Shown here: positions 1 through 64,000 of the stretch, piece by piece
How positions within the stretch are numbered: the stretch's first letter is position 1
How the letters are laid out: each line of letters begins with the position of its first letter
Source of the DNA: Lanius collurio
Taxonomy: Eukaryota; Chordata; Aves; Passeriformes; Laniidae
DNA length: 64,000 nt
Assembly (NCBI GenBank): GCA_020086605.1
Contig: JACBWW010000008.1
Location: 25,557,441-25,621,440, forward strand
Direction: 5' to 3'
Made by a program: the position numbers and the translations under genes
The notes under the pieces: model-generated
The model's input: the letters and a program-made list of their open reading frames with translations, nothing else
Told to the model about the DNA's origin: nothing
The model's database searches: none

Positions 1-3000
1 AACATGGGAAGGAAAAGATACACAATCCAGAAAGGACACTTCAGTCAATATGTAATGACTGCATGCAACAGTATTACCACAGATATTTAATCTGTTTTAA
101 AGACTGCCCCTTTAACAGATTCAAATTAACTGTAGTGTTAAGGAGGCTTTTACCACAAAAGCTAAATAAAACTTCATAGCGAGGTTTCATTCACCAATTT
201 TGAATAACAGCATTTTTCCTTACTTTTCCAGTTTTGGAGAGTCAGAAGATCAGAGCCACATACATCCAGTACTTCTCACTACAACTCAACAGTTCTGAAT
301 AAACTAGTTTAATAAACTCATTTAATGTCAGTAATTGCAAAGCTTCTACACTATCTATTGTGGAAAAACTGTTGCTGTTCAGATAAACAAAGTACCTATT
401 CTATAATTTAGGATAGGGTGTGCATGGACTAAGTATGGTCACTCCCAACAAACTGCCTTACTCTAAAAAGAGAGGCTTAATTTTGCATCATCCATAAAAG
501 CGTGGATTAATAGTCTTTATGCTTCCCCAGTACTACACTTTCAAAACTCATAATTAAACCACCAGTTTTAGAGTACAGGAGTAAATTCAGCTAAATATCA
601 TTGACTACCATAGTTTACCTAGCTGGTCTTAATATAATCATTGCACTCACAGTATTTGTTTTAGCTTAGGGAAATTTAAATGTTGCACACTCAAAACTGG
701 GGAGCTGAATAAGCAAAGTTGTTCATATAATAATTGTCCTGTCATATGAACCTGACAAAAAAAAAATATAGGAGGTAGAGTTATGGATGAGAGATAACAA
801 ACTGAACTGCAGACATCTTAACTCTCTGTGTCTTGTACTTTCCAAGAATATGTCTGGTAAACAGGCAATAGTCTTTTGGGTGGGGAAAAAAAAAAGGAAA
901 AAAAAATCATGCTAGTGACAAGGCAACTGAACCTTCTCCCAAAGTCCTTGGCATCTCCCGTAACATCCTAATAAACCTGCCTATTTAACAAAAATTTTAA
1001 ATCCTCTATGAGTTCAGAGAAGTCTAAGGTTCTCTTAAGTGGTCTGTGATAGGTTCTAGAAAACAACTCGAAAAACAAGAAGCATACAAGACTGGAAGAT
1101 ATCTTACAGCTACTAATTTACACATGTACAGAAACAGAAATAATTTAATGGCCAGAAGTTTCAGGACATTATTCAGATCACATTACAGCATATGAGACCC
1201 CTATAAATAAAGTACAGAGAGGAGACACTGGTGAAAATCCCACTCCCCTCACTTTTAGTGGGTAGAGAGAAAATATTTATGCTCCTCCCAAACACCTATC
1301 CATTTAACTCAATGAGAATTTTTAAAATTAGAATGCTTGACTGAACACTGTCATATGTTAAAGTGGACACATCTTAGAAATAGATTTTAAATTAAAATAA
1401 CAGAACTTAGTTGTTTCAGCTTTATAACATTGCAGTACTTCTAAAATAAAACACTTCAATTGCATTCTACAATTACAGGTCTATTACATTTTTATTTGAA
1501 TTTTCCCCACAAATATCACTATGTTATTTTCAAAAGTCAGATTAAGGATTTTTACTGATGCAAGATTTCCAAAAAACAGAGATGCTGTACAGTGTTTCTA
1601 TTTTGCTTTGGAGCAGAGTCTCATCAAAAACTCTACCTTCCATACAGAGAGAAATTCCTCACTAAATCATGTAACTGCTACAATTTAATATAATAAAGAA
1701 AACAAGACAACACATTCATACATGTTAATCCATTTTACCCCAAAAGCAAAGAAAATAAAAGATACAGGCAGAATTATCTGTTCTATTATATTGAAATGTC
1801 TAAGTTATTTGTATCTTCCAATCAGCCAAAACATTTCTCAGGATCAATTTTAGCAACATATTTTGAAAGTCAGTATTCCTAATCATTTATAAATACTTCT
1901 AATCAAGCACTGCAATACCATAAAACAAACAACGAAATTCATTGCAAATCAACAACAAATGCTCCCTCAGAAATCAAGTTTTCTCCCACAAATCTACCCA
2001 ACTTATTCATGTCAAAATACTTCTTTCTATATTTTGCAAGGCAAGAAAGGGACTATCTAGTTCATGTCACATACTTGCAAAGCCTCATTCATACTTCACC
2101 CAACCAGTATCTTCTGTTAATGCTCCAAAGAAAAACAGGACAAGAAAGATTTTTATTTCCCTGTATCCCCCAAGCAGTCTTTCATGATGTGGCATCTTCA
2201 CTGGCTTATGAGAGTTAGGGATTAAATAGCCAATTTCAAAATTGTGGGGGAACACTGGAAAACAGAGAGATGAGCAAGCCCTTAACAATAAAAAATGACT
2301 ACACTTTTCAAAAAGTAGATATTTAAACTGACATCAAAGAAATGCAGAAATCTAAGACTCAGTGTTCAAGCAGCTTGGTTTAGATTTAGCTAAAGACTGT
2401 TTTCAACTTCACGTACTAAAGTATTCACTTGGCCTTTCCAGCAAGTACATTCCAATTATGTCACATATACAAAATTTCACATACAAAAGCAAGGAGTTAA
2501 TGAAGTTGACAAATAAAAAACATGCCAAACACCCCATTAATATATGAAAGGAAAAAGCACTCTTAGCAATACTTGTTCAAAGAAATGACTGGTAAAACCT
2601 GAGAGAAAATAAATGCATTGATTCTGCTTCTTTACTCATTAATGCGTGACAAATATTTTTCCATATTTATATAAGCAAGTCACATCTTCCATTATGAGAA
2701 ATTTGGTCATCAATTAACGATCAAAAATGCAAAATCTGCATTTTCCCATGTATGAACTTTACTTCTATGAGTTGCAGATATAATTTAATTGATCAAATAA
2801 AAATCCATGTGTATCTGATATCTAAATCTCTAAATTCTGAACAGATGAGCTAACATAAAAGAAGTATGTCTTAGGCCAGGGACACAGTACCAAGTTCCTG
2901 GCTGCACTGTCAAGTGGACTATGTTATGGGCACATGGGGAAATTAGTCCTCATATAGTCACACCACAAAAATCCACACTGAATCCTTCCATCCCTGACAA

Positions 3001-3434
3001 CCCACAGATGTTCTTATCTGTTATGTACTTTATTCACCAGGTACTTAATTCTAAATGACAACCATCTCTTCTTAAAGGTTTGAACCTAACTACTGTGGAA
3101 GGCTAATTATAGCTCTCAGTTTCACTGAGGCTTTAACACAAAACTTTTGACTAGAATTATTATTCCAGCTGTTGCTAAGGTAAAGGTGAACCACAGCCCA
3201 TATGCTACAGATACTGGGTAATCATAATTGTCCATGCAGATAATCAAATTAATGAATAAACTGAAGACTACATTAATGAGACATGCTTAATTTTTTAATA
3301 GAATTTACACAATTGGGTACTGAGCAGTTTATTTTCATAACCTGTTGAACCACAATAACTTGCAATTACATTTTCCCTTTTTCTAAGAAGGGAGTGGATT
3401 TTAAAATGAGGTAAGTTATATTTGAAGTGTCACA
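1..3434. other. AT-rich non-coding stretch
   Basis: I see no convincing exon, RNA gene or long repeat here. Short open frames exist but lack splice signals and protein-like composition. The stretch lies downstream of the candidate minus-strand terminal exon near 10.8 kb, so part of it could be 3' UTR or intergenic DNA. Confidence 0.5.
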
Positions 3435-3571
3435 AAGAATCACAGAATATTCTGAGCTGGAAGACCCACAAGGATCATCATTCAGCTCATAAATGAATGG
3501 CCCATACGGGGAACAAACCTCCAGCCTTGGTGTTATTAGAAGTATGCTCTATCCAACTGAGCTACATTTCA
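3435..3571 (-). mobile_element. tRNA-Ile/CR1 hybrid SINE (TguSINE1-like)
   Basis: Read on the minus strand, the element begins with a tRNA-Ile-like head: an A-box GTAGCTCAGTTGG, then an anticodon-region CTAATAAC and a degenerate B-box followed by CCCCGTATGGGCC. It ends with a CR1-type 3' tail (GGATCCTTGTGGG-like, then an ATTCTGTGATTCT-type terminus). Passerines carry SINEs of exactly this architecture (TguSINE1, tRNA-Ile head and CR1-X tail), which move using CR1 reverse transcriptase. The tRNA part is diverged and truncated, so it is not a working tRNA gene. This is the best taxonomic marker in the window. Confidence 0.8.
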
Positions 3572-6500
3572 CCTATCTTGAAAAAAAAATTAAAACCTCA
3601 AAAAATTTAATCATCATTGTATCTTCTACTTACTTTAAAGCTAAACATTTTAAAATATCCTAAAATAAGTGTGCTATGCTTTTCAGTTCACTCTCTTGTA
3701 AGACAAATACAGTTATAGTTGTTTGCCAATCATAAATCACTGATGAATGAAGATAAGTATGTACTAAGTAAGACGTAAACCATAACACTGCTAGAAATAC
3801 GTATCTGTAGGGCAGTACCTTTGAGGAAAGACTGAAGCTGGTCTTTGCAGTCTTTCCTGAGATGCAGTTGGTAACACCCACCTTTTAGAACAATGGCTCA
3901 ATCTTTCTACTGTGAAACATTAACATTGTTTTACAAGTCACAAGCTAATTTGGAGTTTTTTCTCAATTCTCTGCAGCTTTGCTACAATCCACATGTTTTT
4001 ATTCCAAAGTGAAAGTTATTCTAGCACAAAGTAGACACAGAAGCTACACATCTTTTTGAGAATATTCTAACAATTCAGAAGCATCAAAAATTAAGGATGA
4101 TACTGTTCTAATTTCACTCACATGCCATCTGAAGAGAAACCAGAAGCACCTGAAATGGATCAGACATCAAATACCTTAGATTTGCATCAAAATTGACATA
4201 TACATTAATTTTGGATGCCAAAGCACGTATACACGCAGGCTCACTAACCACTTGTTCAGGCCACAAAACTATTGAGTTTTTGTCCTGTTTCCCAATAGAA
4301 TAATTACTAATTTACCAATCTCTGTGATTAAACAGAAAACTGAGAGAAAGGCACCTTAGCAGCAAGGTAAAGATCTGTTCTTGTGTGAACAGGTTGTTTA
4401 TGTCCAGAAAAAAATAAACCCTTCACATTAAACTCATAGGATATGATCCTACCTCAATTCATAATCTTTTTTTTCTCTTTAACAGTTGCCATGGGACACC
4501 ATAAATTAGAGTCCGTAGAACCACAAGTGGCCTTCCCAGGCCAAATGTTTGACATCATTGTCTGCATGCTTTGGCATACATGATAATACTTGTGGCTGAG
4601 ACACAAATTTATACTGACAGTAGTATTCTGTATAGTACTAAACTACTATCTCACATAATCCAACATTCACTCATGTTTGCGTCTTCCAGGTTCCTATTAC
4701 AAGGAACATGAGCTCCCTCCACTGCTAATTATTCCTACTGTTTACTCACAACAAACATCCTCTTCTACATTTTCTAAGACACTGACTGTCAAGGAGGTAC
4801 TTCTTATTTCAAAAGTATTTTAAGGTGAATTCTCAAAGACAACTCTCTGCTTCTTTAGTGGACAAGTATGAGTTACTACCAAGCAAATACATAAGCATTT
4901 TACACAGGCATTTATAAAAAAAGTCCCAAAACTTTCAAGTTATCTGACGCTAATTAACACACCACTGATAAGTGTGTTAGTAAGCTAAATGAGTGCTGAA
5001 TTTACTAAACTATGTTCAGAGTTCAGAAAGTTATTGCAAAGCAATCACAAGTGGGAGCCCCCCCCTACATTTCAGCAATCAGCACTCCAGACCACAACCT
5101 GCTCCCACCCCATTCCCCCAAAATACAAACATCTTTAACTTACAATGATTCATGAAACAATGATTACGAAAAAAACAAATTAACCACAGAACAATACTAA
5201 GTAATTACATCAGGATCATAAAGCTACTGTTAGCCTTAATTGGGTAAATCCATCCCAAAAACTATCAGTATTATCTAAAGAAAAAAAGAGCTATTTTGTC
5301 TTGTGTGGACCCACTATGTACTACTATAATCACTGAGTTCACGAAATAAATATTTTATTGTATGTGAATATCCTAAAATTAAGGTCCTTATTATTTCTTA
5401 TTTTAGGAAGCAAGTATGTTGATATCAATTTTAAGTGATCATACATGTGTAAACTCACTGAAAGTAATCCATTTGCAAATGTATCATTTCAAAGCATTAT
5501 TAATGAACCTGCATGTAGCTTTATTTACAGAATATTTATTCATCATAATCATGCACATGAAACTGAATTCTTCCTATCAAGGTGAACGTCATTTTTCAAA
5601 TAAAACTTCTAAGTTCTGTACAGCAAGTTTAATGTCTTTGGTAACTGAGGCTATTTCTATAGAGTCACCTTTAAAACTAAAGTATGTCAATTTTCTAACT
5701 TTTATTTGATTAATTACAAAATAGTATAAACATGTAAGCACCATCATAAAACTGATGTTTCTATTCTTGTTTAAAATAACTATCTGCTACATCTATAACA
5801 AGTTTTATGATACCATCTATCCAAATTTCAAAATTTGTGTATTTTACAATGAGGATTTCACTTATTTTGTTAGCTTTTCCCAAAACACATGGTCCAATTT
5901 ACGCCTGTATCAATAATTAGGTGCAGGTAGTAGTTCCTAAATGTTTTTGTTCAGACAAATACTGTTCTCTCCCAAATTTTACGTAGGGTTACGTGGAATG
6001 TCAGCCACACTCAGGCAAGCTGATTAGTCCAAGCAGATTACACTCTCTAGTTAACTGTGCATCAGGCGACTTTCAGTAACTGTACATAATGCCCAAGAAA
6101 AATGCAAATTAATCTATCTTCCTTAACCAGCAACAAAACAGGTTTAAATTAACCCAAGTTATGTGCAATTGCCACAAATTGAAAGTTCACTGTAACTGTG
6201 CACGCAATAACTTCAAATTATCAGGACTTGTGTTGAATTCTCAGAAGTACATCTATAGAGCTTTTCATAAGACTTTACTGACTAATAGTTTATCAAGATA
6301 TGATTAGGAATTTGCCTAATTTCATGACATCATATGTCCACTTTGAGTCTAGAAAAAAGATTTGTCAGGAATAAACAAAAGCATTTAGAAAAAAGAGAGA
6401 ATTTCTATCCTGAAGTCCACTAATTCAATACAAGCATTTAAAATGCCACTGAATTAAATAAATGGTTCTCATTATTCTTTCTCCCGGTTGCAGGCTAAAA

Positions 6501-9163
6501 TTATAGTATGATGTGAAAACAGAGAATGTTTACTTTCCAGTAGTATGATGGCTCGTTCACCTAATCATATTTAGCGAATTACAGACAAAATAGTCTTTAA
6601 AGGGAACAATTTTTATTGCAATTCCTCAAATATTTTAATTATATTTTCCATGGTAAAAATAATTATCTATTTTTGCAAAAAATATGACTAAATTTTACAT
6701 CATGCTAGACAGAATGCCAGAGGGAATTACTCCAGTGAGTAAATATGCAGAGTCATAACTCTAAATAATCTTTTATTATAGTGACTGTAGAGTGCACAGT
6801 GTGCTCCTACAACTCTCTAAGCCATTAGTTGCCTAACTTATCACCAGGAAAGTTCACCTACAACCTCGCTTCAGTGTATGTCAAAACTAAGCAGCTCAGC
6901 ATCTGTTTTACATGTAAACCTGGGCAAGATCTTCAGAGTAGGAAAGCCCAGTCATACAGATGCTTTGAACATACCTAACATACAAAACTGATTACTTGGC
7001 ACTGTGCACAAGCCACTACCTCCAACACTTCACTCAAAATCTCAGGAGGACAGAATAGAACATTTGCTTGAGGTATCAGACACAGATTCAGAAATCCTCC
7101 TCAGCAGCAGGACATTCAAACATGTATTTGTCACTATCTTTTAGGGTCTTCAACTGGCTCTATATTTCATGGGGTAGTGAGCATTACCTTATCCTCCTGT
7201 TGAAATAGTACTACATCACAGTGCAAAGAAAATTAATTAGAACAGAGAAAAAACCTGAAGAAGAAAATATGATTTTCAAATAAAGTGATTTAAACTGGAT
7301 TCCAAGACGTAAAAGTCTGTCCAATGTTTTCTATTGACTAACCAATATGGATCCCTCACTCAGCACCACAGGAGCTGAGTTCCATTTTGCACTCTCACAC
7401 ATGTCAAAGTTTTGACTGACATTGTAGGGCTGACCTTTTCAACAGCACTATCACAACAAAGTCCCTTTTTGATCTCACTCCAATTCCTTTCTATGATGTA
7501 GAAATCAAGATTGAAAATTTTACTTATTGCACTGTAACGGCTATTTTACAAGACAATGCTTAAAATTGTATCACACTAAATGTGCAGCTGTATAAAAAAC
7601 TCCTACATTTAAAAATGTTAGAGGTATGACTATAAAAACATCCTCTAAAACAGAACACTCAGCACTGATAAGTTGATATCAAACTACAACACTACTTTTT
7701 CTCACTATCAACTCACAGGTTTCTAGACTTTTACAGGAAATCCCACACCCCTAGGCTGAAAGTCTTTGCAAAGTCAATCAAAAGTTAATAAATGTCCCTT
7801 GCCTCCAAGAATTCTGACACAGTCTTTGGATTATGTAATTGTGTAACACTTCCCTGACACCCCTAGGCCCAATCTTCCTCCAGCTTACAGGTGTGATCTG
7901 CTCTGGAAATGAATCAGCAGCTATTCATAAGCTGTAAGGTCTGTTGTACACATGACACTTCAGCTCCAACTAAAAACAAAGAAAATATGAAGAGAAAGAT
8001 GCTTCAGATAAGAGCGCAGGAAACAGAAAAATGCCACTATTGGGAACCTCATTGTATTTTTATTACCAATGGTAAATATTTCCGTGTTCCTTTTATCCTG
8101 CAGGCTCCAAAGCCTAATTTGAACGACCACTAATTAGTCATTTTTGTAACCAAAATTAACAAGATCTGTTCTACTATTATCATACAAATCGTAATGCAAA
8201 GAAAAAAGCAACTTAATTTAAAATTAAGGCTCTGCACTTGTTCCAGTTAGACTTCCAAAGTTAGTAAAGACCAAGTTCTGCATTTCAGTATTCAACTTGT
8301 ATGATTACATACTACCCTCAAAAACATTTAAAAATAAGTATTTGTGGAGCAATACAATATTCCAATCCAGACCACTGAAATTAAGCCCATGAGGAAATTA
8401 AGACTTCTCTCTCTGGAGCAGGTCTTCATGACATGAATCAATTCAGGTAAAAGGCTATGCACTGAACACCAAAGAGAAATCAAGGTGTTTAATTTTAAAA
8501 GACAGGACTGAAAGCAATTTCAAAAATTTATCCCTTTCCCCAAGGCAGAATCAACAATATCTAAGGCAAATACTAGGAGACATCCACATACTCATTGTAT
8601 TAAAAAAAAAAAAAATTAAAACCACAATCCAACTTATTTTACACAGTCAGTGAAATAAACATCCTGTTTTCAGAAAAAAAGGGATGACAGAGTACCACAA
8701 TGTATTCACAAAGGTGCCACATGTACCAGGTACCTACACAGGTAATCTGAACTACAGAATATCCTATCATTCGCTCTTACAAGAAGTAGTCCAATTTTCT
8801 GAGCTTTTTTTTTTTTACTATGTAATTTTCTCCATTTAGGGAAGAAAAAAAAAAAAAAAAGGACAATTCAAACAATGAATTCCTCTGTGCGAAATAATGC
8901 TTCTTTGCCCAGCCAATCCTTGTTTTGTACTTCTGGCTTCTCAGGCAATTTTTTCTCCTTCCCCTCTCTGGCCTCTCTCAGAACACACTTCCCATCCGTT
9001 CTCATCTCTGAACTGCTTTCCTTGACTGTACAAGCAAATCTACAGTACCTTTTTGCCTTGGCTTATGATGAGGCTGTTTCACAGCTCTTCCTTTATCTTT
9101 CTAAGGAAATTTGTATCTGCCCCACCAGCTCCTTTATCCAGTTATCATAGTTCAGTAATTATT
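3572..9163. other. AT-rich non-coding stretch
   Basis: No gene is supported. There are homopolymer runs (A runs near 8.60 and 8.85 kb, T run near 8.81 kb). A plus-strand polypyrimidine-AG near 4.48 kb has no sensible exon after it. Confidence 0.45.
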
Positions 9164-9567
9164 TCACAGAATGACAGAATGATCCTGGGTTGGAGGGAAC
9201 CTTAAAGGTCATCTTCCATGCCATGGGCAAGAACACCTTCCACTAACCTCATCCAACCTGGTCTTGAGCACTTCTTGGGATGGGGCAGCTACAATGTCTC
9301 TGGGTAACATATTAAGTGTCTCACCGCTCCCACAGTAAAAAATTTCTTCCTAAGACCTAACCTAAACCTTCCCTCTGTCATCTTAAAGCCATTCCTTGTT
9401 GTCCTAGGACAACATGCCCTTATAAAGGATCCCTCTCCAGCTTTCTCAAAATGCCTCACTTACGCACTGTAAAGTGCTATGAAGTCTCTCCTCAGAGCCT
9501 TCTTTCTTCAGGCTGAACAATCCCAATTCCCTCAGACTGTCTTCATAGGAGATGGGTTGATCATCTT
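9164..9567 (-). mobile_element. CR1 LINE, 5'-truncated 3' end
   Basis: On the plus strand it starts with the reverse complement of the CR1 terminus (tandem TCACAGAATGACAGAATGA). The diagnostic CR1 3' region follows (CCATGGGCAAGAACACCTTCC, then CAACCTGGTCTTGAGCA, then AGGCTGAACAATCCCAA, then TGTCTTCATAGGAGA). Only the terminal 400 bp survives, as is usual for CR1, and no ORF2 coding capacity remains. The 5' limit is approximate. Confidence 0.9.
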
Positions 9568-10752
9568 AAGGAGTGGCTCTGCTCCCAGAGAACTTCAAAG
9601 CTCCTACCTCCTCCCAATTCCTACCCTTCAAACTCCATTCCCTTCCCATCTGTGTAAGTCTGGTTCCAGTCCACCACACTCCTTCTCCATATGTTCACTC
9701 TTCCATCCATCTGCAACTTCACTTCTTGTCTTTTACACACTTAAATTAATCTGTATTGTGGATACGCAGGGAATGGACACCATAAAATTAAGAGTTTGTA
9801 TCACATCTCACTGCTTAGAACTTATTAGGAAAGCTCTGTTGTGCATACATAATTTTTCAACAATAGTGCCTACAATCAGGGAAGCCAGTGAATTTTTTTG
9901 ACACAAATAATTTGGTCAATTTTTTGAAAGCTTTTAAAATGGCAATAAAACGCACATTCTTAATTCAAAAAGTCATCTCACACTGAAGTTCTAAACTCCT
10001 TTTCCCAAAAAACAGTGGTGCTCCAACTGCTTGGAAAAAAGGTCAGGAATAATTTTTAAACATTTTTTTCTCTATCGTGACTCTTAGAAGCCAGTGAACT
10101 ATGATAATTTCAAACATTATTCAGAGAGTAAGTCAATAAAGGGCATTCACTCAACATGGAAGATTTTGGCCCAAATGACTGAAGTTTAGCAAAGTCAGAA
10201 GTAAAATCATTGCTTTTAAATATTATGTCAGTAAGCAGGAAACTGAGAGGAGAACACTACCAGTCCTACCTACATGCAAGGAGAAACATGCATTCTTAAG
10301 GTCAGCCAGTAAATCTGTTAAGAAATGCTTCATATCCTTGTAACTGCCAAATTTTAACAGGATAAATGAAATTTTTCTCTGTTACAGGTTATGCCTCACC
10401 ATGAGTTTTTAAAAGAAGCTGCCAAGAAGAATCAACCATTACTGAGCATGCTAGCAGAAAAAAAAAAATCAATTTCCCACTATTTAAGAAGGGAAAAAAA
10501 AGGACATATAGTATCCACACAGTAAGAGGCAATCAAGACGCCTTGGTTTTAACTACAAAGTTAGCATACACGTCATCAAGCAGATTTAAAATTTTCCCTT
10601 CAGAAAAAAAGCTCAAAAAACCCTAAGTTTAAAAAAAAAAAAACAAAGATTTTAGATCTTCACAAAGAACTCCCCATGAGTTCTCACCACAGTCTCATTA
10701 GAATCTTATCAAAATTTTTCCAGCTTTTAGACTACAAAAAGCAGGTTCCAGC
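9568..10752. other. Non-coding, possible 3' UTR of candidate minus-strand gene
   Basis: It lies directly downstream, on the minus strand, of the stop codon of the candidate terminal exon. No other feature is seen apart from A-rich runs. Confidence 0.3.
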
Positions 10753-10854
10753 TTATTTTTTCAACAGACTTTTTTTTAAGTCAGCTGCTGTACATAGCAT
10801 CTGGTGAAGGCCCTCTAAATTTTTCCTCCTGTCCTCAGTATCCAGAAAGTATAC
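10753..10854 (-). CDS. Candidate terminal coding exon of an unidentified gene
   Basis: A pyrimidine-rich acceptor (CTCTTTTTCTTCAG) precedes an open frame of 33 codons ending in TAA. The peptide starts VYFLDTEDRRKNLEGL, continues to HQML and ends in a lysine/leucine-rich tail. It is charged and protein-like but I do not recognise the family. The other two frames stop early. It opens in phase 0, which fits the 39-nt microexon 0.7 kb upstream. A 33-codon open frame can arise by chance, so this is suggestive only. A strong minus-strand promoter lies at 17.3 kb. Confidence 0.35.
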   Translation of the reverse strand, partial: VYFLDTEDRRKNLEGLHQMLCTAADLKKSLLKK

Positions 10855-11589
10855 CTGAAGAAAAAGAGAAAGCAACACATCTGAAGGGAAAATAACATGA
10901 AAGAAAAGGGGACTTATTAAGTCATAAGACTTGAAAACAAAATTTTAGAGACAGAATGTTTGCAAGCTCATCCTTTCTGAGCACCTGGTCAACATAGAGG
11001 AAAGGCTGAGCTCAAACATGAGACATAGAGATTGCATTATCAAAAACACATGTTTGTCATTCAGCGAGCTTGGGGGGGCAAAAAAGAGAGAAAAAAATTA
11101 GTACTACCAAAAAAAAAGCATCAAAGTACTAAGAAAAGTCAGACTTATGGTTGTTTATACCTACATTTTAGTCCCATGAGTGTTGTGGTAATCATTCATT
11201 AAATGATCATATACCATTTCTTGTCATTCACAGGATCACTGCCCCATTTATAGCACATGACTTGTATATCATGAAACACAAAAAGTAGAAGGAGGCCCCT
11301 TACGTGGGACGTAACACTCTCCTACTAAGGAATTTGAATAAAACATAGTTAATAAAATCAATTCATTGAAATGTTTCTCATTTAAGACATCTTCTGCTGA
11401 GAACTGACATTCATGAAATTCAACTCTTCTTAAAGAAAATCAAAACCAAAACCAGAAAAACCACAACAAATTAACAAAAAAACTCCACAAACATACTCTC
11501 ACAGAAAACCTTCACAAGTAAAGATAGAAAGGAAAGACGTTAATCAGACTAAAGTGCTACTTATTCAGCTTGTTCCATAATGTACTCAC

Positions 11590-11628
11590 AGCCCCTGAGC
11601 CATTCCTTGAGCATATAATATAAAAAGC
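11590..11628 (-). CDS. Candidate 39-nt microexon, same gene as the 10.8-kb exon
   Basis: The splice signals are strong on both sides on the minus strand: acceptor CTTTCTTCCCCTAAG and donor GCT/GTGAGTAC. The length is a multiple of three. Read in phase 0 it encodes AFYIICSRNGSGA, which would join without a frame break to VYFLDTEDRR of the next candidate exon. No gene identity is assigned. Confidence 0.35.
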
Positions 11629-12160
11629 CTTAGGGGAAGAAAGAAGTTAAGTAGTTCTCTGCCTGATACAAATTACGCATTTGGGCCAGGACTTCCTACA
11701 TCCCCAAAGCAATTTTCTGGCTAGGAATGCCGTTATTACACCTCAGAACAACTTTGCTTCCCTTACAGTCTTAGAGGAGCTTGACAACTGACTGACATAG
11801 CAGTGGTGTGACCACTAGAGGCAAAGGTGGGCATTCAAGCAGCCTACATCAACTGCAACAATTATCATCAGGTCAAGAGCCAGAGTTTTATCCCCAAGAG
11901 TCCAAATGCAATGCTTAGGACACCTTTCAACAGGAACTAACAATCCTAGAGACTAACAGTAACATTTTGTATCGCTATGTTCAATATTGTAGCCACAACG
12001 TTTAAGTAGTTGAGGGATTCAGGTTACAATCTAGTCCCGTTCTCAGTTCCCCCTGATAAACTTCAAGAAACAGAAGGTGATTCCTTTTTAGGTTCTCAAG
12101 CAAGAAGTCTGCTCTTTTCCAGTTGTTGGCATGATCAAAAGAGTTGAAATATGTTAAATA

Positions 12161-12182
12161 TTTTATTTCATTTCATTTCATT
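12161..12182. repeat. Short (TTTCA)n microsatellite
   Basis: About four tandem copies of a TTTCA unit. Confidence 0.7.
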
Positions 12183-13176
12183 AAAGATGTTTAAAGCCCT
12201 CAGTGAAAACCCATTCTATACTTCTTAGAGCTTCAGGAAGAGAATGAGCCTAACATGTCGAAATGTAGAACTCACATGACCACAATTAAGGTCAACAAAA
12301 ACAATGTTATTAACATCCTTAGTGCTGTAAACTCTAAAAATCTGAAGAGTAAAGCATGTATGTCACAATAGACAAGATTTATAAGCTTTTAAAACTATTT
12401 AATTTCAGTCTTTCATCTATAAAATTGAAATAGTGTTTTACAGATGCGCAAAAACAAAGCTCTTGAACATTTGCAAAGCAGTTTATTTTGAGATAACTTT
12501 ACAAATTAAAATATGAAAACACTTCAGTCTTCCTGAAAGACTGGGATGTACACAGCAAGTAATAAGGCAGCAGGCTACCCACTGAATGATTAGTATATAA
12601 ACTAGGTTGGTAAGAGTATAGTGCTCAGCTGGCATTTCCCATGCCCTGTATGAGGCACTGAACCAGGGCTGCAAGGGTAGGGTTAAACACAATGGTGCAG
12701 CAGTTAAAGGCCCAGCTCCTTAGTCTGCTATTTCCTTGTTTAATTCCCTTATTTTGCAGCCTAGGGTTTTCTGACACTGCTCCTCTAAAATGCACTGCAT
12801 GTCTACACATACACACTGCTACAAAAATCAAAGTGCTTCAAATCAAACCACAGCAATAAAATTAATAATTTCATTATCTACTCATATAAAAAATCTGAAA
12901 TCACTGATTACTTGTACTTAAAACTACTACAAACTCTTAAAGGCCATAAAAATTAACTTTTTCTAGAATTTTTTATAGTTTCAACATGAAAACTGCTCTT
13001 GGATATTTATATTCCTTTAAAGTTATTTGTGTAGACCAGGTAATCACCTTCAAATCCAGTATCAATAACCATGTTCAGTCTGACTCGAATCCCTCCTAGG
13101 ATTTTGGCCCAGCTGTATATGGAAACTTTCTCCCTTCTCTTTTGCTGGGGAGATTTTCCATGGTTAACAGCAGGGA

Positions 13177-13195
13177 CAGGAAGTGAGATGCAAAT
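13177..13195 (+). promoter_or_regulatory. Possible ETS + octamer composite site
   Basis: CAGGAAGTG (ETS core GGAA) is followed two bases later by a perfect ATGCAAAT octamer, the POU/OCT recognition sequence. The surrounding 250 bp is less AT-rich than its neighbours. Regulatory function is inference; both motifs also occur by chance. Confidence 0.25.
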
Positions 13196-16100
13196 GACAG
13201 GTCCTGCACAATCGCCTCAAACACAGTTTCCTTACTCATGGGGTGTCACAGATGTCAATGTAAAACACTTCTTTCACACCTATTTGGGGGTCAGGATCAG
13301 CTACTAAGAAGTATGTTTCTATTACAAAGAAAATAAAAATACAAATATAGATTATTATATTAAAAACTTTAAGAAAACAAGTTTTTAACAACTGTAATTT
13401 CAGAAGTATTTCCTTTTTTATTATTAAAAGACATCATTATTGTACACTGTTATTAGCAACAATACACAGGTATCATCACTTTCAAGCATTTTCTTGCATA
13501 TATCTCTCTGCAACTGAGTGTTCATTACTGTTGTTGTTCCTAAATCAGAAGCTAACCTAACCTGTACTACTTCTAATAAAGGCAAATGAAAAACAAGATC
13601 AAAAGTACATGGTACGATATTGAAATGGCCATTCTTTCAAATGTTAAACAGTCCCAGTGTTTTCTGACACTAAATAGCCACCCTTATGCTGGATGACCCA
13701 CCTCATACCTACCAATCACCAAATTCTAAAGCTATCACTGCTTATATTTTTCTGATTAAGTATGCCCATAGTTGTTATCCAAATTACACACATTCATGAA
13801 TATTACACACTCCTCTAATATAATGTCTGGAAATCATAAAGTTGTGAATTTGAGGACTTGATTTCTTTCCTAGGTCTAGATATTCAGGACAGAAGTACAT
13901 TTTTTTTTCTCACTAGTTATAGCAATTATCCAGAAACTTCACATTTCTTGTGCAATTTTTATGAAATATTAATATAAATTCAATATAATCAGTTTAACAC
14001 TTTGTAATATAATAGACATAAAAGTCAAGTTGCCACTGAACACATAAAAATAGAAATAGGATCTCTAGCTCAAATCAATTCACATTTTTCATCTAGTATC
14101 CTCCAAAATATAGTTTATTTACATTGTAGAGGACTATATACATAAAAAAAACTTGGATTAAAGTTATATTACCATAATAATCACCCTAGCACAACACTAC
14201 AAACAAACAAAAAGATTCTGTTCTAAGGAAATTACTATCTATGGCCTCAACTTTGCAAGAAGAGTTGCATGAACATTTATGTACATGGAGTCTCAAGCAT
14301 AAAGTTTCACAGGGGTACCTGTGCTCTTATGTAGAATAAGGATATTCAAAAGGGCTTAGGGATATAATTTTGCTTCTCTGATCTTGTCTGGTGCTTCTAA
14401 ATCAAAACTTAAACATTTCAAATTTTAAAAAATGTATTATTTTACTGGTACACCTGTTTCTTTGCCCTTATTTTTAAAAAGTAGTAAACCAGCTTTAATC
14501 AACAGTAAAAGACTTCAGGAACAGATTTTTGTTGGAATAACTTTAGGTAAAGTGTTCAAGAAGTTGAGGAAAAAAAAAACTTGTACAGAGGAAGCAAATT
14601 CAAAATGTACTAAACAGCCAAAAGTACAAAATAAAACAGAAGTTTTTTCCTCTTTTTGTTAAAATAATTGTTACAACTAATGTTTTGAGAATAATTAATT
14701 TTGTATTTCTATAACATCAGTAAAAGAAATACATTGTCCTTAAGCAACTTTCTGTTGTGATAAACAGTGTATCAGTATGAGCTCCTAAAAACAGGGAAAA
14801 AGTATGAAAAAGCAGGCCTGCTTCACACACACACTCTTAAATGTGCTAAAACATGCAACCCAAAAGAAAAATAAGTTCTCTTATAAATATTTCAACTTTA
14901 AATATTTCTGTAAAACTATATAAACTGTGATAAACTAATTCAAGATTAACCACATATGGCTCACAAGAATAAACCCAAAAAACTCATTACAAATAAAAAC
15001 AGACAACATCTTATAGTTCCCTTTATAAATATATGTATTTTTCCTTCCAGAAAAGTGCATCCGTTCCAATTAAAAAAAAAAAAAAGAGAAAAAAGAAAAA
15101 AAAAGGGTGCTGTAAACACAACCACACAACCCTGGCAAGATAAATTTGACAGGAACTGTGTAACTCCAGTACTCATTTCCTGCTCATATCTAGAATATTT
15201 AAAGCAAACCCCGTTAAATGAAAAATCCGTCAGAAAAGTTCACTACTGTTAGCTTAACAAATTCTTCTTAGAACGGTAGCTGCCTGAAACAGAGACGAAA
15301 GAAACACTAGGGCTATATCGTCGCTTCTTGATGATGAAAACTGCCCAAGAATTACAACTACTTCTGCACAGTCCTTTCTTTCCTGTGAAGCAGAGTTACA
15401 TTCGGCCTCCACGCATGCTACAGGCCCAAAGCAAACAGCAATTCCGCTGTTACACACCGAGGTGGGGACAGTTGGAGACGACTAGTGGCTCCCTCTGCAT
15501 TTCACAAAGTTTAAAAATAAAAAGCTGCTTTTTCGAACTGTAAATGGTTCCTCTCCAAGCACGTAGGCCTGAGGCCCTGTTGCAAACAGTGTCTAACAGG
15601 ACCAGGCAGCACAAAGACAGGAATGGGAGATTAGTGGGAGGAAGGGAGGCCGGGATTGGGGCTCAGCAGGATCTTCTGGCTTTTTAAAATTCAAACTGCT
15701 CCCTGACCAATACAAATCACGGACACGCTACTGACTACTACACGGATTTACAGCATTAAAAACACGCCTTCTACGTGACAGCTATATTAACTTCACCCTT
15801 TTAAACATGTATCAGGGCACGCAGGAGGCAGGATAGCAGTGTTTTATTTATAAGACTGAACACGATGCACCAGAAAGTTACTCTTAGACATAGTAACCAT
15901 GTATTATAACAACAAATCTACGTGAACAACTAAAAAACTGCTGAAAATTTATCAAATTATGTAATGTCAATACTCATTTGCCACTTACAAAATTCCTTTC
16001 TACAAGGATGAAAACTCTGCATCTTAAAATTTCCTGCAACTATGTAATTTCTGTAGAAGTATTTTTATTAGTTCACAGGGTGTTGGTTTTAAATCTGCCT

Positions 16101-17297
16101 GAGTTTTTAGCAATACTTACAATTCTACCACTTGTAAGTCCAAGATTTACTTTATTGTAAATCAGCTACCATTTATTTACAAAGACCTGAGACTAATAAA
16201 CTGTCATTTTCAAAATACATTTGACCTGTAAAAATGACACCTAATTGTATATTCAAACACCATGGACACAAACAGCCAATAACAACCTCAGGATCTCAAA
16301 GTGATATGTCCTGACAAGAAAAGATGACACTTTTCAAGCATTCCTCACATTTCACTTAAACAAATTTACATTTGATTCTCAAGTATTTTGATTAAGATCT
16401 CATCTTCACCTTGGTCCCTTAAATGTCATAAATGCAGCACTTTACACATGATCCATTGCCTGTTTTCTGTTTGTTAGAAGAAGAAAATGGTATTTCTTCT
16501 TTTAATATATATTCCTGTAAGATATACAGCACAGACAGCAAGATTGTGTGGAGTACCTGATACAATATGCTTGCCTATCTGTATTTCCTGGGTCTGCAGG
16601 TGTCCGTGTTGTGTCAATCATCCCTCAAACACTATTTAATACTATAAATATACTAAGTCATTAACACACTAATCAATAATATTATTTAGAGATTAAATGT
16701 CTGCAGATTATAAAACCAAAAGCATTCAAACTTTTTAATGTTCAGAACACAATTAGTTAGAACGAGAAGGTAATAGCAAAGAGAGGAGGCATTTTTGTTC
16801 CTGATTATTTACATTGTCTCTCCTCCCCTATTCCGCCACTTACTCCTGGCCCACTTCAGAGGGCTGCCTGCGCTGGGACCTTCCTTCCCTGCCCTAGGTG
16901 AAGTTGTAAATATGGCAAATGATCAGTGCACACTTGCGACTAATTGTATTGTTTCCTCCTCCTCCTCTTGCTCTTTTCGGGTTGAGGCCTGTCACTGAGC
17001 AGCCGCTTCGCCTTTCTAATCCCCGAGCTGGAGTAAAGGCGCTGGCCGGCGGGCCTGCGCCCTCCGCCGGGCCTGGGCCTCCCGGCAGCCCGGCAGGAAC
17101 CAACCTCCTCCGCCAGACCTGACCGAGCAGGAGGGGGGGGGCTGCGAAATAAACACCTCCGGTTGCCACTTACTCCCCTCTACCCCGGATAACAGCTAAT
17201 CCCCTCTGCTCCCGGCAGTGCTGGGCCGCTGGGCTGAGGCCCGGCCCGCCGCTGGAGAGGGCAGGGAGGGGAAGGGGAGACAAGGAGGGGGGATTAC

Positions 17298-17450
17298 CTG
17301 AGCAAATCGGCGTCTGAATCCAACGAGAATCCGAGAGAGGGGGAAAGAAATCCGCCCCCCTCCCTCCTCAGAGGAGCCGCCGCCGCCGCTGGGCCGCCGC
17401 CGCCGCCGCGGAGCAGGAGGAGGAGGGGAGATAATATAACAACAATAATC
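17298..17450 (-). other. Candidate non-coding first exon of minus-strand gene
   Basis: On the minus strand the GC-rich leader ends in GATTTGCTCAG followed by the donor GTAATC. The transcription start (upper limit given) is a guess within the CpG island. It would be the 5' UTR exon of a gene running towards lower coordinates, possibly including the exons at 11.6 and 10.8 kb. No ATG in good context is seen. Confidence 0.45.
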
Positions 17451-17469
17451 CGGGCCGGGAGGGGGGCTG

Positions 17470-17724
17470 GCTCCTCTTCCGTCTCCTCCTCAGTGCAGCG
17501 AACATGTAGAGCCGGGGGGTGTGCGGCCGAGGCAAATCCTTTCCCCCCGAGCCTGCTTCACAACATCAACACGGGCCGGGCCGCGCCGAACCGGTTCCGA
17601 GCCGCGCTCCGAGCCAGGGAGAGCGGGAGGTGGCCGAGGGGCAGCGCTGCCAAGGGGCCGCCGCCGCCGCCGCTCCCTCCGAGAGTGCGAGCGCAGGAGG
17701 GCGGGGAGGGGCGGCCTGGGCACG
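17470..17724 (+). other. Candidate non-coding first exon of plus-strand gene
   Basis: GC-rich leader ending at the consensus donor CACG/GTGAGT. The start is approximate. Its open frames look like chance products of CCG-rich sequence. The gene's downstream exons are not identified, so most of 18-64 kb may be its first intron, or this may be a divergent non-coding RNA. Confidence 0.45.
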
Positions 17725-18109
17725 GTGAGTCGGTACCGAGCGGGGGGGCAGGGGGAGAGAAGGGCGAGGAGGAGGAGGGGGAAGGATCCTGTGTGTGTCT
17801 CTCTCGCTCCCTCTCCGAACAAAATGCCGACCGGAAGTGCAGCGGCAGGAATGACTCCCTCCACCGGCGCCAAACACCAGCAGCTTCCCCCTTCCCTCTG
17901 CTGCCTCCTCCTCGCCCGATCGCTCCCTCGCTCCGCCAGCACCGCTTCCGCCGCTGTAACTGGAGGGGCTCCCTTGCCTCGCTTCTCCCGGCAGTCTCCC
18001 CTGCGTAGGTCCTCTCCCTTCCACACCCCTCTGGCTGCGGCACAACTATCTCTTTCTTTTTTTTTTCTTGTTTTGCTTCCCCCTCCCCCCCCCCCTCCCT
18101 TTCTGGCGT

Positions 18110-18644
18110 ACGGAACGAGATCGAAGTTTACGCTTAAGCCTGCGTTGAGGATTTGTGAAGAAGGGACCATTGGAAAAAGAATACGCGTTTTGGTGTTTAT
18201 TTTTTGTCCTGCCTAAGCATGATGGGGAGGACGAGGAGAAGGACTACAAAATGCTGCCTCGCAGGAGGCAGACCTCACACTGAGGGTCCTTACAGTGAAC
18301 CCTGAAAGGCGGCAGCCCCTGCGGGTGGGACACTCACTGGAGCTACTGTCGCCGCTCTTGCCCTTCTCTGTGGACGTGAGAGGCCGCGCCTCAGGAACAG
18401 AAAGACCCGCTGCTCAAAGCATTGCCGGGGATTTCAAGATGGACATACCGAACGGGAGTGGCTTTCAAAAACAACCTTTTTGGACGAGCACTGGGGAAAA
18501 TACTGATGTTCAGGTGAAATGTCCTTCGCTGGAGGATGATACTCCACCTGATTTACTGGAAATATTTTAATTGTGTGTTGTGAAGGAGTGTTTGGAAAAG
18601 AGAATGTTCTAATCTGAAAGACTTTCTGGTGTTCCTCTGGACAG
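18110..18644 (+). other. Candidate alternative leader exon with short upstream ORF
   Basis: The sequence declines from CpG-rich to ordinary composition and ends at ACAG/GTAAAA (donor at 18645). Inside, an ATG at 18439 sits in a strong Kozak context (CAAGATGG) and opens a 43-codon frame starting MDIPNGSGFQKQPFW that closes at 18570. A weaker donor (CAG/GTGAAA) lies inside that frame, so the ATG could be either an upstream ORF or the true start of a spliced protein. I do not recognise the peptide. Confidence 0.3.
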
Positions 18645-21600
18645 GTAAAACTGAATAATCATAGCACAGGAGAAGCATTTATATCCCATGAATTAACTAT
18701 GTCTTTTAGTACTCACTTAATGTCGTTTTGCTGCTCAGTACTTGGACAAACATCCTTTCATTTCTAGATGTAGCATTGCTTGTCTGTCGACTTCAGGAAT
18801 CAGCTGGACACAGCTGTAAATACCCTGTGACATATAAACACACCCTTTCAGCGCTGGATGAATATTATTTGCACAAAGGGATAAAATCGTACACCAATGC
18901 ACTCGAATCTTTCCAATGCTTAGGATTTTTTTGAACAGTGCTCTGTCTTTAATACGGATTTCAAATGCCTCTCTCAAGCCTAAACTACTACAAAATTCGT
19001 AATTTTGGATGAATCAGAGTTTGGTTTATAAGTGTATATTGTTTTGTTTAAAAGTACAGAAATGAAGATGGCACTGGAGAGTATGGTAATTCAGTAGTGG
19101 AAATACTACTATCTAATGGCTCATATCAACAGAAACAGAGTAAAATGAGTTCTGAAAAAAAGGTATTACAGACCTTTGTTTCAAATTAATATAAAAGATC
19201 CCAATCCTATAATCGTTTATGCATTTATAACTTGAAGTCATCCACTTGAAATAAAGGGGAATAATTGGTGTTGCAAATGAAGTGTGTCCTTAAGTCTTTG
19301 CACTTAATTTAGTACATTGCAACTCTGTAACTCAAGGGGAAAACTATTTACCTTCTCTTGGAAATAAAATATAATTTAATGAACTCCCTATTTGGAGTTC
19401 ACATACCATATAGATGTTTACTTATACATCTATGAATTCTCAGGAAAATGTAATTCTAAAATTACAAAGTTCAGGAATACTATTTCAATCTGCTTCTAAA
19501 TGATTGTTACCAATTCACGTTGATGGCGTATTTCTGTGATTTTAGTTATTTATTTATATAATTATTTTTTTCTTAGTTGGTGAATTAATATGTAAATTAA
19601 AAAGAGAACATTGAAATTTTAATTTTCAAATGCCAAATATATTTTAGACTTTACAAACGTCATGGTCAGGCACAACACCTATTTGATTATGGTTTCAGTG
19701 AGACTACTGCTAGACCATTTTATGCTTTTAAAATACCATTCAACTAAAAGAACTTGTAGAAAAAGCTATTTTACTTGAGCACTATGCTACATTACCTGCA
19801 CAAGAGAACAACTAATTTAAGCCTTTAATTCTTTTAGAAGGTGGTGTGTAATACATATGGGCAATGCAGGACTTTATTTCTCTTAAGAGAAATTAAATAT
19901 TTTTTATTCCATTGGATATTATGGTAATTCACTTTTTTAAATGAAAGATCAATTTCTGCATTCGGACAACTTGTAGTCTTCTTCAAAAGCTCACTTACAG
20001 CAATCTATTGCAGAATGGAGTTTTGCTATATTCCTAAAAATACTTTGGTATGCCCAGGATACCCTCATTACGCCTGAAATGACCAGAAAAGGCAATAAAT
20101 CGAGTATTTCAGATTACCTGAAAAGTACTGTAAAAGCCTTTAAACCTTATTTCTTTTCCAGGCCTTAGTCATGGGGTGGGGATAGTCCTAATCTTTATGG
20201 GAGGAGCTATGCAGCCATGCAACCATGACTGTAGCACACTAAGGAGCATACACTGCATGAACAAAGCTGGTTGCAGTGTGAAGAAGGGCAGAGCTCTCTG
20301 AATTCCCCTGACAAATCCACACCTATGTAGTCCAGAAAATGAACTGCAAGTTTCAGGGTAAAGCTTTAGAACCTAATCCTTCTCCCTTTGATGTGAGGGG
20401 CAAATGCATCTTTTGCCCAATACAAATGACTGGGTTCCCATAAATTTAAGCTATTTGTACAGTCTGTTATTCTCAGACTCATTTCTTGTTCTTCAAAGTA
20501 AATCTTAATTCAAAAGGAAGGATTTAAAGATGTTAATGTAGAGAGTACTGGTTTTAAAACATTTCTCAAGCAATTTTCACAAAATATATGGAAAGCTGTA
20601 GGTGTGTCTCTTGCTGCTGTTTACAACTGCTGCTACTGTGTACTGAGATAAGCTTTCTAAATGGAAAGATAGTATTTTTGAGTACACTGCTGAAAGCAGA
20701 GAAGGGACCTCTTTGCCCTCTCCACTCTGATGTTAACTTCCCTGACTGCTACATGTTGTTATTCAGCTTCATAAATTATGGACAGCATGTAATGCTGGAG
20801 TAAAAACACACCTGGCACCAATGTTTTCTTAGATGTGATTGTTGTAATTTGATTTTTTTTTTTCTGTAGAATGAATGATAAATACATTGATTTTTACCAT
20901 TTTTGTCTCTTTAAGGGCCAGTATAACATTCAGGTACCTGTTGTTTTAAGTTATGTGATGCACAAACACTGTGCATTGTGTTTACCTCTTAGTAATTTAC
21001 AGGTATGTATATTAAATGTATTACAGTATTTCTAGCTAGATTTTTAAAATAAATAGGACGTCAGTAAAATAATTTTTAAAATTGTGATTGTATATTTTAT
21101 ATACTCTCTCAATAATTGAAAATAACTTTGCTATAAAAAGTGGGAGCTTGTTATCTGAATACAGTAACACGATCATTAGCTATCATCCTAAATTTAAGTA
21201 CTCAAATTATTTAGAATCTGGTGTTATGGCTGTACACAACAATTAGGAAGAATTTAATAATGTTGCTGTTGGACAAGTAATACAATGTTATGTTCTTTGC
21301 ATTGCCTTTAATTCACAGGAACAAATAATAACACCATGTAACTGATTGACTGGGGAATATTCACTGTGAAATGTAAGCAACCCAAATATGAAACCTTCAG
21401 TGGTACAGGTTAAATAAAGAGCCAAGGAAGCCTGTAGACTGAGGAGTCAAATATTTGTATGGTTACTTGCTTAAAGTTTACCACTTTGTGGAGACTACTG
21501 ATTTTTATTTATTTTTCCTGGTAAGACAGATGGGGGTAACACTTTTTCTTACTTCTAATTATTTAGCTTAACTGACTAACAAGAATTTAATATGAAATAG

Positions 21601-24600
21601 CACTTTTTCATTTAAGTGAAAAACTTGCATTATCTCTTCTATATTAAGAATGAGCTTCTGTTTCTACACAACACAAATTCTATGGTACGCGTATATATAT
21701 TAAAATGTATAATAATGTTTCTGTGGAGAGAACATGACAGAAAACAAAACTCTGGTACTTTCATTTGAATGTTAAAGTAAGTTCTTGATTATGCAAGGCT
21801 CTAGGGATTCTGAATAAAGTTAAAATAAAGACAATTAAAACATGTAATTTAGATTATAAAACATATATAATAATAAGACACATTATATAATTGAAAAAAG
21901 GCTAGTGATAGACTGCTGGACAAGTAGACTGTCCCAATATTGTTACATTAGGGCCCTAAAAACAAATCTAGTAACAGTTGATTTTTTAGGGAAGATAAAT
22001 GGTCAGTTACACACTATCATTGGAAGTAATCTGAAATCCGGCCAACTATGTTCTTTAGGTTCTTTTCTCACCATTGCTGAACTTCAGAAAAGAAGCAGGT
22101 ATCATTCCTGATACAACCGCTGTGATTTCCCAAAATTTTTCAATTTTTTTTTCTCTCCTTAATTTAAGTGTTATATAACTCTATCCTCTCAATTATATTG
22201 GTTTGTCTAGGCAGCGGGAGAACAACTTACTGTCATGTTAGCCACATAAATACTCTTCAATTTCCTACAAGACTGCTGTTGAGGCCCACTATGGAAAATT
22301 TTAAGACAGAAATATAAAAATATTCAGGCTTTTTATTTCTTTCTCCACTTCTTAAGAAATAAAGATAAATCAATACAGAGCTTCACAGGCCAGCAAATAA
22401 ATGTGGACATTCATGTTCTGTAAAAAGACAGAAGTTAAAAATTGTCCTTAAGGGCTGTTGTATTCAGTTGAAAGTCATACTTGTATCCATTAAAAAAAAA
22501 ATTGAGAATATCATAACATGGTTTAGATACCTTGCCATTTCATTTTTAATGAATTTACCAGTGAAAAGAAGATTTAAGACAGAGATATGCTTATTCATAT
22601 AATGTATGTTGAAAAAGCCCCTTGGGCTCAGGCCTTTAAAAACTGCTTCCTTGGAAGAAAGAACTTTCCTGTTCTTCAGAACTGCTAACTATCCTCAGCC
22701 AAAGCATTAAATAGCTAAATAAAATATCAGGTTAAACATGCCTGGGATTGTTCTCTGGCATTGGGGTTTGTATCCAGGTAATGTTCCGTGCTTGACCCTT
22801 CTGTTCTTCAAAACAGGATAGTCACATATATGTTTTGCCTATTGGGAATGGTTCCTGACTAGCTAACACTAACTCCTAAATTGTGCACAGGAATTGTTTG
22901 GGAAAGTGTACGCCGGCATGCTTTTTTCCAGTGTCCATGCATGTTCCATTTACGTTGCATTTTACAGACACACCTAAAGCAAACTTCTAAAAGTGATTTG
23001 CCAAAAGGAAGGTAAGAAGAAACTGTGCTTCCACATATAAATCACATTCACATTTCTAATTATTTCTTTATTCAAGCAATTAATGACCCTATATTTATCC
23101 AGAAGCCTCATAAAATTAAGTTGATTGAAATTTGGCTATTAATTTAGATATTTGTTGATATGAAGACATTTTATAAAGTCCTACACAGTGTCTAAACCAG
23201 ACTTCTAACCTGCAGCAGATGTCCCTCTTGGTTTAAACCCTGTGGCCTTTATGAAAGGATATTACAGTGAGATCCAGAAGAGAAAACATAGTGCAATAAA
23301 ATTAAATAAGCACAAGTAACTTTTGCACTCCTTTGGGTTATGGCTGTCAACATCAATTTGTAGTGCAAATTACTTCTGAAGTGCAATTTATTGATTTTGA
23401 GATAAGAATAGGAAAGTAGTAAAGATAAATAAAAAATCATCAGTTATTTTCTGAATGCTGAGTATTCTGCCTATAACTTTTTTTTTTGTTTTTGTTAACA
23501 TAGCTGGACATATGCTGGAAATTTGCTTCTCAGCATGGCCACAAGGACAAATAGCAGTGCATCTACTTTGTCAGGACTTTAGAAGAGGGTGGATGCTCCA
23601 TTAGTGAACCAGAACGCAGTATAAATTTGTCCCTGCTTTAATTTCTCACAGACTTGGAATATTGTGCATTCTGAAGCACAAAGCCTTTTAAAAATTTTTG
23701 TTTAAACTTTCAACAGGGACAATAAGTGGTCCAGAAAATGGAGCTGTTGACCTGGAGAAGCTCAAATTAAATACAAATAAATGTTTCTGCTTAGGTGATA
23801 CAGCTTAAAAATCACATCAAAATGATCTATTTATGAAAAATGTCCTCTTCTGGATCATGATATATTTAAATTTCAGGTTTTGATGTTTATATTTCTGTAT
23901 TTATCTTCCCACTATTTTAAAATATGTGCTCAACTTCCTCAGGTTTCTTAAACATAATTCATCTTATAAAAGAAGAACACCATAGAAAATTTTTGCCTTG
24001 GAGGTATACATTTGGAGAAATAACACACTAAGCATAAGCAGTTTTTTTGAAGTTTATAAATAAGTGGTGATAATTTTAAAATCGTGATGATAATGAAAGA
24101 CCACTAGTGTGCACAGCATTGTTAATTTATAGTTTTGAATTATTATTGAACATTTTGTAGGTTTGCCAACTTTTTCTCCTGTTGATTGCATTCCAGTGCA
24201 AGTACTCATATGAAAAATTATATAGTGACTCTCCTGAGGAGGCTGTGATCTGTATACCTGTGCTATTGCTAGTATGTTTTCCATGCTGGGTTCAGTTTAT
24301 CAAGGTTGTCTGCTATCCATAAAATTGTTGTTAGATAAAACATATTACAGCTAATTGTCATAGACAGTGTTCTTCAAAATCATTTTAAGAAGAAGTTTAA
24401 CTTTCTGAAAAAAAAGAACCACCTTCCACAAGAACATGGGTGCATGTCACCACCAAAAACAGACACGTGTTTGGCACATGTTTTGTTGGATATTTGAGGA
24501 TAGGCATGTGTGAGAAAAAAAAATGTAAAATGCCATAGAAACAGATGCAGAGAAGACACAGAAACCCATACACAGGCCTGACCAATCGCTGGGAATGTAG

Positions 24601-27589
24601 CTGTAAGAAAAGCAGAACGAGAGAGATTCAAGATGACTGTCAACCAAAAAGGAGCTGAGATTTTGAGTGAAACATCCACATGGTTTCAGAGGAAAAGTAT
24701 GTACACACAGTCTTTATAAACAGAGTGCATCAAAATATCTGATGCACATTTCTGACCAGAGAAGCTGCACTAACCAAGTCAAATTAAGTAAGAATACATT
24801 GCCAATTTTAAAGACAGTTGCCTTCTAAATACATCCATAAATCACAATAACCTGGCAGCATTCAAAATACGCATTTCTCTGTCAGGAAAATATGTGCAAA
24901 TGCACCACAAATTACTTTATATACTTTCATTCACTAGACTTTTTTCCTAAACTTACTCATTATTTTCATACCTTCCATTGCTGTTTCCCTCGTTTCCAAA
25001 CTTAAGAACTCTTTTGTTTATTCCAGGCTACACTAGTGATTACTCTCCTCTGGTTAAAGTGCTTTTTTTCTCCTGCATTTCCTTGGGCAATATTTATCTT
25101 TTCTCTGCCATTAGGCTGTGTTTTCCCTAACATTTTGGATTGTTTCCTTCTTACTTGCTCCCAAAGGTTAAAGGCAGCATATAAAAGCCCTTACTTTCTT
25201 TATTTTCCTATTTTGACTCTTCTTCCTTGGCAAAATAATCCATGATGTGAATCTCCATCTGCTTCACTTAAAGAATCATTGGCTTAAAAAGAGGATTTCT
25301 CTATAAAAACTTATCTTACTGAGTTTATCTTTTTCTTATAAATAGTGTTTACAGAATAGCCAAATGCCTAGAGAAACAAAAGAACATTGTACTATGAGTA
25401 GAAAGTGAATGAAAATCTCACTTTGGTGGGTATGCCATTTTAATATTGTAGAAAATGAATTTGTGATTGAATAATGTTTGGATAAAAAGTTCAGTTAAAT
25501 AAGGGATAATCTGCTGGTAAAGAGATTATTTACAAAAGCCATTTCTGTTTAAATTATAGGATAGCACAAAAAGTACTTATATGAAAAACTGTCACAAAAA
25601 TCGTTATATATGTGCAGACCTGAAAATAGGATCTTTCCTTTTTAAATTTTCACACCAAATTTCATTTAGACTAGCAAGTGCAATTTTTTTTTTCCTTTTA
25701 GTTTAAAATGTTAATGTTCCGTGCTTATGATTGTTTGTGAATAACTTTGCATATTGCTAAACTCAGATGTTGCCTCATAGTCTTCAGAAATACTAAAGTT
25801 GACTGTCCAGCCTCGGGGCATGCTAAGTAGAGATGTTAACCCATATCCGAGCTTTCCTTAAGACTAAAATTTCATGAAAATTTGATAATCTAAAAAATTA
25901 GTGATAAACTAATTTAGGGAGTTTGTTTTGGTTATAAAACTAGATTTATAAAGGTAAATGCAGTTTTTTCTAGTCCATCTGAATTTTGAATGGGAAGTAT
26001 ATTTTATTTTACAGTTAGTCATTATATTGTTTATCATACCTTTATTTTTTACATCTTCTCATAAATACCATCTAGAACTTGAAAAGTGAGAAAAATCCCT
26101 AGTATTTCTTTATTGATAATGATTAACTCAAAAATAGAGCATGGCCTGCAGAGGAAGGAGTGTCACATATATGACACTGATAGCCTGGCTGTGAGTCTTT
26201 GTTTCATTACGATGGACATTGTGTTGCACATCATTCCAGTGACCTTCATGGTTCTGAAGTTAGAATAAAACCATGTAACTGTTGAACATTCAAGATCTAC
26301 CAAACTGATTAGCAGTTACACCTTCCTCCTCCTTCTCACTCCTTTAATAATCTTCCCTCCCAACAACAAAATTGTGGATATTTAAATGAAGATTTTCTTA
26401 CCAGGCCTCTACCAGCTTTACCCTCTTCTAAAAGCAGTTCAGAGTTGTCTATATGAGACTTCTTTATGGCTGGTGTTCTTCACATGTAATAGATATAATC
26501 TGTCCAGTTCCCAAAAATTTCATTCAAAATGCTATTTATTGCTGTCAAAATGCCTGAAATAGAAAATTTCACATGTAATTTCAGGGAAGCTATAGAGCAG
26601 TAATAACCTGGCTATAGGAATACAAGTACATGTTTAGGTAGCTGGAGAAAAATATTTAATTATTGCCCCTAGGAATATGAGGGGTGGGGGGTTTGTTCCA
26701 TCTGCAGAAATTTAAAGGATAAGCTCTCAGAACTCTGTATGTGCCAAGCAAAAATTTACAGTACTATTCATCTAATAGGTTGTCTCCAGCATATACGCTT
26801 CCCTTTGATTGCAGAAACATATTGCAACTTTTTAGTTCAACACTATTTTCAGTTATGTGGTAATGTAGAGCTCAAGAAAGGTTCTGAATTGCTAGTCTAG
26901 TGCACTGAGATCCTTATTTAGCCACAAAAACAAACAGTGGAGGAATAATGATTAAAGCACACTTCCTGGTGCTGTTTCACTGTTGCACCCCAGAGACACC
27001 CAGGTTATAATGCAGTCCAACCTCTTATACATTTCTCTGGAATATGTGGACTCTCGACCTATACTATGTTACCACAGTATTACTGAAACAGTGCTGCTCA
27101 CCTGGTACTTAAAAATAATTAGGCAGACAAAAAAATCTTCTTATAAATACAGAAGAAAATGTGTTACAAAAGTTAATTTGACTTCTCAAAGACAATGACC
27201 CTCCTATTCCCTCATTTTAAGCACTAAATCGGTTGATTCTGTGTGGTTTTGGTCTGCTTTTAAGTTTCTGAGTTTCTCAAAGGAAGTGGGCTTGGCATTT
27301 TACAGTTGCCTGGGAAGCACTGCCCATGCTTATGAGTCCACAGAAATATTTTTAGTATGATGGAAAGCTCTCTATCACAAATAGCTCCTCTTAAACCACC
27401 TCCTTCATAACACTTGAAGTGCCCTCAGTTTCCTTCTGCCAAGGCGCAGAACTAAGAACCCAGTTCCTCACTTTCTTAATTCTTACCATCAATAGCAAAA
27501 AAAAAAAAGGTCCCTTTTTTTTTTTTCCTAAACGGACATATTAAATTGATCCTGAAGAACGCAGTCAATGTCTCTAAGACACTCCAAAA
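18645..27589. other. Intron-like, featureless AT-rich DNA
   Basis: I see no exon, repeat family or RNA gene that I can support in these 9 kb. Minus-strand open frames at about 24.05-24.68 kb lack usable splice sites. Scattered short homopolymers only. Confidence 0.45.
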
Positions 27590-28470
27590 CACTGGTGTAA
27601 GCAGATGTCCGAGGACGTCCTCCGCCTGTTCCCTAATAGCCTGGGGCGGATCTCAGCCCCGTCTCTCCAATACCGCCTGTGAAATGCGGCCGAGTTACTC
27701 GCGGTTCTGCTCAGGACTCCCAAACCTGTTTGTCACACCTCTTCCACTGGGCTCGGCGTTACCTATTCTATTATTATTTGAGCCAAGAAAGCCACTGACC
27801 CCCTGACCGAGCAGCACCCCGGGCTGCCCCGGCCGCTTCCCGCGCCTTTGTCACCTCAGAACCCTCCTGTCGTCACCGCTCCCCTGCCCGCCCTTCCTCC
27901 TTTCCTCCCAGTCTCGCTCAGGCAAACAAGGCCTATTACAAGCAGCCAGTGAAGATGAAAACTCTAGAGATGCTGGAAGGAGAAATTAAAGTGCATCAAA
28001 AACTCCTAAAGCGCCCTGCGAGCCCCAAACACGCTACCGGGGTGCCGCCTCGCCTCCTCCCTCAGACCGGGCTGAGCGCAACTTGCCCACGCAGGAGAAA
28101 AGACAGAGCTGCCTTCAGAGTTTTACCTCAGGTTCACCTGTTTTAACTCACAGACCTGCTTCTCATGCTTTTTAACGACTGCTCATAGCTCTCCTTTTGA
28201 CTCTTAACATTATCTGATAGCGAATAATTAGCAATGTGTAAGTGCGTCCTCCCTATCGAGGTAATGGAACAGTCCGCCGGGTTCCCGGCGCCGAGGCTTC
28301 GCATTTAACCCCTTTCCTGCCGATCCCAAAGAATTTGCCTGACGGAGGCGGGGTGGGATCCTGCCTCGGGCTCTGCTGCGCTGGAACACCGCGGGCAGGT
28401 CAGGGTGGTGAGTACACTTCATAACAGGCGGTGTGAAATGGGGGCAGCGACCGCCCACCCGCAAAACGGT
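27590..28470. promoter_or_regulatory. Secondary CpG-rich region, possible internal promoter
   Basis: CpG density rises in 27600-27900 and again in 28010-28130 and 28240-28460, against an otherwise CpG-poor background. On the plus strand a polypyrimidine-AG (CCTCCTTTCCTCCCAG, then CTCAG) leads into a frame containing MKTLEMLEGEIKVHQKLLKR from about 27955, open to 28146. This could be an alternative first or internal exon. I do not recognise the peptide. A weaker GC-rich tail runs on to about 29.0 kb. Confidence 0.4.
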
Positions 28471-29957
28471 CTTACACGCCATCAGGTAAAATCACCCAAC
28501 ATGTTTCATTCGCAGTTCTGGGGAAACATGTGACAGTGTTTAAATAGTGATTGGTTAAACTGAGGAGGGTTTTGTTGTCTTTTTTGTTTGTTTGTTCGCT
28601 GGTTTGTTTGCTTTTATGATTTCCATTGGAGAATTTTGTAGACCCTGTATAGACGGCACCTGCCTGCCCCCAGGTGAGCAATCTCCTCATCCCTGCTGAT
28701 GGAGCATCGTCCTCACTCAGCTGGAGCGGCTGCTTCCCTCAGGTGGGCTCAGTCACGTACGGAAAATCACACTAGGGAAAGCCAGTGTCCCTAAAAGAGA
28801 CAGAGGAGTCCTGCAACTTTATTCGCATAAAGGGAGAGAGTCCACTGAGGTACACGCCGGCAGGGTTTTCTCCCTCGAGGTTTCCGAGGGCGCAGCCCCC
28901 TTCTATCCTAAGTTCCCGGCCACACGTTGCCCACTCCCCTTCCCCGCTGGGTGAGGTACTGGGAGGGTACAGCCTTCCCGAAACACCTACCACCTATCCC
29001 GCCTTGAACCTGCCGTTTTACCCTAAGTTCAGAAGTTCAGCCTTGTGAAGACCCAGTTTTCTGTTTCAGGAGCCAAGCTGGCTGGGCTTTGCAACAAACT
29101 TGCTTCTTGAAGTTTGTAGAGACATTAAAACCCATTTCAAAGACATTAACACCCATACCTTCACCGTACAATTGTTTGCAAAGACAATAGCATGTACCTT
29201 GCCTATCAGCCACCTCTCAGTGACTTTTCTCTCCAGCAATAACTGGACAAATGGAGGTGTCCTGAGCCTAAGAGCTGGGATCCTAACCTGCCTTTCCTAA
29301 TTTAAGTGCTTAAATGTCTAAGAGAAGATGGTATGGGTTTTGACATACAGTCTTTCCCAATTGCAGCTGCTGAGGGATTATTAAAAATTGTAAATTTTGT
29401 ACTTACTTTTTAAAATAATAAAATGCAAAGGGTCATTCAGCTGAAACTTCTGGGGTTTGTCCTTTTTTAAACTATTCCTTATTTCTCTATTCCTTCTTCT
29501 CCTTAACTTCATGTGGCAATTCAATTCCTCAAAAAGTTTTTGTTAAACAAAATAAAAGTGTGTGAAAAACCCTATAATATTCTCAATTCTTAGTCTGTTC
29601 AGTCTATTGCCATACTAAAGAGAAACTCCATTTCCCTTCCTCACATCATTTCCTAGGGTCACAGTATTGGATCCCTTTAGAGTTTACACTGATTTCAATG
29701 CCTGCAATGAAATATTTTCCTTTCAGTACCTTCCATCTTTGACAAAATTTCCAGATTTCTTCTCAGAACCATGCTTTTTCTTTCCTTTTTCTTTAATTCT
29801 CTGATTCTCACAGGACAATGCCCTGAACCATACTGAACTGTATGGCAAGAGCCATTTATATTCTTATATTCAAGAAAGGAAGCTCCAAGTAAATGCAGGA
29901 GGAAATTTAAAATTTTACTCTAATTTATTTAAGTTAATCCAAGTTATTAATTATTAG
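28471..29957. other. Non-coding, moderately GC-rich then AT-rich
   Basis: Contains a GTTTGTTTG-type simple stretch near 28.58-28.61 kb and a GC-rich patch at 28.66-29.0 kb. No gene is supported. Confidence 0.4.
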
Positions 29958-30107
29958 GCCTACGCTGGTAGCAAGGAACATGTGGAAAGACTTTTGGCAG
30001 AAAAACTTCTGCAAGTTGCACTGCAGGAGAGCTTTTTCCAGAAGCCTCCCAAGTGGTATGAATGGATCTATGAATTAGAGTTCCTCATGTGCTTAAGGGC
30101 AAGCAAG
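29958..30107 (+). CDS. Candidate 150-nt coding exon, gene unidentified
   Basis: The segment is exactly 50 codons, fully open in phase 0, between a T-rich but weak acceptor (AATTATTAG) and a good donor (AAG/GTGAGT). The peptide is helical and protein-like: it runs from AYAGSKEHVERLLAEKLLQV through KPPKWYEWIYELEF to CLRASK. I do not recognise a family. It could belong to the plus-strand gene whose promoters lie at 17.5-18.6 kb. The weak acceptor keeps confidence modest. Confidence 0.35.
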
Positions 30108-30697
30108 GTGAGTTATTTGTGCGGGTGTCTGACAAACCATGAATATTGGTATCATATTTCTTTTGACATATTAGGCATTAGAATATTTGAATTTATTGCA
30201 GGTTCATAACTTCTGGTCTGAAAAGTGTTTTGCGCTTTCTGTTTCTGTTTCGCCATCAAGCCTGGTTATCTAATCTAGAAAGCACACATGGTGTGTACAA
30301 GTGCAACCGCAGTCTTCAAAAGTGAAAGGAGAAGGAAAACTCATTTTGCAAAACAACAACAACAATTTGCAAGATTTTGTTTACCACATTGAAAATGAAT
30401 AATGGCTGCTTTTCCTTAGAGTTGGATGAGTTCTTTAAAAAAATGTGTAAATTAGGGTATTTTACTCCCCCAGGAAATTTTGTTGCTTGCTTGTCTTCAA
30501 TTAAAATGTAAAGCTTTACTTTTCCTACAAGAAAGTGTTGTGAGCCTGGGAAGTTTTGAGGTGTTGCTTGATTCTCTTTACCTCCTGACCCCCTCTCTAT
30601 AAAGAAAGGTGCTTTTTAACAGTAGATGGCTATAGTTCTTTGGGTTTAGGGTTTTGCTTTTTGGGTTTTTTGGGGGTCTTTGGGTGTGGTGGTGCCC

Positions 30698-30919
30698 AGG
30701 AGGTTCCACTTCAACATGAGAAAGAACTTCTTTACTGCGCAGTGACCAAGCACTGGAACAGATTGCCCAGAGAGGTTGTGAGTCTCCCTCACCTGAGATA
30801 TCCATTACTGGACAAAATCCCCTGCCATGTGCTTTGAGATGGCCCTGCTTGAGCAGGGAGTTTGGACCAGATGACCCACTGTGGGCCCTTCCAATCTGAC
30901 TCATTCTGTGATTCTGTGA
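30698..30919 (+). mobile_element. CR1 LINE 3' end
   Basis: Sense-orientation CR1 3' terminus: AGGTTCCACTTCAACATGAG, then AGCACTGGAACAGATTGCCC, then GGACCAGATGACCCACTG, ending in the ATTCTGTGATTCTGTGA tandem octamer. It is 5'-truncated to about 220 bp with no coding capacity. Confidence 0.92.
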
Positions 30920-33636
30920 ATATACTTAGGTAGGAAAATACACAGTTAGGCTAGAAACCCCCCCACTAAATGCTATATTGATATGTGAAGATAAAAAATG
31001 ACACTCTTTAATAGCTGAAATCTATAGAAAGTACATGCACTGTGATACCTTAGCCCCAGTAAGATTTTCAGAATAGTTGTCATGTCCCTCTACTGTCACT
31101 GAAAATATTAATACAGCTTTTAAATTTTAACTCTACTGGATGTAAAATTTTGTCTTAGAACCAAATTTTTCCTGTACTATTTCATTAGAGTTACTGCTTG
31201 AATGCTATAATAAAGAGTAATAAGTATTAGAAATCTTTCTCTGTTCTTTGAATGCTTACCACATAGACATGATTTTTCCAGTAGTGCCTTCTTGTCCTTG
31301 TTTCAGGAGTTGAGCAAATTGTGCACCCAGTTGTTTTATTTCCCTAAAATAATTATGCCAATTTTGTGGCTCATTACTTGCAAGAAACCCATTATTTGTA
31401 ATGAATCGTTACACCAAATGACAGTTAGGGAACAGTTTCTAGTTTTTCACCTGCAAACATGAAATTTATGACATTCAAAAAAACCACGCTGAATGTTTTT
31501 GTCCAAGGAAATGAAAGGTTAAGAAAGTTGATGTACCCAGAGCTCTTAGGTTGTTATTTTGAACATACTCTGGTGTAACATCTAGCCTCCTATCTGGAAG
31601 TTAACTGACCTCGGGGCATAAAGATTTAGATAAAGCAGGTAGTGTGCAATCCATCAGCTGGGTAGTTCAGCCAGGAACCTGCTCTCACACTCCTGGAGCT
31701 CAGCTGTGTTATGGGCAGCAGGGCTTTTCCCCACTAGATGGTGATAAAGGAGCAGCTCTGCCTTCCCTGTTTTTAGAGCAGCAGGTTCACCTCCTGCGGG
31801 TTCACATTCCGACTCGTGATTAGTCTCTAAGGTGTAAGCAATTAAAAGTACTTTCAAAACTAACTTCTTCTTTCTTTTGTAAAAGATTCTGGTAAGATTA
31901 TAAAGAAAGTTGAACTTTACAAAGAGAGAGGAAATATTTGAGTCACTCAATGAATGTGCAAAACCTATTAGGACGCTGGAGGAATATTTGTTTCAGAAAT
32001 TTGACATTCTAAATGGCATGAGTTAGACAGTCTCTTGTCTAACTCAAAAAGAATGGTTTAATTCAGCACACATCAATCTATCAATCCATATGACATGAAT
32101 GATTCCGTGGGAGATCTTACTGATACCAGAGAGATGTCTGTGGAACAGTTTTTAATACATAAAGACAGCAGCAGAAGTTGAAGCAGTGAATATATTTAGA
32201 AACACAAGCAGGTAGTTGTATCAAAAATACATGATATAAACTTTAGGTAACTTGATATTAAGGCTGTAGGAAAATATGCATATGAAAAGTCACCGATAGC
32301 AATTAAAAGTCTCACAGTTCTTTCTCATCTGTGAAACTTCAAGTTTTTCAAATAAATGGGTAAAAATCCTCTTTAACTGAGCAGTTTTATAAGTGTGGAC
32401 CAGTTGCAAAAGAATTCCTCCACAGTTCTTGCTCCCCAGTATTTTCCATTCTTCTTCCTCAACCTCTGTAGGTCATCTAGGTGCTTACTCTTAAGGCCTG
32501 GTTCTTCCAAAAGGATGTGGATTATCTGAGATGCAGACTACAACCATGAAAGTATAGCAAATGGAAAATAGGAACATAGAATAAAAAAGTTAATTTGGAA
32601 AGTTTTGTTTGTTAATCGTCAGTGAGAGGCTAAGAGAACTGTTTAGTGTAGGTTAGCAAAGAAAAAAATAACTTCACTCCCTACATTGAAAAATTTAAAT
32701 TGTGCTTTGTGATTCTCCTAGTCAGCATCCAGTTTTAATTTCTGAAATACAAAGTTGTGAAAACATCCCAGTACAAGCTGTTGCTATTAGAAACAGGCAG
32801 GAAGTAAGACATTTTAGGAAATAAGAGATTTTCCAGTACATTTTTTTTTTTGTCAGTATGATTATTAATATTAGATTCCAAAACACCTTGGTTGAACCTT
32901 ACCAGCTCAGACTTTCCTTCTGAATTTCCTGACAGGTACCTTGATGTTGTCACTCATCCTGCCCTACTATGTGTCTCGTGATTATTCAAATGTTCTTTTC
33001 ACAACACTAATAATTATTTCATGTTTTTAGGTAGTAAAAAGTCTTTTTCTTGAGAAATCTCTGATAATTTTTCTCTGCTACTATTGCCCTGAATAGGATC
33101 AGATGACATGGTGATAATATGTCCTGCCTGTTTTCCACTGTTAGAAACACCAATAGAGTTGCATTAGTGGATGAAAAATAAATAACACAAAAATCCCTTA
33201 GAGACATTTATTAAGGTTGTGGCATGTATTTGCTGGAATTTCTACACATGACTTAATTTTCCCTCTCAGCTTGAGTGGTACAAGTGCTTGGATATAAGCT
33301 ATCACAAAAAGATCCTGTCCACCTTCCTACGTTGTGAACACACATACGTTACTCACATTTTTCCTAATGCTCTACTTACTTTCCACAATCATTTCTGCCT
33401 CTCATCCAGTTTCTGTCTTTATTTTTACTACCTACCACAGTCTGCATTTGGGGAAGAGTATTTAAAAAGACATCTAGATATCCCCATTAAAAACAGAAAA
33501 AAAAAAATATTTCACAGTTTTGTTGCTGAAGTAAAGGATCTTTGGAACCACAGCCTTAGGCATCAGATTTCCAAATTTGAAACACACAGATTTAGCAAAG
33601 AAGATAAAAAAAAAGAGCAAGTAGGTTAATGAAATG
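30920..33636. other. Non-coding stretch
   Basis: Nothing firmly supported. A minus-strand donor (GCTG/GTAAGG) near 32.90 kb has no matching acceptor or long open frame. Confidence 0.4.
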
Positions 33637-33642
33637 GTAAAG
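33637..33642. repeat. Target-site duplication, left copy (GTAAAG)
   Basis: The six bases immediately before the LTR are repeated exactly at 36105-36110 after the other LTR. Six-base duplications are typical of alpha- and betaretroviral (ERVK-type) integrases. Confidence 0.9.
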
Positions 33643-33931
33643 TGTTGTAATGGGGGGGGATCCTTACAACATATATAAGACAGCGATGGACTTGGAAGGA
33701 AAGATGAAGCGATATTTCTTTAGATGTTCAGAGATGATTTATTCCTCCAGCTGCATGGTTGGAGTTCCCAGGCAGACTCCCTGGGACCCTCTCTCTTCCC
33801 GGGCCCCAGGCACCCAAACCACCCAGTCAGGAACAGATATGGGGCACACGTGACATGGGGACAGGGACAGGGACAGACCCGTACCCTGCAGGGTCCCTCC
33901 CCCTGGGATTTCGGGGAGAGGCACCTCCACA
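33643..33931 (-). repeat. 3' LTR of the provirus
   Basis: 289 bp, TGTGG...AACA on the minus strand, with an AATAAA polyadenylation signal (33738-33743). It matches the 5' LTR along its whole length with substitutions and a short indel near 33.78 kb. The bases just upstream (33932-33948) are only mildly purine-rich, so the polypurine tract is weak or degraded. Confidence 0.9.
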
Positions 33932-34348
33932 ATTCACCCGTTCTTATTAAATAAAATAACAGGGGAAATACAGTTGGATAAACAACAAAACAATTTCAAA
34001 GGAAAGGAAGCCACTATCTTGAGTCCCCAAATGTCCAAACAGATTTTCTTCAGAGCATCAGAAGGGAGACAGGACCTGAGCACGCCTCATATGGAAACTG
34101 AGGAAGGGATTTTCTTTTTTTGTTCCTGATGGAATCTTAGAAAATGACAGCTAATATCTTCCCTCCCTCCTTTTCATCCCCCCCCATTGGCATTGCAAAG
34201 GGATTCAAGGCAAATTGAAAACCATGGTTTTGTGAGGGGAACCAGAAAGGGAAATTTGGGCTGGGATATATGGGGGACAAAGGGGCATGGGATAAAAGGG
34301 GAAGGTGGGATAGGAGAAAGGATAGGGATTGTGGGGATATTGTCCAGC

Positions 34349-34606
34349 CTATCTACTGCCTTTGACAGGGACACCCCCAGGGCCTGTAACACATGCAGCC
34401 TATGGGCCCTTCCTTCCTTGCACAATTTTAAATTCTACTCTTTCTCCTTCTTCTAAGCTTGGAACATCACTTTTGGGGTTATTTTTAACAATAGCAGATT
34501 TATGGACAAAAATACTTTCTCCGGTATCTTTTTTTAACAAGAAGCCATGATTTTTCTTTCCATTATACCATTTTACAGTTCCAAAAACCCTAGCTGCGAT
34601 AACCTT
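34349..34606 (-). pseudogene. Captured Y-box cold-shock domain, broken by stops
   Basis: On the minus strand, one frame from 34606 reads KVIAARVFGTVKWYN, then an RNP1-position NHGF, an RNP2 motif IFVH, and SAIVKNNP. After an in-frame TAG it continues with VTGPGGVPVKGSR. This order and spacing is the cold-shock domain plus the downstream conserved block of vertebrate Y-box proteins (YBX1/2/3 family), which bind mRNA and Y-box DNA. The core is open for 68 codons. TAG stops lie at 34400-34402 and 34349-34351, and a TGA lies upstream at 34712-34714. Beyond the block the frame becomes proline/tyrosine-rich instead of the basic/aromatic islands typical of YBX tails. RNP1 is altered from the usual NGYGF. 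No intron interrupts it, although host Y-box genes are multi-exon. Confidence 0.85.
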
Positions 34607-35175
34607 TTCATTTTTCTGAGTTCCTTTGCTCTTGCTTTCACTTTCAGCTTTGCTTGCTCTCGCATCAGAGGTGCCACAGCTGGGACTGCCGGGGCCGCCA
34701 GCGCGTTCCTGTCATGGGGTTTTGACTCCTCGGGATGGCGTGTGGGGCCATGCGGGTCCAGTCGGGCCGTGCTGCTGCACACTGACCCTGCTGGCTGCTC
34801 TACCTTCAGCAACCTCTGCATCGCCTCTTGGTGCCGTGCTCGCTCACCCTCTGGAGTTCTGCATAACTGCTCCACGCTTTCTGGGCATTCGCGCTGCTGC
34901 ACAGCCGCGCCCTGTGAGGCGTTCATGTGTGCGTGGCTTCGTATCACCGGCACTGCTGCCGCTGCTGCTGCTGCTGCTGTTGGCTGTGTGGCCGTGGGCT
35001 AGCACGGTTCCCTTCTCACCCCCACTCCCCTCTGGCTCTGCTCGGCGTGGCTCACCACGGTCGCCATAGCGACTGCCACAATCGCCGCTGCCTTTCTTGG
35101 CACAGGGCTCGAACCGTCGCTCGCCACGTGGTGTGGGGCGGCCATCGCCAGGTCACGCCTCGGCCGCCACCGCCC
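34607..35175 (-). other. GC-rich linker between Gag-like ORF and cold-shock domain
   Basis: Strongly GC-rich with CAG/CTG runs (34957-34980). One frame (34573-34953, minus) stays open for 126 codons with Ala/Pro/Glu/Arg-rich composition and is in the Gag frame. The cold-shock frame upstream of 34606 is Ser/Lys/Ala-rich. The linker may be the remains of a Gag spacer, of a Y-box N-terminal tail (usually Ala/Pro/Gly-rich), or of both. The junction cannot be placed from sequence alone. Confidence 0.5.
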
Positions 35176-35700
35176 TCAGCGCTGCTTCAGGGCGAACACC
35201 GCCGGGCCCGTGCCGCCGCGTCGCTCCTGGCTCCACTCCCGCCGCCTCTGGTCTCCCACATGCGGGAGCTCCCTTTCTGCTGCCCGCAATGCCCTCGGCA
35301 CCCACGGCCGGGGCCGCGCAGTCTCCAGGGTGGCAGAGGAGCCCACTGCAACGCGCGCGCTGCTCGTCCATGTGTTCGCTGCTGGAACAGCAGTGGGACA
35401 CTGCTGATATTGCTCAACAGTCTCTGAAATTAGGTAGTATTCACGGAAATAGTCCTGCATCGGCACGTTTTTTGATTTGGAAATTAACTGTGTCCAAACA
35501 TTCTTCCAAAAGCCCTTGGTAAGAATCAAATCCCAAGAAACATAGAAGTTTTTAAACAACAATGCCAAAAAGTGTCTTAATTCTTTCTGAGCTTGAATTA
35601 AGCTAAAATCTACATGTTGCTGTTCAAGAACCTTTTTAAGTTTAAGGTAAATGTCGCTTTGTAGTTCGGACAGCCATGAGTCCTTCCATGAGTCCTCCAT
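35176..35700 (-). CDS. gag: Gag matrix-like ORF, truncated
   Basis: An ATG at 35700 opens 174 codons. Residues about 15-95 follow the helical pattern of betaretroviral matrix proteins: a leucine-rich first helix, a hydrophobic segment with LFKNFYV, a tryptophan-bearing helix TKGFWKNVW, and a VP-containing turn before another helix. There is no glycine at position 2, so no N-myristoylation signal. From about residue 100 the sequence becomes Ala/Pro/Arg-rich and runs to a stop. No capsid major-homology region or nucleocapsid zinc knuckle is seen. It starts 82 nt after the primer-binding site. Confidence 0.65.
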   Translation of the reverse strand: MEDSWKDSWLSELQSDIYLKLKKVLEQQHVDFSLIQAQKELRHFLALLFKNFYVSWDLILTKGFWKNVWTQLISKSKNVPMQDYFREYYLISETVEQYQQCPTAVPAANTWTSSARVAVGSSATLETARPRPWVPRALRAAERELPHVGDQRRREWSQERRGGTGPAVFALKQR

Positions 35701-35781
35701 CGTTCAGAGATGGGACAGCAAAACGAAAGCAAGAATAGATATTCAGAGTTACTCACGAATTACCTTCTCCAGGGATCGTTT

Positions 35782-35799
35782 GCTGGCATTTCTCCACCA
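35782..35799 (-). other. Primer-binding site candidate
   Basis: Two bases inside the 5' LTR, the minus strand reads TGGTGGAGAAATGCCAGC. It begins TGG, the complement of a tRNA CCA end, at the expected position. The first five bases TGGTG agree with a tRNA-Trp-type site, but the rest does not match any tRNA I can name with confidence. Confidence 0.55.
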
Positions 35800-35801
35800 T
35801 C

Positions 35802-36104
35802 TCTTGTAATGGGGGAAATCCTTACAACATACATAAGACAGCGATGGACTTGGAAGGAAAGATGAAGTGATATTTCTTGTAGATGTTCAGGGATGATTTA
35901 TTCCTCCAGCCGCATGGCTGGAGTTCCTGGGCAGACTGGGCAGACTCCTGTCATGGGATCCTCCTCTTCCCCATGCCCCAGGCACCCAAACCACCCCATC
36001 AGGGACAGGTATGGGGCACACGTGACAGGGGGACAGGGACAGGGACAGACCCGTACCCTGCAGGGTCCCTCCCCCCTGGGATTTCAGGGGGAGGCACCTC
36101 CACA
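35802..36104 (-). repeat. 5' LTR of the provirus
   Basis: 303 bp, TGTGGAGGTGCC at its start and CATTACAAGA at its inner end on the minus strand (AACA in the partner LTR, so one inner base has mutated). AATAAA signal at 35897-35902. It carries a short duplication (GGGCAGACT twice, near 35.93 kb) absent from the 3' LTR. The several differences between the two LTRs mean the insertion is not very recent. Confidence 0.9.
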
Positions 36105-36110
36105 GTAAAG
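36105..36110. repeat. Target-site duplication, right copy (GTAAAG)
   Basis: Identical to the six bases at 33637-33642. Confidence 0.9.
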
Positions 36111-37626
36111 CAAGAGCATTAAAAAGTAGTTAGTGTAGAAAGTTGCTAGTGTTGAATAAAGAAGTGATTTTTACATCTTTTAATTATGTTTGCCACCTTC
36201 TGCCAAATTTGTTTGTGGCAGGAGTTAACTGACATTTGAAAATACGTTTAAGTGAAATGTAAGAAATAGTATAGAACATTCTGTTTATTAAGAGCTGGAT
36301 CCAGGAAGATTACATGGAAATAGTAATAGAAAAATTAAGATCTGACACATACCCAGAGTGGTCCAAGAGATTTGTGAAAAATGATTTGACTCTAGGAAGC
36401 CAAGTTCATGTTTCCCTATTTACTAGTATTTATCCTTGTGTCCATTATTTGCATGTTTCGGTATCATGTTTACCAATTCTCCTGCAGTGAACATGAGGGT
36501 TTTTAGGCTGTAGTTCCAGGTATGCTGGGAAAATTTTTATAACAGTAATTGTATTTCATGATAGTTTTGTTGTGATATAGCAAGTATGGAAGTTTTACAG
36601 GTGAGAAAATAGAAAAATTATTTAGAGCTCTATCTTCAAGTAAGCAGGTAACATCAATTCAGGTAAAGTGACAAAAGTAATGACTTAATGCAAAATTTAT
36701 GCACAAATGCACTGAGAAGCAAGACTTAGTCAAAGGCATTTTGTATCTAACTTACTAATAATTGTGATATATAGAATTGTTATTATGTATTCTAATAAAT
36801 AGGAATACTCAGGAATAAATACTAGTTTATGCTTTTCTTCAATGTGGTTTCAGTCCCTATCTGTAAGACTGGCAAATGCGCATTGTACTTTTTAAATGTA
36901 TTCTTACAAATTCCATACATACAACTATGAATTTATTCTTCTCATTTAGTGTCTGTTCTGTTTTACATCTAGCTATTTGCTAAAATGAATAAACTTCCCT
37001 ATCACGTTTCCCTCTTAAGTAGACTCAGTACATGCAATTGCACAAGTAATAATTTTCTTATCAGTTATGAGAATCTGATAATCTACTGATTATATAGTCT
37101 TCAGTCATGAACACAAATATTGTTTATTTCCATTTTGAAATAAAACCAGTATTAACTAGAACTTTAGGTTAGCTGTGTTGTAGGGTCACTGTGATATTGC
37201 TGAACTGGCCAGTGAGAAAGGGAAATATCTTCTTTCAGACCCAGTCATTGTTATCTGTTGAACAGCGCTGGTGCAAAGCCTGGAATTTTCTTCTCAACAT
37301 TGTTTTGACTTGGGCAATTTCAACTCTCTGGAAGCTATAGAATGTGAGATTTCTAGTTAGAAACATTCAGCTCTGTTGAATGAGAGCTATATTCACACTA
37401 GAGTGGTTTGCTCATGTCTCATTTTCAACCCCTTCCAGTGCTTGAACAGAAGGTTCCCTTCTGTCTCTTCAATGCTTCTTGCTGCTTTTGGCACTGCCAA
37501 CTTCTCTGCTTTAACTCCAGGGATCTGGTTCACTCGTTTATTTCATCTCAGCTGATTTTGAGTTTTCTACTCTGAGGTCTAGAGTCAGTTTTTGAAGCCT
37601 TCCTCTTGATCATTACAAAATCTATC
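36111..37626. other. Non-coding stretch
   Basis: AT-rich, nothing recognised. Confidence 0.45.
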
Positions 37627-37632
37627 GTGTTT

Positions 37633-37922
37633 TGTTGCAATGGGGAATTCCTGCAACATGTATCAGACAGCGACGCCTGTGGGATGGAAATACGGAACGA
37701 TATTTGGTAGATGTTCAGAGATATTTACTCTCCCAGCCACATGGCTGAGGGATGCCGAGGAACTGCCCACAGTCACAGGACCACGCAGTTCTTTTCAGGC
37801 TGGGGAAGACAAAACAACCAATGGGAAATAGGATCAGGGTACATGTGACCAGGGGACAGGGAGACCCCGTACATGTACCCCAGGGTGCCTCCCCCAGGAC
37901 TTCATGGCAAGGCATCCCAACA
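37633..37922 (-). mobile_element. Solo LTR, same family as the provirus
   Basis: 290 bp with the same ends (TGTTG...AACA on the plus strand) and shared blocks with the provirus LTRs: the CAGACAGCGA region, AGATGTTCAGAGAT, the GGGGACAGGGA run and CCTCCCCCAGG. Flanks GTGTTT (37627-37632) and GAGTTT (37923-37928) match at five of six bases, consistent with an aged 6-bp target duplication. No internal sequence remains, as after LTR-LTR recombination. Confidence 0.85.
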
Positions 37923-37928
37923 GAGTTT

Positions 37929-40047
37929 GTATGAAAGAGAATACACATGCTGCTGTTTGTAATAGTTGCTTGTTAGTACAGAATGCCAGCAATCTGTATT
38001 AACACTGAGTCAGAAAACAACCCCCTCACCCTACACAGCTTACAATTTAGATAAGCAGCCAAGGAAAGAAGGATGGAATGGGAAATAACAGAATAGTAAA
38101 AAACTGAACAGCTGAGTTCAATGCTTATCTTGTTATGCTGTTTGTTCTTCATTATTTTACTGAGAGTATTTTGTTTTCCTACTATTTTTTGAACTGATGG
38201 TGGGATCTGACTTCCATGGGCCTTTAAGGCCCATACAAAGATATTAAAGAAAGAAAGAAAAATCCCAGTAAATGTATTTCACAAGCAGATTTTGGAGGAC
38301 AAATCTATAGATGTTAGTAGACAAATTTTATTTCTACAGATTATTCTAGTTGCACCAGCTGATACTTTACTGTTCACTATAAGACTTTTCCAGAGGTACA
38401 TATTCTTCCAAATGAACTATTTTAGGATTCAAATGCACCTCTAATATGTGTCAGTTTCTGCTAATACAATTTAGAATGTATTCATTCTGATAATAGAATA
38501 TTTCACAGAAAAGGGTAAAAACAGTTTATAGTTGTCTTAAAGCATCATTTAGGGGCTGTGTTGTGCCCTAAAAGGGTAAGACTGGGTAAGACAAGGTCCA
38601 TGGCCAGGACATATACAGATACGTTTCTGTCTAGGGTGGTTTTCATACCTAGACTCTTACGCAATCATATAAAAATGATGAGGAAATCTTCCCCACTAAA
38701 GTCTCAGGGAAGGTTCATGGTGCAAATACTTCTTTCTCTCTTGGAAAGAAAAGTCACTCAGTCAGCAAAGCACAGCCTCAGCTGGAGCAAAAAAGTTTAA
38801 TTTGCATACTGTTTATCTGCAGTGTTGAGCAGACAGAATATGGAAGAACAATGTGTTATGTTTTTTACCCAGGAAAAAGCTTATTTGAAAACTGTAGCTA
38901 CTACAGAAAGTGTGATTTCTCTCTCTCTGATCAACAAAAGAGCACAATATACCATATTACTTTGGTTTCTATTTCACTACTTAAGTGTGTATTCTGCTAA
39001 GAAATTTTGTGGCTTGAAATGTGGGTTTTCAGAGAAAATTCTTGCTCATAGCTCTGTAACCATTTAATTTTTCTAAGTTTCTCTTGGATTCTGAGTAGCC
39101 ATTGCTTCAGATGTACCAGATGTAATGTACTATAATTGCCAAATCATATTACTGATCTCCTAAAATGTTCACAAATGATTCATTAAACAAGACATAAAAA
39201 TAAATAAAATAAATTGCACAATACATTAAAATAATGTCTAAATTAAGGTGCACTTTCTAGAAAATACACACTTTAAAGCATTAGTTAAATATATTACTAA
39301 GATAGCAATTAAAGGAATCCTTAAAAAGAACAAGGAGCTTTAAAGGTTTTCTTGTTTGGCTGTAAATGATCTTAAGGAAAATTTAATGAAAATGTAAGTA
39401 AACTTTCATAATTGTACCAGACAGGTCATTTATTGTTTCTGATATAATTTAGAAGTACAGGTATATAAAACAGTTAAAAATACTTTTCCTAAGGCAAGAA
39501 CAATGTAGTAATATAAATACACTTTGACACTAGAATAAGTATTTGGTGATAGGGTAATAATGATGATAGCACAGCTGGACAACTTTCCATCATTAATAAG
39601 ATGCTGAAAAATCTTGCATCTAAATTTGCATCAGACACTTTCTATTTTTCAGGAAAGTTCCCCTTAGTATTCCCCTAAGTATTATTATTTTTTAATATGG
39701 GTGATTTGTTTTAGTGTTATGCATTCATCGGGTTTAAAAACCATTCTATCACGCTGCACTGTTAGGAAACCCAATTAGTAATACAACCATTTGTGAAGCG
39801 GGAACAAAAATAAAGCAGATAAAAATAATCTGTTTGGACTAATAGTAGTTTCTTAAGCCTCATGATGTAAGTATTAATATAGAATATGAAACTTAATAGA
39901 AATCACAGTCAAAGAAGAGGAGTAAGATATTATTCCATATATTGAGGCACACATGCTTACTCTGAGTGACAGAATCTGTCAGTAGCTATACCTGTTTAAA
40001 GTCCAAAGGGGTGATAAAAGAGAAAAATCACAAAGGTGCTTTCATGG
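37929..40047. other. Non-coding stretch
   Basis: No exon, RNA gene or repeat supported. Plus-strand open frames near 38.56 and 38.82 kb lack splice signals. Confidence 0.4.
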
Positions 40048-40107
40048 TCAGTCAGGATAAAACATCAGGCAAAGGTGACGAGGCAGCTGAAATAATTTCA
40101 GACTAGG

Positions 40108-40194
40108 CTGAACTTTGGTAGAGGTACAACGTGTAGCAGGGTGCAAAATTTTAACAAGGTCTTGGAATGTATTGGCCACATTTGTAATTTCAAC
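40108..40194 (-). CDS. Candidate exon of unidentified gene (possible PTPRN-like ectodomain)
   Basis: A very good minus-strand acceptor (CACCTTTTTTCCTTCTTAAG) leads in phase 0 to VEITNVANTFQDLVKILHPA and on to RCTSTK. The frame stays open to 40048. The donor (lower coordinate) is uncertain because no consensus GTAAG follows. If joined to the 44.7-kb exon ending AAD, the junction makes ADV, the point at which IA-2-family ectodomains have a conserved ADV. That fit is suggestive only. Confidence 0.35.
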
Positions 40195-40684
40195 CTTAAG
40201 AAGGAAAAAAGGTGAAATGCATCTAACATTCAAATCATCAGTATAGAGTTCTGTGAGAATTTGAAGGTGAAGAGCAACACTTATGATTGTGATAATGAAA
40301 TTGTAGAACTCCTCATTGGGGCTTCAAGGAACAAAGAACTTTCTAGACCTGATACCTATTAAAGAAGGGAAATGAATATGCATAAGCTTATACATAAATC
40401 AAGGAGGGGAAAACATTAACCTATTGGAAGAAAACACACAAAAAGCAGAACAAGGGAATCATAGGTTCTCAGCATGACTGAAAGTTATCTGCTAAACTTG
40501 GGTTGCTGACCCCCACAGCTTGTTTGAGTTCTGCTCAAGAAATAGAGTAGCAGCAGCCACTTGCAACACCACGTCTGCATTAGGCACTAACTGTAGAGCA
40601 CCCCTTGTAGATGTGGGCCCTAGCCACTGAAATGGCTGTCTTGAACTTTGTCTTGACTCTGGGATTACGCTTAAAATACTGAAC

Positions 40685-40979
40685 TGTTGAGGTACCTTGG
40701 CCCCGAGGTCCTGGGGGGAGGGACCCTGGAGTGTACAGGGCTTCCCCTGTCCCTGTCCCCATATCACAAGTGGCCTGTGCCTGTGTTCTGGCTGGTTGTT
40801 GGGGGTTCCCCAGGCTCGGGAAGAGGGGGGTAGTCTCGTGATTGTAAATCAGTCAGCCATGAGTCCTCAGCTGTGATGAGGCTGGAGGGAAATAAACATC
40901 CATGAGCATCCAGAAAATATCACTTCATAAATATTCATCGCTGTCTTCTACTTGTTGTAAGTATTCCCCGCTTACAACA
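40685..40979 (+). mobile_element. Solo LTR, same family, opposite orientation
   Basis: 295 bp, TGTTGAGG...TACAACA on the plus strand, AATAAA at 40891-40896. It is the reverse-complement match of the provirus LTR (CTGTCCCTGTCCCC block, CATCGCTGTCTTCT, terminal TTACAACA). Flanks CTGAAC (40679-40684) and CTGAGC (40980-40985) give a 6-bp target duplication with one mismatch. Confidence 0.85.
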
Positions 40980-41092
40980 CTGAGCTATGTTAAATGAAAT
41001 TTAAACTATGGAGATGGGGTTAAGAAGGTTTTTTGCCATTTACACTACACACATTAGTCTATAATAAATTTTATTGCTTTTTAACTTTTTAT

Positions 41093-41149
41093 TGGTTGGT
41101 TGGTTGGTTGATTGGTTGGTTGGTTGGTTTTGGTTTGGTTTGGTTTGGT
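41093..41149 (+). repeat. (GGTT)n grading into (GGTTT)n microsatellite
   Basis: About nine GGTT units with one interruption, then four GGTTT-type units. Confidence 0.9.
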
Positions 41150-44100
41150 GATATCTTTTTTTTTTTCCTCTAGACAACAGCAACTCATAGATGATAAAAG
41201 TCTTTCTCAAGTTAAGAACTGTAAGGAGTTTGTTATCAAAATTTGCTTTTGATTAATTTACTTGCTTTTGATCCTTTCTATGGAAGAAAGAGATGAGCTG
41301 TGTTTCAAACAGTATAATAGTGGTGGGATAGCTGTGATGGTTTAGGGACATAACAGAGATAACACTGTTCATGAAAATCAGGAGTTGTAGATTTTTAAAT
41401 CCAATAGTGGTGGTGATGACTTTATTATGTAGGTGGGAAATGAAATTTGTCTGCTTTCTTTTCTTGTGTGTTCTGGGTGTATTCAATTTCAAATAACACA
41501 TTTCAGTATCTTCTGTCTTTTAGTTAAGATATGGATTATGGTTATGATACAGTTTTTGTCTGTGTATTTGATTCATTTGCTTGATAAGTTGTTTAGGAAT
41601 GATAAGGGGCCTGACCTAAAATCCAACAATGTGAGTGAAAATATCCTATGCACTTAAAAGGAAATAGAGGTAGGCTCTAAAGAGGCTAGCATGCTTTTCA
41701 TGAGCAGCTTTTGTTCCAACAAGCTGTTACAATTTTGCTCTTACACTGTATAACACAACCTTTGTATGTTTGTGCTACTACAGAAGGCAAAGAAAATAGG
41801 GGTCACCTCCAGGATGAAAACATTTTTCCAGTGCATGACTTTTATTTCTGCTACTTAACATTTTCCAGTAAAAGGAAATTGAGACTAATGAGATTTTATT
41901 TCTCTGTATATTTTGGCTTTGTGCCTATGGTGATCATTTGAAACAGTCATGTAAGTAGCAATATTTAACTTATTTTGTATTTTATTTTTCACAGATAAAG
42001 AGGATATACCTTGAAGGTGTTCAGGAAAAACATTTTCTATAGAATTGCGTAGGTCTGTTGTTTAATCTAAAGTGAAAGAAAAAAAAAGAGACACTATTCT
42101 CATGTAATATTCATTCAATTTCTAATTCATGCAGTTAAATCAATGGCTGCCTATCTCTAGAAGTTTTATTTCTAACACCTGTCCTGCTTCATTGGATGTA
42201 TAGGAAAGGTGATTTCTGTCTTCACCTCAGCAACATTCACAGTCCTTTTTGCCCAACACATCTCCAATATCCACTCCTTTCAGATATTCGTTTTCTTTCC
42301 TCTTGTCCCTAAGAATGGAAAAAAATCTTGTGACAGAGCAATTAAATAATTTGCTTCACAATTTTCTCCGTATCTTTTCCTATTACATTTACAATAACCA
42401 TATTTTGCTCATTTTACTCATCACTTCTATAGATCATTTTTTGTATCTTAGTTTAGCTGTTACTTTGTGCTCCCTTTCCTTGCGCCAACCTTATGTGTGT
42501 AATTTCCTCATACTGAAAGATGATGACACTGTAGTCTTTTTGCAATAGTTAATGTCTTTTTACTCATTATTTAGTACCACTTTTGGGTGGTAGGTAACAC
42601 AGATGATAATAATAGTAAACAGGAAAAGGGATATCTTGTAGGACTTCATACCTTACATGATTTGAGTATCTGATCTGATAACTTAGCTAATCATGTTTCT
42701 TTTGAGAAATACGCAGTGTTTTTTCCAGGGATAAAGTCAGCTTGTTTGGGTGCCCTAATACTTAGTTACATTTGGTTGAAATTAATATGTGTATCCTAAA
42801 CTTGAGTATAAAAATAGTTAGTATGTCTCTAGAAAAATGAAACATATTTAAAAGTAAACTTTGGCAAACTTTATGAAGTTTTAATTCCCTTCACCATCCT
42901 GATATTCACATGTCAAAATGCTTTTCCTTTAAAAAATTGATTTCTACAGCACTATTCTACTATGAGGCCATATTATTGGTTCAATATGCATCAGAAAATC
43001 AATTAAAAGGGCTTCTTCATTATTTTTTAGTTTTGAAGCAAGCAGCTCACTTACTTCTGTTCTGCTTTGCACAACAGGCTCAGAGAAGGCTGAGCCAGTG
43101 CCCTGAATGTGGCCAAAATGTGATGATCACACAGCTCAGGGGACTGAGCTAGGCAGCGGAGTCAGGAAGGACATCTGTCCTCATCACCACCAATTCCACG
43201 GCACAAATCGGCTCCTAATGCCCTGTGCCCCTTGCTAACACTGATAGCACCTGTTTTGTTCTTGAAGGACTTATTACAGTTGGATGTAAACACCTGTCAC
43301 TGTAGTTTATGAAAAAATATGGTTTCTTTAGCAAGAAGCAGAAGGAAAATTCTTCTTTGGAAAACACCTGAATCGGAAGTTATGGTAATTAATCTTCCTT
43401 TCGTACATTTTTTTCTTCTTTAAATGAATCTTTGAATTAATTTAGTGATGCTTAACTGATGCTATACTTTTTTTGAAAGTACTATTCTAACATTTTCCTG
43501 TTAATCTTTGCAATAATTCTACTTTGAGGAAAAAACTGTTACAGGCAGTCATTGGGGAAAAAAGGAGACTGGAAGGCTACAACCTGAGAGAAGGAAAATT
43601 TCAGCTTCTAAATTCTTCTGTGTTCCATTGGTGTTTATTCACAAATTTTTTAACTGAAGCAAGATAATTAACTTTCACCATAAAGCTTCACCACTTTCAT
43701 CACTTCATCACATTTAAAATATTAATTCCAACATCATATTAAGTCAAAGAAAAACCATTTTAAATACTGTAGTATGTAAATTTCTGGTTTTCTTGACTAT
43801 TAGAGTGCTTTGAAGTAATTTTGACATGAGAGGTACTATGGAAATGAAGATGGCATGTTTTCCTTCTGCTATATACTGTCACCACAGTACACCTACACAG
43901 ACAAGATGGGGATTGTGGGATGGGAAACAACATCCCTTGAAGTTAAATGATGGAATCAGTGTCAAGACAAGTGAGGTTATGAAAATTACTTACTCTACAT
44001 GTTCAATAAAGATTTTCTAAATGTACACACAGAGTGTTTTTTTTAACATAGTGGAATTGTTCCAATTATTAGCAGCTTGAAAATGTTACCTCCTAGATGT

Positions 44101-44719
44101 AAATTACAAACAGGAGAAGATTATTTTCAGCTCAGTAGGAAGAGGCAGAAATCAGAAAGAGGCAGAAATCGGTATATTGGGTTTGGAAGAAAAAGCAGAA
44201 AAATCAGGAAAAAAAAAAAACCCAAAAGGAATTATTAAAAAAAACCAGAGTATACTATATTATTCACAAAACCCCAGGCTATTTAAAAGTGTTGAAATAT
44301 TACAGACTTCATAGTGGATTTTAAACAGAAAGTCAATACAGTCTTAACTGCAGTTATTTAATGTCTATCTATGGCAGTTGAGAGGTGCATTTATAACTTT
44401 TCTCAAACATGACTAAACCAGAAGTTACTTTTCCTGTTACAACTAGACAAGAATAAGTTCACTGGTCAGGAATGGGATCACTTTTGGGGTGAAATGTGAT
44501 AATGTAAGCAAATGGAGTAGTGCTCCTTAGGTTTCTTCAGTATGAGAATAGAGGTTATTGTAGCTTGCATCACAAATTTCAGGGAGAATTTTGTTAGAAG
44601 TTATTTTACTCTTCAGGATACAATTTAGAGGAATCATGAAAAGAAGGCGTCAATCTCTTCTTAATGAGAGGTTTTGCTTTTACTGCAAATGAAGGTAGGA
44701 TGTCAAAGAAAATATAAAC
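41150..44719. other. Intron-like non-coding DNA
   Basis: AT-rich. No other supported feature. Confidence 0.4.
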
Positions 44720-44796
44720 ATCTGCAGCAGAAATATTCCTGACAACCTTCAATTCAAAAGCCAGACAGCTTGACCTAATGTAAGTTCCCATGTAAT
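44720..44796 (-). CDS. Candidate exon of unidentified gene (possible PTPRN-like ectodomain)
   Basis: Minus-strand acceptor TTTACTTTTTTAACAG begins the exon two bases into a codon. The exon at 54.8 kb ends one base into a codon, so the two join in frame at an Asp. The frame reads YMGTYIRSSCLAFELKVVRN followed by ISAAD. The order Gly-aromatic-Ile, hydrophobic strand with AFELKV, RN, then SAAD resembles the strand and ADV block of the membrane-proximal ectodomain of the IA-2/phogrin family. Identity is low. The donor GAT/GTTTAT is weak, and the frame could run on to 44606. Confidence 0.4.
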
Positions 44797-46394
44797 CTGT
44801 TAAAAAAGTAAAATTCACACTAATTTATAAAAAAATGTACATTTTTTCTTGCAGCTGTGGGAAAATGACTTGATAATTCTATATTTCAAAAGAGAGATCC
44901 AGATATGTGCTCTTTGTACATGACTATTCCAGTTAAGTAAAGTTTGTCATTTAATCCCAATTGCATTTTCTGGTTGATAATAAGGTTTTTGCTAATGAAT
45001 ACTTAAGAAATTCAGATTCTGATCTCTAAATCCCTAGTATCACCTAGTATTAATGTTTGAGCATTAATGATGCTTTTGAAACATAAAAGTCCCCTGAAAA
45101 TCTCCCCAAATTTTTGTCATTCACAATCTTCATTGTGTTTGTTTATCCTCTGAAGTACAACTTACATTTGTGGATTCCTATTGCCTGCACTTCTGTTGTA
45201 GTCCTCAGTCATTCCACACCTACTTTTTACTGTTAACCTTGCAACTTTTGAAAGTCCTTTAAAAAGCACTTCCTAAATTTTGGGAAACAAACTACCCAGC
45301 TACTTGAGGACATTTACCTCAAGTCAGTGTAAATAAATAAAGTATTAGTTTATTTAATCTTCCTGTATTTTTTAGAGTATTAAGGTCCATATTCTTAAGA
45401 GGGAATTGACCTTTTATTTTTAAAGACAACATTTTATTCAAGAAAATATGATTTCTAAATGTGAGTTGAAGGCTTAATAATTTTCTTCTCTTAATTACTT
45501 AAGGAAAACTCAAAAGTGAGGGCAAAGTAATATCACCTGCAAAAATTCACATCAACAAAACAGTTTGAAATTTCCTTTAGAGTTATTGTTTACTGGTTTT
45601 CTTTTCTGAAAGTCCATCCCATTTCATCCTATCCTTTCACAATGGGAACTACTGTACGTAACCATAGGGTAACAATGGTCTCTATTCTCCCAGCAGTTAC
45701 CAGGGAGACAGAGCTAATTAAGAATCATGCATATTGGAAGCACTTTCTGTTACTGGGACTGGGAACAGCAAAAATTGTTCCTGAATAAGAAAAACAACAA
45801 CCATGTTTATCTTCATACAAATTTGGGTTTGCCTCACTTAAAATAGTAAGTCAATTTTCCCTCTGGAAGTTTGGGTGTATTCCTGATTACCCAGCTTTCC
45901 TACTGGTATGACCCTTGTGCCAAAAATTCTGAAAAATTTAATAAAGTTCAGGTAAATGTCATGAGAGAACAATGTCTTTGAGCTAAAAATCTGTGACAGC
46001 TTCTTATCCTGGTCATGCCAAACAGAATGATGAAAACTCCATGAATTTCAGTGATGTGAGTTGGGGCCCTAAGAATACATTTAGAATACCAATGTACTTA
46101 CTGGTTATGATTATGGCTTTGTGTTTAAATCCACTGAAGATTTGTGTATTTTTCTTAACGGGATATTTATTCAAGTGGGATGTTGTATGTCATCACATAC
46201 TTTGAGTGGCAGCTGTTCTAATGACAAGAATGTTAGATTGTTATGCAAGAGCATTTAACTTGATATAATTTTAATGTAAATTCTACAGTACATTTTGCAA
46301 TGTTCACTTCTTCATTCTGTAAGCTAAGAAAATTCCATTGCTCAAAATTTTTAAAGGCAAATTAATACCTTGTAAACACCCGGTCCTTTGAAAT
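44797..46394. other. Intron-like non-coding DNA
   Basis: Nothing recognised. Confidence 0.45.
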
Positions 46395-47346
46395 AACCAA
46401 TGTAGCTAATCAAAGGAAGCCAGCTGCTTGAATCTTTTTGGGTTCAGCAAAGTTTTCTATACTGTCTCTCATAGTATCTTCCTAGACAAAATGTCCAGCT
46501 CACAGCTGGGTAAATACATCCTGCCATGAGTGAGCAACTGGCTCAGAGGTCAGGCATAAAGGGTTATGGTTCTTGGGGTGACATCAGACTGGTGACTTGT
46601 CACTAGGGGAGTTTCCATACACAGCCCTGTGCTCTTCAATGTCTTCATAAATTACTTGGATGCGTTACCGGAAGGGATACTGAGCTAGTTCACAGATGGT
46701 ACAAAAGTGGGAGGAGCTGTTGGGTCCCTCTAAGGCAGAAAGAACTTGTGAAAATCCTTGGGAAATGAGAGGACTGGACAATTACCAACCATGCAAAGCT
46801 TAGCAAGAGCAGCTGCTGGATTTTGCACCTGGAATGGGGCACCCCTGGTTGTGTGTGTAGACTCGGGAATGAGAAGGTGAAAAGCAGCACCATGGAAGAG
46901 GACTTGGGGCTCAGGTCAATGGCAAGTTGAACATGAGTTGGCAGTGCCCTGGCAGCCAGGAGGGCCAACCCTGTCCTGGGGGCCATCAGGCCCAGCATTG
47001 ACAGCCAGGCAAGGGAGGGGATTGTCCTGCTCTGCTCTGCTCTGGGGCAGCCTCACCTCCAGTGCTGTGGGGAGTTCTGGGTGCCACAGTGTAAGAAAGA
47101 CATTAAACTATTAGAGAGTGTCCAAAGGAGGGCCATAAAGATGGCGAATGGTCTAAAGGGCAAGCCGTGTGAGGAGAGGCGGAGGCCACTCGGTCTGTTC
47201 AGCCTGGAGCAGCTGAGACTGAGGGGAGACCTCATTGCAGTTATAACTCCTTCATGAAGGAAAGCAAAGGGGTCGGCACTGATCTCTTTTTCCAGTGACA
47301 GGATCCGACGAAATGGCCTCATTGTGTCAGGGGAAGTTTAGGTTGG
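46395..47346 (+). mobile_element. CR1 LINE, 5' part, split by a later LTR insertion
   Basis: Sense-strand CR1 covering the end of ORF2 and the 3' region. Decayed reverse-transcriptase phrases are visible: TVSH at about 46.46 kb, NYLDALPEG at about 46.65 kb, and a mutated catalytic box reading FTDGT near 46.69 kb. CR1-typical stretches follow (GTGTCCAAAGGAGGGC, GTTCAGCCTGGAGCAG). It is interrupted after AGTTTAGGTTGG and resumes at 48938. Confidence 0.92.
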
Positions 47347-48937
47347 TTAGTGGTTTAGTTCCAAATATCCATTACTTACTCATTTTACCTCTGTGAGATA
47401 AGAATTAGGAGAAAGCAAAGCAGGCACAAACTTAAAAGAATATAAAAAAGTTTATTAACAGACCTAAAAGAAAGAAACAAAAGTCAGAATCAGACTAAAC
47501 CTTTAGAAACACATCTCCTCCCCTGACCTTTCCCTTCTCACCTTGACAACATATAAAAATAACTCTTGAGATTTTTAGTCAGTTTACCACTTCTATAATA
47601 ACCACTTCTGTTTCAGTTTGCATAGGAAGAAGAGTCTCTGAGTCTCTCCTGCTTAGGCTATGGAGACATCTCCACAAGAACAACTCTCTCGTGGTTGTAG
47701 AATCACAGCAAGACAGCTGCCTGGGTTGGTTCTCTGCTTGCATGTGAAATGTCCCTTCCCTCGAATTACAGTTTTCCCACAAATGTCTTTCCAGGGTTCA
47801 AATTTGAGCTAATGGGGTGTCAGTTTAAGACTGAACCATTCAGAAGCAAAAGTTTTCTTCACTTATCTCTAGGAGCATCTTCATCTCTAGGAACCGAGGG
47901 TGTCTTCGCGTTCATCCCTCCCTGTTCCGTTCTACTGAGGTCTAGATCAGTCTGTATCAGAGGGTGGGACTGTGCCCCCCTCCTCTGGGCACATCGAATC
48001 CAGGTGTATTGCACACCCCCTTCTAGGTAAAGGCAAACTGAGTCCTGCACTCTGTGCCAAAGGAATGAAGAAAAATGCATTTGCTACTTCAACATTTTCC
48101 TTATCTCAACACAAGCACTCTTGCTCACAATTGCTCAAACCCCGCTTTCATGAAATTACAGTGGGTACTCAGGATGTATCATAGTTCATTCCCACAGGTT
48201 TTACAACAGAATTTCAGCTTTTAGCAGCTCCTCTTTCTCCTCCCTCAGGGTTTCAGCCCTTCCTTCTTCACTGATTTCGGTGTCTTCGGGGTGTTTCCTT
48301 CCTGCTCCTTCACCTTTCCCCTGGGAGAGGATTGGTATCTGCCGGCTGTTCTGAAGAAAATCTCACAGCACTAAAAGGGTTAATCTGACCCAGGCAGCTG
48401 GAATCGCTCGTCGCTGTCACAGGAGCTGTGCCGGGCAGTGGCCAGAGCTCAGGCCGCAGCGGTGGGGGTACGCTGCCAGACCGCCTGCCTGGGGCAGGGC
48501 TGTGGGGCGCGGACGGAACGGGGCCGCACGGCTCCGGGCTGGCTCCGGGCCGGCTCCGGGCCGGCTCCGGGCTGGCTCCGGGCTGGCTCCGGGCCGGCTC
48601 CGGGCTGGCTCCGGGCCGGCTCCGGGCTGGCTCCGGGCCGGCTCCGGGCTGGCTCCGGGCTGGCTCCGGGCCGACTCCGGGCTGGCTCCGAGCCGGGCCC
48701 CGCCGGGCAGTGCAGGCCCAGCCCCCGCCCCCAGTTACTTGTGCAAAGGATGGAAGTCAAAGGGCTTTCCCGAGCTCTTGTTCGTTCTTGAAATATGGAT
48801 CACTGAGGCGTGTCAAACTTCTTAAGTGGCTTAAAAAGATGCCAATCAAAACTAACCAGCTGATTGGCTCTGTTAGGACCAGAGGGAACTGCAAGCACCT
48901 CTTTGCAAAGAATCACTTCCCAGGCTAAACCATGACA
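47347..48937 (-). mobile_element. Long solo LTR (avian ERV) inserted in CR1
   Basis: On the minus strand it begins TGTCATGGTTTAGCC, a start typical of avian ERV LTRs, and ends CTAAACCACTAA, forming near-inverted termini. A polyadenylation signal AATAAA lies about 100 bp before its 3' end (47451-47456, reverse). Flanks GTTGG (47342-47346) and GCTGG (48938-48942) form a 5-bp duplication with one mismatch, and the CR1 reads through if the insert is removed. At 1.59 kb it is long for an LTR, partly because of an internal GC minisatellite. It contains no coding domain, so it is read as a solo LTR. Confidence 0.75.
48530..48696. repeat. 11-bp GC-rich minisatellite inside the LTR
   Basis: About 15 tandem copies of GGCTCCGGGCY, where the last base alternates between T and C. 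Because 11 is not a multiple of three, the repeats leave open frames in several registers. These are artefacts of composition, not genes. Confidence 0.92.
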
Positions 48938-49162
48938 GCTGGGTATCAGGAAATGTTCTTCACCCAGAGGGTGGCTGGGCACTGGAACAGGGTCCCCCAG
49001 GACAGTGGTCACAGCACCAACCTGACAGAGCTCAAGAAGCATTTGGACAATGCTCTCAGGTACATGGTGTGACTCTTGAGGTGTCCTGTGCAGAGCCAGG
49101 AGTTGGACCTGAAAATCCTGATGGTTCCCTTCCAACTTAGAACGTTCTGTGATTCTGTGAAA
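48938..49162 (+). mobile_element. CR1 LINE, 3' part of the split element
   Basis: It continues the CR1 exactly from where 47346 stops (TATCAGGAAATGTTCTTCACC, CACTGGAACAGGGTCCCCCA) and ends with TTCTGTGATTCTGTGA. Confidence 0.92.
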
Positions 49163-52100
49163 TAATGTTGAGAAATGGATTACCTTTCTGTTTATATTTA
49201 CATGTATGAAATAAGCAAATCATGCAAATAAGCAATCAATATTGTTTTAGAGGATTCTGCAGCTGAACCTATGATTACATGAAGGAAATCATTATCCAGA
49301 ATAGCATCATTATTTATCAGCCAGATAAAAATTCAGAAGTCAGTTAGTTAGTGTTTCTTACTGTATTTAATGATGCAGGCAGTAAAAAGAGCTTCACCTT
49401 GATAACTGAAAGGAGAAATTTCTCAAGATACTTGCATGCTGAAATCTTGAACACAATAATGTCATCATCTGAATAGAGCATTAGCTTTCTAATCAGACAA
49501 AATGAGGTGGAGTTCAGTGTTGAAGTTCTTCATGATGGTTGCAGAAGTCTGTAATTTACTTTAAGTGAAAATCACTGAAGAAATATTAAGAAGTGCCATA
49601 CCTATGTAATCACACACAACATAGCTCTACTTCTTCTCAAGTCAATGGCAATATAATTGTTGATACCAATAGAAGCAGAACTGAGTCAATATTCTGTGAA
49701 CAGCAAAATTTCCTTGTAGAATTATTTTTTTAAATATTTTAGCAGGCACATGTGACTGCAAAGAAACAAAACTTATGGTAAGCATGATGGACCAGAAAAA
49801 AGTTTTCTTTGGTCTAAGGCCAAAGACATGTAAAACAAACTAAAAATGTTTTAGCCAAATAATTTTCTGATGTTCTGATTAAAAAAGTAGGATAACTCTC
49901 TTTCTGAGTTTGAAGGCAGAGCCTACTTTATATTCAGTGTATATCTTGTAATCTTTAGGCAGAGGAATACTACTGCAGTCTACAATAATACTAAACTAAA
50001 GGGGCACAAGACTAACCTGATGTGTCTTAACTATGAAAAGAATACTGTAATATTTCAGTATCAATTATTCTTCTGGAAAATAATTTGGATTATGAAGTAT
50101 TGTGATATTTTGGAGGGAATACAGTGTTCTTTGGGGAATTGGTTGAAATGCTTTTTGTTTATACTTTTTACTGTAGAGCAGGGACACCAGTTGATTTAAT
50201 CTGGTGAGTTTAACCAATTTGAAGGCAAGCCGTATGGGAAAATTAAAACATATACTTTATGACTTGTTGGTGGAGAATTATATATTTATCTTACTTGCAT
50301 TTTTAGTTAATAAGCAAGTTGATTTACAATGTAGCAGCAAATAAACATATCATCTGGTAAATGCCAGGTTATAAACTGAAACAGTGGAAACATAGAGGAA
50401 TTCTGGGTGCGTTCACAACATAATTCTAGCAGGTAAGATACGCAATCGAGTGGAAAGGAGACCTAAAATCAATCATATAAGCTTTTCTGTTGCTGCTACC
50501 CAACATATCATATTTATGTGAGCATATTTGCAAAGTCAGTATTATTATTTCCTTCCTTCTGATATATCTAGGCCACAGACTAGCACCCTTTCAGTATTCT
50601 TCCCTTCATTATAACTGCATCATTGCCAATTATAATCACAAGTGAAATCCTATTATTTTGAACAACAGCAGACTGTTTTTCTAAGTACTCTTCTGTGGGT
50701 GCAAAGCACTTATTCTCCCCACCACTCCTCCTCAGACACCATCTCAATAATGTTTCTTTCATCTTCATTCTAAAGATGCAAATATTGGACTTTTCATAAA
50801 CAGCAGAAAACCTACACCAGCAGGGAGAAAGAGTCTGCAAAAATTAGGTGTGATGCAAATTATGCTGATCTCCTTCTCCTTGATTCTGAAAAAAAAATCC
50901 ACCATGAGCTTCACTACACAATTTTGGTGTTCTACAGTTGGAAAGATAACAAGCTTCTATGATAACAGAAGTCTGTGCTTTGTTTGTTTAGATATATTTG
51001 CTTGTTTGCTTATTTGTTTCTGTAGGATCTGCTGGACTGTATGATAGGATATACTTACAAGTGAAATCTTCTGACAAGTTGAACAGAGGCAGACTGGTAA
51101 AGCTCAAGAGCCTATGAGAGTTTCAGTTTGCTAATTTTCATCACATTAGGCTAACTGTGCAGTGTATCCTAAACTGTGATATTCATATGGAATGATGTTA
51201 TATGAATGATGGTATATGTTTTATACCACAAAACACAATGTCAGTTTACCTTTGTGTTTGAGATCTATATGTGATAAGAAGGAGTTAATTACTAGGATTA
51301 TAGCAAGAAACTGTGAGAATAAGATTGCTTGCTTTTTGCCTTTGTCCACCTGAGAATTACGTCAAATACCTGATTATTGCACAGGTTGAGATGGCTTATA
51401 GCTGTTGTAGTGAAACATCCTTTCATGAGGCAGAAAGAAAATGAAAATTGAAATTATGTAAGTGGTGGTCACCTCCCATTTTAAAAATATTTACCATTTG
51501 TATGTACTGTTTGCCAAATATAGCCATTTAGAGGACCAGTTGTTGCACAGAAATCATAGTGACTTTTATTTCATAGTGACTGAGATGTTCCAAGCAAGGC
51601 AAAATGTTTGAGCAGACCACAAAGTGCTGCTGAAGAACCTTCACAGCATGTGTAGTATTTTGAAATTATTATATCGTTTTTCTGTTCATAATCCTTCTTG
51701 TTCCCAGATTTTACTTGGCGTTACATTACATTTTCCTTTTCTCTGCCTTGTTTTTCCCCTCTCCTGCAGCTACTGCTGCAGACAGTGTTTGCATACACTG
51801 GTGCATGATTTCTTACTATGACCCAGCCGAGCAGGGTTGAGAATAGATACCCAACTGGTCAGGAATCAGGATGTGGTTTTGTAAAGCCAGTGTGTGTGTT
51901 TGTGTTTTCAGGGTGGTAAATCAGAGCTTGTGGTTTTCACTGGAAATGTGATAGATGTGTTCTGCTATGATGAAATAGGTTATATATGAGAAAAGTGCCT
52001 GCCAAGCTTCTGTAATTTGGACCTTCACCATTCACTGTGAAGATTCAAGAAAAAATTCCCTCAGAAATTTCCTCATTGCTCTTCAGTCTACAAATGCATA

Positions 52101-52382
52101 CATACAGCATCCAACATGAAATGTACACATGCATTCAGTTTTCTGAGAGCTAGTGCTAGAGTTTTAAAACTCTAGAGTGGTAAAACTCTAGCTAGTGCTA
52201 GAGTTTTACCAGTTCTCTTTATGTCCACAAAAGGTTTTGGGTAGTATCTTTAAGTCAGTTTGTAAGAAAGTTACTAACTTGCACAAGAAGAAGTGAATCC
52301 TTTATAGGAGCCTCTTACAGTGTCCTTTATTGAGCTTGAAAATAAATACTTCTGAAAAAAAAATTATTAACATTTTCAAACA
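49163..52382. other. Intron-like non-coding DNA
   Basis: No supported gene. It includes the palindrome cluster at 52148-52210. Confidence 0.4.
52148..52210. repeat. Compound palindrome and direct repeat
   Basis: A perfect 20-bp palindrome CTAGAGTTTTAAAACTCTAG (52156-52175) is followed by a perfect 13-bp inverted repeat, GGTAAAACTCTAG and its complement, at 52179-52191 and 52198-52210 with a 6-base loop. A 19-bp direct repeat AGCTAGTGCTAGAGTTTTA occurs at 52148-52166 and 52190-52208. Confidence 0.95.
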
Positions 52383-52605
52383 TCACAGAATCACAGAATC
52401 ATCCATATTGGAAGAGACCTTCAAGACCTTCAAGTCCAACAGCACTACCATAATCACCCCTAATCCATATCCTGAAGTGCCGCATCCGGATTCCGTTTGA
52501 ACACTTCCAAAAACAGTGATTCCACCACCTCTGTTGGCAACTTATTCCAATGCCTAACCTCTCTTTCAGTTAGAAAAATACTTCTCATACCTAATTGGAA
52601 CCTCC
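52383..52605 (-). mobile_element. CR1 LINE 3' end
   Basis: It starts with TCACAGAATCACAGAATCAT and continues with the reversed CR1 3' region (TTGGAAGAGACCTTCAAGA, AAGTCCAACAGCACTACCA, TTCCAATGCCTAACC). It is more diverged than the other copies and 5'-truncated. Confidence 0.85.
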
Positions 52606-53837
52606 AAATATTAACCTTGGAAAGTAGTACTTAACAATATTCATAAAATGTGCTTAAATCTAAAGATCAAAAGAAATTGTGGCTGTTGTGGCTAAAAGAA
52701 ATTGTGAGGCATCCTGGACTACCCACCTGAAAAGCAGAGCACCTCTGCAATAAAATGTGTGAGAGACTCTGAGCAGAGGATGTAAATTGAAGGTGCAATT
52801 TACCTTAGCACTTAATTTGAAATCATACTTTTAAAAGGGCATCACTGTTTCTTTAATGCTTGGACTGTGTTGTGGTCTCTGTAAAGCTGTCGCTTTTCTG
52901 TAGATGCCCCAGAGATATATCCAGCTATTTTCAGAGCTGAACCTTTATTCTTCTCAAACACTTATTGAGGTAAATTGGTAGAAATGAAAGGAGTCCATGT
53001 ACATATGAATCTCTGAGACTTGTACAAATGTAAAAGAAATTGCTTTCAAAGAATACATCTGAACTGAAGATAAAAGCAGTTTCAAAGTTGTTATATGAAA
53101 AGTTTAAATAATTGACCAAATTATCTTTGAATTTCTCTGTAACAACTTTGAAAGATTCTACCTTTGTCATGCATCCTGTTGAGAGAAGCATTCCAGGGAT
53201 CCCATGTTCTCCATTTGTCTGTCAAATCGGGAGTGTCCTGTTTTATTGATAATTACACTTTTTTGTTACATGGTAGCAAAGACAATTTACTTTTGATTTT
53301 TAAGTCATTTACTCTTCCTTGTAATTAAGTGGTCATTAAAATACACTTTGTATTATGTCACTGCTTCTTTTAAAGCAGGGCATTTATGTTAGGAGTAAGA
53401 GAAGCTCATAAAATAATGACATCCTGCTTTGATAAGATCATTCCTCTGCTCAATTCATTTGGTATCAAAAGGCCAATAATTTTTCTTTGTCCAGAAGTCA
53501 CTGTAAAAAGGCAATCTACATTTACACAGTATACCATAGGTTATTTGAGATCTTGTGGAAGGCAAGCATTATTATTATTCTCTTAGAAAACACAGCTTAG
53601 TAGTACAATGTAGGAAACTTCTTGGCATTCTCAGCTGGTTTATGTGGATAGGTGTTTTCCCATGAATAACTAATTTTTCTGTATTTGGAACTAGTTCACA
53701 AATATTAGAAATTAATTAAGGTATCCATTAGACAATTTATTCATTGTCATTTATTGTTACATTTATACATTTTTCAACATTCTACATGTGCTAGATACAA
53801 GATGTTTACTTTCTCCCTCCCCCTTTCCCTTTTGCAG
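52606..53837. other. Non-coding stretch
   Basis: Nothing supported. Confidence 0.45.
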
Positions 53838-54036
53838 TAAGGCACTGTGCTTAATTTCAGATGAGATACCGTCCTATTGAAATCCCAATAAAGAGACATG
53901 CGCTTGGCTGGTAGACTACGATTTGCAGACATTGATAACAGTTACACCATAGCGGAGAAAATCTACAATAGTTTAGTTGATACAGCATTTTTTGACACTT
54001 GTACTATCACAGCAGGAGCTGGCAGTGCAGAAGGAG
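53838..54036 (+). other. Candidate spliced exon on plus strand, possible first coding exon
   Basis: A long polypyrimidine acceptor (CTCCCCCTTTCCCTTTTGCAG) and a good donor (GGAG/GTATGT) bound a 199-nt segment. Inside, an ATG at 53898 opens a frame running to the donor, beginning MRLAGRLRFADIDNSYTIAE. An in-frame TAA lies just upstream of that ATG, so if coding this would be the first coding exon. The peptide is not recognised. A non-coding RNA exon is equally possible. The intron carrying it overlaps the minus-strand gene. Confidence 0.3.
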
Positions 54037-54731
54037 GTATGTCAGCTTTCCCACTCACCATTCTGACAGCTAGGCAGATCACTAAGAAGAGATGTGTGGG
54101 TATCCTAGGAAAGAACTGTTCCTGATTTGGATGGCTGTGCTTGTATCTGACAACAATTTCTACAGGAGCTTGTCATTCAGGGATGACATTTGTAATACTT
54201 GCTAGAGTTTCTAATTAGGGTCCTAAGTTCACTCTTTTGAGGGGAGTTAAATGAGTCTTTGGCTGGAGAAAACTAGGCGGGGACAAGAATCCAGTACATG
54301 CTTGTTTTCTATTGCTCTTCATATGATTCATAAAGCAAATTTTACTCCTTGCCTAGTAAAGTCCCACAAGAGTAACTCTGGAGGCCTTGTGGGCTGTCCA
54401 GGTCCTCATGTTCTTACCACATCTTCACATCTGCAGGCCATGTCTTCCAGGTGGCTGTGCCTAGCAGTACACCCAGCAGGTACTTTTAACCTGCATCTCT
54501 GAGGAGCTGTAGTGATGGCACAAAGTAGTACAGCCTAACAGACCTGATGAGTGATTAATGTGTGTCTGGACCATGCCTACGTGGAGGTCTCTCCACTCCT
54601 GGGAGAGTTCCCAGGCAGTGGTATGGAGGTATTAGCTTGATGTTGGGCATCTTCATATACACTGACAACTCCAAGTTCAGGAAACTCAAGGCTAGTAATG
54701 TGTTTACATAGAATATAATGATTCATCTTAC

Positions 54732-54907
54732 CTTCCAGTTCAGTGATAAGCTGTATGAGATACTCGGCAAGGAGCTGAATCTGAACTTCTGACAGTTTAA
54801 AACCACGTGGATGTGTTACATAGGGAGCTGACAACAAGGAATCCAAGGATGTCAGTGGAGGGATCCTTATTTTCAGGCCACCAAAATTTCCGCTGTCATC
54901 ATTTTCA
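54732..54907 (-). CDS. Candidate coding exon (possible PTPRN-like ectodomain)
   Basis: Clean minus-strand acceptor (CAATCTCTCTAACAG) and consensus donor (GGAAG/GTAAGATG) bound 176 nt, open throughout with ordinary protein composition. It reads ENDDSGNFGGLKIRIPPLTS, then SAPYVTHPRGFKLSEVQIQL, then LAEYLIQLITELE. YVT followed by a Leu-rich helix (LAEYL) recalls the start of the IA-2/phogrin mature ectodomain. It joins in frame to the exon at 44.8 kb. This is the best-supported host coding exon in the window, though the gene is unnamed. Confidence 0.55.
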
Positions 54908-57475
54908 CTGTTAGAGAGATTGGCTGGTTTAGAACAAATCACTGCTCTACCAAGACTCTAGATTTAATGCACTTCCTTAAATAACTGGCATCCCAAGAGC
55001 AATCCTATTCAAGAGGGTGGATCCTGGCAAGAAGGTCTTTCTCAGCCGGTGACTGCAGGCTGATCAGAGCAGTCTGAGGAGATTAGAGCATACTGCTCTA
55101 AGTCCTGTCTGGGAATCCCTAGGAAATATATTTCAGATCACCTGACACAATTTACAGGCCTCAAATATCAAATCTATTTTCCAGATTGAATTGAAAACTG
55201 CTTTTCAAAAATGCTGAGATCTGGCAAATAGTTTAGAGTGAAGTTTCCCAAGAGACTTAGGTATCAATGTAAAAATATAATACATAGGAAAGATGGACAT
55301 GAATTTAGAAATAGCAAGTACTTGCAAGGATAATAAAAATTCTATTTCACAAATAAAATTCTGAAAACTTTAAAAAAGAAGGAATTCACCTTTTTAAAGG
55401 AGAACATGAAAGAAAAACGATTGGCTACAAAGTCAAATATCTTTCATTAAAAGATCAGAGGTGTCAGGCAAGAGGGTTGTTACGTCATTTTTTTAAATAA
55501 AAGGAATAAATGCATAAACCCAGCAACTTTTCTTCAAAGTTTTCCAGAAACTGCAGGATTTTTACTAAGAAAAAGGACAAAGCCCCACTTAGCCAGCAGA
55601 GATGAATTCTTGGCTGGGTTTCTTGACAGAGTTACAAAGCTTGGCTGAAGAGCAGTTTGTCACTCCAGAAACAGACTAACTGAAACTGAGGTAAATGGTT
55701 TAAATTGGCTTGACTTCAGTGGAGAGATTCTTCACTTTGGAGTGGAAAGGCTGGGGCAGTAAGTGGAAGCATAGTGTATTACCCCAGTATTTGCCACCAG
55801 ATCTAGAACCTGCCTAATTACCTTGTACAGGACACAAAAAAAGGCTTTAAGGACTGGATGACTTATTTCAACCAGGATATGTTAGAGATGGTGTCTCCTA
55901 CCCACAAATATTGCAATAGAAAATAAAAATAAATATGAATTACTGGACTTTTACATAGCACCAAGAAGGTAATTGCCTTATTTTTGTGTGGCAGAAAGAA
56001 AAGGAAATGCCTCTGTGGTTGCCAAGGTAGTCAGATTATTATTAAAAAAATATTCTGCTAGATAGCTGGACAATCATTATGATAAATCCAGGTAAGTTAG
56101 AAATTATTACAGATATGAGTAAGGTCCTTAAATTTGAGCATTATGGGATGAAAGTTGTTCAGGGAGAGATTTGAAACTCCATTTCCCAACAAAGAAGTTT
56201 TGATGGCATTGGTTATGTAATAAAAAAAGGAAAATCACAGAAATACAGCAGTTTTCTTTGCCATGTTTCTATTTATGTGACTTTTCTTCAGTATAGCCTG
56301 AGTAGTAAGGCACAGTGATCTGGATATTTCAGAGAGAAAGTAAGTATTAATGTGTTCTTAATTAGTGATGAACTTAGTGACAGTGGTGGGCTGTATAATG
56401 CTGTGGTGGGTATGACAGAAAAGAGCTTGTCAATGAATAGGAGCAAATGCCAGATAGGACTGGATGAGATTAATTTGAGGCTCAATTAGCAACAAAGGCA
56501 CAAGAGAAAGGTGAAGTGTATTGTACATGGGCACAATGAGAGGTTGTAAAAACTTCATGATACCTAACAGCATATTTCAGTTACTTAATCCTTTATTTGC
56601 TATAACTAAATGATTTCCACAACATCTGTTAAAACTTAATGCTTCCCTCAAAATTCCTTGAACTGGTGTTACAAAGTGAAGTGAAACTGGTGAGAAAGAG
56701 AAATGCTGGAAGAAATGTTTTAAAAATGAACAACTAGAGTGCATTCTGAATCTATTTCTAAATGAATCTTGTTATCTTAATCACATGCTATCTGGTCCTC
56801 CTTTTATTAACATTGTCTACTTGTGTTTGCAGAATGCTTAATAAAAGTTTAAAAAAGGCTGAAACAGGAAAGCCAACACTGTTAGGTTTTCAAGTGGCTT
56901 CTTGGATCTGAGGTCATCAGGAGTTCCATTATATTTGTGTAAGGCACAATCTACATTTTAGGAAATGATGATACCATTACATAATTGATTGTTAAATCTG
57001 TAAAGCAAGCACAGACAGAAACTTGTGAGACATACTTTTGACAAATGACAAATAGTGAAAGCAAGGAACTGCTTGTACAGGATTCTAAAGGTAATATAAC
57101 CCAAGACACCCAAGTTTTTAGCGAAATATTTGAAAAAAGAAAACCATATAATGATGCAATATGAAGGTCTTTAGAGAGAAATTGTAGATAGTTGCTTAAC
57201 AGAAGATTTTTCAAGCAGTTGGAGGCAGAGAAATATATTGAGTTTAACGAGGTGGAATTGCACCCTAAAATGGCATTCTGTACAAAGTACCATTCCCATT
57301 TCCCAATTCCCAGAAAATTGTTGTAAGCCTGTGTTACAGTAACAAACTATTTCAATTCCATCAGATTTAGATAGACAAGTCAGAAGTTTTCTGTAGCAGT
57401 GAATGATTCAGATTTATTGGTCTGATTTCTCTAATGGATTCTTATCTATTCTGACAATTAAACTTGGAAAACTAC
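54908..57475. other. Intron-like non-coding DNA
   Basis: No exon or repeat is supported, although a linking exon would be needed here if the 57.6-kb candidate belongs to the same gene. Confidence 0.4.
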
Positions 57476-57684
57476 TGGATCACTGGAAAAAAAGTATTCT
57501 CTGTTCTCAAGGTGTGCTGAGAATTGTTCATTAGCATTTATGCTTGCACTCTTCTGAAAAGGATTCAGGAAATCAGTCTGACTTAAAAGTTTCTGTGTTA
57601 GAAATTTGCTTTTAGGATAACCACGAGGATACATTTGCAGCAGTGAGCCATCCTCGAGAAAGGAATAATTGTCATTTTCAGGGT
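57476..57684 (-). CDS. Candidate upstream coding exon of the same minus-strand gene
   Basis: Minus-strand acceptor AATCCTCTAACCCAG opens a 69-codon frame with protein-like content: PENDNYSFLEDGSLLQMYPR, then GYPKSKFLTQKLLSQTDFLN, then NREYFFSSDP. The acidic/aromatic, secreted-looking composition would suit an ectodomain. The donor CCA/GTAGTT is weak, and its exit phase does not match the 54.8-kb exon. Either another exon lies between them or this frame is unrelated. Confidence 0.35.
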
Positions 57685-57739
57685 CTGGGTTAGAGGATTT
57701 TATAAACATCAAAGTCATCCTTTTAACACCCAATTTTGC

Positions 57740-57845
57740 CTTTGTTTACAATATCTACACTTATATATGTACATGACAGTATATCTGTGTATGCATATAT
57801 ATATGTATATTACAGTATCTACACATACATCTACAGATATATCTG
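57740..57845. repeat. TATATG/ACATAC-rich low-complexity DNA
   Basis: Imperfect TATATATG, TATGTACATG and ACATACATC tracts. Confidence 0.6.
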
Positions 57846-58822
57846 ACATCAGTGAGATATGCAGTAGGCAGTAGGATCTATTACCTCTTGCTTTTTTCTT
57901 ATTTTTAAAGATGAAAATACCATTTTCCATTTATTTGAATGGGATCTACTCTGTGGAGAAGAACATTCAGTGTAAGAACATAGAGTTTATTCTGAGCTCT
58001 AAATTGCCCTAAAGTACTGCAGATACTCTACTTGCTTTTTCCCTCAAAAGTAGTGTTTGGATGTGAACCTTCTCCCCTTTCTTAAGTTTGCACTTCAGAA
58101 GTATCCATTTCACAATCCTCCTTATTTTTTAACTGTTTGTTAGAAAATGCAAGTACTCTTGAGGAAGGTTCTTTACCTGATGCCTTCCCTCTGGATACCA
58201 TGACAGCAGGGTGGGGAAGCATTTCTGTGTTTTCAATACATGAGGTGCATCCTGCAGATTTTCATGGTTAAACAGCACAATTCACAGGGAGCAGCAACAG
58301 AAATAATGTGTTGTTTCTACAGATGAGGCATCAACTGCTGCTTTTTATTTTTCACAGCCATGGCATTATATTACCCGTGAATATATGTGTATCACACACT
58401 CTCCTGACATTTTGTAAATTAAATGTTTATAGATTTATAACCCTTGAGTATGTCAACCTGTATCTAAATGGTAAGAGGCCTACCATGTCCACATCACTCC
58501 TCCGCAAAGGCAACACTTCTATACTCAGGAGAATTTTTCAGTGAAATTTCTGTTTACTACTGCCATCTCCAGATAATGGAATGCCATACTGCTCATCACC
58601 ACTGAGCAGCCTCTGTACTTGTGATGGGAGAGGAAGGCAATTTCATGACCAGAGTTAATAATGAAAGAGTTAAAATGTAATCTTGATAGATCATCCTGTT
58701 AAGAGGAAAACTGAGAATTATTTAAAGACCCTGCTTGATACTAATTGGTCATTCTATAGGATTAGATCTAAGGTAAATACTCAGATTTTGTAGACAGTTT
58801 CCTCCGCTTCTCTGAGGTTTTT

Positions 58823-58824
<2 letters not shown>

Positions 58825-58861
<37 letters not shown>
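58825..58861. repeat. 37-nt poly-T tract
   Basis: Uninterrupted T run. It might be the antisense tail of a retrocopy, but no retrogene was recognised beside it, and the length of such a run is often unreliable in assemblies. Confidence 0.95.
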
Positions 58862-58862
<1 letters not shown>

Positions 58863-59150
58863 ATTATGTATTTCTCCCCCTTTCTATTGTTAGAGAAAAA
58901 TCACATATGCTTTCAGGAAAAAAAATAGGATTTTAAAGAGGAATGTTGAAAAAAATTTATTCTTTTTGCTATTTAATTTCAAACACATAGGTGATTTTCT
59001 TTTAAATTTTAACCTAATTTATGATTTTCTTGAGAGTCAAAAAATGACTGAAAATTGTTTCTTTCTACCAATTGTAATGAAGGCAAAGTAACTTTCTTAG
59101 GCAACCAAATCCTCAGCTGCCTGCCTGAAGCTAGGTTCTTTTTTTTACAG

Positions 59151-59380
59151 GTGAGCAGAGGAAAGAGTGGATCAGGAGCTTCCCCTGCCTCGGGCAACTC
59201 AAAAATACCGAGAAGAATTGCAACCTTTTTGTGGATGGGGCTGGAAGAGCCTACTTTGCATTCCTGCTCTTTCCAGAGGAATGATACAGAAAATATGTTG
59301 TAACAGAGTAACTCTCAGTGTTACCTTGGGACTGTATCAGTACTTGATCTATGCTAATAAAAAATTAGTAAGTATGTAGA
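59151..59380 (+). other. Weak candidate terminal exon
   Basis: A good acceptor (GGTTCTTTTTTTTACAG) starts a frame of 50 codons beginning VSRGKSGSGASPASGNSKIP and ending in TAA. An AATAAA signal follows at 59356-59361. It could be the last exon of a plus-strand non-coding transcript or chance. No family is recognised. Confidence 0.2.
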
Positions 59381-62300
59381 AATCCCATTTTTTAAAATAC
59401 AATTTTGCATTCCTTACTAGAATAATAAAGATTTCATAATTAAGTTGAAATCTGAACAAGAGAATATGGACTTTAAATACTTGATGCAGCTGTAGGATGG
59501 AATTAAAGGTATAGTTAAAAATAAATTACTGTAAGAGTAACAGGAAAAATCTGTTAGCTGTTTCAATCTGCTGGTTTATGGGAGTCCTACTAAATAAAGT
59601 AATTTTCACATTTTAATGTGTCTCTTTAAATACCTTAGGGCAAAATTGAAAACTAACCATTCATCAGAACAAAAATACATGCAAGAATAATACTGCCAGT
59701 AGAAGGTTTCATATTTTGTTGTGGAAATTTGATAAAAAGAACTTTGAATTATACACTTGAGATCGGGGACAGATTTTCAGAAGAGTAATGTGCAATTTAG
59801 GCATTTGAATTTTGGAGAAGAATAAAAATATCTGCTTCACAATGTTTTGGGTATTAACACAGTACTGCAAGGTCTGGTTCAGTGGAGATTGATGTATGCA
59901 TTTGAGTCTATGTACTTATTCACGATGGACTGTATTTCTTTTGCTTTGCTAGATTAAAGCCTGTACTAGAAACGCAGCAGTCAGAAGAGAGTTTTTGCAG
60001 AGTCAGATTCTTAGACAGGAGTGCAAGGGTTTTCTGCAGCAAGGCTGTGAAGAATGAAGCCAGAGCTGTGGAAGAAAAGAGGGAGGTGGTTTTGAGTTTA
60101 CAGCAGGTGCAATTGCTGTCATGTCAATATCCAACATCTATAGGTATAAGCATTTGCAGTGGAAAATATCAAGACACTGAAAATCAGAAAAAGGTTTGGA
60201 ACAAGAGATTACAACAATAAGCGAAACTACTTTATATGAGAAAACATTGTATAGATGAGAAGTTAATAGAAAATAATCTAATGATAAACACTACAGCTTC
60301 TGTATTGCGTTTATAACTGTAGCATTTTCTCCTCCTCTTCCTCTTGTTTTCTTTTACTCTTCCTGCTTTGCTTCTTGTTTTTCTCCCTTTTGAACATATA
60401 TATTTTTTTCAAATATGTGATTGCTTTGGCATAATGTGCTCCACATATCATCTTAGTAACAAATAAATAACAATTCTTACTGAAGCTTTACAGGCATGTT
60501 AATTATAAATAGAAGGAGTAAAACATATATATTGGTGATGGGTAGGCATATTGGAAATTAATGTGAGATTTAGAAATTATTAAGCTCTGGAGAGTGTAGA
60601 TAGAAAGAATGCTGTCAGCCTGCTGGGGGATGGCTGGCTTCCAGAGGAAAAAAAGCTGTGGATGCTAAAACTAGAGCCTTCCACTTCAAAATAGGAGAGA
60701 CAATACAGAATGCTTTTAGGAGTTCAAGTGTTATGTTTCCTGCAGACTTGAAGCAGAGAGGTGTACCTGGATGAAGGGAACAGAGACAAAAATTGCAGAG
60801 TTTCAAAGAGGTACCACAGCACGTGTTTTTCTGTGATTGCAATTACCCTATGCTTTCATAGCCTGTGCATAGTGGTTTGCATGGAAATGGGAGTCTCTTC
60901 TCTCCAAAAGCTAGTTGAAGACCAGAATAGAAATGGCTCTATTCCTACCAGTCTGCCTTCTCCATGGAGAGTGAGATTTGTCCAAGCACTTCAGGCAATA
61001 TGAGAGCAATCACTGAATTTCAAAGAGGACAAAGAAGGCATTGAAAAGGGGAGTGAGAAAAGCTTCAAGAACACTGAAAAAATGAATGCAAATAAGCTAC
61101 ACTGACCTGTAGTACAAAACAAAGTGATTCAGAAGCTTCTACAATGTAATTTTCACTTCTGAATTGGGGTCTGAAGAGAGTGTCTTTTCCATGATTTTTA
61201 CTTCTGTAGTGTAGAACTTTGAGGACGAAACAAAAGTAGCGTGTGTAACATCAGGAAAACCATTATGGTTGAAGAGGTATGTAAACATTTTGTTTCATTG
61301 TGAAATAACTCATACCAAGCACTTCACTTCGCTTCACTTAGGATAACAACCACCTCAGTAATGATTCCAGAAGCTGCCAAGCCTGCTAGATTTACAAGCT
61401 TGTTTCAGTACTGAGACTAGAGATCTTTGGTGCATAAGGGATCTGACTCTCAGGGGAAACTGACACAGATGCTAAGGGTAGGAGTCAGCTCAGGTCCTGG
61501 TAATTATTCATTGAAAACATCACTCTGAATTGTTCGTGCTGGAGATCTCATTCTGTATGAAGACCATGCTGTGATCAGGAACACCCATGAGGCTTTCACA
61601 GGTGGGAACACAGACCCTGTGAGCAATTTCTAACAATACACATCCCTGGCACTCTGCAGGGCAAACTAAACACTCTCAAGCTTGACTAGAGATAATATTT
61701 TATTGTTAGGTTTTCCTACTGGAACTGTCTTTCATTTTAATTAGAGTGAAATTATTTTTCCAAAAGGCAAGGATTATGGCACTGTTATAATTTTCTACAG
61801 ATTACTTGACAAAGCAGTTACAAAGACAGCATGGAAAGAAATGTGCATTCCTTTCTTCCACAGGGAAAAGGGATGATAACCTAGAACTGTCTGGTGGAAA
61901 CTTTACATTTTTTTTGATATCTTTATAAAAGCCATATAAATTACTGCAGATTCGTTTAGTTCCACTGAAATCAATGATATTACACAAAAAGTATTGGACT
62001 CTGTATATAGATATTGCCAAAGGATCTGCTGTGTTGCTTAGTTTGGTGTTTTTTGCTTTTGATAAGTGATACATGTCATTTACTCACTTCCCCTGCCCCT
62101 GAGGTGGTAAGCAATGAGCCTATGCAGCCTACCTGAGGGCAGAGGCAGTGAGACATCAGGGCTGAGAGTCAGAATTTGACTATATGATTGTTTCAATCAT
62201 TAGCTAATTGTTCCAAAGTATTTATTGCTTTTTTTGGAGTTTCTCAGATCCCCTTTCATCAGTCTCAATTTGAGTAATTCACCTCTGAGGAATAGTTTAA

Positions 62301-64000
62301 GGTTATCATATTTTGTTTATTTGTTTCAAAAGTTCCTCGTGGTTGTTTTTTTTTTTCTATTTAATATGTACTGTACTGCATATATACTCTATAACAAATG
62401 CACATCAGTTTACTTAGTAGAATCGATGATGAGCTGCTATTGTATTCTGCCTGAGTTTGCTAAATTGCTCTGTAATTTGATATATAACTACTAATTTTAA
62501 ACAGCCCAGGATAAGATTATCACCTATGGTAGAGTACTAAGATATCACAGTAAAAAATTCAAAGCTGACACTGATGCATTGTATCCTGCTGAACTGTTAG
62601 CTTGCTTATTACCTATGGTATAAAGAATAGGGAGATCCAACATATGTAACCTTACACTATGTATTTTTTTCCTCTCCCTTCTCTCCTGTCTCTCTCTTTC
62701 AGAATGAAAAAAAGATTGAAAGGACTTGCTACAGAAATAAAAGCATTTCAGTTAAAAACTTCTAAAGCTCATGAAGTTTGTGCATGAGCAGGAAAAGACT
62801 TTGAATGAACTTCCTGTTCTGCTAGTTTTCTCCCAAGCAGACACAATTTTATTAGGTTAATCAAGATGAAGGATGGAATAATCTGGATCTTATCTAGTTT
62901 CAAACCAAAGACTTAATAGAACTAATTAATCTTTAAGATACAATAGTGATCCTAAACTACCTATTAAACCCTGACTATTCCAACATTTTATTCCAAAATA
63001 TCAATGTTTTTCAAGTAGATAAATAAAGAGAAAATAAGCAGCAACTAATTCATTGAGATTATAGCTGGATGAAACATTTATTGCTGTAAAATGAATCACA
63101 CGGAGAGTTTCAGAAGGAGAACTTGGAAGTGGGCCTGTCTTCATGTACTTGGTTTATGTGAATGTTCAACTGATCTTTAGACCTTCTGAAAGGAAAAGGG
63201 GCGCTATTTTTTTCATTAAAGTTGTGACCATAGGAAGTTATGAAAAGAAACATTTTGTTGCTTACCTGTACTAGATTGACAATAAACTCAATATTTTCCA
63301 AAAGAAATTATTCAATTCATTTGGAGAATCTAATGGAACAGGCTGAAAATATTTGAAAAATTACTATCTGCTATTCAGTTTGTCATAATTCAAATTATTA
63401 TAATTTTAAAAAAATATTTATTATCCATAGACCTCATACCCAAATCCTGTATACCTTTCTATTCAAAGAAGCATTTAACTTTGGAGGACTTCAAATAAAA
63501 TGTTAATGACTTAAGAGAGATGACATAATTTCCATTTAGTTCTTCCTTTCTTAATTTAAAAGGTTTTATCATAATTAAAATAATTGTTACATTTATTTTT
63601 TACCCATAGATCTTAGAGAATGATATAAAGTTGTGTTATTTATATGTATAAAATTATATTATGTAACTAATTATGTGGAACATATACTCAGTCAAACACA
63701 AATCACTGGGCTTAGTGTCATGGTCCCTTTGGCCTTAAAAGTCTTGGGATATTTTTACTTAGTTTACAAATGAAGGTACAGAGGAAATTAGTCAGCTGAG
63801 CGAGATGCAGAATGGAGCAGAACAGAGATGACACATGTCTTTTTTCTGCATTGAACACCCTCAAGCTCTTGCATAATTTTGTCAGAAATTGTCTGTTCTA
63901 ACAAAACTTAAATATGGCTAAGGCCTCTGAGTGTCATAGGCAAAATCAGAGTAGGTCCTTCTGCTTAGTGACATAATAACTCTGGGGCTGATAAGCAGCA
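59381..64000. other. AT-rich non-coding stretch
   Basis: No exon, RNA gene or interspersed repeat is supported. A perfect minus-strand donor (CAG/GTAAGC) at about 63.26 kb follows a segment whose only long frame from the nearest acceptor meets a stop before the donor. Confidence 0.4.

What the first reader, a model, noticed from the sequence alone, without database searches (positions are those of the whole stretch)
33643..36104. Endogenous retrovirus carrying a transduced Y-box cold-shock domain
Exact LTR pair and 6-bp target duplication bound an internal region with a Gag matrix-like start and an intronless Y-box protein core (FGTVKWYN, IFVH, SAIVKNNP, VTGPGGVPV). No pol or env is present. 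This is the layout of oncogene-transducing retroviruses, but the cargo is an mRNA-binding cold-shock protein. A Gag-linked RNA-binding domain could have served RNA packaging or translational control of the host. I do not know of a described bird ERV with this cargo.
Basis: partly seen in the sequence, partly recalled or inferred. Interest (0 to 1): 0.92.

Follow-up and report, generated by a model that had tools for sequence, protein, structure and literature searches.

The report
Virus-like repeat carrying cold-shock domain
This is one copy of a repeated retrovirus-like element in an animal genome that long ago took in the RNA-binding part of a host gene (a Y-box protein) and copied it, in spliced form, to many places, which makes it an unusual case of a virus keeping a host RNA-binding domain.

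Summary
Window 33643-36104 (minus strand) is a 2.46-kb LTR element: 6-bp target duplication, a diverged (not exact) LTR pair (264 of 282 aligned bases, K2P 0.068), an ATG-started Gag-like ORF, a 0.7-kb CpG-rich segment, and a Y-box cold-shock domain (Pfam CSD 6e-17; best solved match YBX1). The decisive test: the domain is not a retropseudogene in one ERV. In the window's own genome 75 of 77 distinct loci examined carry it. When copies were picked by their 5' ends and not by the domain, 28 of 30 (type A) and 15 of 16 (type B) carried it. The host YBX1 gene has introns and reads as human over four exon pieces; the element lacks the three introns between them, has changed in about half of its residues, and its near-fixed differences gather at third codon positions. 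So the domain was captured from spliced mRNA, apparently once, and copied for long under coding constraint. No pol or env was found: mobilisation in trans is inferred. What the domain does (RNA binding or packaging most likely) is inferred too. No paper found describes it.

The parts
33637..33642 (.). target-site duplication, copy 1 (gtaaag)
33643..33931 (-). 3' LTR (TG...CA in element orientation)
33932..34345 (-). 3' region; in 11 of 55 copies the CSD frame runs into it and ends at the same distance; Pro/aromatic-rich tail. A purine-biased stretch lies before the 3' LTR (by eye)
34346..34689 (-). captured Y-box cold-shock segment (YBX homology about 34352-34615; Pfam CSD about 34403-34582); stop codons at 34400-34402 and just after GSR in this copy
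34690..35390 (-). GC-rich, CpG-rich segment (68% GC, CpG o/e 0.82) between the Gag-like ORF and the CSD; type B copies align only from about its base 206 on or later
35389..35700 (-). Gag-like N-terminal ORF (ATG at 35700; frame open on to 35176); matrix identity not shown
35701..35801 (-). leader with a primer-binding-site-like TGG start at 35799 (2 bases after the LTR) and a donor-like GTGAGT (26 of 50 aligned leaders read GTGAGT)
   Evidence: the tRNA-Ala resemblance is recalled, not tested
35802..36104 (-). 5' LTR
36105..36110 (.). target-site duplication, copy 2 (gtaaag)

Best explanation
It is one member of a many-copy, non-autonomous endogenous retrovirus family that long ago transduced a spliced Y-box (YBX-type) mRNA. 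SHOWN: LTRs with 6-bp target duplications, a Gag-like 5' ORF in two variants, and a cold-shock domain that is a regular part of the family and was kept as a reading frame while the family replicated. INFERRED: without pol and env it was copied by the enzymes and particles of a helper ERV; the CSD, made either as a Gag-like-linker-CSD protein or from its own message, bound element RNA (or host mRNPs) and so helped its stability, translation or packaging, much as host YB-1 is reported to do for retroviral RNAs. The window copy is a decayed fossil of that family, of the order of 10-20 million years old if the substitution rate is about 2-3e-9 per site and year (assumed).
For: Copies: 40 scored of 1017 first-look candidates; besides the window itself (100%) the other 39 are 90-94% identical. 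36 of 40 with both LTRs, same order; LTR-pair K2P median 0.082, range 0.038-0.131. Linkage tests not based on the CSD: 28 of 30 type A loci, 15 of 16 type B. Own target duplications: 25 of 26 scored copies match at 5 or 6 of 6 bases, against 6.9% of 650 mismatched flank pairs (10 of 36 copies were not scored because the start was cut or not aligned). Capture from mRNA: host YBX1 introns of about 3.35 kb, 2.1 kb and 214 bp are absent in the element. Constraint: near-fixed family-host differences at codon positions 1/2/3 are 13/9/26 of 48/48/44 near-fixed sites; stops in the CSD frame 53 against 325 and 448 in the other frames, 54 copies; gapless 35 of 68 identity to YBX1; of eight RNA-contact residues named in PMC9928419 (passages) six are kept, Y72 is changed and E121 falls on this copy's stop. 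Type A and B 5' ORFs: blastp 27 of 65 columns identical, E 2e-10; 24/14/33 differences by codon position in 59 codons. Host YB-1: PMC6040738 (passages) cites RNA stabilisation for HIV and MLV and RNA-dependent support for MMTV production.
Against: Function is not tested. The shared-versus-singleton test for CSD (28:32 against 51:172, p 0.0004 at 4+ copies) loses significance without CpG-type sites (6:10 against 26:107, p 0.10; 0.06 to 0.44 at other cut-offs). The same test on the Gag-like ORF points as strongly or more to another frame (p 0.003 against 0.029; 0.006 against 0.09). Given 35 of 68 identity, keeping 6 of 7 contacts by chance has P 0.06. MA-to-CSD frame relation is 14/13/12 of 39, so a fusion protein is not shown (1 of 39 copies is open from the MA ATG into the CSD). 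No match for the 5' ORF in Pfam, PDB sequence or fold searches. No helper element was identified. [quoted passage not shown] Copies were the best-scoring ones, not a random sample.
Confidence: 0.85

Rival explanations
1. A processed Y-box retropseudogene landed inside an ERV.
For: The domain is intronless and broken in this copy.
Against: The domain is present in 28 of 30 and 15 of 16 copies picked without it, in the expected place; no own target duplication or poly-A was seen around it by eye; divergence from host (36% of bases on average over 147) is far above LTR decay (K2P 0.068). In the one bird surveyed in PMC3136929 (chicken; passages) only 78 retrocopies were found and CR1 is thought to make very few.
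Confidence: 0.02
2. The CSD is passive cargo: it was picked up by template switching, hitch-hiked with a successful LTR/packaging signal and did nothing.
For: LTR-mediated capture happens in birds (DYNLRB1 in parrots, PMC8854603, passages); the CpG-filtered shared-variant test is not significant; third-position differences to the host gene can partly be host-lineage changes.
Against: Third-position excess of near-fixed differences and stop depletion in one frame point to a translated domain over many copying cycles; 28 copies still have 150 or more open codons (the same filter passed 54 copies).
Confidence: 0.15
3. The CSD segment is a decoy for the host: a dominant competitor of YB-1 that alters translation or silencing of element RNA in germ cells, and not a packaging aid.
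For: Six of eight named RNA-contact residues are kept in this copy while others diverged, and the tail is Pro/aromatic-rich and poor in charge (K+R 6%, D+E 1% in 28 open tails), unlike the charged C-terminal domain of YB-1 (PMC6040738, passages).
Against: No direct data; competes with the packaging/stability reading on the same facts.
Confidence: 0.2
4. The 5' ORF is not a Gag matrix at all but another captured host piece.
For: No match in Pfam or PDB sequences at E up to 10, Foldseek best E 1.1; type B has only an insignificant Pfam match (E 0.1).
Against: Position right after LTR, TGG-starting primer-like site and leader; helical prediction with four longer helices (low confidence, mean pLDDT 62); two diverged variants sit on the same element.
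Confidence: 0.15

Closest known systems
Crocodilian ERVs with captured KIT-ligand (CrocERV29) and nectin3 (CrocERV31), PMC4299795 (abstract and passages)
   Same: ERV lineages of a relative of birds that captured a host mRNA, kept it through copying, and show purifying selection on the captured ORF.
   Different: Cargo there is a ligand or an immunoglobulin-type cell-surface protein, with all viral domains kept or env replaced; here an RNA-binding domain sits in a 2.5-kb element without recognised pol or env, behind a Gag-like ORF.
Oncogene-transducing retroviruses (v-src, v-sis; review PMC13297096, passages)
   Same: Host coding sequence inside an LTR-bound genome.
   Different: Cargo is not a growth gene; the element became a many-copy germ-line family.
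Y-box proteins YBX1/YBX2 (PDB 6lms, 7f3i)
   Same: Cold-shock domain with Y-box-type stretches; same RNA-contact residues K64, W65, F74, F85, H87, K118.
   Different: 35 of 68 identical to YBX1; Y72 changed; Pro/aromatic tail in place of the charged C-terminal domain; no introns.
LTR-mediated retrocopies in birds (DYNLRB1 in parrots, PMC8854603, passages)
   Same: Host mRNA turned into intronless DNA by LTR-element machinery.
   Different: That is a single retrogene; this one is an amplified family with its cargo retained.
Songbird LTR families (PMC6523648, passages)
   Same: 6-bp target duplication is used there to class LTR families as ERV2/ERVK.
   Different: 'Cold shock' does not occur in that text; I could not compare sequences with that library.

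Membership tests
Host-gene-transducing retrovirus / ERV | LTRs, target duplication and viral internal sequence surround the host segment | tested here: met
   (viral nature of the internal part rests on LTRs, leader and position; the 5' ORF itself matched nothing)
Host-gene-transducing retrovirus / ERV | host segment derives from spliced mRNA | tested here: met
   three host YBX1 introns absent in the element:
Host-gene-transducing retrovirus / ERV | host segment moves with the element | tested here: met
   28 of 30 and 15 of 16 copies picked without it
ERV class II / ERVK | 6-bp target duplication and TG...CA ends | tested here: met
ERV class II / ERVK | reverse transcriptase groups with class II | not testable with these tools
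   no pol in the element; no autonomous relative was found
Retroviral Gag | matrix domain at the N-terminus | tested here: inconclusive
   ORF in the right place, helical low-confidence model, no match
Retroviral Gag | capsid and CCHC nucleocapsid domains | tested here: inconclusive
   none found in the seven window reading-frame pieces scanned; frames are broken and not every frame was scanned
Y-box protein | cold-shock domain of Y-box type | tested here: met
   6.3e-17, above cutoff; the eight best of 37 matches are Y-box proteins
Y-box protein | C-terminal domain of alternating basic and acidic clusters | tested here: not met
   tail K+R 6%, D+E 1%, P 24%, aromatic 23% in 28 open copies
Processed retropseudogene | own target duplication and poly-A tail at a single site | tested here: not met
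   none seen by eye; the segment is at the same place in the copies

The most novel reading that the evidence does not exclude
A captured host cold-shock domain took over the RNA-binding job of the retroviral nucleocapsid: the family made a capsid-less mini-Gag (membrane-type N-terminal domain, Ala/Gly/Ser-rich linker, Y-box CSD, Pro/aromatic tail with a YPxnL match) that marked its own RNA for particles supplied by a helper ERV, which is why the CSD was kept in both 5' variants of the family.
Probability: 0.27. Interest if true: 0.88.

Novelty: new variant of a known kind. Interest (0 to 1): 0.74.

Why it matters
The captures by ERVs and retroviruses that I saw described concern ligands, a cell-surface protein and growth genes. 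A many-copy family built around a captured RNA-binding domain would show that a defective retrovirus can gain from carrying a host mRNP protein, and would give a dated natural experiment on YB-1 and retroviral RNA, a link that the papers seen here report from cell culture. It is also a clean case where the cargo can be shown to travel with the element, because two strongly diverged 5' ends share it.

Tried and rejected
Rejected: retropseudogene in one ERV. Rejected as evidence: the YPx(1-4)L match in 27 of 28 open tails, because the copies share descent and shuffled tails carry one in 0.215 of cases. Rejected as evidence: recurrent in-frame stops upstream of the CSD as an ancestral end of the frame; at the four recurrent sites they are TGA where most of 54 copies read CGA or CAA, i.e. 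CpG decay. Rejected: 'recent burst' on small contigs; L042/L044/L048/L050 share flanks and are one insertion in a duplicated segment, counted once; L060 and L061 had no difference over the compared 313 columns of the MA stretch and were counted once. Other segmental duplicates were not looked for. One search's target-duplication score was anchored about 9 bases off and is superseded. No relative was found in viral contigs or genome contigs, or in the protein collection (2 candidates, none scored); these are made of viral and prokaryote contigs or, for the last, seem to hold few vertebrate proteins. GC-rich segment as YBX1 exon 1: no significant blastn match, left open. Which paralogue (YBX1, 2 or 3) was captured: undecided; of six positions that differ between YBX1 and YBX2 the element shares three with YBX1, two with YBX2 and one with neither; YBX3 was not compared. 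CSD structure prediction was never accepted by the busy machine. A genome-wide copy count by pattern and a host CSD-exon search did not complete. Indel rates looked lower in CSD and MA than in their neighbours, but the copies were picked by these pieces, so I do not use that. Papers: seven searches aimed at such an element and three at context; none of the listings shows an ERV with a Y-box or cold-shock cargo. The library lacks most subscription journals and all preprints.
Full report
What is there. On the minus strand of the window, 33643-36104 is bounded by a 6-bp target duplication (gtaaag at 33637-33642 and 36105-36110) and by two LTRs with TG...CA ends (33643-33931 and 35802-36104; the inner end of the 5' LTR reads GA, not CA, in this copy). 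The LTRs are not exact copies: 88% identical with gaps, 18 differences over 282 aligned bases and 9 gap events, K2P 0.068. Inside, in element order, lie a short leader with a TGG-starting primer-site-like stretch, an ATG-started ORF (35700, open to 35176), a 0.7-kb segment of 68% GC with CpG observed/expected 0.82 (the other pieces: leader 0.79, MA 0.45, LTRs, CSD and tail 0.11-0.27), the cold-shock segment, and about 0.4 kb before the 3' LTR. Two related solo-like LTRs lie nearby (37642-37922 minus, 40685-40979 plus).

The cold-shock segment. Pfam CSD matches at 6.3e-17, above its cutoff. The eight best of 37 PDB matches are Y-box proteins (YBX1 1.2e-19). Identity to human YBX1 is 35 of 68, gapless. 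Of eight residues named as RNA contacts in PMC9928419 (passages) six are kept, Y72 is changed, and E121 is where this copy has a stop codon. A second stop follows soon after.

It is a family. The window's own genome (1.097 Gb, 2132 contigs) was searched with the segment: 40 matches were scored out of 1017 first-look candidates; one is the window, the other 39 are 90-94% identical. All 40 were fetched. 36 of 40 have both LTRs in the fetched stretch, in the same order, with lengths of 2.38-2.58 kb in 34 and 2.89-2.90 kb in two; LTR-pair K2P median 0.082, range 0.038-0.131. 26 of these 36 could be scored for target duplications (10 dropped: start cut or not aligned): 25 match at five or six of six bases, 15 at six, all 26 with different 6-mers; flanks of different copies paired as control give 6.9% and 0.2% of 650.

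The linkage test without picking by the domain. Copies were picked by the leader plus Gag-like ORF (40 scored of 702 candidates); 30 of the 40 were fetched and 28 of 30 carry the domain. The two without it are L042, a truncated member of a duplicated segment, and L053. With duplicates counted once this is 25 of 26. A second 5' type exists: 11 of the 36 two-LTR copies have another 5' region of about 0.73 kb (two of the four others match it too) whose ORF is related to the first (27 of 65 columns identical, E 2e-10 for the pair). Copies picked by that region: 40 scored of 308; ranks 2-17 were probed with 241-base pieces at the expected place, and 15 of 16 hold the domain. With the two known duplicate groups counted once, 77 loci distinct by coordinates were looked at (61, plus 16) and 75 carry the domain. 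The true number is probably larger but was not counted.

Origin. A human YBX1 C-terminal query found the host gene on contig C64 and a weaker locus on C9. Four pieces of the host gene around the cold-shock domain (22, 12, 30 and 37 residues) read exactly as the human query, and are split by introns of about 3.35 kb, 2.1 kb and 214 bp, none of which is in the element. The first few residues of the domain were not located. Zebrafish and human YB-1 also agree over this stretch as aligned. So the host protein has hardly changed, and the element's amino-acid changes most likely arose in the element. Over 147 host bases the 63 aligned rows (60 distinct copies) differ from host by 36% on average; near-fixed differences (85% of rows agree) fall 13, 9 and 26 at codon positions 1, 2 and 3, of 48, 48 and 44 near-fixed sites. 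Part of the third-position excess may be host-lineage change. Simulated neutral decay to the same protein divergence gives on average 1.4 stops in 68 codons (none in 23% of runs) and leaves six or seven of seven contacts in 3.5% of runs; both together 0.9%. The simpler hypergeometric chance of six of seven contacts is 0.06.

Was it coding while the family spread? In 54 copies the CSD frame has 53 stops over 270 bases against 325 and 448 in the other frames; in 44 copies the Gag-like frame has 42 against 269 and 280. Variants shared by four or more copies are more often synonymous than singletons in the CSD frame (28:39 against 47:173, p 0.001, other frames 0.15 and 0.34; after dropping duplicates 28:32 against 51:172, p 0.0004). 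With CpG-type sites left out this is 6:10 against 26:107, p 0.10 (0.06-0.44 at other cut-offs). For the Gag-like ORF the test is not safe: p 0.02 (0.03 without CpG sites), but a wrong frame gave p 0.003 and 0.006. The copies form a star-like tree with both 5' types mixed (mean pairwise CSD differences within A 0.080, within B 0.078, between 0.079; 26 and 11 copies), as expected if the 5' ends were swapped by template switching during one burst.

One protein or two? One copy of 39 is open from the Gag-like ATG into the CSD; the next longest run is 250 codons. The distance between the two frames is 0, 2 and 1 mod 3 in 14, 13 and 12 of 39 copies. Since indels after insertion are frequent, this neither shows nor excludes a fusion protein. 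The recurrent stops upstream of the CSD are CpG decay. In 11 of 55 copies the CSD frame ends at the same distance, after a tail rich in proline and aromatic residues and poor in charge (28 tails), unlike the YB-1 C-terminal domain.

The Gag-like ORF. It has no match in Pfam, PDB sequences or PDB folds; the single-sequence model is helical with mean pLDDT 62. Calling it matrix-like rests on position and on the two diverged variants; a resemblance recalled from memory is a lead only.

How it most likely works. Shown: capture of a spliced host domain, long co-replication, coding frame kept, independent insertions. Inferred: helper-driven mobilisation, and an RNA role for the domain. PMC6040738 (passages and reference list) cites YB-1 as stabilising HIV and MLV RNA and supporting MMTV production in an RNA-dependent way (and finds MLV-vector transduction itself not severely hampered by knock-down), which makes RNA stability or packaging the simplest gain. 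I give that mechanism about 0.45, decoy/competition 0.2, passive cargo 0.15, other 0.2; the structural claim of a transducing ERV family about 0.95.

Age. With 2-3e-9 substitutions per site and year (assumed; PMC13297096 quotes 2.2e-9 for mammals) K 0.068 to 0.082 gives roughly 11-20 million years. The capture is older: about half of the residues had changed by then.

What is new. Crocodilian ERVs with KIT-ligand and nectin3 (PMC4299795, abstract and passages) are the nearest described case that I found. Seven literature searches aimed at such an element showed no ERV with a cold-shock or Y-box cargo in their listings. The repeat family itself may well sit, unnoticed as to cargo, in a repeat library that I could not search.

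Noticed in passing
37642-37922 (-) and 40685-40979 (+): Two further LTRs of the same or a related family (about 68-75% identical), seemingly solo, within 5 kb of the element.
   Followed up: partly
48529-48700: 11-base GC-rich minisatellite (roughly 15 units) in the window.
   Followed up: no
17200-18200: GC-rich block with long open frames on both strands, looks like a CpG island / gene start; no Pfam match for a neighbouring ORF at 18226-18570.
   Followed up: no
L071-L074 (contigs C988, C845, C1457, C953): One insertion of this family lies in a segment duplicated on at least four small contigs at 94-98% identity, an ampliconic region.
   Followed up: partly
L009, L012, L013 and other type B copies: A second, strongly diverged 5' region with a related ORF sits on the same CSD and 3' part, pointing to recombination at about base 206 or later of the GC-rich segment.
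   Followed up: partly
34690-35390: The GC-rich segment keeps CpG o/e 0.82 although the LTRs are at 0.17-0.27; it varies twice as much between copies (mean K2P 0.22) as its neighbours (0.085-0.10). Its origin is unknown.
   Followed up: partly
35782-35799: The primer-like site begins TGGTGGAGA in 32 of 50 aligned leaders; by recall this resembles tRNA-Ala, which would be unusual for an ERV with 6-bp duplications. Not tested.
   Followed up: no
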